60,196 nucleotides of DNA from Acidobacteriota bacterium (GTDB lineage: Bacteria; Acidobacteriota; UBA4820; DSQY01), in the NCBI GenBank assembly GCA_021787565.1, contig JAJYLT010000022.1, positions 1 to 60,196 of the forward strand. Direction: 5' to 3'. Position 1 is the stretch's first letter. Every line of letters begins with the position of its first letter. A model generated the notes under the pieces. It worked only from the letters and a program-made list of their open reading frames with translations, ran no database searches and was not told where the DNA came from. A program made the translations under genes and the position numbers. Shown here one piece after another: positions 1 to 60,196 of this stretch.

Positions 1-3000
1 CCGTGGGGCAGGGCTATGTCGTCGCTTCCACGATGTACGAAGACTGGGGCTATGCTAACGGGCAGTCCACGGCCGACGGACGCTCCATCCTCGCCAACAT
101 CCTCGCCTGGGCCAAGAGTCCGAACCAGAGCATTCCTGTCACAAATCTGTCGGCGTCAGGCGACGCCTCCCACATCGGGGTTACTCTGCATGTCCGCAAC
201 CTCTCCGGCACGGCAGCAGATCAGGTGGAAGTGTTCGTGATGACGCCGGACCGGCAGGCCGTGGCGGCGCGAGCCAGCCTGTTCGTTTCGGTTCCAGCCC
301 ACTCGGAAGCCGACGTGCCGGTCACGCTGGACCTCTCGTCCTACTTCGGACAGAGCGCGCCTCAGCACGGCATCTTCCATGCCGACTACCGGCTGCTTTC
401 GCAGGCGGGGGCGCCTGCGCCACAGGAGGAGGAGATCCAGCCCCAAGGGGAGACGGACACGGGGAGATTCGTCGTCGAAAAGCCGGATACGGCCCGGCAG
501 GGGCTTTCGGATACGGTTTTCTCGGTCTGGACCGATACCGACGTGGCCGGGAATGCGACGGGGGTGGTCCACTGTCACCTGGAAGACCACACGGGGACGG
601 CGAGGACTATTCACCTCTGGGAGGCCCATAACCACGACTACGGCACGCTAATTCAGACTATCATCGTGCCGGCCAACGGAGTCTGGGACCTGGACCTCGC
701 CCAGGATCTCTCGATCGCCGGAACCTATCACTACTTCATCCTGGATGCCAACTACGGCCTGCCTTCGTGGGCGGTGCTCGGGGGAACATGGTGCAAGCTA
801 TGGGGTTGCGACCCTTGGTACGTGGCGGGTATGGGCACCTTGTACCTACTTGGCAATCAGGACGGCGGGATCGTGCAAGTCGGATCCATCACTGGCTTGC
901 AGCAGACACCATACGAGCCTAGCGACACGGTTTCCGGAAGCATGCCCCTGACCAATCCCAGGAGCGCAGCGGCGGACTTCACTGTCACCTTCTCCCTGGT
1001 GGCCGGAGGGCAGACCGCAACGCAGTCGCAGGCGGTCCACTTGGAGGCCGGGGCATCCCAGGCGGTGCCTTTCTCGCTTGCTCTGCCGGGCCCGATTGCG
1101 TACTTTACGAGCGCCACCGTCGGCGCTAGCGTTTGGCTGGGATCGAGCCTGACGGGCGGGACTTCCGCGACCGTCCCCGTGGATGGATGGTTGCCCGACT
1201 TGGCCATGACGGCCCAGTGGCCGCAGCCCTTCACGCCCACGGCGACGATTCCCCTTCACATCGTAAACAGCGCCGGAGCCCATGTGGCAACGAGCGCGGG
1301 AACGACGCTGAGCACCATGCTGTGGGATGTCTCCTCGCCGCGCTCGTGGCTGATTGTGGAGGGGCGGTCTGTGGATTTGCCCAGCCTGGCTCCGGGTGAG
1401 GAAGGAGACATCACGGTGCAGTGGGCGAACTGGCAACCCGCGGTGGGCAAGACCTACCGGATGGATTTCATCCTTTTCACCGCTGGCATCCGGCTGGGCC
1501 CCGCCCTCTCGAAAATCTTCACCGTCTCCGCTCCCACCGCGCAAGTGGCGAGCAGGGTCCAACTCGGCGCCTCGATAGCGATACTCAACGGGCGGGTCCA
1601 AAACGGGGGTGACCTCGCCTGGGAAGGGCAGGTCGCATGGAGCTGTCCGGTTTTAGGGAACATCAGCTCCCAGGCCGTCACGGCCATCGCGGGGGGTGCG
1701 ACCTCGGTCACCACGTCGGTGCCGCTTCCGGCGGGGTTGGCGCCCGGGAGCTATCCGCTCTCCATGACCTTTACCGCTCCAGGGCTCACCAACCCGGCGG
1801 CAGGAAGCGGTACCTTGGACATTCTCACGCCTGCCGTCCTCCTGAGCTGGCCCGAGAATCCTCCGGTCTTCCAGCATGACCAGAACACCACGCTTCCGCT
1901 GACGATCGGGGTAAGCGATGTCGCAATGCCTCTTTCGTGCACCTTCGACGCGACCATGAGCTGGACGGGGGGCTCGGCCGCGGTGGCTTCGGGCGAGGCG
2001 GTCACGCTGGACCCGGCGCAGGCGGCGGCCGTGACGCTGACGCTGCCGACGAGGCAGATGCCGGCGCCGGGGCCCTTCACGGTGCAGGTGACCCTGCACG
2101 TCCCGCAGGGCAACGTCGAGAAGAACTGGAGCGCCTCGTACAACCTCAAAGGGCCCGCCTACTCGGGCGGCTTCTCCAACCTCACCGTGGCGCCGGGAGA
2201 TACCCTGACGGGCGAGGTCCAGAACGTGGGCACCTTCGAAGGAAACGCGCAGGTGGCCTGGAGTCTCGCCGATGCGCAGGGGACGATCATCGGCCATGAC
2301 AACCAAACCTGGCCGGTGGCCGCGGGCGGATCGGCGTCCCTGAACGAGACCCTGCCGTCGACGGTCTTGCCCGGGAGCTACACGAGCACCCTGATCGTGA
2401 CCGATCCCGCCGCCGGCCAGCCAACCATTCTCGGGCAGAATCTGGTCGTGACGGGAACCCTGCCCGTGCTGACGCTCTCCACGGACCGCAGCCTGTACGG
2501 CACCTCTGATCCGGTGGCGCTGAACCTGCACGTGGAGGATCCCGCGCAGGCGCTGGACGGCTCCTGGGCGCACCTGGAGGTCCAGCACTACCTGGGTCTG
2601 GCCGGGCAAGGCGGCGGAGTAGCTGGACCGCCTTCGGCCTCGTGGGCCGCGCCGGACCTTGACGGTTCGGGCAACTGTGTGGTCAACCCCAGCGAGTGGT
2701 TCGTGGATCCCTCCACCGGCCGGGGCGGCTACGCGCGGGACGTGAGGGGAGAGCTCGCGCCCGGCGAGATACCCTCCATCGCCGCCGACATCAACGGGGA
2801 CGGCAAGGCGGAGCTCATCGGCACGAACGGGTCCGACGTGAGTATCAGCTCGCAGGGCAACCTGAGTGCCGGAGCGTTGAGGCGTTTCGCTGCCGGGGTT
2901 CATCACCTCAGGGGACCGGGCGGCGCGAGCCGGACCCGGTCGAGGACGGAAGGTGTCTTCCAAAGCTGGCTCACCATTCCCGCGAGCACCTGGAGCCAAC

Positions 3001-6000
3001 CGGGGGACTCGTGGACCTCCATCTTCCTTCTGGGGCTCCGGGAGGACGGCCTGGGCAGTGGGAACCCCTTGTGCCTGGGATTGGCCGACGGCTCCACCCA
3101 GAAGGCGGCGGTTCTGATGGCCCGCTGGGACGGCACCGTTCTTTGGAGACAGGACCTTGCGGCGCCCTTTGTCGTCAATACCGTCGCGGGGCCGGTTTTT
3201 GCCGACCTCAACGGGGATGGGACGGGCGACGTCTTGTTCAAGGTCAACGATACGCTCTATGCGCTGAACGGGGCCACGGGTGAGACTCTCTGGACCTATG
3301 CCTGCCCGCAGTACTCCGGGCCGGTCTTCCGCGTCGGCCATGCCGCGGGGGCCGTGCGCATCTGGGTGGCCAGCTCTCCCTCGTCGGGCAAGACCCTCGC
3401 CCTGCTCGACGCCTCGGGCCAGACGCTCTACCAGACGGTGCCTGACGGGGGCCTGCAACCTTCGACACTGGTCGTCGGTGACGTGGACGGCGATGGGAAT
3501 GACGAGGCCGTGCTCTGCCAGGCCTGGAACGGAGCTTCTCCGCCCCTGGAGGTCTTTCACGTGGATGGGCCGACGCCCACCCCGACGAGCCTGGTTCCGC
3601 AATCGCCCGTGGATCTCTACGACATCAACGGCGACGGAAAGGCAGAGGCCATTTTCGTGATGACGAGCAACAACCCGGACCGGTCGAGAACGCAGGCAGC
3701 CGTTGCCGCGAACCTCACCACGGGAGAGCTGGTATGGTCATCGCCTCTGCCCGACGTCCCTGCTGACCACTCCTTTAATGCCGTACCCATATTGTACCGG
3801 ACCCCAGAAGGTCAGGCCAAGCTTGTGATGGGCGAAGACAGTGAAATGATGGGGGTCCGGGAGAGCTATCAGCCGATCCGCACCGCCTATCTCATCGATG
3901 CCGCCACGGGAACCCTCGAACAGAGCGTGGCGGGGATGGGACGCCTCTATACCCTCGTCGCGGGGGACTTCGACGGAGACGGCGTGAGCGAGCTCTACAC
4001 CGACGGGATCCTGCTCGACAACGGCTGCATGGCCCCCGACGGCACGAGCGGACCGTGCGAGGAGTGGGAGACGGTCTGGCAGGGGGATGCCCCCATTTCT
4101 GAGAATGGCCAAACCTCGCTGGATCTCTCTCCAAGGGTCGCCCCGATGAGGATTCCGGGAAGCTATCGGGCGGTGGCCACGGTGTCGACCAACACCGGCC
4201 AGTCCATCGAGGCCCAGCCGGCCGGCTTCTCGGTGGTCAATACGAATCTCGGCTTGACGCTGGCCCCCGCGGCCGACACGACGATCCGGACCGATGAGTC
4301 CCTGAGCGGGACGGCCGGGCTCGGAAACGAAGGCACCGCCACGGAGAGCTCGATCACCGTGACCCTCCTCGTGGACGGGCAGGTCGCTTCGACGTGGCAG
4401 ATGCCCTCTCTGGATCCCGGCGCGGAGCAGGACTTCCCCTTCTCGCTCGCCCCGGCGCCCGCCGGCAAGCACACGCTGGAGGTCCAGGCGACGGAGAATG
4501 GGACCGTGGTCGCCTCTCTGCGTTCCGGTTATGTCTCGGCCTCACCGCAAGTGGCGGTCACGCTGGATGCGCCGGCGTCCCACACGGAGGCGCCCTTCAC
4601 CGTCACGGCCACCGTGGCCAACACGGGCCTCGTGCCGGTCCAGGCCGTCGTTGCCCTCTCCGATGATCCCGGCCACCCCGTGGACCTGACCCTCCAGCCC
4701 CAGGCCTCCAGCCCGGTGAGCTTCACCCGGCAGAGCACCGAAGCCTACGCGGCGCAGCTCACGGTCTCTGGCGACGTCCAGCAGACGCTCTCCATCGCGG
4801 TCCCGTACGCGTACCAGCTCGCCCTGAGCGTGCCCGACATCGGCCCGCAACAGGTGGGTACGATCTCAGTCCCGGTACACGTCACCCAAAGCGGAGGCTC
4901 GCCCTATTCCGGCTCCCTCACTGCCACGGTGACCCAAGCCGGTGTGGTGTCCACCTCGACCTGGCCCTTCCAGGTGGCGGCGGGAGGAGCCACCGACGTC
5001 ACGCTGCCCCTGTCGATCCTCACCCCGGGCGCGGCGAGCCTGCACCTCGCGGCCTCGCTAAACGGCGCTACCGCCGACGCGAGCCTTGTTCTCTACCAGG
5101 GGGGCGTCGGCACCCTCGCCATCACGCTCCCGCCGACCCTCGGCGAAGGGGCGGCCTCCATCCCCTTCTCGGTTCAGAACGGCTTGGCCACGCAGGGCAG
5201 CTTCGACGTGCAGCTCCTCTGGAACGGCGGAGGGGGCGCCCAGCAGGTGGCCGAGGCCAGCCTCTCCGTGGCCGGATCGGGCAGCGGGGGCGGTCTGCTT
5301 GTCCCCACGCTCCCGGCCGGCACCGGCACGCTGCAGGCGCTGCTCAACGGGGTGGTGGCGGCTTCGCAGTCCGTCACCGTGGTGCCCATGGTTCAAGCCT
5401 CTTTGACCCTGACGCCCGTCCAGCCGGCGGACGGCCCGCCCACGGTGAGCGCCGTGGTCGCGAACACCGGCTACGGGCCGCTGGATGCCACGCTCGCCGT
5501 GCGGTCCGACACGGCTTCCGCCTCCTCCATCCACGTGGACGCCGGAGGCCAGACGTCCCAGACCATCGCCGTGAACGCCGACGGCTTCGGGGGGACGGAA
5601 GCTCCCGTCAGCGCCACTCTCTATCTGCCGGACGGGACCACGATCACCCGCACCGTGACCCTCACGCTCCAACCGGCCCAGCTCACGGTCGCCCCCCCGG
5701 CGGCTCCCGTGGTTCTGATCCCCGGCCAGGCATCGAGCCTGCCCTTCACCATCGCCAACGCGGGAGACCTGTCGGCCCAGCTCCTGTTCTCGGTGGACTT
5801 CCCGGACGGGGAGCAGGAGCACTTCGAGCAGACCGCAGAGGTGCCGGGACACGGCTCCACCCCGGTCGCGGTGGCCATTCCCCTCTCGGGGGACGTCCCG
5901 AACGGCTCGGCGAACGCGCACTACGTGGTCCGGCGCACCGGCGGCGCCCAGCCCGTGCTGGCCGAGGGAGACCTGCCGGTGACCATTCAGGGCCCGACGG

Positions 6001-8822
6001 TGTCGGTCTCCGCGTCTCTCGACGGCGTGGCGTACGCCGTGGGAGCGACGGCCAGTGCGAACGTGGCCTTCTCCCTGACCCCGCCCGACGCGGCACCGGA
6101 GACGGTGACCGTGCGGGTGATCGGCGGCTCGTTCGAGGATGAGCGGCTGGTTGCGGTCTCCGGCAACCAGAGCGAGACCTTCGCCATCCCCATCGCGGCG
6201 GACACCGACGGCGTATCGGTGGAGGTGGTCCAGCCCGGTGGGCGCTCGCTCTACATCAACCGTTTCCGCGTCTACCCGCTGGCGGGCGGCTTCACCATCC
6301 ACCCCGACAAGAGCGCCTACCAGGCCGGCGAGACCGTGACCGTATCGGCCAATCTGCCCTCCGCCGGCTCGATTCACCTGAACTTCATGAGCCAGGAGGT
6401 GACGCTGCAGGGCAGCGGAACCCTCAGCCAGGCCTTCACCCTTCCCGCCGACACGGCGGAGGACAGCTACAGCGTGGCCTACGACTACACGCCCACGGAC
6501 ACGACCGTCTCCCCTGCCTCCGGCGGCATGCCCGTGGACGTGCACGGTATCCTCGTGACGGGGGGCGAATCGCACCTGGACAAGAGCACCTACGCGAACG
6601 GCGAAAGCCTGAGCGGCCAGATCGTCCTCTATACCAACCAAGCCCTGACGGGGACGCTCAAATTCTGGATCGTGGAACCCGACGGCAGCTACGGGTACGC
6701 GGGCGATCAGGCGGTCACGCTGGCGGCGGGCTCGACGCCGGGCCGCTTCCCCTTCACGCTGCCCTTCGCCACGACCCAGAGCGGCACGCACCGCCTGGCC
6801 TACTCGCTGGTGGGGAGCTCAGGCAGCTCGACCGTGGGCGGCTCGCTTCCCTTCCAGGTCGGCACGGGTGTGCTGTTGAGCGTCGCCACGAGCCAGTACG
6901 CCTATCCGCAGGGGACTGAAACGGCCTCGCTACAGCTTCGCACCGCCGGGTCAGGTGCCGCCAATGTGTCGGTCGCGCTCGACGGCAATCCGGCCGCGCA
7001 GACCGGCCTCGCGCTGAACGGCGTCCAGACCTCGACGCTGAGCCTCGGCTCGGTGAGCCCGGGCGAGCACGCCGTGACGGCCACGCTCACCGATAGCGCG
7101 GGTCTCGTCTCGGTCGCCCGGTGCCGCTTTCTCTATGGATCGGTTCTGCCCGACCTCACGGGCTCGGTGAGCGCCGCCTGCCGCACGGCCAACGTGCTTC
7201 CCGTCTTCCTCGTGGTCACGAACGGCGGGGCCGGTCCGGCCGGGGCCAGCACCGCCGCGCTCTACGACGGGGACCCACAGGCGGGCGGGGTGCTGATTTC
7301 CGCCGTCCCCGTGCCAGTGCTGTCCGCCGGGGCTGAGTTCACCTTCGAATACGACTGGGACGTGACGGGCCGGGACGGCGCCCACGAGATCTACCTCGTG
7401 GCGGACTCCCAAGGGGCGGTGAAAGAGTGGGACGAGACCAACAACACCGCCCACGCCTCGATAACTGTGGGGCCGGAGGTGGCCGTCGAGGTGACTCCGC
7501 CCGACCAGACCTGCTCGGCGCAGCCCATCGTGCCATCGGCACAGACCACCCCCGCGGGGACGCAGGTCACCGTGACCCTGGACGGGGCTCCCTACGCCTG
7601 GGGCACGCCCATCGCGGACGAAGGCGACCACACGCTGACAGTCACCGCCCCCAACGGCTGCGGCGATGCGAGCACGACCCTCATGGTTCATTACACGATC
7701 GACCTCACCCCTCCAGTGGTGCAGATCAGCGGCGTGGCGGACGGAGGAAGCTACACCGTCCCGGTCCAGCCGGCCTTCCAGGCGACCGATCTCCACCTGG
7801 CCCAGACCACCGCCTTGCTCAACGGGGCAGCCCTTGTCAGCGGCACGACCCTTACGAATCCAGGAGACTACACGCTGGTGGTGACGGCTACGGACTGCGC
7901 GGGCAACACGGGCGAAGCCACGGCCCACTTCACGGTGAGCGGGAGCTCCACGCCGACGCTTCCGCCCTTTTTGTCCCAGGTAGCCTGGTTCGGCTGCGAT
8001 GGCCTGAACGTGAACGGGACGGTGAAGCTCTACGGCGTACCGTCCGTGGGTGGCTCGCCGGGCTTCGGCGGTCATGTGGCCTCCAACGGCTCCATCACGG
8101 TCAGCGGCTCCAACCTGATCGACGGAAACGCCACGCCCGGTCCGGGACAGAGCGTGAGGATAACGGGCCAGAGCGGACAGGTGCTGGGCTCGACCGATCC
8201 CGCCAGCGCGGCCATCCCGTGCGACGAGCAGCGGGCGGCCGACTGGCTGGCCTACGCCACGGACCACAACGACAACACCCAGATCCCGGCTCAGTATCTG
8301 GATGGAAACGGCAACTTCAAGCTGAACGGAAACAAGACCTGTACCCTGCCCGGGGGCACCTATCTGGTGAGCTCCTTTACCGTCAACGGGACCGGGTCGC
8401 TGGTGGCCGCGGGCGGCGTGACCTTCGTCATCACCGGATCGGTCACCATCAACGGCTCCTGCAAGGTCAACGACGGTGGGAGGCCGGAGAGCCTCGTGCT
8501 GATCTCCACGTCGGCGCAGGGCGTGATGCTGAACGGGAACGCCAGGGTCAACCTCCAGCTCTTCGCTCCGCTGGCGCCCGTGAGCGTCAACGGAAACCTT
8601 GCGGGTTACGGCAACCTCTGGGGCAAGACCCTGCTGGGCAACGGCGGAGTGGTGTGGAACCGCGTGCAGTCCGGGGAAGGCCTGTCCTCCGAGACCGCCC
8701 AATCGGCTACCCTACAGGACAAACAAGCGCCGGCCAGCTCGCGGGAACAGGCGATGGGTGGAGTCCTGCACCGAGGAGGAGAGAAGATGCCCACTGCGCG
8801 AAGGCACGGCGAGGAGCGCTGA
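1..8822 (+). CDS. Giant secreted repeat protein, 5'-truncated
   Basis: The frame is open from the left edge for about 2,940 codons, so the true start and any signal peptide lie outside the window. Most of the protein is a chain of Ser/Thr/Gly/Ala-rich beta-sandwich-like repeats (CARDB/Ig-like). Between residues about 920 and 1330 there are at least five FG-GAP/VCBS-type calcium loops (DINGDGKAE, DLNGDGTGD, DVDGDGNDE, DFDGDGVSE), as in integrin-like beta-propellers. A clear CARDB-like domain lies near 2380-2490, ending in DETNNTAHA. A bacterial Ig-like domain follows (about 2570-2645). The last part (about 2655-2890) is Gly/Asn-rich with many NGN and NGS turns and resembles the beta-helical DUF7305-type domain. 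I see no LPXTG, PEP-CTERM or type IX sorting tail. Likely a cell-surface or secreted adhesion/matrix protein; substrate unknown. Confidence 0.85.
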   Translation, partial: VGQGYVVASTMYEDWGYANGQSTADGRSILANILAWAKSPNQSIPVTNLSASGDASHIGVTLHVRNLSGTAADQVEVFVMTPDRQAVAARASLFVSVPAHSEADVPVTLDLSSYFGQSAPQHGIFHADYRLLSQAGAPAPQEEEIQPQGETDTGRFVVEKPDTARQGLSDTVFSVWTDTDVAGNATGVVHCHLEDHTGTARTIHLWEAHNHDYGTLIQTIIVPANGVWDLDLAQDLSIAGTYHYFILDANYGLPSWAVLGGTWCKLWGCDPWYVAGMGTLYLLGNQDGGIVQVGSITGLQQTPYEPSDTVSGSMPLTNPRSAAADFTVTFSLVAGGQTATQSQAVHLEAGASQAVPFSLALPGPIAYFTSATVGASVWLGSSLTGGTSATVPVDGWLPDLAMTAQWPQPFTPTATIPLHIVNSAGAHVATSAGTTLSTMLWDVSSPRSWLIVEGRSVDLPSLAPGEEGDITVQWANWQPAVGKTYRMDFILFTAGIRLGPALSKIFTVSAPTAQVASRVQLGASIAILNGRVQNGGDLAWEGQVAWSCPVLGNISSQAVTAIAGGATSVTTSVPLPAGLAPGSYPLSMTFTAPGLTNPAAGSGTLDILTPAVLLSWPENPPVFQHDQNTTLPLTIGVSDVAMPLSCTFDATMSWTGGSAAVASGEAVTLDPAQAAAVTLTLPTRQMPAPGPFTVQVTLHVPQGNVEKNWSASYNLKGPAYSGGFSNLTVAPGDTLTGEVQNVGTFEGNAQVAWSLADAQGTIIGHDNQTWPVAAGGSASLNETLPSTVLPGSYTSTLIVTDPAAGQPTILGQNLVVTGTLPVLTLSTDRSLYGTSDPVALNLHVEDPAQALDGSWAHLEVQHYLGLAGQGGGVAGPPSASWAAPDLDGSGNCVVNPSEWFVDPSTGRGGYARDVRGELAPGEIPSIAADINGDGKAELIGTNGSDVSISSQGNLSAGALRRFAAGVHHLRGPGGASRTRSRTEGVFQSWLTIPASTWSQPGDSWTSIFLLGLREDGLGSGNPLCLGLADGSTQKAAVLMARWDGTVLWRQDLAAPFVVNTVAGPVFADLNGDGTGDVLFKVNDTLYALNGATGETLWTYACPQYSGPVFRVGHAAGAVRIWVASSPSSGKTLALLDASGQTLYQTVPDGGLQPSTLVVGDVDGDGNDEAVLCQAWNGASPPLEVFHVDGPTPTPTSLVPQSPVDLYDINGDGKAEAIFVMTSNNPDRSRTQAAVAANLTTGELVWSSPLPDVPADHSFNAVPILYRTPEGQAKLVMGEDSEMMGVRESYQPIRTAYLIDAATGTLEQSVAGMGRLYTLVAGDFDGDGVSELYTDGILLDNGCMAPDGTSGPCEEWETVWQGDAPISENGQTSLDLSPRVAPMRIPGSYRAVATVSTNTGQSIEAQPAGFSVVNTNLGLTLAPAADTTIRTDESLSGTAGLGNEGTATESSITVTLLVDGQVASTWQMPSLDPGAEQDFPFSLAPAPAGKHTLEVQATENGTVVASLRSGYVSASPQVAVTLDAPASHTEAPFTVTATVANTGLVPVQAVVALSDDPGHPVDLTLQPQASSPVSFTRQSTEAYAAQLTVSGDVQQTLSIAVPYAYQLALSVPDIGPQQVGTISVPVHVTQSGGSPYSGSLTATVTQAGVVSTSTWPFQVAAGGATDVTLPLSILTPGAASLHLAASLNGATADASLVLYQGGVGTLAITLPPTLGEGAASIPFSVQNGLATQGSFDVQLLWNGGGGAQQVAEASLSVAGSGSGGGLLVPTLPAGTGTLQALLNGVVAASQSVTVVPMVQASLTLTPVQPADGPPTVSAVVANTGYGPLDATLAVRSDTASASSIHVDAGGQTSQTIAVNADGFGGTEAPVSATLYLPDGTTITRTVTLTLQPAQLTVAPPAAPVVLIPGQASSLPFTIANAGDLSAQLLFSVDFPDGEQEHFEQTAEVPGHGSTPVAVAIPLSGDVPNGSANAHYVVRRTGGAQPVLAEGDLPVTIQGPTVSVSASLDGVAYAVGATASANVAFSLTPPDAAPETVTVRVIGGSFEDERLVAVSGNQSETFAIPIAADTDGVSVEVVQPGGRSLYINRFRVYPLAGGFTIHPDKSAYQAGETVTVSANLPSAGSIHLNFMSQEVTLQGSGTLSQAFTLPADTAEDSYSVAYDYTPTDTTVSPASGGMPVDVHGILVTGGESHLDKSTYANGESLSGQIVLYTNQALTGTLKFWIVEPDGSYGYAGDQAVTLAAGSTPGRFPFTLPFATTQSGTHRLAYSLVGSSGSSTVGGSLPFQVGTGVLLSVATSQYAYPQGTETASLQLRTAGSGAANVSVALDGNPAAQTGLALNGVQTSTLSLGSVSPGEHAVTATLTDSAGLVSVARCRFLYGSVLPDLTGSVSAACRTANVLPVFLVVTNGGAGPAGASTAALYDGDPQAGGVLISAVPVPVLSAGAEFTFEYDWDVTGRDGAHEIYLVADSQGAVKEWDETNNTAHASITVGPEVAVEVTPPDQTCSAQPIVPSAQTTPAGTQVTVTLDGAPYAWGTPIADEGDHTLTVTAPNGCGDASTTLMVHYTIDLTPPVVQISGVADGGSYTVPVQPAFQATDLHLAQTTALLNGAALVSGTTLTNPGDYTLVVTATDCAGNTGEATAHFTVSGSSTPTLPPFLSQVAWFGCDGLNVNGTVKLYGVPSVGGSPGFGGHVASNGSITVSGSNLIDGNATPGPGQSVRITGQSGQVLGSTDPASAAIPCDEQRAADWLAYATDHNDNTQIPAQYLDGNGNFKLNGNKTCTLPGGTYLVSSFTVNGTGSLVAAGGVTFVITGSVTINGSCKVNDGGRPESLVLISTSAQGVMLNGNARVNLQLFAPLAPVSVNGNLAGYGNLWGKTLLGNGGVVWNRVQSGEGLSSETAQSATLQDKQAPASSREQAMGGVLHRGGEKMPTARRHGEER

Positions 8823-9125
8823 GCCACTCGTACGGAGTTTAGAGGAAGTCTGATCCAGCCGCGGAACTGCTCCACGCCTAGGGTGAAAGTGAGGAGCGGG
8901 TCCTTGTGCCGAAGGGCGACTTCCGCGGGGGGCAGCCCCGTGTTCCCCGGCGGCGGGGCCAAGGGTCCGCCGCGAGCGCCCGGCCGAGGCCCCCGCGGCG
9001 AGCGCCCGCCCGAATGGCGGGGGCAGCGGGAAGGGCTTACATTAGCTGACAAAGGCTGGAGAACGGTTCGGTCGGGCCGGGGTGCGCCGGCCCAATGGCG
9101 GGCCGCCGCACGGGAGGGGGAAAGC
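8823..9125. other. Intergenic region, very GC-rich
   Basis: About 300 bases between the giant protein and the HD-GYP gene. It contains runs of C and G able to form several hairpins, for example GGGCCGGGGTGCGCCGGCCC near 9074-9093. I see no convincing gene. The frame of the downstream gene stays open backwards to 8883, but that part has no ribosome binding site and is Arg/Gly/Pro-rich, so I do not count it as coding. Confidence 0.5.
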
Positions 9126-10361
9126 ATGGCATTGACCGTAGACCTGACGCAGGTCACCTTCGCCCTTTCGGACGCGCTGGACTTGGTGGGGGTGGACGTG
9201 ATCCAGCACGGCCGGCGCGTGGCCTACATCGCGGGAGAATGCGCCAAGTTCCTGGACTGGCCGAGGCGGGCCAGGGGGGAGCTGTTTCTCGCCTCCGTCC
9301 TGCACGATTGCGGCGTCTCCTCGACGGAGGTCCACGGGCGCCTGCTCGCCGAATTCGACGTGGAGAATCCGAGCGCTCATTGCGAGAGAGGATACGGCCT
9401 CCTGTCGGAGTTCGAGCCCTTCAGCGCCGTCGCCGGCATCGTGCGCTACCACCACACGCCCTGGGAGGAGACGGATCCGGCTTCGCGGACCGAGGAGGCG
9501 ATCCTGGCCGCGAACGCGATCTTCCTGGCCGACCGCGTGGACGTCTATCTTCGGGGCCGCTCGGCCGAAGAGCTTCTGCTCGCGCGCGAGGACATCGTGA
9601 GGACCATCGGGGAGCACTCGGGAACCCTGTTCGCTCCCGCCCTGGTTCAGGCCTTCCGGGAGGTCTCCCTGCGGGAGGCCTTCTGGCTCACCCTGGAGCC
9701 CCGCTACCTCGACCGCTACCTGGCCGGCGCCGCCTGGGCCTGCTGCACGGCCGAGCTCTCCCTCGATCAACTCGGCCGTCTGGCGGACATCTTCAGCCAG
9801 ATCGTGGATTACAAGAGCGCCTACACGGAGTCTCATTCGCGGGGCGTGGCGCGCGTCTCCCGGCTGCTGGGAGAGCTCGCGGCCCTGCCGGAGGAGACCT
9901 GCCTTCTCCTGGAGATCGCCGGGCTGCTGCACGACATGGGCAAGCTGCGCGTGCCGGACCGGATCCTGGGCAAGCCGGGGCGGCTCAACGAACAGGAGAT
10001 GGCGGCGATGGCGAGGCACCCCTTCGAGACCTACCAAATCTTGAGCAAGATCAAGGGGCTGGAGGAGCTGACGGAGTGGGCGTCCTTCCATCACGAGACC
10101 GTGGATGGCACGGGATACCCCTTCCGCCTGCCTCCCGAGCGCCTGTCGCTCCCCGCGCGCATCGTGGCCGTGGCCGACGTCGTGCAGGCCCTGGCCCAGG
10201 CGCGGCCCTACCGGCGAGCGCTCGTGTCCGATCGCGTGCTGACGGTGCTGCGCGAGATGGCCGAAGCCAGGAAGCTGGACGCGGGGGTCGTGGATCTCGT
10301 GTCGGAGAACATCGAGGCGTGCATGACCGCCGCCATGGGGCGAAGGGTCGCGAGGGCCTGA
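9126..10361 (+). CDS. HD-GYP domain phosphodiesterase
   Basis: A 411-residue protein with two HD-type halves. The N-terminal half has a degenerate HD domain (VLHDCG near residue 57 and RYHHTPWEE near 110). The C-terminal half is a full HD-GYP domain: HSRGV, the metal-binding LLHDMGKLRVPD, and the signature HHETVDGTGYPF. HD-GYP proteins hydrolyse cyclic di-GMP, usually to GMP, to control motility, biofilm and secretion. There is no receiver or membrane segment, so it is probably cytosolic and gets its signal through the N-terminal half. The ATG at 9126 is chosen because GGGAGGGGGAAAGC precedes it; the longer in-frame extension has no ribosome binding site. It ends 33 bases from a convergent gene. 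GYP is intact, so activity is likely. Confidence 0.87.
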   Translation: MALTVDLTQVTFALSDALDLVGVDVIQHGRRVAYIAGECAKFLDWPRRARGELFLASVLHDCGVSSTEVHGRLLAEFDVENPSAHCERGYGLLSEFEPFSAVAGIVRYHHTPWEETDPASRTEEAILAANAIFLADRVDVYLRGRSAEELLLAREDIVRTIGEHSGTLFAPALVQAFREVSLREAFWLTLEPRYLDRYLAGAAWACCTAELSLDQLGRLADIFSQIVDYKSAYTESHSRGVARVSRLLGELAALPEETCLLLEIAGLLHDMGKLRVPDRILGKPGRLNEQEMAAMARHPFETYQILSKIKGLEELTEWASFHHETVDGTGYPFRLPPERLSLPARIVAVADVVQALAQARPYRRALVSDRVLTVLREMAEARKLDAGVVDLVSENIEACMTAAMGRRVARA

Positions 10362-10394
10362 ACGCCAGAAAAGGTGGAACCGAGGAGCAGTCGT

Positions 10395-10955
10395 CTACGG
10401 GGCACCCCTCCACGCGGAGCGCAGGGCCAGATTGAGCAGGCGGCTGCAGTCCTCCGTCGTGGCGGTGGGCGCCTGACGGAAGAGGGGGTTCTGGCCGTTG
10501 AGCACGAGGGCGAAGGCGACGCGGCCCCTGGAGTCCACGGCCACGCACTGGATGGCGCGGGCCCTGGTTTCGCCCATGAGGAATTGGGGGAAGAGGGCGT
10601 AGTCAGTGGAGATGGGGTTGGCCCTCACGTAGGCCACGAGGTCGCTCGCGCACTCCCGGAGCAGGCTGGCGTCGTTCATCTGCCAGGCCATCTGCACGGG
10701 GATCTCCCTGCCGGAGGGCTGGGCTATACCGAGGCCTTCGGTGGTCAGGAGCTCCGCTATGAGTGGGGATGCGCCCGCGCTGTAGGTATGGCCTTCCGTG
10801 TCCAGGACGAAGGCCGGAAAGACCGTGACCGTCTCGCGGCCGATGCTCTCGCGGAGAGCCTTGGCCGCATTGGCGTCCACCAAGTCGCCGCAGGAGATGG
10901 GCAGGGCCAGAATCAGAAGAATAGCCAGAAATCCGAGCGTGTGTTTTGATCGCAT
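10395..10955 (-). CDS. Putative lipoprotein, unknown function
   Basis: A 186-residue protein with an N-terminal membrane-targeting stretch (LGFLAILLILALPISCGD). The Cys after PIS could be a lipidated cysteine, although Pro at -3 is unusual for a lipobox, so cleavage by either signal peptidase is possible. The mature part (starting DLVDANAAKALRESIGR) has no motif I can assign to a family. An upstream GTG at 10967 is possible, but GGAGG at 10968-10972 is better spaced for the ATG at 10955. It converges with the HD-GYP gene. Moderately sure it is a real exported protein; function unknown. Confidence 0.6.
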   Translation of the reverse strand: MRSKHTLGFLAILLILALPISCGDLVDANAAKALRESIGRETVTVFPAFVLDTEGHTYSAGASPLIAELLTTEGLGIAQPSGREIPVQMAWQMNDASLLRECASDLVAYVRANPISTDYALFPQFLMGETRARAIQCVAVDSRGRVAFALVLNGQNPLFRQAPTATTEDCSRLLNLALRSAWRGAP

Positions 10956-11100
10956 GTCGGTCGCCACCTCCGGGATCGGGCGCGCCTCGAAAGCCCTACC
11001 GCTTCAATATACCATGCGTCGATGGATGGGAGCTGCCCGGCCCGAGGCGGACGGCTCCTTCCAATTCTCCACCGCGGAACTTGGGTGGAGCCCCCGATCC

Positions 11101-11241
11101 CGCGATGGAATTGCACTCGTAGGAGCGCCGCCCCCGGCGCGACGGACCGTACGCGGGCACCGCATCCTGGTCGCAGGGTCACCCGGTTCGCGGCGAGGCG
11201 CCGCTCCTACGCAGGCGTTGAGCCGCTATCGCGGAATTGGG
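11101..11241 (+). repeat. ~140-bp paired REP-like element, copy A
   Basis: The element starts and ends with GCGATGGAATTGC / GCGGAATTGGGG-like ends. Inside are two inverted heads, GTAGGAGCGCCGCC and GGCGCCGCTCCTAC. The left head continues into a hairpin GCGCCG-CCCC-CGGCGC. Near-identical copies lie at 46225-46365 (same strand) and 55643-55790 (opposite strand), and a decayed copy at about 36995-37095. It fills most of the gap between the lipoprotein gene and the zinc-ribbon/hemB operon. Confidence 0.85.
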
Positions 11242-11255
11242 GTGGAGGGGTACTG

Positions 11256-11284
11256 TTGAGCGGCACGGGGGGGTCGGGTATAGT
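11256..11284 (+). promoter_or_regulatory. Sigma70-like promoter for zinc-ribbon/hemB
   Basis: A -35 box TTGAGC (11256-11261) and a -10 box TATAGT (11279-11284) are separated by exactly 17 bases, and the start codon follows 20 bases later. It sits just outside repeat copy A. Confidence 0.5.
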
Positions 11285-11303
11285 GGCCCCCTGGAGGACG
11301 GTC

Positions 11304-11534
11304 ATGGTCGGCTGGGTCGAAGAGGACGAGGAGCAGCACCGGGGGGAAAAGGGCGAGTATTGCGAGGTGTGCGGGGTGGCCGGCTTCCACCAGCACCTCG
11401 GCAAGTGTCCCATGTGCCACCGCTATTTCTGCGACGAGTGCCGGTACGTGTACGGTGGCAAGGAATTCTGCGGCCGGAACTGTGCCAACGAGTTCTTCTG
11501 GGGAGGCGAAGATGGCGACATCAGCGAAGAGTAA
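11304..11534 (+). CDS. Small zinc-ribbon/treble-clef protein
   Basis: A 76-residue protein whose middle is a cysteine array: CEVCG, then GKCPMC, FCDEC and FCGRNC, with acidic ends. The spacing suggests two zinc sites of a treble-clef or B-box kind. GGAGG lies before the ATG at 11304. Its 3' end overlaps the start of hemB by 23 bases, so the two are translationally linked and share the promoter at 11256-11284. The function is unknown. HemB is itself a zinc enzyme, so a metal-related or regulatory link is a reasonable guess only. Confidence 0.7.
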
Positions 11535-12522
11535 GCCCGTGGACCTCGGCCTGGTGCACCGGCCCCGCCGGCTGCGCGGAAACCCCATCCTCCGGAGCAT
11601 GGTGGAGGAGACCCGCCTCTCGCCCAAGGACTTCGTCTATCCCATGTTCCTCTGCGAGGGCCGCCGCGTGCGCCAGGAGATCCCCTCCATGCCCGACATC
11701 TACCGCCAGTCGGTGGACAAGGCGCTGAAAGAGATGGAGGAGGCGCTCGCGCTGGGCGTCCGGTCCGTGATCCTCTTTGGCATTCCCGGGCACAAGGATG
11801 CCAGGGGCTCCGAGGCCTACTCGGAGGAGGGGATCATCCAGAAGGGCGTGCGGGCCGCCAAGAAGGCCTTCGGCGACGACCTGCTGGTGGTCACCGACGT
11901 GTGCCTGTGCGAGTACACCGATCACGGCCACTGCGCCCCCGTGAAGGGCGGGGTGGTGCTCAACGACGAGGGGGTGCTCATTCACTGCCTGACCGCCCTC
12001 TCCCACGCCAGGGCCGGGGCCGATGTGGTGGCCCCCTCGGACATGATGGACGGCAGGGTGGGAGCCATCCGGGCCACGCTCGACGAGGAGGGCTTCCAGT
12101 CCGTGCCCATCATGGCCTACTCGGCCAAATACGCCTCGGCCTACTACGGCCCCTTCCGCGACGCGGCCGATTCGGCGCCGCAGTTCGGTGACCGGCGCTC
12201 CTACCAGATGGACCCCCCCAACGCCGAGGAGGCCATCCGCGAGGTGGAGCTGGACCTGGAGGAGGGGGCGGACATCGTCATGGTGAAGCCCGCCTTGCCC
12301 TACCTGGACATCATCCGAAGGGTGAGGGAGACCTTCGCGGTTCCCCTGGCGGCCTACAACGTGAGCGGCGAATACTCCATGGTCAAGGCGGCGGCCCGCC
12401 TGGGCTGGATCGACAACGACCGCGTCGTGATGGAGACCCTGACCTCCATCCGCCGCGCCGGCGCCTCCATCATCCTGACCTACCACGCCAAGGAGGCCGC
12501 GCGTCTCCTGGCGAAGGGCTGA
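11512..12522 (+). CDS. hemB: Porphobilinogen synthase (delta-aminolevulinate dehydratase)
   Basis: A 336-residue HemB, the normal size. It condenses two 5-aminolevulinate molecules to porphobilinogen in tetrapyrrole (heme, siroheme, B12) synthesis. The zinc-site cysteines are present in [13 protein letters not shown] (the zinc-dependent type). Both active-site lysines are recognisable, in [18 protein letters not shown] and in [11 protein letters not shown]. The ATG at 11512 follows GGGAGGCGAAG and lies inside the end of the upstream zinc-ribbon gene. A perfect hairpin just past the stop ends the unit. Heme demand fits the many cytochromes nearby. Confidence 0.97.
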
Positions 12523-12537
12523 CGGGCCCTTCCGCGT

Positions 12538-12559
12538 GGAGGCCGGAAGTCCGGCCTCC
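12538..12559. terminator. Bidirectional terminator hairpin after hemB
   Basis: A perfect 10-bp stem, GGAGGCCGGA / TCCGGCCTCC with an AG loop, lies between the convergent ends of hemB and the small gene on the minus strand. A short TCTC follows; the T-tract is weak. Confidence 0.7.
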
Positions 12560-12561
12560 TC

Positions 12562-12828
12562 TCAGTGGCCGCAGCCACTCCCAACGGCCCGTTCCCGGCG
12601 CGTGAAGGCCAGTTGTTCGGCGGTGTGGTCGCAGGTGGGAAGGGTTCCGCAGACCTCCGATCGGACCACGTTCTCGTGAAACACCCGCCGGAGGGCCACG
12701 TAGAGTCCCACCTCGATGTCTTCCCGCTGGTTGTCGGGCACCATCCCCTCGACCACCAGAAAGGCCGACTGCACCGCCCTCTCCAGGACCGTCTCGGCGG
12801 TTTCTCCGGTTTTAAGCAGATAGCGCAT
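12562..12828 (-). CDS. Small conserved-looking protein, unknown
   Basis: An 88-residue protein beginning MRYLLKTGETAETVLERAV. It is preceded on its own strand by GGGGGAAAAG, a good ribosome binding site. It has a helical N-terminal half and a Cys/His-containing tail (SEVCGTLPTCDH and a final SGCGH) that might bind a metal. It converges on hemB with the shared terminator between them. I do not recognise the family. The binding site and hydrophobic-residue pattern argue that it is real. Confidence 0.5.
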   Translation of the reverse strand: MRYLLKTGETAETVLERAVQSAFLVVEGMVPDNQREDIEVGLYVALRRVFHENVVRSEVCGTLPTCDHTAEQLAFTRRERAVGSGCGH

Positions 12829-13099
12829 CTTTTCCCCCAAGAGAAGCGCGGGCAACCATGATCCGCTTGCGACGGGAGGCGCGAAGGTCCCAGGCCCGGC
12901 TGCCCGTATTTTGCTCCATCGTCCGATGCTCGGGGAGGGTGGGCGAGGGTCTTTTCGGGGTTGAGGGTGGGAAGCCGCTTAGCAGGCCTAGAATCGGGGT
13001 AAATGCCCCAGGGACGGCGGTGAAGATCGTTCCGCCGCGAACCGGCGAAATCGTATCGTCCCGATGACCCTTCTGCTACACTCTCACGCGGAGGAGACT

Positions 13100-13726
13100 G
13101 TGTTCGTTACTTTCGAAGGTGTCGAGGGCTGCGGGAAAACCACCCAGGCGCGAATGCTGGCCGAGCTTCTTCGGGGGCGGGGCGTGGAGGTCGTGGAGAC
13201 CCGCGAGCCCGGCGGCTCGCCCATCGGGCCCGCCCTCCGGGCCCTCCTGCTGTCCGACGGGTCGGACCTCCTACCCTCCACCGAGCTACTGCTCTACGCC
13301 GCCGAACGCTCGGAGCACGTGGCAAGGGTCATCCGCCCCGCCCTGGAGCGCGGGGCCTGGGTGGTCTGCGACCGCTACGGGGACGCTACGAGGGCCTATC
13401 AGGCCTTCGGGCGGGGGCTGCCCCGCGAGGCGGTGGAGCGGGTGCACGCCCTGGCGACGGGTGGGCTGGAACCGGGGCTCACCCTCTTTCTCCGGCTGCC
13501 AGTGGAGAAGGCGCTCACCCGGGCCCGCTCCAGAAACAGCACCTCGAGTTCGGCGGAGGGCCGATTCGAGGCCGAAGAGGAGGCCTTCCATCGCCGGGTG
13601 GCCGAAGGGTACGAGGCGCTGGCCCGGGAGTTCCCGCGGCGCATCCGGCCCGTGGATGGCGGCGGATCTCGGGAGGCCGTCTTCGAGAGGATCCGCGGGA
13701 TCGTGGAGCTCCTTCTCCATGTCTGA
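13100..13726 (+). CDS. tmk: Thymidylate kinase
   Basis: A 208-residue dTMP kinase, which makes dTDP for DNA synthesis in the cytosol. It has the P-loop GVEGCGKTT, the TREPGGSPIG dTMP-site motif and DRYGDATRAYQ, in the usual order and spacing. A GTG start at 13100 is chosen because GAGGAG lies just before it and this gives the family length. An ATG at 13064 would add 12 atypical residues. The end overlaps the start of the lipid A acyltransferase by 8 bases, so both are probably read from one transcript. Confidence 0.93.
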   Translation: MFVTFEGVEGCGKTTQARMLAELLRGRGVEVVETREPGGSPIGPALRALLLSDGSDLLPSTELLLYAAERSEHVARVIRPALERGAWVVCDRYGDATRAYQAFGRGLPREAVERVHALATGGLEPGLTLFLRLPVEKALTRARSRNSTSSSAEGRFEAEEEAFHRRVAEGYEALAREFPRRIRPVDGGGSREAVFERIRGIVELLLHV

Positions 13727-14687
13727 GCGAGCGCGGTGGGCCGTCGAGTACGCGGTTGTGCGGGTGGTGGCCGCGGTGGTCGGGCTCTCGCCCCGGGGGA
13801 TCGGAAACCGGGCCGGACGCCTCCTGGGGGACCTGGCCTTCCTCGTGGACCGGCGCCACCGGGGGGTGGCCCTGGCCAATCTGGAGGCGGCCTATCCCGA
13901 CGCCGATGAGGCGTGGTGCCGGCGGGTGGCGCGGGGCAGCTTCCGCCACCTGGGGCGCCTCCTCACGGAGATCGTGTGCCAGAGGCCCGACGTGAGACGG
14001 CTCCTTCCCACGGTCACCTTCGAGGGATGGGAGTGGCTGCAGCAGATCGAGCAGGCGGGGAAGGGCTATTTTCTTCTGTCGGGGCACTTCGGCAACTGGG
14101 AGCGGGTGGCGCACCTGCAGGCCGCCCTGGGCCATCCACTCTGGATGGTGACGCGGCCCCTGGACAACCCCCATCTGGAGAGGTACCTGGCGCGCCTGCG
14201 GGAGAGCACGGGCAACCGCGTCGTGCACAAGCGCAACGCGGTCCGGGAGGTGGTCAGGGGGCTCAGGCAGGGCAGGGGCATCGCCTTCGTGATCGACCAG
14301 AACTTCGGGGAGCCGGGAAGGCACTTCGTGCCCTTTTTCGGCCGTCCCGCCGCCACGACCCCCGCCCTCGGGAGCCTCGCCGCCAGGCTCCAGGTCCCAA
14401 TCCTGCCGGTCTTTGCCTTTCCCGAGCCGGGCGGGCGATACCGGATCGTGTACGGCCCTCCCATTTCCCCGCCCGATTCCGGGGACCGGGAGGCGGACGC
14501 GCAGAAGATCACGGAGCTGGGGACCGCGCGCATCGAAGAGGCCGTCCGGGTCCAACCCGAGGCTTGGTTCTGGATGCACCAGCGCTGGCGGACGCGGCCG
14601 GAGGAGGGGAAGGAGACAGGAAAACGGGGAGACGGCGAGCCGGTGAAGAAAGGAGAGGAAGCTCCTCCTCCCCCGCTGATCACCTAA
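13719..14687 (+). CDS. Lipid A biosynthesis acyltransferase (LpxL/HtrB-like)
   Basis: A 322-residue member of the lysophospholipid acyltransferase family that adds secondary acyl chains to lipid A precursors at the inner membrane. The catalytic H-x4-E motif is seen in SGHFGNWE (about residue 118), followed by VIDQNFGEPG and FFGRPAATTP, as expected for LpxL/LpxM. The N-terminus has a membrane-associating segment (AVVRVVAAVVGL). The charged Pro/Glu/Lys-rich tail (about the last 30 residues) is extra. The start overlaps tmk by 8 bases, and the stop shares a base with an octamer repeat leading to gmhB. Which acyl position it modifies cannot be told from sequence. Confidence 0.9.
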   Translation: MSERARWAVEYAVVRVVAAVVGLSPRGIGNRAGRLLGDLAFLVDRRHRGVALANLEAAYPDADEAWCRRVARGSFRHLGRLLTEIVCQRPDVRRLLPTVTFEGWEWLQQIEQAGKGYFLLSGHFGNWERVAHLQAALGHPLWMVTRPLDNPHLERYLARLRESTGNRVVHKRNAVREVVRGLRQGRGIAFVIDQNFGEPGRHFVPFFGRPAATTPALGSLAARLQVPILPVFAFPEPGGRYRIVYGPPISPPDSGDREADAQKITELGTARIEEAVRVQPEAWFWMHQRWRTRPEEGKETGKRGDGEPVKKGEEAPPPPLIT

Positions 14688-14716
14688 TGGCTCAATCGCT
14701 TAATCGCTCAATAGCC
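14686..14716. repeat. Octamer short tandem repeat
   Basis: About four units of AATnGCTn (AATGGCTC, AATCGCTT, AATCGCTC, AATAGCC) in an 8-nt period. It begins at the stop codon of the acyltransferase and runs into the leader of gmhB. It offers spurious ATG starts upstream of the real gmhB start. Confidence 0.75.
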
Positions 14717-14743
14717 ATGTTTCCTCCACCGGAGTTCGAACAG

Positions 14744-15334
14744 ATGACGCAATCGGCGAAATGGGGCGTTTTCCTGGACCGCGACGGGACCGTCACCGAG
14801 GAGGTGGGATACGTGAATCATCCGTCCCGCCTGAGGCTGATCGCCAGCGCGGCGGAGGGCATCCGCCTCCTCAACCGGGCCTCCGTCCCGGTGCTCCTCG
14901 CCACCAACCAGGCGGGCGTGGCCCGGGGCTACTTCACGGAGGATCTGGTCCGGGAGAATCTGGACCGCCTGCAGGAGATGCTGGGGCGCCTGGGAGCCAG
15001 GCTGGACGCGCTCTACTACTGCCCGCACCACCCCTCCGTGGGCGCGCCACCCTACCGGCAGGCGTGCGACTGCCGCAAACCCAAGCCCGGCATGCTCTTG
15101 CGGGGAGCCCGCGAGTTCGATCTGGAGCTGACCCGCTGCTACGTCCTGGGGGACAAGATCGGCGACGTCGCCTTCGCCCACTCCGTGGGGGCCAAGGGCG
15201 TACTCGTCCTCACGGGTTACGGGCTGGGGGAGTACACCTACCAGCGGCAGGGCTGGACAGAGCAACCGGACTTCATGGCGGAGGACCTGGTCTCGGCCGC
15301 GGAGTGGATCCTGAAAGATGCGCAAGGCCGCTAG
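14744..15334 (+). CDS. gmhB: D-glycero-beta-D-manno-heptose-1,7-bisphosphate 7-phosphatase
   Basis: A HAD-superfamily phosphatase of 196 residues that removes the 7-phosphate in ADP-heptose synthesis for the LPS inner core. HAD motif I is FLDRDGTVTEEVGY. TNQAGVARGYF carries motif II. The zinc loop is CPHHP...CDCRKPKPGM, with three Cys and one His. The later LGDKIGDV is motif IV. Of three in-frame ATGs (14687, 14717, 14744) the last has a GGAG at 14731 and matches usual GmhB N-termini; the others fall in or next to the octamer repeat. hldA follows by 48 bases. Confidence 0.93.
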   Translation: MTQSAKWGVFLDRDGTVTEEVGYVNHPSRLRLIASAAEGIRLLNRASVPVLLATNQAGVARGYFTEDLVRENLDRLQEMLGRLGARLDALYYCPHHPSVGAPPYRQACDCRKPKPGMLLRGAREFDLELTRCYVLGDKIGDVAFAHSVGAKGVLVLTGYGLGEYTYQRQGWTEQPDFMAEDLVSAAEWILKDAQGR

Positions 15335-15382
15335 CGGCCTCTCGGAGGCGGGCGCCCGAAACGCGCCCCAGGGGAGCACTTC

Positions 15383-16390
15383 ATGAAGGAGCGCTGGTGG
15401 AAACTCTCGGAGATCGTCGGCCGCTTCGCGGGAGTCCGCGTGGTCGTGGCGGGCGATCTGGTGCTGGACCGCTTCTGGTACGGGGCCGTGCAGCGGATCT
15501 CGCGCGAGGCGCCCGTCCCCATCGTGCGCTTGACGCGGACGCGGCTCGTCCCGGGCTGCGCCGCCAACACCGTATGGAACCTGGCGGCGCTGGGTGCCAC
15601 GCCCGTGCCGGTCGGCGTAGCGGGTCAGGACCGAGAGGGAGACGCCCTCCTGAGCCTCTTCGCGGAGAAGGGCATTCCCCTGAAAGCGATCGCCAGGCCC
15701 GCGGCCTGGGAGACTCCCACCAAGACGCGCATCCTGGCGGGACCCCTCCACGGTCCCAAGCAGCAGCTGGCCCGGGTGGATTCGGGCGAGGCCAACGTCT
15801 TCACGCCCCCGCTGGTGGCGGAGCTGCGGGGCGCCCTGGAGGGCGCGCTGAAGGGGGCGGCGGCCCTCATCCTCTCGGACTACGGGCTAGGCCTCGTGGA
15901 GGCCGTGGGGGTGGCGGATTACGCGAAGTCGGTCCCCGTCTCGGCCCTGGACTCGCGCTTCGCCCTCGCCCGGTTTCGTGGCCTGACCACGGCCACCCCC
16001 AACGAGGAGGAGTTCGAGGAGGCCTGCGAGGTCAGCCTCGGGGACGACGAGGCCCTGCTGGAGAGCGTGGGCGAGCGCCTTCGGGCGCGCATGGGACTCC
16101 AGGCGTTGCTGGTGACCCGGGGCGCCAAGGGGATGAGCCTTTTCGAGCCCGGGCAGAGGCCCCTGCACCTGCCCGTCGTGGGTTCGGACCAGGTGGTGGA
16201 CGTCACCGGGGCCGGTGACACCGTCATCGCGGCGTACGTGCTGGCCCTCTCTGCGGGCGCCAGCTTTCCGGATGCGGCGGCCATCGCCAACGCCGCCGGA
16301 GGCGTCGTGGTCCAGAAGCACGGCACCGCCACCACCGACGTGGAGGAGCTGAGGAACACGCTGCAAGCGTGGGGGGAGGGGAGACTGTGA
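15383..16390 (+). CDS. hldA: D-glycero-beta-D-manno-heptose-7-phosphate kinase
   Basis: A 335-residue PfkB-family sugar kinase corresponding to domain I of HldE (RfaE). It phosphorylates heptose-7-phosphate at C1. The features are GDLVLDRFWYGAVQRISREAP near the N-terminus, GCAANTVWNLAALGA, and the catalytic/anion-hole motif DVTGAGDTVIAAY near residue 272. Here the kinase and the nucleotidyltransferase (hldC, just downstream) are separate genes rather than fused as in enterobacteria. GGGGAG precedes the ATG. A 13-unit heptamer repeat separates it from hldC. Confidence 0.93.
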   Translation: MKERWWKLSEIVGRFAGVRVVVAGDLVLDRFWYGAVQRISREAPVPIVRLTRTRLVPGCAANTVWNLAALGATPVPVGVAGQDREGDALLSLFAEKGIPLKAIARPAAWETPTKTRILAGPLHGPKQQLARVDSGEANVFTPPLVAELRGALEGALKGAAALILSDYGLGLVEAVGVADYAKSVPVSALDSRFALARFRGLTTATPNEEEFEEACEVSLGDDEALLESVGERLRARMGLQALLVTRGAKGMSLFEPGQRPLHLPVVGSDQVVDVTGAGDTVIAAYVLALSAGASFPDAAAIANAAGGVVVQKHGTATTDVEELRNTLQAWGEGRL

Positions 16391-16430
16391 GGGGGGATTG
16401 GGAATGGCTAATGTCGAATTGCCAATTTTT

Positions 16431-16521
16431 TCCTTACTCCTCACTCCTCACTTCCCACTCCTCACTTCTTATTTCTTACTTCTCACTCCTCACTCCTCAC
16501 TTCCCACTCCTCACTCCTAAG
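16431..16521. repeat. Heptamer short tandem repeat, 13 units
   Basis: A pyrimidine tract with a strict 7-nt period, consensus T(C/T)CTCAC. Thirteen consecutive heptads fit with scattered C/T changes and no shift of phase. It ends 12 bases before the hldC start codon, so it forms the hldA-hldC spacer of the mRNA. Confidence 0.9.
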
Positions 16522-16532
16522 AAGGATCTGCC

Positions 16533-17030
16533 GTGCCCACCCCATTTGAAGAGCGCATCGCTTCCAAGATCCTGAGCCACCGAGAGGCGGCGGAGCGGCT
16601 CGCCCGCGGCGCCCGGAGAGGGGAGACGCTGGCTCTGGCCAACGGCTGCTTCGACCTCCTCCACGTGGGCCACGTGCGCTACCTCCAGGGGGCGAAGCGG
16701 GAGGCCGATCTCCTCTTGGTCGCGCTCAACGCGGACGCCTCGGTGCGGGCGCTCAAGGGGGAGGGAAGGCCCATCCAGCCGGAACAGGACCGGCTCGAGA
16801 TCATCGCCAGTCTGGCCTGTGTGGATTACGTGACGCTCTTTGGGGAGCTGACCGTGGCGCCGCTCATCGAACTGCTGGAGCCTGACGTCCACTGCAAGGG
16901 GACGGACTACACTCCCGAGACGGTGCCCGAGCGCGAGGCGGTCTTGAGGTACGGAGGCCGCATCGCCATCGTGGGAGACCCCAAGGACCACGACAGCAGC
17001 GCCATCATCCGGAGGCTCACTCCACGGTGA
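16533..17030 (+). CDS. hldC: Heptose-1-phosphate adenylyltransferase (ADP-heptose synthase)
   Basis: A 165-residue cytidylyltransferase-like protein equal to domain II of HldE. It joins AMP from ATP to heptose-1-phosphate. NGCFDLLHVGHVRYLQ contains the HxGH nucleotide motif; KGTDYTPETVPE and the late SSAIIRRL also fit. The start is GTG, with AAGAAGGA upstream (16519-16526). The last 14 bases overlap the end of the convergent ferredoxin gene. With gmhB and hldA it completes the late ADP-heptose steps; gmhA is not in the window. Confidence 0.92.
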   Translation: MPTPFEERIASKILSHREAAERLARGARRGETLALANGCFDLLHVGHVRYLQGAKREADLLLVALNADASVRALKGEGRPIQPEQDRLEIIASLACVDYVTLFGELTVAPLIELLEPDVHCKGTDYTPETVPEREAVLRYGGRIAIVGDPKDHDSSAIIRRLTPR

Positions 17031-17196
17031 CGGCGCCGGTGGGGCAGTGCTCGACGCAGAGCCAGCAGCCCGTGCAGCTCTCGGGGCGCACCACGACCAC
17101 CTGGGAGACCTTGAGCTCGAAGACGTCCTCGGGGCAGAGCTCGAAGCAGTATCCGCTGTTTTCGCAGACTTCGTAATCGATCGTCACGGTATACAA
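17017..17196 (-). CDS. Small dicluster-type ferredoxin
   Basis: A 59-residue ferredoxin. The second cluster site is complete, CTGCWLCVEHCP. The first site reads CENSGYCFELCP: where a four-Cys site would have its second Cys there is Ser, the pattern of [3Fe-4S] sites in seven-iron ferredoxins. A TTG start at 17196 is proposed because GAGGTG lies 7 bases upstream. GTG at 17184 is possible; longer frames upstream look non-coding. It overlaps hldC tail to tail by 14 bases and is divergent from ychF. It is probably a cytosolic electron carrier; partner unknown. Confidence 0.8.
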   Translation of the reverse strand: MYTVTIDYEVCENSGYCFELCPEDVFELKVSQVVVVRPESCTGCWLCVEHCPTGAVTVE

Positions 17197-17293
17197 GGCC
17201 AGCACCTCATGTAACGTGAATGTAGCGTGGGATGAGGCGCGGGGCAAGCGGAGGGCCCCTTCTCTGGGGTAGAATGGCGCGGGAGGTCGGGTC

Positions 17294-18391
17294 ATGGCTC
17301 TTTCGTGTGGCATCGTGGGGCTCCCGAGGGTCGGCAAGACGAGCCTCTTCAACGCGCTGACGGCGGCCAACGCCCAGGTGGGCGCCTTCACCAGCGCCTC
17401 CGCGGACCCCAACATCGCCGTGGTGGGCGTTCCCGATCCCAGGCTCGACGAGCTGGGCAAGGTGAACCGCTCGAAGAAGATCACGCCGACCACGCTCCGC
17501 TTCGTGGACGTGGCAGGCCTGGTGCGCGGCTCGGCCCAGGGCGGGGGCTCGGGCAACCAGTTCCTGGCGCACATTCGCGAGGTGGACGCCATCGTCCACG
17601 TGGTGCGCTGCTTCGAGGACGAGCAGGTGATCCACGAGGACGGCTCCGTCAGCCCGGCGCGGGACGTGGAGACCATCCACCTGGAGCTGGCCCTGTCGGA
17701 CCTCGCCACCGTGGAGAGGCGCCGCGAGCGGGTCATCAAGCTGGCGCGCACGGGCGACGCCCCCGCCAAGCGGCTGCTGGCGGCGCTGGAGGCCGTGAAG
17801 GGCCAGCTCGACGAGGGCCGCCCGGCGCGGGAGGCCCACCTGCCCAAGGAGGAGTGGGCCCTGCTCAGCGACCTCAACCTGCTCACGATCAAGCCCATCC
17901 TCTACGTGGCCAACATCGACGAGACGGGGCTCGCCCCGGACCACGCCCACGCCTCGGCGCTGGAGGCGGTGGCGGCGGCCGAGCGGGCGCCCTGCGTCCG
18001 CGTCTGCGGGAAGATCGAGGCGGAGATGGCCGGGCTTCCGCTGGAGGAGCGCGCGGAGTTCATGGAGGCCTACGGCCTGAAGGAGTCGGCCCTCAGCCAG
18101 ATCATCCACGCCGGCTTCGACCTCCTGGGCCTCATGACCTTCCTGACCGCCGGCGAGGACGAGACGCGCGCCTGGACCATCACCAAGGGCACGCGGGCGC
18201 CCCAGGCGGCGGGCAAGATCCACAGCGACCTGGAGCGCGGCTTCATTCGGCTGGAGGTATACTCCTACGAGGACTGGCTGGCCTGCGGGAAGGACGAGAA
18301 GAAGATCAAGGAGAAGGGCCTCTGGCGCTCGGAGGGCAAGGAGTACGTCATGCGCGAGGGCGACGTCTGCCTCTTCCGGTTCAACGTGTGA
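17294..18391 (+). CDS. ychF: YchF/OLA1-family ribosome-associated ATPase
   Basis: A 365-residue Obg-superfamily P-loop protein that in known members binds ATP rather than GTP, associates with ribosomes and responds to oxidative stress. The G1 loop is GLPRVGKTS (more often GLPNVGKST). VDVAGLVRGSAQGGGSGNQFL is the typical G3 region, VANIDE replaces the NKxD specificity motif, and the C-terminal TGS domain ends YVMREGDVCLFRFNV. Full family length. A GGGAGG ribosome site precedes the ATG. Transcribed away from the ferredoxin gene with 97 bases between starts. Confidence 0.96.
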   Translation: MALSCGIVGLPRVGKTSLFNALTAANAQVGAFTSASADPNIAVVGVPDPRLDELGKVNRSKKITPTTLRFVDVAGLVRGSAQGGGSGNQFLAHIREVDAIVHVVRCFEDEQVIHEDGSVSPARDVETIHLELALSDLATVERRRERVIKLARTGDAPAKRLLAALEAVKGQLDEGRPAREAHLPKEEWALLSDLNLLTIKPILYVANIDETGLAPDHAHASALEAVAAAERAPCVRVCGKIEAEMAGLPLEERAEFMEAYGLKESALSQIIHAGFDLLGLMTFLTAGEDETRAWTITKGTRAPQAAGKIHSDLERGFIRLEVYSYEDWLACGKDEKKIKEKGLWRSEGKEYVMREGDVCLFRFNV

Positions 18392-18429
18392 TGGGGCTGC
18401 TGTTGCCTGGAAAGCCCCCGCTCCGAGGC

Positions 18430-18550
18430 CGTCATTCTGAGGCCGCCGTTGCGAAGGGCTCCCCCGGAAGAATCTCCATCGCCGGTCCCGCACGGCCATT
18501 GCCCGAGATCCTTCAGGGGAGAAGCCTCAGAGGAGGCTTCAGGGTGACCG
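18430..18550. repeat. GTCAT...GTGAC palindromic element
   Basis: Begins CGTCATTCTGAGG and ends CTTCAGGGTGACCG, with internal hairpin pieces (AAGAATCTCC, GAGATCCTTC). It fills most of the ychF-thioesterase spacer. Similar elements lie at 25700-25767, 55371-55496 and, in frame, inside argS (59053-59126). Confidence 0.6.
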
Positions 18551-18658
18551 CCAAGGCCGGCCATTTCTGAGATGGAGCGCCGGGGACCGAACCCGCCGGG
18601 AGGCTCCCCGGGGCATCGGCGAGAGGGGACGGACGGCGTACGGCCGACAGGAGGAACC

Positions 18659-19063
18659 ATGGATCTGGACCTTACGAGAGGGGTGGCCTCGTCCACCCAC
18701 CTGATCATGCCCGACGACACGAACCCGCTGGGGTCGCTCTTCGGCGGGAGGGCGGTGGAGTGGATGGACATCGCCGCCGGGTTGGCGGCCATCCGCCTCT
18801 GCGCCCACCACTGCGTCACGGCCTCCATCGAGCGCCTGGACTTCCGGGTCCCCGTCCGCTGGGGCGAGGTGGCGGTGGTGGAGGCCCAGGTGATCGGTGT
18901 GGGGCGCACCTCCATGCAGGTGCAGGTCAACATGTACCGCGAGGAGCCCAAGACCGGCCAGCGCGAGCTCTGCACCCGGGGCCTCTTCCACATGGTGGCC
19001 CTGGACGAGAAGGGAAAGCCGACCCCGGTCTTTTCTGCCCCAGCCGAGGGTGAACGGGTGTGA
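18659..19063 (+). CDS. Hotdog-fold acyl-CoA thioesterase
   Basis: A 134-residue single hotdog domain of the YciA/BACH type, which hydrolyses acyl-CoA to free acid and CoA. The diagnostic stretch is MPDDTNPLGSLFGG followed by MDIAAGLAA; VTASIERLDFRVPVRWGE is the central helix-strand unit. The ATG at 18659 follows GGAGGAACC. The stop overlaps the GTG of the metallopeptidase gene (GTGA). Substrate chain length cannot be read from sequence. Confidence 0.9.
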   Translation: MDLDLTRGVASSTHLIMPDDTNPLGSLFGGRAVEWMDIAAGLAAIRLCAHHCVTASIERLDFRVPVRWGEVAVVEAQVIGVGRTSMQVQVNMYREEPKTGQRELCTRGLFHMVALDEKGKPTPVFSAPAEGERV

Positions 19064-19935
19064 CGGCCAGACGGGGGCCGCCGAGGGCCCCGTTGGGCGC
19101 CGCGGCTCTGCTCTTCGCCAGCCTGCTGCTTCCATCCCTCCGCCCGGCCTCCGCGCAGACAGAGCCTCCGGCTGCCCTCGGCGCGCTGCACGGCGTCCTG
19201 GAAACCTCCGCGCGGGACCTCTGCCGGCTCTACGACGTTCCTCCCGCCCTCTGCGCCCGGCCCATTCACGTGCGCGTGATTCAGAGCGCGTCGGCGCTGC
19301 CCGCCGACTGGCAAGCGTTCCCGGCCTACGCGGCGGGCGCCGCCGAGCCGGCCTCCGGGCGCATCCTGATCGACCTGTCCCGGTGCGGCCCCTACCCCTT
19401 CGGCGACGCGGACCAGACGCTCCGCCACGAGGTCTCCCACGTCATGCTCTACCGGGCCCTGGGCTACGAGCCGCCGCGCTGGCTGGACGAGGGGCTGGCC
19501 ATGCGCGCCTCGGGGGAGTGGAGCTTCAGCGACTCGGTCTACGCCACGCTTGCCCTGCCGTACGTGGCGCGGGGGAGCTGGAGCCTTCAGCGCGTGGAGG
19601 CCGACTTCGCGGGAGGAGAGGGCTCGGTGCGCCGCTCCTACGCGCTGGTCAAGGGCTTCGTGAGGGACCTCTTTCCCGATGATGCCAGCGTGACGGCCTT
19701 CGTCGTGGAGGCCCGCCGCGACGGCTCCGTGGGGGCCGCCTTTCGCAGGCGTTTCGGCGTGAGCCCCGAGGCGGCCTTTCGCGCCTGGGCCAAGAACATG
19801 CCCTGGTGGGGGCGGTGGCTGGAGGAGGCCACCTCGCCCGCCGTGCTCTGGATCGCCGTCACCCTCCTCTTCCTCCTCGCCGCGGCCGCCGCTTGGCGTC
19901 GCCGCCGCCGCAAGTACGAGGCCCTGCCCGATTAA
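19060..19935 (+). CDS. Exported, membrane-anchored zinc metallopeptidase
   Basis: A 291-residue protein with an N-terminal signal peptide (ending near RPASAQ) and a C-terminal membrane helix followed by basic residues (AWRRRRRKYE). The gluzincin motif HEVSH is followed by WLDEGLAM, whose Glu is the likely third zinc ligand, as in peptidase MA-like proteins. It would face the periplasm. The GTG start overlaps the thioesterase stop. Its own stop TAA lies in the first repeat of the adjacent RAYT unit, so the natural C-terminus may have been altered by that insertion. Confidence 0.8.
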   Translation: MTARRGPPRAPLGAAALLFASLLLPSLRPASAQTEPPAALGALHGVLETSARDLCRLYDVPPALCARPIHVRVIQSASALPADWQAFPAYAAGAAEPASGRILIDLSRCGPYPFGDADQTLRHEVSHVMLYRALGYEPPRWLDEGLAMRASGEWSFSDSVYATLALPYVARGSWSLQRVEADFAGGEGSVRRSYALVKGFVRDLFPDDASVTAFVVEARRDGSVGAAFRRRFGVSPEAAFRAWAKNMPWWGRWLEEATSPAVLWIAVTLLFLLAAAAAWRRRRRKYEALPD

Positions 19936-20726
19936 AATATGGGGACACAATTAAAATATGGGGACACAATACTAATATCTTGACGAAGTGATTCGAAAGG
20001 CCATAAGATGGGGCCATGGCTAGGATCGCTCGGGTGGTGGCGCAGGGATATCCGCACCATGTGACGCAGCGGGGGAACCGGAGGCAGCGGGTCTTCTTCA
20101 ACGATGAGGACTACCAGGCGTACCTGGATCTGCTGTCTGAATGGTGCCTGCACGAGGGGGTCGAGGTATGGGCGTACTGCCTCATGCCTAATCACGTCCA
20201 TCTCATGGTGGTGCCGCACAGTCCGGAGGGGCTGGCGGGGGCCATCGGAGAGACGCACCGGAGGTACACGCGCCGGGTCAATTTCCGTGAGCAATGGCGG
20301 GGCTATCTGTGGCAGGGCCGGTTCGCATCCTTTCCGATGGAGGGGCCCTACGCGGTGGCCTGTGCGCGGTACATCGAGCTGAACCCGGTTCGGGCGGGTC
20401 TGGTGAAGAAGCCCGAGGCATGGCGCTGGAGCAGCTCTGGCGCGCACCTGAGAGGGGAGTATGGTGCGATCATCCGATCGCCAAAGCCCCTCGGGAGCCC
20501 TCAGGAGTGGGCTTCTCTTCTGAAGGGCGGTCTGGCAGAGGCGGAAGCCGAGGCGATCCGCCGCTGCGAGAGGACAGGTCGCCCGCTGGGCTCGGATCGA
20601 TTCATCGAGAGGCTCGAAGGACGGCTCGGCCGCACCCTCAAGCCGCAGAAACCCGGAAGGAAGAAGAAGGGAGAGGAGCAATAGGTATTGTGTCAGCAGG
20701 AGTAGTCTAATAGGTATTGTGTCCCC
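19932..20726 (+). mobile_element. REP/RAYT transposase unit with paired flanking repeats
   Basis: Left side: two adjacent 19-bp copies of TTAAAATATGGGGACACAA (19932-19950 and 19951-19969). Right side: two copies of AATAGGTATTGTGTC (20680-20694 and 20709-20723), the outer one extended to GTGTCCCC. Left GGGGACACAATAC is the inverse of right GTATTGTGTCCCC (with one extra base nearby), so the ends are inverted. The only gene between them is a Y1 transposase. The left boundary coincides with the stop codon of the upstream peptidase gene. Confidence 0.8.
20016..20684 (+). CDS. REP-associated tyrosine transposase (Y1/RAYT family)
   Basis: A 222-residue HUH-type single-strand DNA transposase. It shows QGYPHHVTQRGNRRQRVF near the N-terminus, the HUH motif in LMPNHVHLMV (about residue 66), and ARYIELNPVRAGLV with the catalytic Tyr near residue 123. 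WQGRFASFPM is also family-typical. The C-terminal basic region fits RAYTs. Such enzymes mobilise short palindromic REP sequences; here the flanking GGGGACACAAT repeats are its probable substrate. The motifs are intact, so it may be active. The last bases run into the right-hand repeat. Confidence 0.93.
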   Translation: MARIARVVAQGYPHHVTQRGNRRQRVFFNDEDYQAYLDLLSEWCLHEGVEVWAYCLMPNHVHLMVVPHSPEGLAGAIGETHRRYTRRVNFREQWRGYLWQGRFASFPMEGPYAVACARYIELNPVRAGLVKKPEAWRWSSSGAHLRGEYGAIIRSPKPLGSPQEWASLLKGGLAEAEAEAIRRCERTGRPLGSDRFIERLEGRLGRTLKPQKPGRKKKGEEQ

Positions 20727-20758
20727 AGAAGTAAGAAGTACCCAGAAGTACAGAAGTA
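20727..20758. repeat. AGAAGTA short repeats
   Basis: Four copies of AGAAGTA at 20727, 20734, 20744 and 20752, spaced 7, 10 and 8 bases. They lie right next to the transposase unit and just before the DUF2127-like gene. Confidence 0.65.
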
Positions 20759-20787
20759 AGGCGGCAGTAGGTCGGACCTTGAAGGCC

Positions 20788-21276
20788 ATGCAGAGAGATC
20801 GCATCGTCCACATACTTTTCGATATCAGCGTCATCAGCAAAGGCATTGACGGCGCGCTTGAGATAGTCGGTGGTGCGCTGCTCTTCCTTGTCAGCCCAAT
20901 GAGAGTCTACAGCATCGTCCGAATTCTAACCCAGCATGAGCTAAGCGAGGACCCGCACGACCTCGTATCAACCTACCTTCTCAACAATACGCAGCACCTC
21001 TCTGGCGGCTCTCAGGCGTTCGCCGCCACGTACTTGCTCTGGCACGGAATCGTCAAAGTGGCTCTAGTCACAGCTCTGCTACAGAAACGGGCTTGGGCCT
21101 ACCCTGCGGCTATCTTGGCATTCCTGCTCTTTCTCACCTATCAGATCTACCGCTACTCGCACACTCCCTCTCCTGAGCTTCTCGTACTCTCGGTCCTTGA
21201 TGTCCTTGTCGTCGTGTTCACCTGGCTTGAGTATAGGCGTCTGCGCGGGGCGCAGGCCTTTCCGCGAAACGCATAA
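20788..21276 (+). CDS. DUF2127-like integral membrane protein
   Basis: A 162-residue protein with about four hydrophobic segments. It shows the pattern FDISVISKGIDGALEIVGG near the start and a central QAFAATYLLWHGIVKVALV, both typical of DUF2127 membrane proteins of unknown function. The ATG at 20788 begins the conserved part. A GTG at 20719 lies inside the transposase repeat and would add an unlikely tail. Base composition is lower in GC than the neighbours, consistent with arrival together with, or near, the RAYT unit. Confidence 0.72.
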   Translation: MQRDRIVHILFDISVISKGIDGALEIVGGALLFLVSPMRVYSIVRILTQHELSEDPHDLVSTYLLNNTQHLSGGSQAFAATYLLWHGIVKVALVTALLQKRAWAYPAAILAFLLFLTYQIYRYSHTPSPELLVLSVLDVLVVVFTWLEYRRLRGAQAFPRNA

Positions 21277-21510
21277 GGCAACGTGCCCCATTTCACGACC
21301 GCTTCCACAACGCAGCAGCTCTTGCAGAACCACCGCGCTTCGGTCGAGGCGCCAGCTCCCGCGAAAACGGGGGCCTGCCGGGAGGGCCGATGCGCGCAGA
21401 CCCGTGAGAGGAGCCTCGCTTCTTGCTTAGCTCCATACTCGCTTCCCCGAGGCCGCGCTCCCGCGCGCCGAATTTGGGTATACTATTTCCTCTTCTGAGG
21501 GGAGGCGCCC

Positions 21511-22662
21511 GTGAACTTTGAGCTGACCGAAGAACAGCAGGTCCTGAAGGAGACGGTGAGGTCTTTTGCCGAGGAGCAGATCCGCCCGCACGTCCGTGAG
21601 TGGGAGGCGCAGTGCGAGCTGCCCCGCCGCCTCTACGACAAGCTCGGCGAGCTGGGTTTCATGGGGGTCATCTTTCCCGAGGAGCTGGGCGGGGCGGGGA
21701 TGAGCTACATGGACTACGTGATCGTCGTGGAGGAGCTCTCCCGCGTGGACCCCTCCGTCGGCATCAGCGTGGCCGCCCACAACTCTCTCTGCAGCAACCA
21801 CATCTATCTGTGGGGCACGGACGAGCAGAGGCGGCGCTTCCTGCCCCGGCTCGCTTCGGGCGAGGTCGTGGGCGCCTGGGCCCTCACCGAACCCGGTTCC
21901 GGCTCCGACGCGGCGGGGCTGAGGACCACCGCCGTGCGCAAGGGCGACGGGTGGGTACTCAACGGCAACAAGACCTTCTGCACCCACGCCACCATCGGCG
22001 GCATCGCCGTGGTCATGGTGCTCACGGACAAGAGCGATCCCCACCACGGGGTGACGGCCTTCGTCATCGAGAAGGGGACCCCCGGCTTCCGCTCCGGGAA
22101 GCGCGAGAAGAAGCTCGGGCTGAGGGCCTCGGACACGAGCGAGCTCATCCTGGAGGATTGCTACGTTCCCGACGAGAACCGGCTCGGCGAGGTCAACCAG
22201 GGTTTCCAGAACGCCCTCGCGGTCCTGGACGGCGGACGGATCTCCATCGCCTCGCTCTCCCTCGGCGGCGCGCAGGGGGCCTTCGATACGGCGCTGGCCT
22301 ACTCCCAGCAGCGGGAGGCCTTCGGGCAGAAGATCTGCGAGTTCCAGGCCATCCAGTGGGCCCTCGCCGACATGGCCACGCGCATCGAGGCGGCCCGGCT
22401 GCTCACCATGCAGGCGGCGGCCAAGAAGGACAAGGGCCAGCGGGTGACCAAGCTCTCGGCCATGGCCAAGCTCTACGCAGCGGAGGTCTCCGTCTGGGCC
22501 GGCGAAAGGGCCGTGCAGATCCTGGGGGGCTACGGTTTCACCGAGGATTTCCTGGCGGAGAAGTTCTACCGCGACTCGAAGCTGAACACCATCGGCGAGG
22601 GGACGAGCGAGGTCCAGCGGCTGGTCATCGCGCGGCAGCTCTTGAAGGAGTGGGGGGCCTGA
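21511..22662 (+). CDS. Acyl-CoA dehydrogenase (short-chain type)
   Basis: A 383-residue FAD enzyme that oxidises acyl-CoA to enoyl-CoA, passing electrons to ETF. It shows [13 protein letters not shown] for the FAD/substrate site, and the catalytic Glu region [21 protein letters not shown] near the end. Length is standard. The GTG start is preceded by GGGGAGG. It is followed by meaB and methylmalonyl-CoA epimerase, which suggests short or branched substrates (butyryl-, isobutyryl- or isovaleryl-CoA) flowing to propionyl/methylmalonyl-CoA; the exact substrate is not determined. Confidence 0.95.
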
Positions 22663-22791
22663 GGGCCCGCGCCGCAAGGGCGGTCGGTGCCAGCCCGCCC
22701 GCGCGGAGACGGGCTCCGCCGGGTTGACCCGGTGAAAGGCGCCCCCCGGGGAAAAGACCGAAGATCCGCATTCGATCAGGGAGGACTGCCC

Positions 22792-23745
22792 TTGCATCCC
22801 TTGTCAGAAAAGGTCGTCGCCGGGGACAGGCGGGCCCTCGCGCGCTGCCTGAGCGTGGTGGAGGACCGCCGGGAGGGGTACCTCGACATCCTGGGCGACC
22901 TGTACCGGCGCGCGGGCCGGGGCCGCATCATTGGCATCACGGGCCCTCCCGGGGCCGGCAAGTCCACGCTGGTGGACAAGCTCATCGGCGCCTACCGCGA
23001 ACAGAACCTGACGGTCGCCGTGGCCGCGGTGGACCCCTCCTCGGCCTTCTCCGGCGGGGCCATCCTGGGAGACCGGATCCGGATGCAGGGGCGGGCCCTG
23101 GACGAGGGGGTCTTCATCCGCTCCATGGCCACCCGCGGCCACATGGGCGGGCTCTCCGGCGCCACGGGCGACGCGCTCACGGTGCTGGACGCCGCCGGCT
23201 TCGACGTGATCCTCGTAGAGACGGTGGGCGTGGGCCAGGACGAGGTGGACATCGTGCGCGAGGCGGACACGGTGCTCGTGCTGCTCGTGCCCGGCATGGG
23301 GGACGACATCCAGGTGATCAAGGCCGGCATCATGGAGATCGCCGACGTCTTCGTCATCAACAAGGCCGACCGCGACGGCGTGGACCGGGTGGAGCGGGAG
23401 CTGCACAGCGCGCTCACGCTGGCGGGGGAGGAGCTGGCCTGGACGCCTCCCATTCTCAAGACCGTGGCCTCACGCGGCGAAGGCGTCCCCGAGCTGGTGG
23501 CGGCGGTGGAGAAGCACCGGGAGCACCTCGCCGCGAGCGAGGAGGGCCGGGACCGCCTCCTGCTCAAGTTCACGCAGAAGTTCAGCGATCTTCTGGCCGA
23601 GGGCTTCCTGGCGAGACTGCGGGAGCGCTGGCTCCCGCCCGAGGAGGAGCGGCGCCTGCTGGAGGCCTTCGTGCGGAGGGAGGCGGACCCCTACACCGCC
23701 TCCGATGAGATTCTCCGACGGATCTGCTGGGAGGTGCGGCCGTGA
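22792..23745 (+). CDS. meaB: Methylmalonyl-CoA mutase-associated GTPase
   Basis: A 317-residue G3E-family GTPase (MeaB/ArgK) that loads and protects the B12 cofactor of methylmalonyl-CoA mutase. It has the P-loop GPPGAGKSTLVDKL, the metal/switch regions VAAVDPSS and SMATRGHMGGLSGAT, VETVGVGQDE, and NKAD for guanine. TTG at 22792 is chosen because GGAGGA lies six bases upstream and the family N-terminus begins here. The stop overlaps the GTG of the epimerase (GTGA). No mutase subunit gene is in the window. Confidence 0.93.
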   Translation: MHPLSEKVVAGDRRALARCLSVVEDRREGYLDILGDLYRRAGRGRIIGITGPPGAGKSTLVDKLIGAYREQNLTVAVAAVDPSSAFSGGAILGDRIRMQGRALDEGVFIRSMATRGHMGGLSGATGDALTVLDAAGFDVILVETVGVGQDEVDIVREADTVLVLLVPGMGDDIQVIKAGIMEIADVFVINKADRDGVDRVERELHSALTLAGEELAWTPPILKTVASRGEGVPELVAAVEKHREHLAASEEGRDRLLLKFTQKFSDLLAEGFLARLRERWLPPEEERRLLEAFVRREADPYTASDEILRRICWEVRP

Positions 23746-24140
23746 AACTCGACCACGTGGGCATCGCCGTGGAAGATTTGCAGGCGGCCGGCCGCCTCTA
23801 CGAGTCGCTGGGCCTCGCCTGCGCCGGGCGCGAGGAGCTGGAGGAGCAGAAGGTCACGGTGGCCTTCTACCCCCTGGGCGAGACCCGCCTCGAACTGCTC
23901 CAGTCCACGGACCCCGAGGGGCCCATCGGGAAATTCATCGCCAGGAAGGGGCCGGGGCTCCACCACCTCTGCGTGGAGGTTCCCGACGTGGCGGCGGCGC
24001 TGGAGCGCTTGGCGGCCGAGGGGTTCCAGCTCATCGACCGGGTTCCCCGCGCGGGCGCCGGCGGTTGCAAGGTGGCCTTCGTCCACCCCAAATCCACGGG
24101 AGGTGTCCTGCTTGAGCTCTCCGAAAAACCCCGAAAGTAG
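23742..24140 (+). CDS. mce: Methylmalonyl-CoA epimerase
   Basis: A 132-residue vicinal-oxygen-chelate protein that interconverts (R)- and (S)-methylmalonyl-CoA. It begins KLDHVGIAVEDL, with the first metal His; GPGLHHLCVEV carries the next His; the late GGVLLELSE holds the metal Glu. Length and motif order fit. It uses a GTG overlapping the meaB stop, a clear sign of translational coupling and shared function. The following small gene overlaps its 3' end by 38 bases. Confidence 0.93.
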   Translation: MKLDHVGIAVEDLQAAGRLYESLGLACAGREELEEQKVTVAFYPLGETRLELLQSTDPEGPIGKFIARKGPGLHHLCVEVPDVAAALERLAAEGFQLIDRVPRAGAGGCKVAFVHPKSTGGVLLELSEKPRK

Positions 24141-24501
24141 TAAGCGGGCTCGCCCCCCCCGTCGGGGCGCGACGGAGCGCCACGGGGCGGCGGCCGGCCC
24201 GGGAAGCTGCGTGATCCTCCACCTGCGCGACCCGCGGGAGAAGAGCTGGGGTCTGCTCATCAGGATGGACCCCACGGGCGTCTGGGTGCGGGGGATCGAC
24301 CTGGCCTCCGTGGAGGACTGGGCCCGCCAGGTGGCCGCCGGCGCGGGCGGCACCATGGGGCTCGCCACCTTCTTCGTGCCCTACGCGAGGCTGGAGAAGA
24401 TCGTGCTGGATGAGCCGCTGGGCCCCGTTCCGTCGCTGGCCCAGCGCTTCGAACAGATCACAGGCGTGGCCCTCCTGGCACACCTTGACGCCCAGGAGTG
24501 A
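24103..24501 (+). CDS. Hypothetical protein
   Basis: A 132-codon frame whose convincing part starts near CVILHLRDPREKSWGLL and ends LLAHLDAQE. The first 35 residues are low-complexity (Arg/Gly/Ala-rich), so the true start may be a GTG near 24210. I do not recognise the family. It shares the transcription direction of the meaB-epimerase unit and overlaps the epimerase by 38 bases if the GTG at 24103 is used. It is followed after 25 bases by another small gene. Confidence 0.55.
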   Translation: MSCLSSPKNPESSKRARPPRRGATERHGAAAGPGSCVILHLRDPREKSWGLLIRMDPTGVWVRGIDLASVEDWARQVAAGAGGTMGLATFFVPYARLEKIVLDEPLGPVPSLAQRFEQITGVALLAHLDAQE

Positions 24502-24526
24502 GCCGCCCCGCGGGAAGGAGCCGCCC

Positions 24527-24799
24527 ATGTACGACCCGGCCGACGAGAAGGTGGACGCCCTCTTCGGCGCCCTCACCACGCTGCTGCAGGGGCTCCAGCC
24601 GGCCCTCGTGAAGAGGCTGCTCTCCCGGCTCTTCGAGGAGATGGCCCTCCACGAGATCTTCGCCGAGCAGGCCGCGGGCCGCCCATTGCCCGCGGAGGCC
24701 GTGGAGGAGGGACTGACCGAACACTGGGAGCGGGTGGAGGAGCTGCGCAACGACAAGGCCGCCGCCTTCCTCCACGCTATCCAGATGGAGGAGTTCTGA
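24527..24799 (+). CDS. Small acidic helical protein, unknown
   Basis: A 90-residue, probably all-helical protein starting MYDPADEKVDALFGALTTLL and ending HAIQMEEF. The ATG at 24527 has AAGGAG six bases upstream. There is no membrane segment or known motif. It is the last gene of the run starting with the acyl-CoA dehydrogenase; a heptamer repeat and a group II intron follow. The strong ribosome binding site and codon use similar to its neighbours support a real gene. Confidence 0.6.
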   Translation: MYDPADEKVDALFGALTTLLQGLQPALVKRLLSRLFEEMALHEIFAEQAAGRPLPAEAVEEGLTEHWERVEELRNDKAAAFLHAIQMEEF

Positions 24800-24831
24800 G
24801 GGAGCGCCGGCAGGCGCCGGGCCGCCGGGGC

Positions 24832-24866
24832 CAGGTTCCAGGGTACAGGTTACAAGTTGCAGGTTG
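24832..24866. repeat. Heptamer short tandem repeat, 5 units
   Basis: Five units of CAGGTTn (CAGGTTC, CAGGGTA, CAGGTTA, CAAGTTG, CAGGTTG) in exact 7-nt phase, just downstream of the small helical protein gene. Confidence 0.85.
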
Positions 24867-24929
24867 AGGATTCGCGGGGCGTGCCCTCGTGGCCGAGAAA
24901 GAGGGGCGGCACTGGCGCCCCCGCCTGTG

Positions 24930-25655
24930 GTGTGCCGGGCATGTTGAGCAGCTTGGGGGTGAGAGTCCCCTACCCAACCTGATGGAGGTGAAGGGTTAGC
25001 GAAGCGCAAGGGCCTGTCCCCGCGAAGGCGGGGAGCGTCACCGTGAGGTGGGGTCTGAAGGAAGCGTGGAGCAAAAGCGCGAGCCGATGAACAAGAACCG
25101 GATAAGGGGCCCATCTCCGCAAGCTGCGAAACAGCGAGCGGGAGGACCCTCCGGTGGAGGGTCCGATAGATGGGATTGCGTGAGCGCCGGACGAGCGGGC
25201 CACTAACCGCGAAGTCCATATCCATCAAGGGCGCGGGGCGTAAATCCGGCGGTTGCGCGCTGAAGGCGGCTGAACTTACCCCGGGAGGCCTGCGCCGTGT
25301 CCCGGAATTGGGACTGAGGGTGCCGTGAGGAGCCTTGATCGCGGTGCAGGAGTCAGCAGAGGGCATAGTAGGGGAGTGGTTCCCCGAAGGCCCGGACGGT
25401 GGGAGAGGCAAGTAGGACGCGGTCATGCCGGATGCAGAGCGGCGGAAAATCCAGGGTGACCTGGCCTTCGAAGCGGTGCTGGAGGGTGAAGCCCGAAGGC
25501 ATGTGGAGTGAAGGGCCGAAGCATCTGGCACGGGCATCGAAACCGAAAGCCCGGCGGGGACACCCATGCGGGTGTGACCGCACAACTCACCGAACCGCCG
25601 TGTACGGACCCGTACGCACGGTGGTGTGACAGGGAAAGCCCGCGAGGGCCTACCT
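24930..25655 (+). mobile_element. Group II intron RNA, class C-like, without intact ORF
   Basis: Starts with a GTGTGCC 5' end and continues through purine-rich domain I-III-type sequence. Domain V is clear at about 25596-25621. Its lower stem is CCGTG/CACGG, its upper stem TACGG/CCGTA, with a 2-base CG bulge on the 3' side and a CGC triad (25596-25598) in the position of the catalytic triad, as in known IIC introns. Just before the 5' end is a hairpin GGGGCG-loop-CGCCCC (24903-24921), the kind of site where IIC introns insert. No reverse transcriptase remains; only short broken frames are found near 25424-25510. Ends are approximate, the 3' end to within about 5 bases. Confidence 0.78.
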
Positions 25656-25699
25656 ATGTCGATTGGCCCCATTCCCCGGCAGAGCCGACGCCGCTTCGC

Positions 25700-25767
25700 C
25701 GCCATTCCCGCGCATGCGGGATCCCGGGCTTCCCCCCTGGATCCCCGATGCATCGGGGATGACGGCA
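25700..25767. repeat. Palindromic element (GTCAT/ATGAC family)
   Basis: Contains CCCGCGCATGCGGG and CCCCGATGCATCGGGG and ends GGATGACGGCAC. It resembles the element inside argS and lies just after the intron. Confidence 0.6.
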
Positions 25768-26319
25768 CATTAGGCCGACAGCGGAGGGTGGAGCCATCGC
25801 GGGCGCCTCGCGCCTCTCCCTCCTTCGCTGCTACCAGGACAGCGCTGATCAGCACCCTGACTGCCATAGCATGCCTTGGAGGCAGACTGGGTCATTGTGG
25901 CGTGTCAACTTGCCATGGGAATCAAGTGCTCGGTGTGTCCGCTCTTCGGCCCGGAGGGATCGCGGGAGGACGGTGTCGTGCCGAAGTGCGATGCGTTTCG
26001 TGCGTTCTGGCTGAGGGTACTCCGTTCCCGGGACACCGTTCACGGAGTAAATCGGCGCTATTGGCGTCCTCTTTGCCCAGTGCTTCTCTTCTCCAATCGG
26101 AGTAGAGGATCCGGTGCAGGCCGTAAGGTTTGTCGCTGAGGCCAAAAGGGGTGGAAAGGGGACACGCGTAAGACTACAGGGCGAAGGGGAATAGCTTTGG
26201 GCTTCTACAAGTCCGTGCCAGCAGCATGGCATAGGCAACGGGGCCAGTAGGAGGCCGGCGCGGCGGCGCGAACTCCATGATCCAGTGCTGAAGCTGTTTC
26301 AAGAGGGGGAGGATCTTCG
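25768..26319. other. Non-coding region before the BNR-repeat gene
   Basis: About 550 bases in which I find no gene with a ribosome binding site and protein-like composition. The short frames present are Arg/Ser/Gly-rich and unlike proteins. The last 30 bases hold the GGGGGAGGATC ribosome binding site of the next gene. Confidence 0.5.
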
Positions 26320-28557
26320 ATGGCAAAGATGAGAAGAGAGAGAAATGGGTGGTGTTTGGTGAGACTGAGTCTCCTAGCCCTGTTGGCGTTAGCGCTGGCC
26401 CCCATGGCCCTATGGGCGGGCTCAGGCCAGTGGACCTCAAATGGGCCTTACGGAGGCAATTGTTCTGCGCTGGCCATCGATCCTTCGACTCCTGGGACCC
26501 TATATACGGGCACCGAAGACGGGGTCTTTCGTAGCGATAACGGGGGAGGTTCGTGGGCTGCCAAGAATGATGGCCTTACGAACGTGGTTGTATTCGCGCT
26601 GGCCATCGACCCATCGACCCCCACGACGCTCTATGCAGGCATCTTGTTCAGTGGTGTCTTTAAGAGTGTTGACGGAGGACACTCGTGGGCTCCTGCCAAC
26701 AATGGCATTAAGAATACGGCCGTCTTTGTCCTGGTGATTGACCCGTCAGATCCATCGACCCTCTATGCTGGCACTTACGGCGATGGGGTTGTGCGGAGCA
26801 CCGACGGCGGGAGCTCATGGACTGCGATTGATAGCGGCCTAGGCGAGAATGCAAATGTCCTGTCTTTAGTCATCGATCCCTCCTCGCCCTCAACTCTCTA
26901 TGCGGGAACCCAGGGCGGAGGCGTCTTTCGCAGCACCGACGGAGGAAATTCATGGACGAGCAGCAGCAACGGCCTCACGAATCTCCAGGTGCAAGCTCTA
27001 GCCATCGACCCTTCCACTCCCTCGACGATCTATGCGGGCACGTATGGATCCGGAGTCTTTCAAAGCAGCGATGGGGGGAATTCGTGGACCGCTCGTAGTG
27101 CGGGTTTCCCAGATCAGGCATTTGTTTCGACTCTGGCCATCGATCCGTCAGATCCCGCCACGCTCTACGCGGGTTTAGAGGGAGGCGGCCTCTTTCTGAG
27201 CACGGATGGAGGGAACTCGTGGACGAGCAGGCATAGCGGCCTTTGGAGCCTTTGGGTGGAGGCCCTGGCCACCGACTCTTCCATGCCCTCGACGCTTTAT
27301 GCAGGCACGGGTGGCAACGGCGTCTTTCGAAGCACCGATGGAGGGGGCTCCTGGACCGACACCAGCAACGGTCTCGTGGGTACCGAGGTCGACTCCCTGG
27401 CCATCGGTTCCAACTCTCCCCCGACGCTCTATGCGGGTACCAGAGTCTGCGGAGTCTTTCGTAGCACGGATGGGGGAAACTCGTGGATAGACATTAACAG
27501 TGGCCTGTCCATCAGAATGATGGCTATGCAGGCCCTGGCCATTGATCCTTCCGATTCAGCGACACTGTATGCAGGTACAGGCAACTCCTCTGGGGCGGGC
27601 GACGGGATCTTCAAGAGCACAGACGCAGGCAACTCCTGGGTTCCGGTGAACAATGATCTTGGGAATGCCAATATCCTCGCCTTGGCCGTCGACCGCGCCT
27701 CTCCCTCGACACTCTATGCGGGCACGAATGTTGGAGGGGTATTTCAGAGCACCAACGGCGGGAGCTTCTGGACCCCGATCGACAACGGCCTTCCATCTCT
27801 GGCAGGAGTCAGTGCCCTGGTGATCGACCCCTCGAAGCCGAGCACACTATATGCGGGGCTGGATGGCGGCGATGGCGGCTTTGGAGTTTTTCGGAGCACC
27901 GACGAGGGAAACTCGTGGACCGCCGTCAGCACTGGTCTCGCAACCCATTATGTCTTGGCCGTGGCCATTGCCCCTTCCTCACCCACCACGCTCTATGCAG
28001 GCACATTGGAAGGTGGCGTGTTTCGAAGCACTGACGGGGGAGACTCCTGGACCCCCGCGAGCAACGGGCTCACAAATCTGTGGGCATTGGCTCTCGCCAT
28101 CGATCCCTCCGATCCAGCGACGCTTTACGTGGGTACGAATGGAGGAGGGATTTTCCAGAGCACCGACGGGGGAAACTCCTGGGTCCATATGAATGAGGGC
28201 ATCCCTAATGCCGCATGGTTCATCCCAGCTCTGGCCGTGGACCCTTCCGATCCAAACAGGCTATACGCGGGGACCAGTGGAGGCGCATTCTCATTCACCA
28301 TCGCACCAGCCATTGCCTCGATCAAGAAGGTCGCGGCGCCCTTCCGTCTGGTGGTCACCGGGTCACATTTCGAGGCGGGTGCCACGGCGACAATCGGTGG
28401 AACCCCGTGGACCAAGGTCAGCGTCAAGAGCGCGACGAAGCTCGTCATCAAGGGCGGCGGGGCGCTGGCGCACCTCTTCCTCAAGGGCCAAGCGGTCGCC
28501 GTCACAGTTACCAACCCGGACGGAGGTGTCAGTGCGCCGTTTGATTTCACCAAGTAG
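26320..28557 (+). CDS. Secreted BNR/sortilin-like repeat protein with IPT/TIG-like tail
   Basis: A 745-residue exported protein: basic N-terminus, hydrophobic signal region ending near ALWAGSG, then 13 full repeats of about 45-50 residues and one partial. Each reads roughly LAIDPS-P-TLYAGT-G-GVFRSTDGGNSW, the Asp-box (S-x-D-x-G-x-x-W) pattern of BNR/Vps10-like propellers. The last about 85 residues (from SIKKVAAPFRLVVTGSHF) form an IPT/TIG-like fold. GGGGGAGG precedes the ATG. The repeats are similar at DNA level too, so repeat number may vary by recombination. Probably extracellular carbohydrate or protein binding; no catalytic site seen. Confidence 0.85.
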   Translation: MAKMRRERNGWCLVRLSLLALLALALAPMALWAGSGQWTSNGPYGGNCSALAIDPSTPGTLYTGTEDGVFRSDNGGGSWAAKNDGLTNVVVFALAIDPSTPTTLYAGILFSGVFKSVDGGHSWAPANNGIKNTAVFVLVIDPSDPSTLYAGTYGDGVVRSTDGGSSWTAIDSGLGENANVLSLVIDPSSPSTLYAGTQGGGVFRSTDGGNSWTSSSNGLTNLQVQALAIDPSTPSTIYAGTYGSGVFQSSDGGNSWTARSAGFPDQAFVSTLAIDPSDPATLYAGLEGGGLFLSTDGGNSWTSRHSGLWSLWVEALATDSSMPSTLYAGTGGNGVFRSTDGGGSWTDTSNGLVGTEVDSLAIGSNSPPTLYAGTRVCGVFRSTDGGNSWIDINSGLSIRMMAMQALAIDPSDSATLYAGTGNSSGAGDGIFKSTDAGNSWVPVNNDLGNANILALAVDRASPSTLYAGTNVGGVFQSTNGGSFWTPIDNGLPSLAGVSALVIDPSKPSTLYAGLDGGDGGFGVFRSTDEGNSWTAVSTGLATHYVLAVAIAPSSPTTLYAGTLEGGVFRSTDGGDSWTPASNGLTNLWALALAIDPSDPATLYVGTNGGGIFQSTDGGNSWVHMNEGIPNAAWFIPALAVDPSDPNRLYAGTSGGAFSFTIAPAIASIKKVAAPFRLVVTGSHFEAGATATIGGTPWTKVSVKSATKLVIKGGGALAHLFLKGQAVAVTVTNPDGGVSAPFDFTK

Positions 28558-28845
28558 GGCGTGAGGGGCAGCCAGTGCACGGCCTCTATGCCGGCCCCCA
28601 TGAACAGCACACCGTACGATGGAGCTGAGCTGTTGTGGGGGTGTCGCAGAACCAGGGCTCGATGAAGGAAGGCCGGGGCTGAAGAGCGGGAACGGGAAGC
28701 CTGGAGACGAACACCCGCGGGGGCGTCATCTGAGGGCCTCGCCAAAGGACATCTGACTCAGGATTTTGCCGGGGCCGACCAACGGTGAGCACCCACGGCG
28801 AAGTTCGTGCATCTCCTTCTTTCGGTTTAGCAGCTTGGAGCCGGC

Positions 28846-29193
28846 CTAGAAAAGGTCGAGGGCCAGCTTGAGCGCCGCGTCCACCTCCGCCATCTTGTGA
28901 GATGGCAGGGCCCCGGCGCGGACGCCTGGGAAGCGGCCGTGGTCTAGCGAGCGCACCTGAAAGGCGTAAAATACGGTCTCCATCCGGAGCCCCGATTCTT
29001 TCGCAAAAACCCGGACATTGGTGGGATAGTCCTTCCGGACGTTGGCGCCTTTGGTGCCGACGATGACCGTCACTACGAGGGGCTGTTCGTTGATCGCGTC
29101 CGAGGAAACCACGAGGACGGGGCGCTCGCATTCCTGTTCCCGGCCCCTTACGGGGTTCAGGTTCACGAAATAGATATCCCCGCGCCGGATCAT
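28846..29193 (-). CDS. mazF: MazF/PemK-type toxin (endoribonuclease)
   Basis: A 115-residue MazF-fold protein. The N-terminus MIRRGDIYFVNLNPVRG and ERPVLVVSSDAIN match the conserved Arg-containing core, and VTVIVGTKGANVRKDYPTNV is the typical central strand region. Known relatives cut mRNA at short single-strand motifs when the antitoxin is degraded. The ATG overlaps the antitoxin stop by four bases (ATGA), as in many mazEF pairs. All core elements are present, so it is probably functional. Confidence 0.9.
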   Translation of the reverse strand: MIRRGDIYFVNLNPVRGREQECERPVLVVSSDAINEQPLVVTVIVGTKGANVRKDYPTNVRVFAKESGLRMETVFYAFQVRSLDHGRFPGVRAGALPSHKMAEVDAALKLALDLF

Positions 29194-29459
29194 GGCAGGC
29201 GGCCCAGGCCGTCGGCATCCGCCACTGAGAAGTTCTTGGTGATGGCAGCACTGTCGGGGCAGACCTGCGAGTCTCTGGCCATGTCGGCCATCTCTTGGCG
29301 GAACCGCTGGGCTCGCCGTTCCCTTGCAAACTCGCGCAGCGCGGTAATCACCAGCCGATTGAAGTTCCCGCGCAACTCCTCGGGCGCCAGGGCGGCGACT
29401 TCCTCCACGAGGCTCCGAGGAATGGCTACAGACCGACGGACCATCGCAGTCGACGACAT
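29190..29459 (-). CDS. Antitoxin of the MazF-type toxin (ribbon-helix-helix type)
   Basis: An 89-residue protein with the N-terminal DNA-binding stretch MVRRSVAIPRSLVEEVAAL, like RHH antitoxins, then helical FNRLVITALREFARERRAQRF and an acidic tail that would wrap the toxin. The start at 29459 has GGAGG in front on its own strand; a longer frame to 29510 would include the promoter. The stop overlaps the toxin ATG by four bases. It should repress its own promoter as in other modules of this type. Confidence 0.82.
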   Translation of the reverse strand: MSSTAMVRRSVAIPRSLVEEVAALAPEELRGNFNRLVITALREFARERRAQRFRQEMADMARDSQVCPDSAAITKNFSVADADGLGRLP

Positions 29460-29481
29460 GGTGTTACCTCCAGTCACCCCA

Positions 29482-29510
29482 AGTGTAATCCCTTCCTTCA
29501 GGCTTCTCAA
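29482..29510 (-). promoter_or_regulatory. Promoter of the mazEF-like module
   Basis: On the minus strand, TTGAGA (29510-29505) and TACACT (29487-29482) are separated by 17 bases, 22 bases ahead of the antitoxin ATG. Confidence 0.5.
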
Positions 29511-29678
29511 GCTCGTAGGAAAAGTGCATCTCGATGTGGCCGCCCCGCTGGTCGCTGCCCTGAGCTAATGCCCGGCGATGCAGTTGGGGAGCCGTGGATT
29601 GGAAGCCGGCCGTTCCTTCTCTTAGGACCCGCGCAGGAATAGGTTAACGGAATTCGCGCCCAGATTCGTGTGAGATTG

Positions 29679-29762
29679 GCGCGATTGGAGGGAGCAAAAC
29701 CGCAGGCGTAGTTGAAGACTACGTTGAGGATTTTGCGATCGAGAATCGCGTCAAGATCGCGC
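29679..29762. other. Three-way-junction structured element upstream of maeB
   Basis: An outer stem GCGCGAT (29679-29685)/ATCGCGC (29756-29762) encloses two arms. Arm 1 is GCAAAACC (29694-29701)/GGATTTTGC (29728-29736, one bulge) capped by the hairpin CGTAGT-TGAAG-ACTACG. Arm 2 is GCGAT-CGAGA-ATCGC (29735-29749), which shares two bases with arm 1, so the two may compete or stack. It lies 180 bases before maeB. It could be a structured RNA, a cis-regulator or a folded repeat. The strand is not fixed by the sequence. Confidence 0.5.
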
Positions 29763-29941
29763 GAAGATGGGATGCGAAAACGTTAAGTTATTTCTGCGCG
29801 GGTCCTTGGCTCTCGGCCCCCCTCCTCCCATCCTGTCCAAAGCGGAGTATAATCACTCTTTGTCCAGTGGTGCCGGAAGACGGAGGGAGCCTGGAATCCT
29901 CGGGCCTTTCCTTGTCCGAAAAATGAAAGTGGAGGTCATTG

Positions 29942-32188
29942 ATGGCTATTCGTGATCAGGAAGCGCTTGATTACCATTCCATCGGGCGGCCGGGCAAGAC
30001 GGAGGTGGTCCCCACCAAGCCGTGCCTGACGGCCCGCGATCTCTCCTTGGCCTACACACCGGGAGTGGCGGTGCCCTGCCTGGCCATCGAGAAGAACCCC
30101 GAGGACGCCTACAAGTACACCAACAAAGGCAACCTCGTGGCGGTGCTCTCGAACGGCACGGCCGTCCTGGGCCTGGGCGACATCGGAGCCGTGTCGGGCA
30201 AGCCCGTCATGGAGGGCAAGGGGGTGCTCTTCAAGCGGTTCGCCCACGTGGACGTGTTCGACATCGAGGTGAACACCCACGACCCCGACGAGATCATCAA
30301 GGTGGCCCAGCTCCTGGAGCCCACCTTCGGGGGCATCAACCTGGAGGACATCAAGGCCCCCGAGTGCTTCTACATCGAGGAGACCCTCAAGAAGACCATG
30401 AAGATCCCGGTCTTCCACGACGACCAGCACGGCACGGCCATCATCTCGGGCGCGGCGCTGCTCAACGCGCTGGAGCTGGCGGGCAAGAAGTTCAAGGACA
30501 TCCGCGTCGTGGTCTCGGGCGCCGGTGCCGCCGCCGTCGCCTGCGCCAAGTTCTACGAGCAGCTCGGCGTGCCCAACGAGAACTTCCTCCTGGTGGACAC
30601 CAAGGGGGTGGTGTACAAGGGCCGCAAGGAGGGGATGAACCCCTTCAAGGAGCACTTCGCCCAGGAGACTAAGCTCCGCACCCTCGCCGACGCCATGAAG
30701 GGAGCCGACGTCTTCCTCGGCTGCTCGGTGAAGGGCTTGGTCACCCAGGACATGGTCCGCTCCATGGCCAAGAACCCCATCGTCTTCGCCATGGCCAACC
30801 CAGACCCGGAGATCACCTACCCCGACGCCAAGGCGGCCCGCGGCGACGTCATCATGGCCACCGGCCGGTCGGACTATCCGAACCAGGTGAACAACGTGCT
30901 CGGCTTCCCCTTCATCTTCCGCGGCGCCCTCGACGTCCGCGCCACGGCCATCAACGAGGAGATGAAGATGGCCGCGAGCCGGGCCCTGGCCGCCCTCGCC
31001 AAGGAGCCCGTGCCCGAGAGCGTTTGCGGGGCCTACGGCGGCCAGCGCTTCGAGTTCGGGCCCGAGTACATCATCCCCAAGCCCTTCGACCCTCGCGTTC
31101 TCGTGTGGGAGGCCTCGGCCGTCGCCAAGGCCGCGTGCGAAACGGGCGTGGCCAAACAGCCGATCGCCGATTGGGATGCGTACCGGGCGCGCCTGGAGGG
31201 CATGACGAGCAAGAGCCAGCAGGTCATGCGCAGCATCGTCACCAAGGCGAAGAAGGCGCCCAAGCGCGTGGTCTTCCCCGAGGGCGAGAACCCCAAGGTC
31301 GTGGAGGCGGCGCGCCAGCTCGTGGAAGAGGGGCTCGCCCGGCCCATCCTGCTGGGCGATCCCGAGGTGATCGGCGCCAAGGCCAGGCAGATCGGCCTCG
31401 ACGTGACCAAGCTCACGGTCATGGATCCCATGCACTCTCCCCATATAGAGGATTTCGCCAAGGAGCTCTACGCCCTCCGGTGCCGCAAGGGCTACACGCC
31501 CAAGCGAGTCGAGTACTACTCCCGCCGGCCCATCCATCAGGCCATGATGATGCTTCGAATGGGCCTGGCCGACGGCATGGTAGCGGGCATCGAGCGCTCC
31601 TACATCGATTCGATCCAGATCGTCCTGCCGCTCGCCGAACTCAAACCGGGCATGACGCGCGCCGTGGGCATGCACCTGCTGCTGGTCGAGGGCAAGGTCT
31701 TCCTCTTCGCCGACACGACCCTGAACATCGAGCCGGACGCGGCCCAGCTCGCGGAGATCGCGGTGCAGGCCGCCGAGGTGGCCCGCCACTTCAACATGGA
31801 GCCGCGCATCGCCATGCTCTCCTTCTCCAACTTCGGCGACAACGACCATCCCAGGGCCCGCAAGGTCCGCCAGGCGGTGGAGATGCTGCACAAGGACCAC
31901 CCCGAGCTGGTGGTGGACGGCGAGATGCACGGCGACGTGGCCCTGCTTCCCGACTACGCCGCGGCCAACTACCCGACCTCCAGCATCAAGGGCGACGCCA
32001 ACGTCCTCATCTTCCCCGACCTGCAGAGCGGCAACATCGCCTACAAGCTCGTCACCCACATCAGCAAGGGCGAGGTCATCGGGCCGCTCATCATCGGCCT
32101 GAAGTCCCCCGTCAACATCGTCTCCTTCCACTCCGACGTCAGGGACATCGTCACCATGGCCGCCATCTCGGCCTCCCAGGCGGAGTGA
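29942..32188 (+). CDS. maeB: Malic enzyme with C-terminal phosphotransacetylase-like domain (MaeB type)
   Basis: A 748-residue two-domain protein. Residues about 1-420 are the malic enzyme: [26 protein letters not shown] for metal and malate, and the dinucleotide loop [15 protein letters not shown]. It decarboxylates malate to pyruvate, usually with NADP+. Residues about 425-748 match phosphate acetyltransferase ([49 protein letters not shown]), which in MaeB is regulatory, sensing acetyl-CoA, rather than catalytic. GGAGG precedes the ATG at 29942. A -10-like TATAAT at 29848-29853 has no good -35. A terminator follows. Confidence 0.96.
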
Positions 32189-32194
32189 AGGGAT

Positions 32195-32242
32195 AGAGAC
32201 AAGAAGACAGATTCAGAAAGACAGAGAAACAGGGAGTAGAGA
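32195..32242. repeat. Octamer-phased purine repeat
   Basis: A purine-rich run (units such as AGAGACAA, GAAGACAG, AGACAGAG, AAACAGGG) with an imperfect 8-nt period between the maeB stop and its terminator. Confidence 0.5.
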
Positions 32243-32244
32243 GG

Positions 32245-32267
32245 GGCCGCCTCCGGGCGGCCTCTTT
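32245..32267 (+). terminator. Rho-independent terminator of maeB
   Basis: The stem GGCCGCC/GGCGGCC (7 bp, 4-base loop) is followed by TCTTT, 57 bases after the maeB stop. Confidence 0.75.
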
Positions 32268-32436
32268 CGCTGTGCGGGCGGCGCCGTTCCCCGTGGCGCC
32301 CCCGCGCCTCATCCGGGCGACGGGCGCGCCCGCCTGTCCGCCCCCAGAGTTCCGCCTTCGCCCTCAGCGGCCCCTTCCTCAAAGCGGGGGGTGCGGTGTC
32401 CGTTGAATTCCCCGGCCTCGCTTTTGCGGCCAGCGT

Positions 32437-32997
32437 TCAGGGGGACTTCGTGAGCGTTTCAGTCAGTAGGCTAAGAAGTCGCAGCTGTTCCTGCTGGAGC
32501 GAAAGGAGCTCACTCCATTGCTTCTCCCGGAGCGAGTCGATCTTCTCGTGGAGGGTCAGGATTTCGATCTCGGCTTTCAAATTGACCTCGTAATCGTGTT
32601 CGGCGCCGGCGCGATCCTTTGAGGCCTGCCGGTTTTGGGACATCAGGATGATCGGCGCCTGAATCGCGGCGAGCATCGACAGAAAGAGATTGAGCAGGAT
32701 GTACGGGAACGGGTCGAAGGATTTGCCGAGCCTGATCAGGACGAAGGAATTCAGGACGATCCAGGTGACCATAATGATCGCAAAGATCGAGATGAAGACC
32801 CAGGAGCCACCAAAGCTGGCGACCTTATCCGCCATCTTCTCGCCGAAGGTCATCTGTTCGGAGAGATCCTTGCCGACGTTTCTCGAAATGGGCGTTCTCT
32901 CGGCGAGGTGGTGGGCCACGTGCTTCTCCCGTTCACCGAGGCGGTCGTACTTCGTTCGAAAATGTCTTTCCGAAATCTGGTCCATCTTCTCATTCAT
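32437..32997 (-). CDS. DUF1003-like membrane protein
   Basis: A 186-residue protein with a soluble N-terminal part, then two adjacent membrane helices (WVFISIFAIIMVTWIVLNSF and PYILLNLFLSMLAAIQAPII) joined by FDPFPYILLN, the hallmark of DUF1003 proteins. NRQASKDRAGAEHDYEVNLKA follows, then a coiled-coil tail rich in Leu, Glu and Gln. The start at 32997 has GAGAGGATG on its own strand; the longer frame to 33108 is not supported. Base composition is a little lower in GC than maeB. Function unknown; predicted inner membrane. Confidence 0.85.
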   Translation of the reverse strand: MNEKMDQISERHFRTKYDRLGEREKHVAHHLAERTPISRNVGKDLSEQMTFGEKMADKVASFGGSWVFISIFAIIMVTWIVLNSFVLIRLGKSFDPFPYILLNLFLSMLAAIQAPIILMSQNRQASKDRAGAEHDYEVNLKAEIEILTLHEKIDSLREKQWSELLSLQQEQLRLLSLLTETLTKSP

Positions 32998-33423
32998 GGC
33001 GGCATCCTCTCGACTGTGGTGCACAGACGCGGATCGGCCGCCGATTTCGCTCCTCAGCGGGCCGAATTTGGACTCCACGGGACACGGGCCTATCTCTCGG
33101 CCTTCCATTTCTCCTTATCCAGCCTCCTGCCTCTTGAGCCTCTTCTCAAGGAGACCTTCAAGGCAGACCGAAGGGCGCGGCGAACTCGCCTATATTATCT
33201 CCCGGAATTCCTGAAAGACCATGGCCGCCTTACCAGGCTGCAACAGGTAACGCCCAAGGCCCCCAAACGCTTCACGAGGCTTTCCAAGGAGCGAATGCCG
33301 AGGGGTATACTGTAGCCGTAGAGAGCAGTTGGAAGTGGACCGTGGTCATCGGTCGGGGGCGATAAGGCGATTCCTCACTTCTTTGCCGCTGCTCGCACGC
33401 CTCAGGAGGGAGGTCGGCCGCTC
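32998..33423. other. Gap between divergent genes
   Basis: About 425 bases between two genes transcribed away from each other. It should hold both promoters. A TATACT at 33305-33310 is a possible -10 for the Fe-S gene, but no matching -35 is seen. No gene recognised. Confidence 0.4.
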
Positions 33424-34731
33424 ATGGGACACCTCGCGGGGAAGGACGTTTTTCGCAGGGTCGGAAAGAAGATCGACAGCCTCGGCGTGCGGGTCCATTG
33501 GAACGAGGCCCTGCACCGCATCGTGAAAGAGATCTTCTCGGAGGCGGAGGCGGACCTCTACATCCGGATGCCCTACGGCCTCTCGCCCCTGGACCGGCTG
33601 GAGCGCGTCACCGGCATCGAGCCGGCCAGGCTCCGGACCATGCTGGAGGCCATGGCCGACAAGGGGCTGGTGATGGACCTCTGGGCCAAGGACACCAACT
33701 ACTACATGCCCAGCCCGCTCTTTGTCGGCCTCTTCGAGTTCACCATGATGCGCACCGACCCCGGCGCCAACCCGGCCCTTATGGCCAGGCTCTTCCACGA
33801 GTACCTGGACGACGGCCTCGTCTATCGGAGGAACGCCGGCGACGGCGCCTCGGTCGGCCCCCTGCGTGCCCTCCCGCACGAGGGGACCGTCCAGGACGGC
33901 GTGGAGGTCCTCGACTACGAGAAGGCCACCGCCCTCATCGGCGCCGCCAGCCGTTTCTCCATAGGCCTGTGCTCCTGCCGGCACCAGAAGGAGCACCTGG
34001 GAGAGCGCCAGTGCCCGGACCCGCTGGAGATGTGCACGAGCATGGACACGGGGGCCGACTTCCTTGTCCGCCACGGGATGGCGAGGGAGATAACGAGGGG
34101 CGAGATGCTCGACCACCTCGCCCGGTCGCGCGAGCGCGGCCTCGTGCTGTGCGCCGACAACGTGCGGGCGAAGGTCAGCTTCATCTGCAACTGCTGCCCC
34201 TGCTGCTGCGAGGTCATGCAGGGCATCAGCCGCTTCGGCTATCCCCACGTCGTCGTCACCTCGAGCTTCATCGCCCGATCGGACGCGGCGGCGTGCAGCG
34301 GGTGCGCCAAGTGCGCCAAGGCCTGCCCCATCCAGGCCATCACCATGAGGCCGGTCCCCGCTGCGGCCGAGGGCAAGAAGAAGCAGGAGCCGGTCGTGGA
34401 CACCGCCCTCTGCATGGGATGCGGCGTGTGCGCGCTGGACTGCTCGACGGGCGCCATGAGGCTCGAGAAGCGCGGGCGCCGCGTGATCCATCCCGAGACG
34501 ACCTTCGAGCGGGTCGTGTTGCAGTGCCTCGACCACGGGACCCTTCAGAACCTCATCTTCGACGACCCCGGCAGCCTCAGCCAGGAGGCCATGCGCGCCA
34601 TCCTTGGCGCCTTTCTCGCCCTCCCTCCCGTCAAGAAGGGGCTCATGAGCGACGTGCTCCGCTCCCGCTTCCTCGGCGCCATGAAGAGCGCCGTGGCGCG
34701 CCAGGGCAAGGCGGACCTGCTCGATCTCTAA
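33424..34731 (+). CDS. Cys-rich 4Fe-4S dicluster protein
   Basis: A 435-residue cytosolic protein. Residues about 1-110 look like a winged-helix/helical region (LDRLERVTGIEPARLRTMLEAMADKGLV). The middle has unusual cysteine groups, GLCSCRH...QC (about 180-197) and FICNCCPCCCEV (about 256-267). Then come two ferredoxin sites, CSGCAKCAKACP (about 291) and CMGCGVCALDCS (about 330; the fourth Cys is followed by Ser, not Pro). Such proteins are usually redox or electron-transfer partners of anaerobic enzymes. The last about 30 codons have a second, degraded copy at 36830-36925. Confidence 0.85.
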   Translation: MGHLAGKDVFRRVGKKIDSLGVRVHWNEALHRIVKEIFSEAEADLYIRMPYGLSPLDRLERVTGIEPARLRTMLEAMADKGLVMDLWAKDTNYYMPSPLFVGLFEFTMMRTDPGANPALMARLFHEYLDDGLVYRRNAGDGASVGPLRALPHEGTVQDGVEVLDYEKATALIGAASRFSIGLCSCRHQKEHLGERQCPDPLEMCTSMDTGADFLVRHGMAREITRGEMLDHLARSRERGLVLCADNVRAKVSFICNCCPCCCEVMQGISRFGYPHVVVTSSFIARSDAAACSGCAKCAKACPIQAITMRPVPAAAEGKKKQEPVVDTALCMGCGVCALDCSTGAMRLEKRGRRVIHPETTFERVVLQCLDHGTLQNLIFDDPGSLSQEAMRAILGAFLALPPVKKGLMSDVLRSRFLGAMKSAVARQGKADLLDL

Positions 34732-34751
34732 CCGGCCGCGCGAACGGCCTT
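34656..34751 (+). repeat. 96-bp duplicated segment, copy 1 (end of Fe-S gene)
   Basis: Covers the last codons of the Fe-S gene and 18 bases beyond. Repeated at 36830-36925 with about three differences, including TAA to TAG at the stop. Confidence 0.85.
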
Positions 34752-34779
34752 TTCCGGGCCGTAGCCGGCCCCCGCGTTG

Positions 34780-35037
34780 TCGCTGTCGGACCGAATGAAC
34801 CGGAGGACGGTTCGGGAGAGGGCAAAGTGGGCAGAACCGGCAAAGCAGCACCGCTCCTCAGCGGTTCAGCCCGCCCACAGCCTGGGCGGACAGGCGCCCC
34901 GCCTGTCTGCCTCCGAAGGTCCCCATCCACCCATAGCCGCCGGTGCTCCCATCGGCCGATCCCCTCAAGCGGATGGACCCGCCGACTGGACGCCGTGCCC
35001 CAGGACTCTCACGCGGCCCGATTAGCGAAATGTGGCA
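34780..35037 (+). repeat. ~260-bp duplicated segment, copy 1
   Basis: Starts near CGGACCGAATGAA and runs to GATTAGCGAAATGTGGCA; its partner is 36531-36791. The copies are diverged but share long blocks (CTCAGC-GTTCAG, ACAGGCGCCCCGCCTGTC, CGAAGGTCCCCATCC, CGGCCGATCCCCTCAAGCGG). It is not coding. Confidence 0.8.
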
Positions 35038-35105
35038 TGTCAAGACCTGACCCCCGCTCTTGGATTAGCGAAATGTGGCATGTCAAGACCTGACCCCCGC
35101 TCTTG
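35020..35105 (+). repeat. Two tandem 43-bp units
   Basis: Two exact copies (35020-35062, 35063-35105) of a 43-base unit beginning GATTAGCGAAATG, containing TGTCAAGACCTGACCCC and ending CGCTCTTG. Part of the unit appears once at 36774-36791. The pattern resembles REP-type intergenic repeats. Confidence 0.85.
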
Positions 35106-35205
35106 CGCTCTTGGACCCCCGCTCTTGCGAAAGGGGATGGGCCCCTCTCGCCACCCTGGCCAGGGGACAGGCGAGACCCAGACGAGAGGAATGGCCTCCC
35201 GCACG

Positions 35206-35222
35206 ACAATGTATTACATTGT
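35206..35222. promoter_or_regulatory. Palindromic operator of the RHH toxin-antitoxin operon
   Basis: ACAATGTATTACATTGT is a perfect 17-base palindrome 21 bases before the antitoxin ATG. Palindromes of this kind are bound by ribbon-helix-helix antitoxins for autorepression. Confidence 0.7.
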
Positions 35223-35243
35223 GCTTGGAAGGAGTCTTCTGCC

Positions 35244-35510
35244 ATGCCCGAGACCGTGATCTTCAGCCTCCGCCTCCCGAAGCCCGTGAAAGAGAGCCTT
35301 GCGCGCCTAGCCCTGGCCACGGATCGGACTCAGACGTACCTCTGCACTCAAGCCATCGAGGAATACCTGGCGGCCCAGGCGTGGCAGGTGCAGGCCATCG
35401 AGGCGGCTGTTCGCAAGGCCGACTCCCCCGAGGCGCGCTTCATTCCGCATGAGGAGGTGGCGGCTCACATCCGCCGCCTCGCCGCGCAGACGAAGAAGGC
35501 GCGGGGGTGA
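35244..35510 (+). CDS. Ribbon-helix-helix antitoxin (CopG/ParD/RelB-like)
   Basis: An 88-residue protein. The N-terminal strand and helices VIFSLRLPKPVKESLARLALATDRTQTYLCTQAIEEYL match the RHH DNA-binding fold. The C-terminal basic/amphipathic tail would bind the toxin. The ATG at 35244 follows GGAAGGAG. A palindrome at 35206-35222 is the likely operator. Its stop overlaps the toxin GTG by four bases. First of four genes linked by 4-base overlaps. Confidence 0.85.
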   Translation: MPETVIFSLRLPKPVKESLARLALATDRTQTYLCTQAIEEYLAAQAWQVQAIEAAVRKADSPEARFIPHEEVAAHIRRLAAQTKKARG

Positions 35511-35815
35511 GGGTTCTTTGGGGGGAGGGGGCCCTGAACGACTTGGCGGAAATCGTCGAGTATATCGGTCAGGACAACCCGGACGCCGCCGCCGAAACCG
35601 CGGAGCGCATTCTGACGGTCGTCGGCCAGCTGGCCGACGCGCCGGCACTGGGCCGGCCAGGGCGGGTGCCCAAAACGCGCGAACTGATCGTGGCCGGTAC
35701 TCCCTACCTCGTTCCCTACCGAGTTAAGCGGGGAGACGTTCAGATCTTGCGGGTCTTCCACACCGCCCAGCGCACCCCTTTGCGGTGGGAGGGGAGGCCT
35801 TCGAGGAAACGATGA
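35507..35815 (+). CDS. RelE/ParE-family toxin
   Basis: A 102-residue ParE/RelE-fold protein (VLWGEGALNDLAEIVEYIGQDNPDAAAETAERI, then LGRPGRVPKTREL and TPYLVPYRVKRGDVQILRVFHTAQ). ParE members poison gyrase, RelE members cut mRNA at the ribosome; the tail HTAQRTP is closer to ParE, but this is not decisive. The GTG start overlaps the antitoxin stop (GTGA); the stop overlaps the ATG of the zinc-ribbon gene (ATGA). The fold looks complete. Confidence 0.87.
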   Translation: MRVLWGEGALNDLAEIVEYIGQDNPDAAAETAERILTVVGQLADAPALGRPGRVPKTRELIVAGTPYLVPYRVKRGDVQILRVFHTAQRTPLRWEGRPSRKR

Positions 35816-36063
35816 GAGTTCCCCGCCGTCCCCGCAGCGCCGCAGACCCCCGCCCTGGAAACCGAGCTCATTACATCTCTCCCGCTTGCCCAGCGTGCGG
35901 GGCGGCTCTCGTTCTCTCCGGCTTGCTCGACATTCCGCCCGCAGCCCAAGCCCAGCTCTGGCACGACGAGTGGGAATGTCCCGTCTGTCGGGACGGGATC
36001 CACCTGGACTGGCCCGAGGCGGGCCGAGGCGCACCAGAGCCCCCATCGACCAGGCGCGCGTGA
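35812..36063 (+). CDS. Small zinc-ribbon protein linked to the toxin-antitoxin pair
   Basis: An 83-residue protein with two zinc knuckles, CPACG and CPVC, around a helical middle (SGLLDIPPAAQAQLWHDEWE), ending DGIHLDWPEAG and a Pro/Arg-rich tail. The ATG overlaps the toxin stop (ATGA), and its own stop overlaps the GTG of the next frame (GTGA). The tight coupling suggests a job with the toxin-antitoxin pair, perhaps as a third component or regulator; that is inference. I do not know a described family member. Confidence 0.62.
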   Translation: MRVPRRPRSAADPRPGNRAHYISPACPACGAALVLSGLLDIPPAAQAQLWHDEWECPVCRDGIHLDWPEAGRGAPEPPSTRRA

Positions 36064-36488
36064 CCGCCGCCAAGGTGCCCGCCGTCTCCATGAAGCCGTT
36101 CGTCAACAACCACGATCATCCGCGCACCGAGTACAAGAGCGCTCCAGGAGCCCCCGCCGACGGCGGCGCCACCTTCCAGGTCGGAGGGCTCACGCCGGGC
36201 TAGCAGTTCGTCTGCGACGTGGCCTACCCCATCAAGATCATCACCCCGCTCTTCGGCAGTATGGACTCCCCCATGACCCTGCTGACGACGGACATCCACG
36301 GCGGGCCACCGGTCTTCTGCACCGGGCCCCTGCCCGCCACCGGCGACACCATCAGCGGCTCCCTGGTCTTCCCCGCCGCCGTGGGTCCCTTTGTGGGCTC
36401 GAAACCGCCCTTCACCCGCGTGGGCATCTAGTTCGTCCTGAAACCCTACGACAAGCTCGCGCCGCTGACGCCCATCAAGAGACGGTGA
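36060..36488 (+). pseudogene. Frame interrupted by two amber codons, unknown product
   Basis: A single frame of 142 sense or amber codons runs from a GTG that overlaps the zinc-ribbon stop (GTGA) to TGA at 36486. It contains TAG at 36201 and 36429 and no other stop or frameshift. The text reads like protein (CDVAYPIKIITPLFGSM, VFCTGPLPATGDTISG). TAG ends several ordinary genes here (gmhB, ffh, the btuB-like gene, the kinase gene), so general amber recoding is unlikely. The simplest view is a gene broken by two nonsense mutations. Function unknown. Confidence 0.5.
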
Positions 36489-36530
36489 GCGCCCCCGCGA
36501 GACATCGGGGCGGCAGCCGGCCCTCAGGCT

Positions 36531-36791
36531 ATCGCCGTCGGACCGAATGAATTGGAAAACGGCTCGGGAGATCGGTGGGGTGGGAAGAACCGGTGAAGCG
36601 GCGCCGCTCCTCAGCCGTTCAGGCCCTCCCAGAGCCGGGAGGGACAGGCGCCCCGCCTGTCCGCCGCCGAAGGTCCCCATCCGCCCCTAGCCGCCAAGGC
36701 CCCCACCGGCCGATCCCCTCAAGCGGGTGGACCCGCGGACCGGACTGCATGTCCCTGGAATCGCACGCGGCGGGATTAGCGAAATGTGGCA
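36531..36791 (+). repeat. ~260-bp duplicated segment, copy 2
   Basis: Partner of 34780-35037, with scattered substitutions and small gaps. Together they bracket the toxin-antitoxin operon. Confidence 0.8.
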
Positions 36792-36829
36792 ATGAAAGAC
36801 CCCCTTGTCCTCGTGACCCCATTGTCCTC

Positions 36830-36925
36830 GCTCCGCTCCCGCTTCCTCGGCGACATGAAGAGCGCCGTGGCGCGCCAGGGCAAGGCGGACCTGCTCGAGC
36901 TCTAGCCGGCCGCGCGAACGGCCTT
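36830..36925 (+). repeat. 96-bp duplicated segment, copy 2 (fragment of Fe-S gene end)
   Basis: Nearly identical to 34656-34751; it is a broken tail of the Fe-S gene with no upstream gene attached. Its position after, not before, the 260-bp copy means the two blocks are in opposite order on the two sides of the island. Confidence 0.85.
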
Positions 36926-36994
36926 CAGTCGGCATGACGGGCTCCCGAGAGGCGTCGCATGGGGCAGATCGGAAAAGTCGTCTACGACGGAGCG

Positions 36995-37095
36995 TTCACG
37001 GGAACCGCATCGTCTGTGCAGGCTCACCCATGTCGCGGCGGGGCGCCGCTCTACAGGGGGGTAGCGTACCCATCACGGAATCGGGGGCGAGCCGT
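36995..37095 (+). repeat. Decayed copy of the ~140-bp REP-like element
   Basis: Blocks such as ACCGCATC, GGGGCGCCGCTC and CACGGAATCGGGG align in order with copies A and B, with many changes. Confidence 0.55.
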
Positions 37096-37099
37096 TACG

Positions 37100-37128
37100 T
37101 TGCATCATGGTTATAAAGACACTACAAT
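37100..37128 (+). promoter_or_regulatory. Possible promoter of the sulfur cassette
   Basis: TTGCAT and TACAAT are 17 bases apart at the point where base composition changes to lower GC, about 200 bases before the first DsrE-like gene. The -35 match is poor. Confidence 0.33.
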
Positions 37129-37326
37129 AATGCTAGCAATACTTTTCAGTGTCTTGTGAGAAGCGCTTTTCTCGAAAGATGATTTTTATAAACCGTCGAT
37201 ATCGTTGGAAACGTAAGCCGGCGGAATCGAGAGTGCGAGAAAGAGGGCACCATTGCGCTTTTCAAGAAGGACGGGCAGAAGCGCGGTGTCGCAGGTGGGG
37301 TTGCGGCGGTATGACAAAAGGAGATC

Positions 37327-37881
37327 ATGATGAACAGGGGCAGTAATGTGTGGGCAATGATATTCGGACTCTCCATCTTCTTGCTGGCTGGGTTTCAATG
37401 TGTTTCCCGGTCTGCAACGGGTGGGGTAGAAGCGGAAAATACAAAGCCCCCATTGCAGATTGTCAACCATGCGGGGGTTCGGGTGGTCGCTCAAGTCAAT
37501 TATTCGGACACCATGCCAAACGGCATAAGCAAGCAGGTCATGGCCGTCAAAAACCTCTATGACCAATATACCGCCCTTGGCATGAAATCCGGGAAAAACT
37601 ACGAGATCATTATGGTCTTCAGGGCCGACGGCGCCCAGTATCTACTGACTGATGAGGCGTATGACCTCAAAGTTAAGCAGCCTCATCCCAAAGGCAACCC
37701 CAGCAGGGTATTGATTGAAGCCATGCACAGAGGCGGGGTAAAGATGTACGAGTGTCATGTGGCCATGGAATTTAAAGGCTATAAACCGGAAGATATTGTT
37801 CCCTTTAGCCGCATCGTGGTATCCGGCATCGGGGCCGTGGTTGATTTCGAAAAATCCGGCTACCTGGAAATAACCCCGTGA
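37327..37881 (+). CDS. Exported DsrE-family protein
   Basis: A 184-residue protein with an N-terminal signal region (WAMIFGLSIFLLAGFQC), whose Cys could be lipidated though Gln at -1 is not lipobox-like. The rest follows the DsrE/YchN fold: VNHAGVRVVAQVNYS, MVFRADGAQYLL, and the C-terminal GGVKMYECHVAME, VVSGIGAVVDFEKSGY. The Cys in MYECHVAM is in the place of the sulfur-carrying Cys of DsrE-like proteins. AAAGGAG precedes the ATG. First gene of the sulfur cassette; predicted periplasmic sulfur carrier. Confidence 0.75.
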   Translation: MMNRGSNVWAMIFGLSIFLLAGFQCVSRSATGGVEAENTKPPLQIVNHAGVRVVAQVNYSDTMPNGISKQVMAVKNLYDQYTALGMKSGKNYEIIMVFRADGAQYLLTDEAYDLKVKQPHPKGNPSRVLIEAMHRGGVKMYECHVAMEFKGYKPEDIVPFSRIVVSGIGAVVDFEKSGYLEITP

Positions 37882-37949
37882 AGGGACGGCAATTAAATGG
37901 TATGGTTGGCGACGGTAGGGCAGCTTCACTTTCAGAGGAGGAGCAATTC

Positions 37950-38765
37950 ATGAGCGGACAGAATAGTGTAATGATCCGCCGAACGGCGCTGAAAAATATT
38001 GTGTTGGGTATCGGCGGAGGTCTTGTGGTTGCTCAGGCAGGTCATCTGGCATGGGCGCGGGATGACGTGGAAAGCGCCCAGGCTGACCCGCTGCCTGCCG
38101 GGGCAGTTACGCTCAAGGATCTGCAAAAACGGCTTGAGAAAGCACCTAGGAGGAGGGACTTCAAGACCGTGCCAATGATTCTTACCGATCCCTTGCAGTG
38201 GGACCGGGAGGCATTAGGCGAGGTCATCCATTACGCCGGGGCCCCAAAACAGGTCTGGGATAATACCGATCTTGAGGGCCCATGGCTCAATCTGATGCGC
38301 AATGCGATGAACACCCAGATCTGGTCCTTCAAGCACCCGAATTTCTTGGCGGTCTCCGCTACGCATGGTGCCGCGCATTTGGCGCTCTACGACGATTACA
38401 TCTGGGATAAATACAAGATTGCCAAACTCACCAATGATAAATACAAAACAAACGTGTTCATCAAAGATGAGCTGCCAGGCCAGATCAACCCTGCGGATTT
38501 CGAAAACCAGAATGGCGCATTTTCCCCGCGTGGCGACAGCATCGCGGTCCTCCAAAAACGCGAGGCGGTCTTTTTGGCGTGCCACAACGCAATCTGGGAG
38601 TTCACACTGTCCCTCCATCAAAAGGGGGTTAATCCGGACCGCCGCAGCCACGCGGCAATGGCGGCGGAGTTCACCAACCACCTCATACCTGGGGTGGTGC
38701 TCACACCCGGTATCGTCGGTACCTTGCCAGAGCTTATGTTGGCTGGTTATCAGTATGCGAAATGA
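37950..38765 (+). CDS. Tat-exported DsrE-like protein
   Basis: A 271-residue protein with a twin-arginine signal (IRRTALKNIVLGIGGGLVV, cut near LAWA). The C-terminal half resembles an enlarged DsrE fold: REAVFLACHNAIWEFTLSL has a Cys in the carrier position, and LIPGVVLTPGIVGTLPELMLAGYQY is the closing DsrE-like segment. Tat export implies folding, and perhaps cofactor loading, in the cytosol. The ATG at 37950 has GAGGAGGAG before it. Assigning it to DsrE is pattern-based and less sure than for the first gene. Confidence 0.65.
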   Translation: MSGQNSVMIRRTALKNIVLGIGGGLVVAQAGHLAWARDDVESAQADPLPAGAVTLKDLQKRLEKAPRRRDFKTVPMILTDPLQWDREALGEVIHYAGAPKQVWDNTDLEGPWLNLMRNAMNTQIWSFKHPNFLAVSATHGAAHLALYDDYIWDKYKIAKLTNDKYKTNVFIKDELPGQINPADFENQNGAFSPRGDSIAVLQKREAVFLACHNAIWEFTLSLHQKGVNPDRRSHAAMAAEFTNHLIPGVVLTPGIVGTLPELMLAGYQYAK

Positions 38766-38781
38766 ACGCAAGGAGGTGCGA

Positions 38782-39753
38782 ATGCAAAAGGAAACGCATC
38801 ACCGCGTGGCGGCCCTGGCTGCTGCAAGCTTTCTTGCCCTATCGGGCGTGAATGCTCAGGCACAGAAGGAAATATTCCCGCCCTGGAGCCATGGCAAGAA
38901 CGCTCCGGCCATCGACAAGGGATTGGAGTTCACGGTCCCGGAAGTGGACAATCTGCCGGACTTCCACGGCAGCATCGAAAACCCCCAACTGGTCATCTTC
39001 GTGGGCGGCAATTACTTCTTCGCCATGGCCCCGCTGGTAGCGGCCTTTGAGAAGGACCACCCGGATCTCAAGGGCAGAATCTACTACGAAACCTTGCCCC
39101 CCGGCATCCTGATCAAACAGATGGAGGCCAAAGGCACGATCACCGTCGGCAACATGACCTGGACCGTCCATCCGGACGTCTATGCCGCTGGATTAAAAAC
39201 GGTGGACACGCTCATTCACAAGGGTATGCTGGCGGGTCCCGCGGTACGGTACGTCACCAATGACCTCGCCATAATGATCCCTAAGGATAACCCGGCCCAT
39301 ATCACAGGGCTTGCCGACCTGGGCAAGCCGGGTGTGCGGCTGGTCATGCCCAACCCGGAGTACGAGGGCGTGGCACGGCAGATCAAGATCTCCTTAGAGA
39401 AGGCCGGCGGGAAGGCTTTGGAGCAGACGGTTTACGACACCAAGGTAAAGAAGGGGGAGACGATCCTCACGCAGATCCATCACCGCCAGACACCCATCTA
39501 TCTGATGCTGGGCCGGGCAGATGCGGGTGTGACGTGGAAGTCAGAGGCCCTCTTCCAGGAGCAGGCGGGGCACCCCATCGGCCATATAGCGATTCCGTCC
39601 AAAGACAACACCACGGCTATCTACGCTGCGACGGCGGTCAAGGGTGCGGCCCATCCAAAGGCCGCCAGAGAGTGGCTGGACTTCCTGGCGTCGCCGAAGG
39701 CGCTGGACATCTTCAAACGCTATGGCTTCAAAGCCTACACCGGGGCACCATGA
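38782..39753 (+). CDS. Periplasmic solute-binding protein (type 2 fold, ModA-like)
   Basis: A 323-residue protein with a signal peptide (cut near VNAQA). It has a type 2 periplasmic-binding pattern: PQLVIFVGGNYFFAMAPLVAAFEKDHPDLKGRIYYE, RYVTNDLAIMIPKDNPAHI, ADLGKPGVRLVMPNPE, and the closing HPKAAREWLDFLASPKALDIFKRYGF. These resemble molybdate/tungstate/sulfate-binding proteins. AGGAGGTGCGA precedes the ATG. No ABC permease or ATPase is nearby, so it may serve as a periplasmic ligand binder for the sulfur enzymes rather than in import. Confidence 0.85.
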   Translation: MQKETHHRVAALAAASFLALSGVNAQAQKEIFPPWSHGKNAPAIDKGLEFTVPEVDNLPDFHGSIENPQLVIFVGGNYFFAMAPLVAAFEKDHPDLKGRIYYETLPPGILIKQMEAKGTITVGNMTWTVHPDVYAAGLKTVDTLIHKGMLAGPAVRYVTNDLAIMIPKDNPAHITGLADLGKPGVRLVMPNPEYEGVARQIKISLEKAGGKALEQTVYDTKVKKGETILTQIHHRQTPIYLMLGRADAGVTWKSEALFQEQAGHPIGHIAIPSKDNTTAIYAATAVKGAAHPKAAREWLDFLASPKALDIFKRYGFKAYTGAP

Positions 39754-39847
39754 GTATCGACCTCAATGGATGAGCCCTGAAGTGGCATCGGCATGGTGGT
39801 GCGCATTGGAGCGGAGTCTTGCGGCATAGGCAGGGGAGGGTAGGGCA

Positions 39848-40801
39848 ATGAAAGAACTCCTAGTCATCTTGAGAAAGCGGGGTTGGGTAATATCTCTAGT
39901 AATAGCGGGAATGGGCATCTGTCCCTGGTTTTGGGTCAAGACGAGGGCGGCGCAACCCACGGAGGTCGCGGTTGTTTACAATCCGCCTACCCCGGAGAGC
40001 GCTCCGGAAGACATAAAGGGGACGGTGATGCTCGGCTACAACATTGTCAAGGAGACAAGGAAGTATGCTGGGGACTATGTCGGAAACGCTCTCTCCTGCT
40101 CCAACTGCCACTTCGATGCGGGGATGACCCGGGGTGGTGAAAGCGGCGGCCTGTCCCTGGTGGGAGTTGGGGCCACCTATCCGGCGTACAAGAAGAGAGA
40201 ACGGTATGCGGTGGACCTGATGACCCGGACCAACGACTGCTTTGAGAGAAGCATGAACGGCAAGCCTTTGCCGGCGAGCGGCAAGGAGATGATCGCCATC
40301 CTCGCCTATTATCAATGGATCTCCAAGGGGCTGCCAATCTATGCCGAGATTCCTTGGCTCGGCTTGAAGGCCCTGAAGAGCAGCCACCAGCCCGACCAGG
40401 CTGAGGGGAAAAAGGTGTTTGCTCAACAATGCGCCGGGTGCCACGGAAGCAATGGCGAGGGAACGCCGGCCGCGCCACCCCAGTGGGGGCCGCAGTCGTT
40501 TAACGATGGCGCGGGCCTGGCCAAACTGGAAGTTTATGCCGCCTTTGTACACCTGAACATGCCGAGGGAGAAGCCCGATCTGTCGGATGCCCAGGCCCTT
40601 GATGTGGCCGCTTATGTCATTGCGCAACCCAGGCCGCATTTCACTGGGAAACCGGCTACCGTGGCTGGGGTGAGCTGGAAGGCTCCGGCCGGATCGGGAC
40701 TTGAGGAATGTCAGGCGCTTCCCCGCAAGCCTCCCATTCCTGAAGACAATCCCAATGACACCGGCGAAGGTAGAAGTGGGCAAACAGCGCTATTTCGATG
40801 A
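39848..40801 (+). CDS. tsdA: Diheme cytochrome c, TsdA-like thiosulfate dehydrogenase
   Basis: A 317-residue exported protein with an N-terminal hydrophobic segment and two c-type heme sites, CSNCH (about residue 81) and CAGCH (about 197). Between them is RTNDCFERSMNG: in TsdA enzymes the Cys of this motif is the unusual axial ligand of the active-site heme. TsdA oxidises thiosulfate to tetrathionate or does the reverse. The motif and gene context support TsdA; the neighbouring DsrE and binding proteins could change the substrate. It ends about 740 bases before the next gene. Confidence 0.84.
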   Translation: MKELLVILRKRGWVISLVIAGMGICPWFWVKTRAAQPTEVAVVYNPPTPESAPEDIKGTVMLGYNIVKETRKYAGDYVGNALSCSNCHFDAGMTRGGESGGLSLVGVGATYPAYKKRERYAVDLMTRTNDCFERSMNGKPLPASGKEMIAILAYYQWISKGLPIYAEIPWLGLKALKSSHQPDQAEGKKVFAQQCAGCHGSNGEGTPAAPPQWGPQSFNDGAGLAKLEVYAAFVHLNMPREKPDLSDAQALDVAAYVIAQPRPHFTGKPATVAGVSWKAPAGSGLEECQALPRKPPIPEDNPNDTGEGRSGQTALFR

Positions 40802-41540
40802 ACGCCTCTCTATCGAAGCGATCTGGAGGGATTGGTAGAGCCCTTGACCCGCGGGGAGATCCTGAACACCCTGGACCGCGGGGCCGTCAGCGCGTGATGT
40901 CAGGCCAAGAGGGCGCGCCGCGGATGACGCCGCGCCGGCCTTTGCGGTATCGTAGGGTCGCGGTTTCGTCCGAAGGGAGTCGCGCGATGAACTCGGCACC
41001 CACCCAGCCCCCAGCCCCCTTTTCCAAGGCCGAAGCGCCTCCCGCAGGGAGAAGCCCCGCGAACTGCTGTTTTGTTGTTCATCCCTCATTCCGCCTGTCC
41101 AAGAGAGACCGCCTTGTCGCCTCCTACCCCCGGCCGTGCCTAGGCCGCGCCGTTGGCTCGGCGCCGAGGACCTGGTCCGGGCGCGACCACGCAAGCGTGG
41201 CCGCGCTCCGGCCGCAGGCCCTCAGCCGCCCTTCGGGCGCCAGGCCCGGCCTCGTCAGGTACAAACCGTCCCCCCACCCTCCACGGGTGCGCCGGCGGCG
41301 ACGGACCTCCTGCTGCGTCAGCTTTCGGCGTCCGCATCCTCAGCGTACGTTCAGTACGCTTCCGGTGCGGCCGCCTCACCTTCCTTGCATGAGGCCCATC
41401 GGCGCCGGAACGCGCCTTCCTCCGCTTCGCTCCGGAAGGCAAATCACTCTAAGGAGTGCCGAGAATTTCTTGGGCAGTCGTGATCCCTCATCCTTCATCT
41501 ATCATCCATCATCCTTTTCTCTCTCTGCGGGAGCCGGCCG
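40802..41540. other. Non-coding region with hairpin and heptamer repeat
   Basis: About 740 bases without a credible gene. It holds the hairpin AGCGTAC-GTTCA-GTACGCT (41342-41360) set in a GC-rich block. Near the next gene is a 5-unit heptamer repeat (41481-41515). Frames across it read as Arg/Pro/Ser-rich nonsense. Confidence 0.5.
41481..41515. repeat. Heptamer short tandem repeat, 5 units
   Basis: Five units of TCATCCn (TGATCCC, TCATCCT, TCATCTA, TCATCCA, TCATCCT) in exact 7-nt phase, 25 bases before the start of the tetraheme fusion gene. Confidence 0.85.
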
Positions 41541-42833
41541 ATGAACTGGAAAGCCTTCTTCGCTTTCGTTGCGCTCGTGGTCCTCTTCGTGGCCGGCCTC
41601 GGCCTGCTCATGTTCGTGCGGCGCCCCTCGGCCATGACCTTCTTCTTCACGGCCGACACCCAGGGCTACCTGGTGCCGTGCGGGTGCAAGGTCATCCCCG
41701 CCGGCGGGCTGGCGCGGCGCGCGACGGTCCTGGATGGCCTCAGGAAGAGCGGTGACGGGGAGCGGGTCGTCCCCGTGGAGGTGACCCACGGCTTCGCGGA
41801 CCGGGGGCCGGGCCGCGCCCTCCTCAACGAGGAGATGGGGCGCTTCTTCGCGAGGGAGGGCTACCTCGTGGGGCTCGGTAGCTACGACCTCCTTCTGGGT
41901 CTCCCGGCCCTGCGCGCGGCGGCGCCCGGCGTGCCGCTCTACCTGGCGGGCGAGCCGGGCCTGGCCGGCTCGAAGGAGTTCCGCCTGGGCGGATGGGGGC
42001 TGGGCCCGTTCGGCGACAAGGGCGCCCGGCTCCGCGTGATCTTCCTGGCGGAAACCGCTCCCGGAGGCGTGTCCATCGGCGACCCGCTGAAGGCGCTTCG
42101 CGCCGAGATGGCCGCGCATCCCGCCGAGGGAACCATCGTGGTGGGCCAGCTCTCTCCCAAGTCGCTCAGCAGCGTCATGGAGATGCAGCCTGCCCCGCTC
42201 CTCGCGGTGGCCCAGTGGCAGACCGACGTGACGAGCATGCCGCAGGCCGTGGGCTCCCATTGGGTCCTCTACATGGGAGACCGGGGACGCCGGTCGGCCA
42301 CGGCGAGGGTCCGTTGGACGGGGAAGGAGTTCAACGTCCTGCCCACGATCCGCTACCTGGGCCCCGAAGTGGCCTCGGAGCCTTCGGTGAGCCGCGAGGT
42401 GGCGCAGGTGCTCGACCAGGTGGCGGCGGCCAACAAGGCGGCCCTGGCCAAGCTCTCCCGCCCGGCCGCCCCCGGCCGCGCCTACGTGGGCTCCGCCGGC
42501 TGCAAGACCTGCCACGCCGAGGCGCACAAGAGGTGGTCCCTCTCCAGCCACTCCAGGGCCACGGTGGACCTCGCCATCGACCACCAGCAGCAGAACCCCG
42601 CCTGCCTGAAGTGCCACGCCACCGCGCTGGGCGAGCCGGGCGGCTATCCCCAGGCCTCCGTGGACCTTTCGGGCGTGGGGTGCGAGGCCTGCCACGGCCC
42701 CGGCGAGGGCCACCCCGGCCGGGCCATGGAGATGCAGCCGGCCGGCCCCAAGGCCTGCGGAGCCTGCCACACGCCCCGCGATTCCCCCCTGTTCGACGCG
42801 GCGGGATACTGGAAGCTCATCGAGCACAAGTAA
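41541..42833 (+). CDS. Metallophosphatase-like domain fused to tetraheme cytochrome
   Basis: A 430-residue protein with an N-terminal signal/anchor helix. Residues about 30-290 begin FFFTADTQGYLVPCGC, like 5'-nucleotidase-type exported metallophosphatases (usually TNDLHGxLxPCGC), but several metal ligands seem to be missing. The C-terminal part carries four heme sites, CKTCH, CLKCH, CEACH and CGACH, with HSRATVD and CEACHGPGEGH typical of cytochrome c554-type proteins. It ends just after the fourth heme. Predicted periplasmic electron transfer; role of the N-terminal domain unclear. CGGGAGCCGGCCG precedes the ATG. Confidence 0.85.
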   Translation: MNWKAFFAFVALVVLFVAGLGLLMFVRRPSAMTFFFTADTQGYLVPCGCKVIPAGGLARRATVLDGLRKSGDGERVVPVEVTHGFADRGPGRALLNEEMGRFFAREGYLVGLGSYDLLLGLPALRAAAPGVPLYLAGEPGLAGSKEFRLGGWGLGPFGDKGARLRVIFLAETAPGGVSIGDPLKALRAEMAAHPAEGTIVVGQLSPKSLSSVMEMQPAPLLAVAQWQTDVTSMPQAVGSHWVLYMGDRGRRSATARVRWTGKEFNVLPTIRYLGPEVASEPSVSREVAQVLDQVAAANKAALAKLSRPAAPGRAYVGSAGCKTCHAEAHKRWSLSSHSRATVDLAIDHQQQNPACLKCHATALGEPGGYPQASVDLSGVGCEACHGPGEGHPGRAMEMQPAGPKACGACHTPRDSPLFDAAGYWKLIEHK

Positions 42834-43099
42834 GAAGGGGGCCCGCTCGGCGGCGGGATGGGTGCGCCGACGGCGGCGGAACGCCGTGTTTCGCCTGCGG
42901 CGAAACACGAAGCGGGATGGCCGCCGGTCGAAGAGGAGCGGGGCAACGGGGAGGTTCCCCCGCTCAGAGGCCTTCGCACGTGAGAGCAAGGAGGAGCCTC
43001 GACCCCTGTCACCCCGTGGCCTTCTCCAGGGGCCTGCCCCGGGCTTGCCTTCGAAGCTGGCACTGAGCCGGGGGGCTTCTGACACGGGGTCCCGCCATC

Positions 43100-43123
43100 G
43101 TAGGAGCGCTCGCCAGAGCGCGA
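43100..43123 (+). repeat. Single REP-like unit
   Basis: GTAGGAGC followed by the hairpin GCGCTC-GCCA-GAGCGC. It shares its head with the ~140-bp element and its GCCA loop with the unit at 57603-57625. Confidence 0.65.
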
Positions 43124-43174
43124 TTTGTCCAAGGTTGCGCCCGACTCACCAAGGCGAGCCGGCCCGCCTGGCTT

Positions 43175-43258
43175 GCGCGTAACCGGCTTGCGCGTAACCG
43201 GCGCGCGTAACCGGCTGCGCGTAACCGGCTGCGCGTAACCGGCTGCGCGTAACCGGCT
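43175..43258 (+). repeat. Tandem repeat GCGCGTAACCGGCT, 6 copies
   Basis: Six head-to-tail copies: the first is 15 bases, the second 13, the last four exactly 14. It lies 36 bases upstream of the protease gene start. Confidence 0.92.
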
Positions 43259-43294
43259 GGACAACGGGAGGGGAAGGACTTACTATGGACCGCT

Positions 43295-44845
43295 ATGGTG
43301 CGTCGAGCCGCTCTGCTGATGATATTGTTCCTGATCGCCCTGGGCATGGCCGGTGACTGGCCGAACCAGGATCTGCGCCCGGGCGGCGGCGACCAGGCCA
43401 AGGCCGCCGAGAACCTCTACCTCCAGGTGGCGGACCTGGTGGAGACCCGCGGGTACGAGAAGCCGCCGGAGCAGGATCTGCTCAGCGATTCCCTCGACGG
43501 CATGCTCCACCGCCTCGACCCGCACAGCAACTACTACTCGCCCCAGACCTTCAGGGACCTCATGGAGGACCAGGAGGGCAAGTTCTCGGGACTCGGCATG
43601 CTGGTGGCCAAGCCGAGCGCCACCTCCCCCCTCCTGGTGGTGAACCCCATCCCCGACACCCCGGCCTGGCGGGCCGGCATCCGGGCGGGCGACGTGATCC
43701 TCGAGGTGGACGGCCAGCCCACCGAGAAGATGAGCAGCCGCGAGGCGGTGCGGAAGCTCAAGGGCCCCGACGGAACCCTCGTGACCATCAAGGTGGGCCG
43801 AGGGTCGGCGCCGCCCGAGGTGATGACCCTCAAGCGGGCGCCCATCCCCAAGCACACCGTGCCCTACGCCTTCATGCTGAAGGACGCAGAGGGCTACGTG
43901 AAGATCAACACCTTCGGCCAGACCACGGCCGACGAGCTGGCACGGAACCTGGACCGCCTGAGGGATGAGGGGATGACGTCCCTCATCCTGGACCTGCGGG
44001 ACAATCCGGGAGGAGCCCTGAAGGCGGCCGTGGACGTGGCCTCCATGTTCCTCTCGCGGGGCCAGGAGGTGGTGAGCATCCGGGGCCGCTACGCCGGGGT
44101 CGTCCGGCGCTACGTGGCCTACAAGGACGGCGACTACTCCAAGATCCCCATGGTGGTGCTCATCGACCTGGGGTCGGCCAGCGCCTCGGAGATCGTGACC
44201 GGCGCCCTTCAGGACCACGACAGGGCCGAGGTCGTGGGCGAGCGCTCCTGGGGCAAGGGGCTCGTGCAGACGCTGACCCCGCTGGACAACGACGGCGCGG
44301 TGGCCATCACCACGGCGCGGTACTACACGCCGTCCGGGAGGCTGATCCAGCGAGACTACAGCCACTCCTACGACGCCTACTACTTCCCCGACGAGCAGCC
44401 CAAGGGGGTGGACGAGCCCGTCGAGCCCAAGCCGGAGGCGCACACCGATAACGGCCGCCCCGTCTACGGCGGGGGGGGGATTACTCCCGACGTCACGGTG
44501 AAGGCCATGGAGATCCCGGCTCTGGCCCAGCGCCTCGAGAGGCAGAGGGCCTTCCTGGAGTTCGCCGCCAAGGAGGCCGAGCGGGGGCACCTGGACGCGA
44601 AGTGGGCCGAGTCTCCCGAGATGCTGGACGCCTTCAAGGCCTACCTCGCCGAGCAGAAGATCACCTATACGCCCGAGGAGTGGAAGGGCAGCGAGGCCTA
44701 CATCCGCTGCGCCCTGGGCCGCGAGGCCATGACCATGATCGAGGGCCAGGCGGCCGGCTACAAGGCCATGATTCCCATGGACGTGCAGCTCCAGAAGGCC
44801 GAGCAGATCCTCCAGACCATGACCCGAAAGCAGAAGGCGGCGTGA
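43295..44845 (+). CDS. C-terminal processing peptidase (S41, CtpA-type)
   Basis: A 516-residue exported protease: signal peptide (ALLMILFLIALGMAG), helical N-terminal region with DPHSNYYSPQTF, PDZ domain (GLGMLVAKP...AGIRAGDVILEVDGQPT), and the S41 catalytic domain with LRDNPGGAL, the Ser in GSASASEIV and the Lys in ERSWGKGLVQT. It degrades or trims periplasmic proteins at their C-termini. The C-terminal about 120 residues are extra and helical. The start is uncertain by a few bases: a second ATG at 43285 is out of frame and nearer the GGGAGGGGAAGG site. It is joined to ffh by TGATG. Confidence 0.93.
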   Translation: MVRRAALLMILFLIALGMAGDWPNQDLRPGGGDQAKAAENLYLQVADLVETRGYEKPPEQDLLSDSLDGMLHRLDPHSNYYSPQTFRDLMEDQEGKFSGLGMLVAKPSATSPLLVVNPIPDTPAWRAGIRAGDVILEVDGQPTEKMSSREAVRKLKGPDGTLVTIKVGRGSAPPEVMTLKRAPIPKHTVPYAFMLKDAEGYVKINTFGQTTADELARNLDRLRDEGMTSLILDLRDNPGGALKAAVDVASMFLSRGQEVVSIRGRYAGVVRRYVAYKDGDYSKIPMVVLIDLGSASASEIVTGALQDHDRAEVVGERSWGKGLVQTLTPLDNDGAVAITTARYYTPSGRLIQRDYSHSYDAYYFPDEQPKGVDEPVEPKPEAHTDNGRPVYGGGGITPDVTVKAMEIPALAQRLERQRAFLEFAAKEAERGHLDAKWAESPEMLDAFKAYLAEQKITYTPEEWKGSEAYIRCALGREAMTMIEGQAAGYKAMIPMDVQLQKAEQILQTMTRKQKAA

Positions 44846-46182
44846 TGTTCGAGCGATTGACCGACCGCATCCAGGGCGCCATCCGCGGCCTGCGCGGCCA
44901 GGGGAAGATCACCGAGGGAAACATCCAGGAGGGGCTCCGGTCCGTCCGCCTCGCGCTGCTGGAGGCGGACGTCCACGTCTCGGTGGTGCGGGACTTCCTG
45001 GAGGGCGTGAAGACCAGGGCCCTGGGCGAGGAGGTCCTCCAGAGCCTCTCCCCCGACCAGCACTTCATCAAGATCCTCTACGACGAGCTCCAGCGCGTGC
45101 TGGGGGAGGGTTCGGCCCGCCTCAAGTTCCCCGACATGCCGCCGGGCATCCTCATGCTGGTGGGCCTCCAGGGATCGGGAAAGACCACCACCGCGGGCAA
45201 GCTCGCGCGGCACTTCCTGGCGGACGGCCACCCCTGCCTGCTCGTCCCGGCCGACGTCTACCGCCCCGCCGCCAGGCAGCAGCTCGAGACGGTGGGGAAG
45301 GCCGTGGGGGCCCAGGTCTTCCAGCCGGAGCCGGGGGACGGCCCCGTGGCCATCTGCAAGAAGGCCGTCGCGGAAGCGAAGCGCAAGGGCAGCCACAGGG
45401 TGATCATCGACACGGCCGGCCGCCTCAACATCGACGAGGTGCTCATGGAGGAGCTGGCCCAGATCGTCCGGGCGGTCGCGCCCCACGAGAGCCTCTACGT
45501 GGCCGACGCCATGGCGGGCCAGAGCGCCATGGCGACGGTGAAGGCCTTCCACGAGAAGGTGGACCTGACGGGGGTCATCCTCAGCAAGGCCGACGGCGAC
45601 GCCAGGGGGGGAGCCATCCTCTCGGTCAAGGCGGTCACGGGGCTCCCCGTGAAGTTCGTCGGCGTGGGCGAGAAGTACGACGCCCTGGAGGCCTTCTACC
45701 CGGACCGCATGGCCTCGCGCATCCTGGGCATGGGGGACGTGCTGAGCCTCATCGAGAAGGCGCAGTCCACCGTGGACGCCAAGGAGGCGGAGGAGATGGC
45801 CCGCCGCCTCAAGAGGGCCGAGTTCACGCTGGAGGATTTCCGATCCCAGCTCAGGCAGATGCGCAAGATGGGCCCCCTCGAACAGGTGCTCGGCATGATT
45901 CCCGGCCTGGGCGCCATGCGCGGCGTGGACCCCTCTCAGATCGACGAGCGGCGCCTCAAGCGGGTGGAGGCCATCCTCGACAGCATGACCGCCTACGAGC
46001 GCGAGCACCACCAGGTGATCAACGGGAGCCGGCGAAAGCGCATCGCGCTGGGGGCGGGGGTCGCCGTGTCCGAAGTCAACCAGGTCCTCAAGCAGTACCT
46101 GACCATGCGCAAGATGATGCTCCAGTTCAAGAAGACCGGGCTGAAGGGCATGCGCCGCATGCTCGGTGGAGTCGGGCGCTAG
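44845..46182 (+). CDS. ffh: Signal recognition particle protein Ffh
   Basis: A 445-residue SRP54 homologue that, with 4.5S RNA, delivers signal-anchor proteins to FtsY and SecYEG. N domain (MFERLTDRIQGAIRGLRGQG), G domain with GLQGSGKTTTAGKLA, DTAGRLNID and the SKADGDARGGA closing motif, then the Met-rich M domain (MGPLEQVLGMIPGLGAM and QYLTMRKMMLQFKKTGLKGMRRML). The ATG overlaps the protease stop (TGATG). No SRP RNA gene is in the window. Confidence 0.98.
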   Translation: MFERLTDRIQGAIRGLRGQGKITEGNIQEGLRSVRLALLEADVHVSVVRDFLEGVKTRALGEEVLQSLSPDQHFIKILYDELQRVLGEGSARLKFPDMPPGILMLVGLQGSGKTTTAGKLARHFLADGHPCLLVPADVYRPAARQQLETVGKAVGAQVFQPEPGDGPVAICKKAVAEAKRKGSHRVIIDTAGRLNIDEVLMEELAQIVRAVAPHESLYVADAMAGQSAMATVKAFHEKVDLTGVILSKADGDARGGAILSVKAVTGLPVKFVGVGEKYDALEAFYPDRMASRILGMGDVLSLIEKAQSTVDAKEAEEMARRLKRAEFTLEDFRSQLRQMRKMGPLEQVLGMIPGLGAMRGVDPSQIDERRLKRVEAILDSMTAYEREHHQVINGSRRKRIALGAGVAVSEVNQVLKQYLTMRKMMLQFKKTGLKGMRRMLGGVGR

Positions 46183-46224
46183 GAGGGTGCCCGCCGCGCC
46201 CGGTCCCCACATCATCCAAAATTC

Positions 46225-46365
46225 CGCGATGGAATTGCACTCGTAGGAGCGCCGCCCCCGGCGCGACGGACCGTACGCGGGTACCGCATCCTGGTCGCAG
46301 GGTCACCCGGTTCGCGGCGAGGCGCCGCTCCTACAAAGCGGTTCCGCTTCCACCGCGGGATTGGG
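46225..46365 (+). repeat. ~140-bp paired REP-like element, copy B
   Basis: The core differs from copy A (11101-11241) by about one base across more than 100 bases, then diverges after the second head. It lies between ffh and the kinase-TonB gene. Confidence 0.88.
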
Positions 46366-46379
46366 GCTCATCAGCGGCG

Positions 46380-46408
46380 TTGACAGCCCCATGCCGGGGT
46401 GCTAACAT
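46380..46408 (+). promoter_or_regulatory. Sigma70-like promoter of the kinase-TonB gene
   Basis: A perfect TTGACA (46380-46385), a 17-base spacer and TAACAT (46403-46408), 43 bases before the ATG. Confidence 0.6.
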
Positions 46409-46451
46409 CGGTGGATCGGAATCATAGGCTTCTCTGGGGAGAAGGGGAGGC

Positions 46452-49400
46452 ATGACGAAGAAACGGGTTCTCATCGTCGATTACGAGCCGAAACTTCTGG
46501 ACCGCCTGCAATCGCAGCTGCCGGCGGACCAGTTCGAGGTAGCCACCGCGCAGGACGGCTTCGCCGCCCTCGAGGTCTTCGACAGCTTCCATCCGGACCT
46601 GGTCTTCCTCCGGACCATGCTGCCCAAGAAGCACGGTTTCCAGGTCTGCCAGGAGATGGTCGAGCGCTCCGGTTCCCGCCGCGTCCCCATCGTCATGCAC
46701 TGCAGCATCTACAAGAGCAGGAAATACCGCAACGACGCCATGAAGATCTACGGCGCCGCCGAGTATCTGGAGGACCCGATCTCGCCGGAGACCCTCCAGG
46801 GCGTGCTGCGGGAGCAGTTCGATAAGAAGCTCGCGGCCCCAGCGCCGGCGCCCAAGACCGCCGGCCTGTCCGAGTCTCTCCTTCCCGAGGCTCCCGTCGT
46901 CCCGAAGCCGAAGAGCAAGGTGGGGTTCGACGTGGACAAGACCCTCGAGGACACTCTTTCGGGCATCAACCTGGGCCTCAAGAAGCCCCGAAAGCCCTCG
47001 GTGGAGGAGACGATTCCCGTGGGCGACCTCCCGCCCGCCGAGCGCCCCGCCGCCGTGCCTCCGCCTGTGGCCCCGCCGCCGGCTGAACAGGGGGTTACCT
47101 CGGAAGAGCTGTTCGGCGAGGTGATCCACGACGTGATCGAACCGGCCCAGGGCGCGCCGCCCGCCGAAGCTTCGGCGGCTCGGCCTCCCGCGCCAGCAGC
47201 ACCGCCCGCCCCCGCCCCCGGTCCCCCTCCGGCGCCGGCCAGGCCGGTGCAGGGGACGCCGCGCAAAATGCCGGTCGTTGACGTGGAGACCGCCCTGGGA
47301 GAGGGGCTGTTGGCCTCTCCCAAGGCCGAGGACACGGCGGTCCGGCGGATGAACGCCAGGAGCCAGTCCGACCTTAACCGGAAGCTGGAGGAGACCCTGT
47401 CCGGGGTGAAGCTGGGAGGCAGGGAGGCCCAGCGGCCCGCCGCCCCCGCGGCGCCCGCCCCGGCGCCCGTCGCGGCGACGACCGCCCCAGCAGCCCCGGT
47501 ACTCGCTCCCGAACCTCCCAAGGAGGAAGCGAAGCCCGCCCCGGCGCCCGTCGTCGAGCCGCCCCAGGCCCCATTGGAAGCTCCGCCGCCCCCCCCCGCA
47601 GCCCCGCCGAAGGCCGAGGCGCCCCAGCCCCCCACGCCCCAGCCACCGAAAGAAAAGGCGGGCGCCGGCGAGGAGGGGATCCCTTACGGCCAATACATCC
47701 TCATGGACAGGATCGCCGTCGGAGGGATGGCCGAGCTCTTCAAGGCCCGCCAGAACGGGCTGGAAGGCTTCAAGCGGATCGTGGCCATCAAGCGCATCCT
47801 GCCGCACCTGGCCGCCAACCAGGAATTCGTCACCATGTTCATCGACGAAGCCAAGCTGGCGGCCCAGTTGAACCATCCCAACATCGGGCACATCTACGAC
47901 CTGGGCAAGCTGGAGGATTCCTATTTCATCGCCATGGAGTACGTGGAGGGCAAGGACCTGCGGGCCATCATGAGGGAGCTCGAAGAGCGCAAGCGCCTCA
48001 TGCCCGTCCGCGTGGCCACCTTCATCGCCCAGAAGGTCTGCTCGGCCCTCCAGTACGCCCACCAGGCGAGGGACATGGACGGCAAGGCCATGGACCTCGT
48101 GCATCGCGACGTCTCTCCCCAGAACGTCATCATCTCCACGAGCGGAGAGGTGAAGCTCGTGGACTTCGGCATCGCCAAGGCCGCCTCCAAGGCCAGCCAC
48201 ACGGTCTCCGGGGCCCTCAAGGGCAAGCTGCTCTACATGTCGCCCGAGCAAGCCTGGGGCAAGGCCGTGGACCGGCGCGGGGACATCTTCTCCCTGGGCA
48301 CCGTGATGTGCGAGATGCTCACGGGAAGGAAGCTCTTCTACGGCGATTCGGAGATGTCCATCCTGGAGAAGGTCCGGGAAGCCAAAGTGGTGCCGCCCAA
48401 GGAGAGCCGCCCGGAGATCCCCGATGCCCTCCAGCGGATCATCCTCAGGGCCCTCCAGCGCGATCCCGAGCGCCGCTATCGGGACTGCAAGGCGATGCAG
48501 GCCGAACTTGAGAAGTTCGCCTACGGCGAGTGGGAGACGTTGCCCTCCGCCTACGACGCGGCGGCCTTCCTCACCGACATCTTCCCGGGGGTTTACAAGC
48601 GCGAGATCCTGGAGATCCTCAAGAGGGAGCCGGAGGAGCCCGCGGAAGCGGCCGCCGACGGAGGTGCCGAGGCCGCCGAGAAGGCCGAGGCCGCCGCCAG
48701 GGCCAAGGCGCCCAAGTCCGAGCGTGGGAAGTACGCGCCCGGAAAGAAGGAGCGGGGCAAGCCCACCGAACAGCAGCCCGCCCCGGAGGCCGCCAAGCCG
48801 GCCGCCTCAAAGCCCCCCGAGCCGGCCCCCGCGCCCAAGCCGGCTCCGCCGCCGCCTTCTCCTCCAACTCCGCCTCCCGCTCCCAAGCAGGAAGAGCGGG
48901 CGCCCGAGATGTTCGGCAGCATGGTGGAAGAGAAATCGGAGGGCGGAAAGAGAAACCTGCTCCTCTTCGGCGGCATCGCGGCCGCCCTGCTGGTGGTCGT
49001 GGTGGTGGCGATGGTCGTGATGACGGGGAAGAAGAAGCCCGCGGAGGCGACGCCACCCGCCGCGACTCCCGCCGCCGCAGCCGCGTCGGCGGAAACGACG
49101 GCCAAGCCGGTGGAGGCTTCGCCGCCGGTCATCGAGGCGCCCAAGTCGGCGCCGCCGCAGGCTGCCGCGCCTGCCGCGACGGATGCCCAGCTCGCCAGCG
49201 CCAAGCGGTCGGCCACGAGGACCCTCGGCGAGCTCGCGAATGGGATCGCCGCGCTGGAGAAGGGCGACGCCGGCAAGTATGCCTCGGCCTCGCTGGATTC
49301 CCTCAAGAGGAGCGAGGCGAACCTGTCGGATTCGCTGAGGCGGGCCAAGACCGTCGAGGAGTACCAGGCGGTCCAGGAGGGCGGCCAGAAGGCGCTCCCC

Positions 49401-49880
49401 CTCGTCAACCAAGTGAGGGACCAGGTGAACAAGGCCAAGGCGGCGGAGGCGGCGCAGGCCGCCGAGGCCGCCAAGAAGGCGGAACAGGAGCAGGCCGCTC
49501 AGAAGGCCGCCGAAGCCGCGCAGAAGGCGCAGGAGGCGGCCAAGGCTCAGGCGGCCTCGGCCAGCAAGGTCAAAGCCGGCGACTTCGTGCAGCTCTGGGC
49601 GGTGGACATGAAGCCGCGGATCATCCATTCGGCCCAGGCGCAGTACACCTCCTTGGCCCGCGCCAACCGGGTGCAGGGCACCATCTACGTTCAGGCGCAG
49701 ATCGACGAAACGGGCAGGGTGACCAGCGCGCAGGTGGTCCGCGGTCCGAAGCCCGACTACGGGCTGGACGAGGAGTGCGTGAAGGCGGCCATGAAATCCC
49801 GGTATTCCCCCGCGATTAAAGACGGCGTTCCTGTGAAGACGGCCATTACCTATCCGGTGGTGTTCAAGATCGGCCAGTAG
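46452..49880 (+). CDS. Receiver-like / Ser-Thr kinase / TonB C-terminal fusion protein
   Basis: A 1,142-residue protein with four parts. Residues 1-125 are a receiver-like domain in which the phosphate-accepting Asp is Arg54 (DLVFLRTMLP) and the conserved Lys is lost (YLEDPIS), so it is unlikely to be phosphorylated. Residues 130-410 are a Pro/Ala-rich linker with two copies of a (L)E(D/E)TLSG(I/V)xLG motif. Residues about 412-694 are a Hanks-type kinase with all catalytic elements (VAIKRI, HRDVSPQN, DFGIAK, SPEQAWG). After another Pro/Ala linker comes a membrane helix (about 835-857), an Ala/Gln/Glu coiled coil, and a TonB C-terminal domain (about 1045-1142, from RIIHSAQAQYTSLARAN). The kinase is cytosolic and the TonB end periplasmic. 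Confidence 0.92.
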   Translation: MTKKRVLIVDYEPKLLDRLQSQLPADQFEVATAQDGFAALEVFDSFHPDLVFLRTMLPKKHGFQVCQEMVERSGSRRVPIVMHCSIYKSRKYRNDAMKIYGAAEYLEDPISPETLQGVLREQFDKKLAAPAPAPKTAGLSESLLPEAPVVPKPKSKVGFDVDKTLEDTLSGINLGLKKPRKPSVEETIPVGDLPPAERPAAVPPPVAPPPAEQGVTSEELFGEVIHDVIEPAQGAPPAEASAARPPAPAAPPAPAPGPPPAPARPVQGTPRKMPVVDVETALGEGLLASPKAEDTAVRRMNARSQSDLNRKLEETLSGVKLGGREAQRPAAPAAPAPAPVAATTAPAAPVLAPEPPKEEAKPAPAPVVEPPQAPLEAPPPPPAAPPKAEAPQPPTPQPPKEKAGAGEEGIPYGQYILMDRIAVGGMAELFKARQNGLEGFKRIVAIKRILPHLAANQEFVTMFIDEAKLAAQLNHPNIGHIYDLGKLEDSYFIAMEYVEGKDLRAIMRELEERKRLMPVRVATFIAQKVCSALQYAHQARDMDGKAMDLVHRDVSPQNVIISTSGEVKLVDFGIAKAASKASHTVSGALKGKLLYMSPEQAWGKAVDRRGDIFSLGTVMCEMLTGRKLFYGDSEMSILEKVREAKVVPPKESRPEIPDALQRIILRALQRDPERRYRDCKAMQAELEKFAYGEWETLPSAYDAAAFLTDIFPGVYKREILEILKREPEEPAEAAADGGAEAAEKAEAAARAKAPKSERGKYAPGKKERGKPTEQQPAPEAAKPAASKPPEPAPAPKPAPPPPSPPTPPPAPKQEERAPEMFGSMVEEKSEGGKRNLLLFGGIAAALLVVVVVAMVVMTGKKKPAEATPPAATPAAAAASAETTAKPVEASPPVIEAPKSAPPQAAAPAATDAQLASAKRSATRTLGELANGIAALEKGDAGKYASASLDSLKRSEANLSDSLRRAKTVEEYQAVQEGGQKALPLVNQVRDQVNKAKAAEAAQAAEAAKKAEQEQAAQKAAEAAQKAQEAAKAQAASASKVKAGDFVQLWAVDMKPRIIHSAQAQYTSLARANRVQGTIYVQAQIDETGRVTSAQVVRGPKPDYGLDEECVKAAMKSRYSPAIKDGVPVKTAITYPVVFKIGQ

Positions 49881-49896
49881 GGAGAAGGAGGCGGCT

Positions 49897-50121
49897 GTGG
49901 CGACCACGCTCACCGACAAACAGAAGAAGTTCTACGAAGACGCCCATAGGCAGACGAAGGAAGAGATCAAGGAGATCGATGCCTCCATCGAAGAGGAGCT
50001 GGCCAAGGTGAAGGAGCGGCTCGCCCAACTTCAGGAAGCGAAGAAGGCGGCCCTCCAGATGCACGCGGCGGCCTGCATGAGGCTCAGCCTGAAGAACGAG
50101 TTCGAGGAGGAGAGCGAGTAG
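49897..50121 (+). CDS. Small coiled-coil protein
   Basis: A 74-residue, highly charged, all-helical protein (QKKFYEDAHRQTKEEIKEI and ASIEEELAKVKERLAQLQEA), ending in an acidic tail. It has a GTG start after AGAAGGAGGCGGCT, 16 bases downstream of the kinase-TonB gene, so it is probably in the same transcript. There is no signal or membrane segment. It could be a partner or scaffold of the kinase; that is inference. Confidence 0.68.
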   Translation: MATTLTDKQKKFYEDAHRQTKEEIKEIDASIEEELAKVKERLAQLQEAKKAALQMHAAACMRLSLKNEFEEESE

Positions 50122-50136
50122 GCAATTTCCGCAGCC

Positions 50137-50298
50137 ATCCAAGGTGCCCCGACCGGGGTGAAAAGGGAAGGCCGTGAAATTCGGCCGCGGCCCCGCCACT
50201 GTGAGCGGCGACGAAAGCGGCGATGAGCCACTGCCTCGGCAAGAGAGGTGGGAAGGCGCCGTCGGTAGGATGACCCGCAAGCCAGGAGACCTGCCTGA
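50137..50298 (+). ncRNA. Cobalamin (AdoCbl-type) riboswitch
   Basis: Contains GGGTGAAAAGGGAA, GCCCCGCCACTG, GAGCCACTG and the B12 box AGCCAGGAGACCTGCC (50280-50295) in the correct order and spacing. It lies ahead of the btuFCD and btuB-like genes and would switch them off when B12 is plentiful. The ribosome site CGGAGG of btuF (50369-50374) is about 70 bases beyond the aptamer. Confidence 0.95.
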
Positions 50299-50378
50299 GG
50301 ATGCCCGATTGGGTGGCCCCTCGTGGGAGGGGAACCGAACCGTGCGCCCCCGGAAGCCCCGGTCCATCGGAGGTTTTC

Positions 50379-51320
50379 GTGAGGCGCATTTGGCTTCTTA
50401 AGGCACCCATCTCCAGCTCCACGGCCGGCCGACGGTCGGTTCCGTCCGCCCGGTCTCGCCCCACCTCGCCGGCGGGGCTTCTCCTCCTCGCCGCCTTCGC
50501 GGTGCTCTCATGCACTTTCCTGGTGAGTTGCGGCGGCGGCCCCTCCGCCGCCCAGTCAGCCGTGCACGGCCGCTGGGTCAGCCTGTCGCCCAGCATGACG
50601 GAGGTCCTCTTCGCGGTGGGGGCCGGCCGGGAGGTGGCGGGTGTCTGCGCTCCTGCGAGCTACCCGCCCGAGGCGCGCGCGCTTCCCGCGGTGGCCTCCT
50701 GGGACCGTGTGGACGTGGAGGCGATTCTGTCCCTGCACCCGAAGACCTGCTTCACGGTGGAGGGGATGCAGAGCCCCGAGGTCCTGGCCACGCTGAGGCG
50801 GCTGGGCGTGCCGGTCCTGGTCTACCCCATGCGGAACCTGGAGGATCTCTGGCAGTGCATGATGGACGTGGGAAAGCGAACCGGCCACGGGAGGGAGGCC
50901 AGAGACCTGGTGCGCGTCCTTGAGTCGCGCGTGCGTGCTGCCTCCCCGGTGGGCGGTGAACCGAGACTGAGTGCCGTCGTCGTCGTGGGGCTGGATCCGC
51001 TGGTGGCCGCCGGGCGCGGTTCCTTTCTGGACGGGGTGCTTCAGGCGGCCGGGTACAAGAACGCCCTCGGCGCCGTGGCGGAGAGTTATCCGGCCCTCTC
51101 CGTGGAGCGGGTGGCCGCGGCGGAGCCGGCGGTCCTGATCATGCCCGAGGGAGAGATTCCCGCCGACCTCGGGAACGCCTTCGCGGCGCGGCTGCGAAAG
51201 CTGGAGGGCAAGCCCCTCCGCGAGATCTGGGTGCCGGCCGACCTCCTCGTGCGCCCGGGGCCGCGAACCGTGGAGGCCATTGAGGCGCTGGCCTCGGCCC
51301 GACGGGGAGTCACGCCGTGA
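50379..51320 (+). CDS. btuF: Vitamin B12 ABC transporter, periplasmic binding protein
   Basis: A 313-residue lipoprotein of the BtuF/FecB fold: hydrophobic N-terminal region with lipobox LVSC (about residue 50), then WVSLSPSMTEVLFAVGAGREVAGVC typical of the first lobe, PEVLATLRRLGVPVLV, and a second lobe ending LLVRPGPRTVEAIEALA. The GTG at 50379 follows CGGAGGTTTTC; the preceding frame lies in the riboswitch region and is not coding. Its stop overlaps btuC (GTGA). Specificity for B12 is inferred from the riboswitch and neighbours. Confidence 0.9.
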   Translation: MRRIWLLKAPISSSTAGRRSVPSARSRPTSPAGLLLLAAFAVLSCTFLVSCGGGPSAAQSAVHGRWVSLSPSMTEVLFAVGAGREVAGVCAPASYPPEARALPAVASWDRVDVEAILSLHPKTCFTVEGMQSPEVLATLRRLGVPVLVYPMRNLEDLWQCMMDVGKRTGHGREARDLVRVLESRVRAASPVGGEPRLSAVVVVGLDPLVAAGRGSFLDGVLQAAGYKNALGAVAESYPALSVERVAAAEPAVLIMPEGEIPADLGNAFAARLRKLEGKPLREIWVPADLLVRPGPRTVEAIEALASARRGVTP

Positions 51321-52279
51321 GGGCCCGCGAACGCTGGGCCCTGGGCCTGGCCGCCGCCTGCGCGGCGGGGACCTTCGCCGCGGCCATGACCCTGGGCCTG
51401 CCCGGGACGACCGGGGGTCTGGCCGCGCGGATCCTCTGGTCGGTCCGCCTGCCGGAGGCGCTCACGGCGCTCATCGTGGGAGGAGGGCTGGGGCTGTCCG
51501 GCCTCCTGTTCCAGCTCGTGCTCCGGAACCCGCTCGCGGACCCGTACGTGCTGGGGGTGGCGGGGGGATCGACCTTCGCCGCCGTAGCGGCGACGCTCTT
51601 CCTCGGCACGGCCGCCGCGGGCGGGGGCATGGCGCTGCGGGGCGCCGCCGCCCTCGTGGGGGGCCTGCTCACCCTGGCCGGGCTCATGAAGCTGGCCGGC
51701 GGCAAGCCGGAGACCCTCCTGCTGGGCGGCGTCGTGGCCAACACGGCCTTCGCGGCGGGCGCCCGGATGCTCACCGTATGGCTCTCGCCCGAGCAACTGG
51801 CCTACGTGACGACCTTCCTCGTCGGCTTCATCCCCACCCCGCCGGCGGCGATTCCGCTCCTGCTGGGCATTCCCTGCCTCTACACGCTGGCCCGGTTCAT
51901 GCCCAGGGGAAGGGGTCTGGACCTGCTGCTCCTCGCGGACGACGAGGCGCGCGCCACCGGGCTGGAGGTGGAGCGGGTGCGCCGCGAGGCCCTCCTGCTG
52001 GCCACCGTCCTGGCGGCCGCGGCGGTCACGCTGTGCGGCATGCTCGGCTTCGTGGGGCTCGTGGTGCCGCACCTGGCCCGCCTGACGGCCGGGCGCCGCC
52101 ACCGCGTCCTGGTGCCCGCCTCCTTCCTGCTGGGCGCGGCCTTCCTGCTGGCGGCACTCACCGCGGGCAAGCTCGTCGGAGGCTCCTGGCTGGCGCCGGT
52201 CGGCGTCTACACCAGCCTCGTGGGGGCTCCCGTCTTCCTGGTCCTGCTCGTCCGCTCCAGCCGGAGGGAGCTGCCGTGA
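51317..52279 (+). CDS. btuC: Vitamin B12 ABC transporter, permease
   Basis: A 320-residue FecCD-family permease with 8-10 membrane helices. Recognisable parts are RLPEALTALIVGGGLGLSGLLFQLVLRNPLADPYVLGV near the N-terminus and FVGLVVPHLARL near residue 245, which contacts the ATPase. The GTG start overlaps the btuF stop and the end overlaps btuD by four bases. It acts in the inner membrane with BtuD and BtuF. Confidence 0.94.
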   Translation: MRARERWALGLAAACAAGTFAAAMTLGLPGTTGGLAARILWSVRLPEALTALIVGGGLGLSGLLFQLVLRNPLADPYVLGVAGGSTFAAVAATLFLGTAAAGGGMALRGAAALVGGLLTLAGLMKLAGGKPETLLLGGVVANTAFAAGARMLTVWLSPEQLAYVTTFLVGFIPTPPAAIPLLLGIPCLYTLARFMPRGRGLDLLLLADDEARATGLEVERVRREALLLATVLAAAAVTLCGMLGFVGLVVPHLARLTAGRRHRVLVPASFLLGAAFLLAALTAGKLVGGSWLAPVGVYTSLVGAPVFLVLLVRSSRRELP

Positions 52280-53115
52280 TCGAGCTGAGAAGCGTCCACT
52301 TCGCCTACCCGGGAGCGCAGCGGCTGTTGAGGGGTGCCAACCTCGTGATCCGGCCCGGGGAAGTGGTGGCCCTGGCGGGTCCCAACGGGGCTGGAAAGAG
52401 CACCCTCCTGCGCATCGCGGCGGGTCTTCTGGCCCCCTCGGAGGGAGAGGCCCTCCTGGATGGACGGCCCGTCGAGAGCTGGTCGCGGGTCGCGAGGGCC
52501 AAGCAGCTCGCCTACGTGGCCCAGAGCCCCAAAACGCCGGAGGAGTGGCGGGTGAGCGAGATCGTGGAGCTGGGCGACTACCCGCACCGCGAGCAGCCCC
52601 CGGCACCGAGGCCGCTGGCCATCCGGCTGGAGGAGGTCCGGACGAGGCTCGGCCTGGCCACGGTCTGGGAGCGGCGGGCCGACAGCCTGAGCGGCGGCGA
52701 GGCTCAGAAGGTCTCCCTCGCGCGCGCCCTGGTTCAGGACACTCCGAACCTCGTGCTGGATGAGCCGGCGAGCCACCTGGACCTGGCCAACCAGATGGTC
52801 CTCTTCCGGAGCCTCTCCGAGCTGGCCACCCAGGGGCGGTCGGTCCTCCTGGCCACGCACGACGTGAACCTCTCGCGCCTCTTCGGGCAGAGGCTCGTCC
52901 TGCTGAACGGCGAGGGGATCGTGAAACCGATGCCGGAGGGGGCCGAAGAGCAGGGCCGGCTGTTGCGCCAGGCCTTCGGCGTCGCCTTCAGGCCCGTGGA
53001 GCTTTCGGGGACCCTCTGCTGGTTTCCCGATCCGCGTGGGGAGAACCCGGCGGAGGCGACGGCGTATTCAGGCGCGCGCGAGGACGGCGGGCCCAAGGGC
53101 CCCGGCGGACGATGA
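52276..53115 (+). CDS. btuD: Vitamin B12 ABC transporter, ATPase
   Basis: A 279-residue ABC ATPase. Walker A is GPNGAGKST, the Q-loop lies in YVAQSPKTP, the signature is LSGGEAQKVSLARAL, Walker B is NLVLDEPASHLD, and the switch His is in ATHDVNL. It powers BtuC. The GTG at 52276 overlaps the btuC stop. The last about 30 residues (GENPAEATAY onward) are low-complexity. The receptor gene follows after 121 bases and is probably under the same riboswitch. Confidence 0.94.
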   Translation: MIELRSVHFAYPGAQRLLRGANLVIRPGEVVALAGPNGAGKSTLLRIAAGLLAPSEGEALLDGRPVESWSRVARAKQLAYVAQSPKTPEEWRVSEIVELGDYPHREQPPAPRPLAIRLEEVRTRLGLATVWERRADSLSGGEAQKVSLARALVQDTPNLVLDEPASHLDLANQMVLFRSLSELATQGRSVLLATHDVNLSRLFGQRLVLLNGEGIVKPMPEGAEEQGRLLRQAFGVAFRPVELSGTLCWFPDPRGENPAEATAYSGAREDGGPKGPGGR

Positions 53116-53236
53116 CGACCAGATCGGGTCGGCGCGAGGATGTGCCTTGGTGTGGAAAGCGGCCCCCGGACGGGGCCAGTGGAAATGCGGACGGGGCCGG
53201 TCGCGGGCCGCGCCCTTTGATGATGGGAGACGAAGG

Positions 53237-55246
53237 ATGAGAGCCAGAATCATGGTGGCGTGCACCCTCCTCGCGGCGGCTATGGTCACCCCGGTGGCCG
53301 CCCAGGACGCGCAGAAGCTCCTGGAGAACTACGGCACGGTCGTCACCGTCTTCGGCGAGCGGATACCCGTGGAGGAGCGGCAGATTCTGAACACGGCGGC
53401 CGGCGTCACGGTGATCACGCGCGAGGCCATCCAGAAGATGGGGGCGACGACCGTCCAGCAGGTCCTGGAGAGCCTTCCGGGCGTGGTGCTGCACAACATC
53501 ACCGGCAATCCCGTGGAGAACAGCGCGGATCTGCGCGGCTTCCCCGACGGCGCGAGCATGGCCGTCTTCCTGGATGGCGTCCGGCTGAACGACATCCAGG
53601 ACAACAGCGTCCGCTGGGACCTCATCCCCATCGAGGACGTGGAGCGCATCGAGATCTACCCGGGCGCCTCCGGGCCCCTCTACGGCGGGGGCGCCCTGGC
53701 GGGCGTCGTGAACATCGTGACGAGGCGGGACCCGGGCATCCCGCGGCTGGACCTGAAGGGGGAGGCCGGCTCCTTCGGCCAGCGCGAGGCGAGGACCCAC
53801 GCCTCTGGCAGCTTCGGCCCCTGGGAGTTCTACGCCACGGCGACCCAGAGGCACGCCAAGGGCTGGCGCGAGAACGACGGCTACCGGCTGGACGACAGCC
53901 TGGTGCGCCTCAGCTACACCCCGGACCGTTCCAACCAGCTCGCCCTCCTCGTGAAATACTCCGGAGGGGCGATCAGCGATCCCGGCTCGCTGACGGCCCA
54001 GGAGATGGCGCGGAATCCCCGCCAGGACCCCTACAACCGCTACGACGGAACCCGCGGCCGGGAGTACCTGGCCAGCCTCCGCTACGCCTTCACTCCCGCC
54101 AGCGGCTGGGCCTTCTCGGCCCAGGCCTACGGCCGTCGCCAGGACCGCGACACCCTCACCACGGGCCGCTATGGCTCGGGCTTTCTCGGATCGGACCGGG
54201 AGGACCTCCAGGGCCTCCTGGCCGACGCGAACCGCACCTGGAAGCGGGGGCCTTGGACATTTGCCGCCTCGGGCGGCGCCGACCTCTCCTCGGGGACGGT
54301 GAGCGCCGACGGCTTCTACACCGACATTTACGGGCAGAACAAGCGTCCGGCGAGCCGGAGCGATCTCAGGCAGCACAACTCGGGCGCCTATCTCCAGGGC
54401 GACCTGGGCTGGGGTGAACTGCACCTCGTGGCGGGCGCGAGGACCGACCGCAGCGCCTACGGCTATTCGGACCTCTTCAGCGCCCGAAACGACCAGGAGC
54501 GGGTCTTCAGGGAGTCCACGTGGCGCTCCGGCCTGCTCTGGCACACGGGGCCGTGGTCCTCCCTCTTCCTGACTTACTCGGAGGGTTACCGCATCCCGTC
54601 CGTGGTGGAACTCTTCGCCTACCCGGGCTTCTACTCCAATCCCGACCTGCGCTCGACACGGGCCGGCGATTGGGAGGGGGGATGGCGCTACCTCAAGGAG
54701 GGATGGCGCTTCAGCGTGACGGGCTTCCGCATGCAGATGACCGACGAGGTGGTCTACGTGCTCACCCATCCCAAGCTCTTCATCGGCGAGAACATGAACG
54801 TGGGGCGCTCCAGCCGCAAGGGCGTCGAGGCGGAGGCGCACGTCCCCCTGCCGGCGGGCTTCGCCTTCCACCTCACGGGCTCCTACCAGGAGAGCGAGGT
54901 GACGGCCGGGCCCTACGCGGGACACCGCCTGCCCATGGTGCCCAGGGGCTCGGGTTCGGCGGGGCTCTCCTGGTCCAATCCGGATCTGAGCGTGGAGCTC
55001 TACGGCCACTGGGTCGGCCCCCAGCCGCTGGACAACGACCTCCTCAACCAGCAGCCCGACCTGCCGGGCTACTCCACGCTGGACCTGAGCGTGCGCTACG
55101 CGTACCGCGCCATGACGGTGCAGGGGACGGTCACGAACCTCCTCGACCGGCGCTTCGCCTCCCGCGGGATCACCAACGGCATCACGGACTACTTCACCCC
55201 GGCCTATCCTCAAGCGGTGCGGCTCTCGTTCATGTGGAGCTTCTAG
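53237..55246 (+). CDS. btuB: TonB-dependent receptor, BtuB-like
   Basis: A 669-residue outer membrane receptor. It has a signal peptide (cut near PVAAQ), a plug domain with GVTVITREAIQKMGATTVQQVLE, LRGFPDG, VFLDGVRLND and the GPLYGGGALAGVVNIVT closing motif, then a 22-strand-type barrel ending in the aromatic FMWSF. A TonB-box-like GTVVTVFGE lies near the mature N-terminus. Location right after btuFCD and the cobalamin riboswitch points to corrinoid import. Energy would come from TonB/ExbBD, not found here unless the kinase-TonB fusion takes part. Confidence 0.9.
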   Translation: MRARIMVACTLLAAAMVTPVAAQDAQKLLENYGTVVTVFGERIPVEERQILNTAAGVTVITREAIQKMGATTVQQVLESLPGVVLHNITGNPVENSADLRGFPDGASMAVFLDGVRLNDIQDNSVRWDLIPIEDVERIEIYPGASGPLYGGGALAGVVNIVTRRDPGIPRLDLKGEAGSFGQREARTHASGSFGPWEFYATATQRHAKGWRENDGYRLDDSLVRLSYTPDRSNQLALLVKYSGGAISDPGSLTAQEMARNPRQDPYNRYDGTRGREYLASLRYAFTPASGWAFSAQAYGRRQDRDTLTTGRYGSGFLGSDREDLQGLLADANRTWKRGPWTFAASGGADLSSGTVSADGFYTDIYGQNKRPASRSDLRQHNSGAYLQGDLGWGELHLVAGARTDRSAYGYSDLFSARNDQERVFRESTWRSGLLWHTGPWSSLFLTYSEGYRIPSVVELFAYPGFYSNPDLRSTRAGDWEGGWRYLKEGWRFSVTGFRMQMTDEVVYVLTHPKLFIGENMNVGRSSRKGVEAEAHVPLPAGFAFHLTGSYQESEVTAGPYAGHRLPMVPRGSGSAGLSWSNPDLSVELYGHWVGPQPLDNDLLNQQPDLPGYSTLDLSVRYAYRAMTVQGTVTNLLDRRFASRGITNGITDYFTPAYPQAVRLSFMWSF

Positions 55247-55370
55247 GACGCGAGACGCGAGGCGCAAGGAAGGATTCACCACAGAGATGAGAAGGCTGGG
55301 GTAGGAGGGCTCTCCCGAGCGCGACGGGTCCGCCGGACGCGAGGCGCCCGTTGTTCCCAATTCTGTTCGG

Positions 55371-55496
55371 GCGTCATCCCGTGGGTGGCATCGAAGGGCT
55401 TCATGCACGGGATCCCGCCGATACAAGTCCGCGCGGTTTTGAATCCAACGAGATCCTGAGCAAGGTTCCCCTCGAAGGAGCCCTCAGGATGACCTG
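55371..55496. repeat. GTCAT...ATGAC palindromic element
   Basis: Starts GCGTCATCCC and ends CAGGATGACCTG, with internal GGGATCCCG and GAGATCCTGAG pieces. Same general design as 18430-18550. Confidence 0.55.
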
Positions 55497-55519
55497 TCTG
55501 TGCGACGGGTGAGCCGCGG

Positions 55520-55561
55520 GACGCAAGACGCGAAACGTGAGGCGTGAGAGGCGAGGCGCGG
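55520..55561. repeat. Heptamer short tandem repeat, 6 units
   Basis: Units GACGCAA, GACGCGA, AACGTGA, GGCGTGA, GAGGCGA and GGCGCGG in 7-nt phase (consensus GACGCGA). Three more units of the same consensus lie at 55248-55268, right after the receptor stop. Confidence 0.78.
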
Positions 55562-55642
55562 AAGAGCCGGGAAAGGGCTGTCGAGAAAGGCAGCCGTTGT
55601 CGTTGATGGCGGTCTCTCGCTCTCCTCACTCCCCCGGGCCGG

Positions 55643-55790
55643 CCCCAATTCCGCGATAGCGGTTCGACGCCTGCGTAGGAGCGGCGCCTCGCCGCGAACC
55701 GGGTGACCCTGCGACCAGGATGCGGTGCCCGCGTACGGTCCGTCGCGCCGGGGGCGGCGCTCCTACGAGTGCGATTCCATCGCGGAATTT
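55643..55790 (-). repeat. ~140-bp paired REP-like element, copy C (reversed)
   Basis: The reverse complement of copy A over nearly the whole length, including the CAATTCCGCGATAGCGG end that copy B lacks. Confidence 0.88.
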
Positions 55791-55806
55791 GGTCGGCGGC
55801 GCCGGT

Positions 55807-55835
55807 TTGACGGTGCCAAGCGCGTGTGGTAAAAT
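55807..55835 (+). promoter_or_regulatory. Sigma70-like promoter of the DUF4388 gene
   Basis: TTGACG (55807-55812), a 17-base spacer and TAAAAT (55830-55835). The start codon is about 110 bases downstream. Confidence 0.6.
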
Positions 55836-55946
55836 CTTTTACTCTGTCCGGATTAGGATCCATTCGAGAGAGAACGGCGACTCGAGGCGGGGTCAAAGAC
55901 GGGAGGACGGGCTCGGCGGGAAGGCATTTCCCAGAGTCGGGTGTTT

Positions 55947-56783
55947 ATGATGACCTTTCAGGGCTCACTCAAGGAACTGCACCTGCCGGACGTCATCCAG
56001 CTCGTTTCCGTGTCGGGCAAGACAGGGTGCTTCCACCTCGACCGAGAGGGCGAGGCGGGCGCGATCTACCTGGAAAACGGCCGCATCGTCCACGCTTCCC
56101 TGGGCAAGCTCGCGGGCGAGGAGGCCGTCTACGCCCTCTCCACCTGGTCCGAGGGCAGCTTCCACTTCCGCCCGGGTGACGCGGCCCCCGCCCACACCAT
56201 CACCAAGAACAATACCAACCTGCTCATGGAGGCGGCGCGCCGGATGGACGAGTGGCGCGTGCTCTCCAAGAAGATCCCCTCCCTGGACAGGGTGCCCCGC
56301 TTTCAGGTCCCCGAAGGCAAGCAGGGGCAGATCAACCTGAACACCCAGGAGTGGCTCATCCTCAGCAAGATCGACGGCCAGGCCGACATCGAGACCATCG
56401 CCGAGCGGCTCGAGCTCTCCACCTTCGAAGTCGCCAAGCTCCTGTACGGGCTGGTCACCATGGGGCTGATCGTGCTGGACGTGCCTGCCCCCCGGCCCGC
56501 CGCCGGGGGCCACGACGAGGTGCTGGATCGCCTCCTCCGCCTGGTGGAGCGCCTGCGGGACGAGGCCTTCTCGGTCCTGGGCGAGGCGGGCAGGCCCGTG
56601 GTCCAGATGGCCTTCGCCGAGGCCGACCACGGGGTCCGCGACGGGCAGGGCACGGAGGCCGTGCAGCTCATGTGCCAGACGGTCATCCAGCACGCCGCCC
56701 AGGCCGGAGGGCCCGACATCCAGCGCCAGGTGGCCGAGCGCTTCCGGGACATCCTCTCCTCCTGGAACGCCGGAGCCTTTTGA
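55947..56783 (+). CDS. DUF4388 domain protein
   Basis: A 278-residue protein. The N-terminal about 110 residues match DUF4388 (MTFQGSLKELHLPDVIQLVSVSGKTGCFHL, IYLENGRIVHA, SEGSFHFRPG), a domain common in Myxococcota and Acidobacteriota signalling and motility proteins. A winged-helix-like part follows (LNTQEWLILSKIDGQADIETIAERLELSTFEVAKLLYGLVTMGLI), then a helical C-terminus. The start could be GTG 55941, ATG 55947 or ATG 55950; none has a strong ribosome binding site, and MTFQGSL (55950) best fits the family. Probably a cytosolic regulator. Confidence 0.82.
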   Translation: MMTFQGSLKELHLPDVIQLVSVSGKTGCFHLDREGEAGAIYLENGRIVHASLGKLAGEEAVYALSTWSEGSFHFRPGDAAPAHTITKNNTNLLMEAARRMDEWRVLSKKIPSLDRVPRFQVPEGKQGQINLNTQEWLILSKIDGQADIETIAERLELSTFEVAKLLYGLVTMGLIVLDVPAPRPAAGGHDEVLDRLLRLVERLRDEAFSVLGEAGRPVVQMAFAEADHGVRDGQGTEAVQLMCQTVIQHAAQAGGPDIQRQVAERFRDILSSWNAGAF

Positions 56784-56876
56784 TCCGTTGTTGAAAACCG
56801 GGAAGGGGCCCGAGGCCGCGCCGAGGACGAAGGGCGGCGGGCGCTCGGCCGCGCCCGGCGGGTTTTCGGAGGTCCG

Positions 56877-57512
56877 ATGCGCACCCTGATCGTGGTCCGC
56901 CACGGCGAGACGGAGTGGAACTCACAGAAGCGGATCCAGGGTTCCGTCGACGTGCCGCTCTCGCCCAAGGGCATCGGCCAGGCGGAGGCGCTCGCCGAGA
57001 CCCTGGCCGGGGCGTCGTGGCGCTTCGACCGGGTCTACACGTCGGATCTCGACCGCTCCCGAACCACCGGCCAGATCCTCGCCGACCGCCTGGACATTCC
57101 CGTGCTCGTCACCTCGCCGCTCCTCCGCGAGCTCCACTGCGGCCTGTGGGAGGGCCGTGCCATCGAGGAACTGCGCACCCGCGAGCCCGAGGCCTACGCC
57201 TCGTGGCTGGACGGCCCCGAGTGGGCTATCCCCGGGGGCGAGTCGGCCTCGGAGCTCTACGGCCGGGTGGTCACCTTCTTCCTGGAGCAGAAGGCCACGC
57301 TGGATGGCTGCCGCGACGTGCTCCTGGTGGCCCACGGCCTGGCGAACCGCATGATCCTGGCGGCGCTCATGAGGATAGAGCCCCAGCGCGCCCGGTACTT
57401 CGTTCAGGACAACACGGCCATCAACGTCTTCAGTTGGCACTCCAACGGGCGGATATACTGCGAGGCGTGGAACGCCACCTGCCACCTGGAGCGGCAGAGC
57501 GAGGACGTGTGA
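56877..57512 (+). CDS. Histidine phosphatase family protein (phosphoglycerate mutase-like)
   Basis: A 211-residue phosphatase with the catalytic RHGETEWN, then LSPKGIGQAEAL, TSDLDRSRTTGQIL, RELHCGLWEG and the second catalytic His in LLVAHGLANR. Relatives include GpmB/PhoE-like phosphatases and CobC, the alpha-ribazole phosphatase of B12 synthesis. The B12 genes upstream make CobC tempting, but an unrelated gene lies between and the sequence alone does not decide. CGGAGGTCCG precedes the ATG. Confidence 0.88.
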   Translation: MRTLIVVRHGETEWNSQKRIQGSVDVPLSPKGIGQAEALAETLAGASWRFDRVYTSDLDRSRTTGQILADRLDIPVLVTSPLLRELHCGLWEGRAIEELRTREPEAYASWLDGPEWAIPGGESASELYGRVVTFFLEQKATLDGCRDVLLVAHGLANRMILAALMRIEPQRARYFVQDNTAINVFSWHSNGRIYCEAWNATCHLERQSEDV

Positions 57513-57602
57513 GCCGAACATCGCTCCGGCTTAACCACAGGCACAGAGGGAAAAGAGGAGGGAAAAAGGGGAGGCGCTGAGGTGGAGAGAACAAGGGAGT
57601 TT

Positions 57603-57625
57603 GTGGGAGCCGTCGCCAGACGGCG
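57603..57625 (+). repeat. Single REP-like unit
   Basis: GTGGGAGC leading into the hairpin GCCGTC-GCCA-GACGGC, upstream of argS. Same plan as the unit at 43100-43123, with compensating changes in the stem. Confidence 0.65.
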
Positions 57626-57682
57626 AATTCACCGCGCTTCGCTCCTTACGCTGCCTGCCCCTTTCCTCAGGGAGGTTTCACC

Positions 57683-60058
57683 ATGTTGACGGCTGTATCC
57701 GCGTGGCAGGAGGCTCTGTCAGCCGAGATCCAGGCCCGCTTCGGGGTGGCTCTCGAGCCCGCCCAGATCCCCTTTACCTTCCCGCCCAAGACCGAGCTGG
57801 GAGACGCGGCCACCACCGTCGCCTTCGCGCTGGCCAAGCCGCTGCGCCGCCCGCCGGCCGAGATCGCCGGCGCCCTCGCGGGAACCCGCCTGCCGGGCGT
57901 GAGCGAGATCCGGACCGCGGGTGGCTACATGAACCTCTTCCTGGACCGGGGCTGGGCGGTGGAGCGCCTGCTCTCCCGCGGCTTCCTTCCCGCGGGCGTT
58001 GAAGGCAAGATCATCGTCGAGCACACCAACATCAATCCCAACAAGGCCGCCCACGTGGGCCACCTGCGCAACGCCGTCCTCGGCGACACCCTCGTGCGCT
58101 GCCTGCGCTACCTCGGCCGGAAGGTGGAGGTCCAGAACTACATCGACGACACCGGCGTCCAGGTGGCCGACGTGGTTGTGGGGTTCCAGCGGATTCTTGG
58201 CTGGAAGCTGGAGGACGTGCGGAACCTCATCGCCCTGATGGCGGACTTCTCGGAGACCAGTGGGTCGTTCCTCTTCCTGCAGGAACTCATCGACAGATGG
58301 CACGAGTACTGGAGGGAAGAGAATCTCCACCGCTTCGGGCTGAACGGGCTCATCCCGGGGCAGGCGTGCCCCACGCCATTTCCGCCCGCCTACGACTTCT
58401 TTCACGGCGCCATGGGCCGCTTCGACTCTTTCTGCTGGGGCCTCTATGCCCGCGTTGCCCCCTGGTACGCGCTGTCCGACGAGAACAAACAGGCACGCCT
58501 GGATACGCTCCACCTGATGGAGGCAGGGGACAACGACACGGCCGAGATGGCCGCCCTGATCGCCGAGGAGATGGTCCGCTGCCACCTGCGAACCATGGAC
58601 TGGCTCGGCATCCGATACGACGTCCTGCCCCACGAGAGCGACATCCTCAAGACCGGCTTCTGGGCCTCCTGCTTCGAGAAGCTCAAGGCCTCGGGCGCCG
58701 TCCACCAGGTGCCCGCCGGCTCGGAGGACAAGAACCGCGGCTGCTGGGTCATGGCCCTCCAGGAGTCGGAGGAGTTCAAGGGCATGTCCGACGCGGACAA
58801 GGTCATCGTCCGCTCCAACGGCACCGTGACCTACATCGGCAAGGACATGGCCTACCAGCTCTGGAAGTTCGGCCTGCTGGGCCGGGACTTCCACTACCGC
58901 CCGTTCCCCGGCGCGCCCTATCCCATCTGGCGCACCGATGCCGGGACGGCTATGGAATCATCACCGGCGGGGGAAGGGGCCACAGCCGCCGCGTGTGCCC
59001 CATCCAAGGCCTCGGCTGTCCTATCCAAAGCCTCGGCCGCCTCATCCGAAAGCGTCATTCTGGCAAGCGAAGCGCGTCCAGAATCCCGCGCCGGTAAGGA
59101 AGGATTCCGGACAAGCCGGAATGACGGCATGGGGACGGGTGCCGCAGAGGCCGAAACGGCGGGATCGACCGGCGCAGCGGCCCTGGCGCCGCCGCACTTC
59201 GGCGCGGGCGCCGGAGTCTACAACGTCATCGACGTGCGCCAGTCCTACCTCCAGAAGATCGTGAAGGAGGGGCTCCGGCAGATGGACCACGAGAAGGAGG
59301 CCGAGCGCTCCGTCCACTACGCCTACGAGATGGTGGCGCTGTCCACCAAGTTCGTGCGCTCCGAGATGGAGAAGGGCGCCCACTTCGAGCTCTCCGAGGA
59401 GGAGCTGGCCAAACCATTCGTGGAGATGTCGGGTCGGAAGGGGCTCGGCTTCCAGGCCGACCTTCTTATGGACCGGATGAAGGACCGCGCTCTCGCCGAG
59501 ATCGAGAGCCGCGAGCCCGAGCTCGCGAAGACCGACCGGGCGCAGTGGGAACATCGCGCCGAGGCCCTCGCCACGGCCGCCCTGCGCTTCTACATGGTCA
59601 AGTACAACAAGAACCAGGTGGTGGCCTTCGACCTCGAACAGGCCCTCGCCTTCGAGGGCGACACCGGCCCCTACCTCCAGTACGCCTGCGTGCGGGCCGA
59701 GAACATCCTCCGGAAGGCTGCCGAGCAGGGCCTCGCTGTGCCCGACCCCGCCGACCCCGCCGCGCTGGCCGAGTGCGCTCCGCACTTCGACGAGGAGGGC
59801 TGGGGCCTGCTCTCGCTCTTCATGCGCGTGCCCATCCAGGTGAAGATGGCCGTGGACTCCCTCGACCTGAACATCGTGGCCCGCCAGCTCTACGACGCCG
59901 CGCAGGCCTTCCACGGCTACTACCACCACTTCCCCGTCATCCAGGAGCCCGACCCCGCCAAGCGCGCCGCCCGCCTCCTCACCGTCGCCCTCTTCGCCCG
60001 CCTCCTGCGGGAGGGGCTCGGCCAGCTCCTCGGCATCCCCGTCCCCGACCGCATGTGA
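57683..60058 (+). CDS. argS: Arginyl-tRNA synthetase with an unusual internal insertion
   Basis: A 791-residue class I synthetase that charges tRNA-Arg. An N-terminal additional domain is followed by the HIGH region HTNINPNKAAHVGHLRNA, NYIDDTGVQ, the KMSKS-like VEMSGRKG (about residue 587), and a C-terminal DALR anticodon domain beginning FDLEQALAFEGDTGPYLQYA. Most ArgS proteins are about 550-600 residues. Here about 80 low-complexity residues (about 421-502) sit between YPIWRTDAG and VYNVIDVRQSYLQ, encoded by a 21-bp tandem repeat plus a palindromic repeat element. The frame is preserved. GGGAGG precedes the ATG. Confidence 0.93.
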   Translation: MLTAVSAWQEALSAEIQARFGVALEPAQIPFTFPPKTELGDAATTVAFALAKPLRRPPAEIAGALAGTRLPGVSEIRTAGGYMNLFLDRGWAVERLLSRGFLPAGVEGKIIVEHTNINPNKAAHVGHLRNAVLGDTLVRCLRYLGRKVEVQNYIDDTGVQVADVVVGFQRILGWKLEDVRNLIALMADFSETSGSFLFLQELIDRWHEYWREENLHRFGLNGLIPGQACPTPFPPAYDFFHGAMGRFDSFCWGLYARVAPWYALSDENKQARLDTLHLMEAGDNDTAEMAALIAEEMVRCHLRTMDWLGIRYDVLPHESDILKTGFWASCFEKLKASGAVHQVPAGSEDKNRGCWVMALQESEEFKGMSDADKVIVRSNGTVTYIGKDMAYQLWKFGLLGRDFHYRPFPGAPYPIWRTDAGTAMESSPAGEGATAAACAPSKASAVLSKASAASSESVILASEARPESRAGKEGFRTSRNDGMGTGAAEAETAGSTGAAALAPPHFGAGAGVYNVIDVRQSYLQKIVKEGLRQMDHEKEAERSVHYAYEMVALSTKFVRSEMEKGAHFELSEEELAKPFVEMSGRKGLGFQADLLMDRMKDRALAEIESREPELAKTDRAQWEHRAEALATAALRFYMVKYNKNQVVAFDLEQALAFEGDTGPYLQYACVRAENILRKAAEQGLAVPDPADPAALAECAPHFDEEGWGLLSLFMRVPIQVKMAVDSLDLNIVARQLYDAAQAFHGYYHHFPVIQEPDPAKRAARLLTVALFARLLREGLGQLLGIPVPDRM
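59001..59050 (+). repeat. 21-bp tandem repeat inside argS
   Basis: Two full units and one partial unit (59001, 59022, 59043), encoding PSKASAV, LSKASAA and SSESVIL. The period is a multiple of three, so the frame is kept. Confidence 0.75.
59053..59126 (+). repeat. Palindromic repeat element in frame inside argS
   Basis: Inverted ends CGTCATTC (59053-59060) and GAATGACG (59119-59126). Inside are ATTCTGG...CCAGAAT and ATTCCGG-ACAAG-CCGGAAT hairpins. It belongs to the same family as the intergenic elements at 18430 and 25700 but is translated here, giving EARPESRAGKEGFRTSRNDG. Confidence 0.8.
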
Positions 60059-60090
60059 CGGGCCTTTTCACCACAGAGATGGGATGAGGA

Positions 60091-60160
60091 GGCCGACCTC
60101 CACGGAGTCCAGTACACTGGCTCCAGATTTTGGCGGGCTCGAAGCCCAAGGAGGTCGGCC
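60091..60160 (+). promoter_or_regulatory. Inverted repeat pairing with the ribosome site of the next gene
   Basis: GGCCGACCTCC (60091-60101) is the exact complement of GGAGGTCGGCC (60150-60160), which includes the Shine-Dalgarno GGAGG of the gene starting at 60161. In mRNA this could hide the ribosome site. Confidence 0.5.
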
Positions 60161-60196
60161 ATGAAGAAGGGTATCACGAAAGCGGTAGTGGTGGTG
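60161..60196 (+). CDS. Start of an unidentified gene, cut by the right edge
   Basis: Twelve codons, MKKGITKAVVVV, are present. AAGGAGGTCGGCC precedes the ATG. Lys residues followed by a hydrophobic run look like the start of a signal peptide or membrane segment, so an exported or membrane protein is likely; nothing more can be said. Confidence 0.55.
   Translation, partial: MKKGITKAVVVV

Follow-up and report, generated by a model that had tools for sequence, protein, structure and literature searches.

Introduction

Outer-membrane uptake signals inward via anti-sigma routes, of the FecA-FecR kind. Among envelope proteins, TolA carries its small C-terminal domain on a long stalk rich in Ala and Lys, and the receptor kinase PknB relies on PASTA domains to bind peptidoglycan. 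For TonB, the accessible text of PMC8928145 describes a Ser/His motif that is essential for stator association and energy transduction, and that is conserved in TolA. TonB proteins generally lack a cytoplasmic domain, according to the available part of PMC8262864, which deals with SjdR, a protein once annotated as TonB that shapes the septal cell wall; the authors see no periplasmic domain of the TonB type in it. In Myxococcus, GltG has an FHA domain, a mid-protein helix and a TonB C-terminal domain (TonB_C), and binds the motor protein AglR (PMC3169522, accessible part).

Here, we analyzed a protein in which a receiver-like domain and a Hanks-type kinase are joined to such a TonB_C. It is encoded in a stretch of 60,196 nucleotides, hereafter the window, from an Acidobacteriota genome whose assembly comprises 3.47 Mb in 77 contigs. 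We did not find this architecture described in the literature on kinases, TonB domains and Acidobacteria, in a search that left subscription journals mostly outside; the accessible part of PMC3174227 mentions kinases and receptors separately.

Results

Domain architecture of the protein

The protein has 1142 residues and is composed of a receiver, a Pro-rich linker, a kinase, a second Pro-rich linker, a membrane helix, an Ala/Lys-rich stalk and TonB_C (Table 1). This architecture had been proposed in the initial annotation, and it was confirmed by Pfam, by the presence of the membrane helix and by orthologues: eight other full-length proteins of the window's order align with it end to end at 47-89% identity, and the domain order is retained in distant families. 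The same observations rule out a chance ORF or a frameshift. The gene had also been credited with a strong promoter of its own. A promoter-like TTGACA-17-TAACAT is indeed found upstream, matching 10/12 consensus positions (one site found for 0.3 expected).

Table 1. Features of the kinase locus, with coordinates given as positions in the window.
Feature	Position	Strand	Evidence
S41 (C-terminal processing) peptidase, conserved upstream neighbour in the order	43295..44845	+	PF03572
Presumed ffh (SRP protein; name assumed from the family), conserved upstream neighbour in the order	44845..46182	+	Orthologous loci
Sigma-70-type promoter-like site, 5' of the kinase gene	46380..46408	+	Motif scan
Degenerate receiver-kinase-helix-TonB_C protein, 1142 aa	46452..49880	+	ORF, Pfam, orthologue alignment; ATG start
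Degenerate receiver domain, aa 6-117	46467..46802	+	Pfam PF00072 Response_reg, 57 bits (cut-off 30.2)
Linker motif LEDTLSG, aa 165-171, first copy	46944..46964	+	Alignment
Linker motif TSEELFGEVI, aa 216-225	47097..47126	+	Alignment
Linker motif LEETLSG, aa 312-318, second copy	47385..47405	+	Alignment
Hanks-type kinase domain with all catalytic residues, aa 421-683	47712..48500	+	Pfam PF00069 Pkinase, 136 bits
Single transmembrane helix, aa 836-857, no histidine	48957..49022	+	Sequence
Predicted periplasmic stalk, Ala/Lys/Glu-rich, coiled-coil-like, aa 858-1039	49023..49568	+	Sequence; predicted topology
TonB C-terminal domain, aa 1062-1140	49635..49871	+	Pfam PF03544, 53.5 bits (cut-off 24.6)
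sm74, helical partner protein of 74 aa, not assigned to a known family	49897..50121	+	Same-strand neighbour; predicted structure
Cobalamin riboswitch	50125..50312	+	RF00174, 120.8 bits
btuF-like substrate-binding protein	50301..51320	+	PF01497; NCBIfam BtuF 75 bits (cut-off 234)
btuC-like permease	51317..52279	+	PF01032, 214 bits
btuD-like ATPase	52276..53115	+	Position conserved in orthologous loci; translation
btuB-like TonB-dependent receptor	53237..55246	+	PF00593 and PF07715

The kinase family and its small neighbour

A survey of the architecture and of its neighbours revealed a phylum-wide family. The kinase was found in 118 of 396 Acidobacteriota genomes (E <= 1e-90) and sm74 in 137 of the 396 (E <= 1e-5), counts in which close relatives cannot be taken as independent. 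The distribution is much wider than could be seen from the window alone. A TonB_C pattern scan of contigs, with only close relatives within reach, found 12 loci of the window's lineage, one locus of Desulfuromonadales (28% identity) and 13 of acetic acid bacteria (35-39%). In 104 of the 118 kinase genomes, a gene of about 74 codons, sm74, lies 3' of the kinase on the same strand (at most 3 kb from the end of the kinase profile match), and sm74 is present in 11/13 genomes of the window's order. Hence sm74, rather than the btu genes described below, is the constant neighbour and partner of the kinase. It could not be assigned to a known family: it has no NCBIfam match, its Pfam matches are below cut-off, and its PDB profile matches are weak and mostly to helical or coiled-coil chains (best E 0.023). 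Its model is a single helix (residues 7-63, pLDDT 92). We also considered sm74 as a universal substrate of the kinase at Thr20 and rejected it, as this residue is not conserved in all families.

To describe the family, we read 70 kinase loci from the 118 kinase genomes, hand-picked to cover the genera, plus the window; neighbour counts are given for the 65 loci with sm74, five having been dropped for lack of a detected sm74 (L125, L187, L188, L189 and L190). The kinase had been called intact, and its catalytic residues are all present: the Lys, Glu, Arg-Asp, Asn and DFG are invariant in 70/70 loci of this putatively active kinase. The receiver-like domain is indeed a receiver by Pfam, but a degenerate one, with Arg at the phospho-acceptor position and Asp at the position of the active-site Lys in the window protein. 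Across the family (60 rows, 59 of them readable, one further row having a gap), the phospho-acceptor Asp is retained in three readable receivers and lost in 56, where it is mostly replaced by Ser, Arg or Thr. Such a receiver cannot act as a normal phospho-switch. The Pro-rich linker is otherwise variable, with two short types of motif that persist. LEETLSG-type motifs occur in 46/62 linkers (mean of 0.08 in shuffled linkers) and TSEELFGDVI-type motifs in 43/62 (mean of 0.005), using patterns drawn up after the alignment had been inspected. They look like docking or phosphorylation sites.

The architecture varies within the family. Receiver, kinase and TonB_C are all present in 49 of 77 proteins examined, a set that also takes in relatives lacking the kinase and L201, which is probably not a member. 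The eight loci read in family f23 have a kinase, a helix and sm74; neither receiver nor TonB_C reached the threshold applied. Three loci of f38 have a kinase and sm74 and lack the helix as well. Conversely, L195, L197 and L198 have a receiver and TonB_C with sm74 and no kinase, and L184 has a separate receiver gene just upstream. The module has thus been reshuffled around sm74. As the receiver, the TonB tip, the helix or the kinase is each absent somewhere, no single domain is essential family-wide. Since the tip is lost while kinase and sm74 stay, the core function is probably that of these two, the tip being one input among several possible ones.

The TonB tip and its possible energization

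The C-terminal domain is preceded in the window protein by VKAGDFV (aa 1040-1046); much of the family has a VKxGDxV stretch at this place, in which the Gly and the second Val are nearly invariant. The AF2 model of the domain (52 sequences) has a mean pLDDT of 92. Its fold matches FoxA-bound TonB with a Z of 11.2 and BtuB-bound TonB with a Z of 10.0, versus at most 6.1 for TolA, and 16/16 PDB profile matches are to TonB, one of them a TonB-ferredoxin fusion. A better alignment to a non-TonB fold, which would have spoken against the initial annotation, was therefore not seen. A TolA fold was considered less likely, as the weaker match, and the window protein has no Pfam match to it (E 0.01).

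The initial annotation also expected the domain to work with ExbB/ExbD and to tie the kinase mechanically to a transporter. The data speak against it. Histidine is absent from all of the 72 membrane helices found in the 77 proteins, and the helix is in the middle of the protein. Since the motif that contains this residue is essential for energy transduction by TonB (PMC8928145, accessible part), we read the kinase as non-energized. The window genome has nine TonB_C matches. Four are ordinary TonB/TolA-like proteins with an N-terminal helix carrying His, and one of these four is directly upstream of exbB and exbD, in a separate operon; both exbB matches of the genome are on contigs other than that of the kinase. 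Mechanical coupling of the kinase protein through ExbB/ExbD therefore looks unlikely from sequence. Across the family, exbB is found near 10/65 kinase-sm74 loci and exbD near 8/65, the exbB neighbours being genes that we take to be such from their sequences.

The window genome also encodes a pseudokinase-TonB_C paralogue and a zinc-ribbon-TonB_C protein, which also lack the helix His. In the order, the catalytic Lys, Asp and DFG are gone from 12/12 sampled paralogues with TonB_C (the sequence of L039 is truncated ahead of the Lys), and these pseudokinases have C-terminal sequence in common with the active kinase. Active kinase and pseudokinase may pair. As kinases, pseudokinases and a zinc-ribbon protein all appear to use TonB_C as an adaptor, naming such proteins "energy transducer" from TonB_C alone is probably misleading.

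The B12 neighbourhood

The kinase had been placed one small gene before a B12 riboswitch and receptor. The riboswitch does start 4 nt past sm74, with btuF next downstream, but the receptor is the fourth gene of the operon (from about 53,237). As the btuF ORF overlaps the riboswitch, its true start is probably downstream of 50,301. The receptor has at 53,336 the sequence TVVTV, which we take to be TonB-box-like.

This neighbourhood is conserved; a lack of conservation would have counted against the initial annotation. Among the 13 genomes sampled in the order, the block made of the S41 peptidase, ffh, kinase, sm74, cobalamin riboswitch, btuF, btuC, btuD and receptor is found in both families, where contigs reach. 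The riboswitch is present in all 10 order loci with sequence past sm74 (the window, eight loci and L045). In six genomes of the order, 6/7 cobalamin riboswitches are at the kinase-sm74 place, and the one in the window is the only one found in its genome. Outside the order, three btu-linked genomes (G039, G051 and G063) carry the riboswitch at another site, next to a receptor-like gene. The stretch read there holds neither btuF nor btuC, as would be expected if the transporter linked to the kinase were the one for B12. The riboswitch is not a general feature of the family, since at the Rfam gathering score it was found in 0/11 btu-linked loci outside the order and in 0/7 unlinked ones.

At the scale of the phylum, btuF is found in 20/65 kinase-sm74 loci and btuC in 19/65. 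For comparison, neither is found in 26 control loci around other TonB_C genes, although the controls hold 332 kb versus 953 kb for the kinase-sm74 loci. In all 20 btuF loci, sm74 and btuF are on the same strand. Nine of them are in the window's order and the others in five distant families (f25, f33, f66, f76 and f78), where btuF homology begins -34 to 302 nt past the stop of sm74. In the remaining 45/65 sampled loci, btuF is absent near the kinase. On the kinase tree, the btuF label falls in two separate clades and requires at least four changes, cut contigs being left out. Hence, either the link is ancient and has been lost many times, or it arose more than once. As a matter of gene order, the connection with B12 is real in part of the phylum. 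The seven proteins scanned score 75-123 bits against NCBIfam BtuF, short of its cut-off of 234, so that B12 is a presumed substrate. In other families the kinase-sm74 loci have other neighbours, which we presume from their sequences to be accD (29/65) and folC (30/65).

Discussion

We favour the interpretation of the protein as a single-pass receptor kinase, of a kind found in many Acidobacteriota, that would signal together with sm74 and whose TonB tip would act passively in the periplasm, as a sensor or an anchor. We give this reading a probability of roughly 45%. The tip, predicted to lie in the periplasm, would not be pulled by ExbB/ExbD. It could take hold of an exposed beta-strand peptide, much as TonB does with a TonB box, or it could bind some other partner in the envelope. 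This would cluster or shift the kinases, leading to self-phosphorylation and to phosphorylation of cytosolic targets. The receiver and the linker motifs may be docking sites, plausibly for sm74, which would regulate or relay the kinase signal. Several observations count for the receptor-kinase reading: the domain order with its membrane helix, the invariant kinase residues, the loss of the phospho-acceptor from nearly all readable receivers, helices devoid of the His that the ordinary TonB/TolA-like proteins of the genome retain, a TonB fold close to that of receptor-bound TonB, the constancy of sm74, the linker motifs, and the excess of btuF over the controls, always on the strand of sm74. 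The absence of receiver, tip, helix or kinase in some members counts against it, as does the lack of a nearby btuF in 45/65 loci. So do the binding of AglR by GltG and the exbB genes near some of the loci, as they indicate that TonB proteins with a mid-protein helix can be energized.

The tip may instead report on the state of the envelope or cell wall, by binding peptidoglycan or a general envelope protein, the B12 and accD-folC genes being merely inherited gene order. Housekeeping neighbours in many loci, the dispensable TonB_C and the zinc-ribbon and pseudokinase TonB_C proteins, which suggest general adaptor use, all fit this proposal, and SjdR offers an example of a protein once annotated as TonB that acts on the cell wall (PMC8262864, accessible part). 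Against it, two separate clades have kept or acquired the link to btuFCD, with close spacing outside the order, and the fold is closest to receptor-binding TonB. We regard this alternative as doubtful.

In the window's order, the likeliest periplasmic partner of the receptor kinase would be the B12 uptake machinery encoded next door, which is the weakest step of the mechanism. In its specific form, the un-energized tip would sample the TonB boxes of ligand-loaded receptors and the kinase would report the B12 load via sm74. We consider this improbable, and the B12 receptor as kinase input is the weakest of our suggestions.

Less probable still is that the protein is a genuine variant of TonB: powered by ExbB/ExbD, it would open the B12 receptor, and its fused kinase would report on the transport cycle. 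Such a protein would explain the TonB fold, the B12 neighbourhood and the exbB and exbD genes near some kinase loci, and GltG would be its precedent, yet it is hard to reconcile with helices devoid of His, a separate TonB-ExbB-ExbD operon in the genome, the many loci without btuF, and the general lack of a cytoplasmic domain in TonB proteins (PMC8262864, accessible part). Finally, it is very unlikely that the protein belongs to a trans-envelope machine like Agl-Glt, in which an ExbB-like motor would pull it: GltG has a comparable layout and binds AglR (PMC3169522, accessible part), and a paralogue weakly matches the AgmX/PglI tail model (26 bits, cut-off 40), but the window protein has no FHA domain and none of the six proteins of the window scanned with Pfam is glt-like.

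If the kinase does read a transporter, uptake at the outer membrane would be connected directly with phosphorylation in the cytosol, beside energized TonB. A TonB-tipped Ser/Thr kinase with a small partner of its own, retained over much of a phylum, would then be another inward route, and this would be a first function for the module. What the kinase signals to the cytosol may be nutrient uptake or the state of the envelope.

Compared with known systems, the window protein shares with the TonB energy transducer its C-terminal domain, as seen in the Pfam, PDB profile and fold matches. It differs by the mid-protein helix without His, by the fused kinase and receiver, and by exbB being on other contigs. 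It resembles TolA in the long stalk, rich in Ala and Lys, that leads to a small C-terminal domain, although the fold of its tip matches TolA less well and its helix lacks the His. Like GltG, it has an N-terminal cytosolic signalling domain, a mid-protein helix and TonB_C (PMC3169522, accessible part). GltG/PglI and GltJ/AgmX are parts of the Myxococcus gliding machine and have FHA, of which Pfam finds none here, in place of receiver and kinase; as far as the accessible part of PMC3169522 tells, the glt proteins have no link to sm74 or to B12 genes. Lastly, a Hanks kinase, one helix and an extracytoplasmic part are common to the window protein and the PASTA-type receptor kinases (PknB/Stk1), whose NCBIfam model scores highest over the kinase region (295 bits, cut-off 450). 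Pfam finds no PASTA repeats in the window protein, which has TonB_C in their place, together with an N-terminal receiver and a long Pro-rich linker.

TonB_C proteins and neighbours of the kinase loci

The table lists further features of the window that encodes the receiver-kinase-TonB_C protein (the kinase), together with other TonB_C proteins of its genome. In some families, at locus L181 and others, an exbB-exbD-exbD-tonB operon is divergent from the pair formed by the kinase gene and sm74, which encodes a helical protein of ~74 aa. A relative of the DUF4388 protein was found near the kinase in 10 of the 65 sampled loci, mostly in distant families. Within the taxonomic order, all 12 pseudokinase-TM-TonB_C paralogues sampled have lost the catalytic motifs, and in some order relatives the paralogue adjoins what we take to be a glutamine-synthetase-like gene.

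Features in the window and TonB_C proteins elsewhere in the source genome (G000)
Feature	Position
Palindromic repeat, ~92 bp, ends GTAGGAGCGSCGCC	46243-46334, 11119-11210, 55675-55766
IS200-like (Y1) transposase gene	20016-20684
Group II intron domain, two tandem matches	25037-25392
PemK/MazF-like toxin gene, small gene adjoining	28846-29193
ParE-like toxin gene, small gene adjoining	35507-35815
DUF4388 protein	55941-56783
Pseudokinase-TM-TonB_C paralogue of the kinase (counterparts in order relatives)	G000:C37 (L046:9221-11158)
Single 708-aa protein: zinc-ribbon-like N-terminus (called by eye), membrane helix, TonB_C, further C-terminal part	G000:C48 (L090:828-2954)

A palindromic repeat and an IS200-like transposase

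One copy of the palindromic repeat (46243-46334) lies a short way upstream of the sigma-70-type promoter-like site of the kinase gene. A pattern search of the source genome gave 305 matches to the repeat, against 57 for the reversed pattern. The repeat and the IS200-like transposase may be related, in the style of REP-RAYT pairs.
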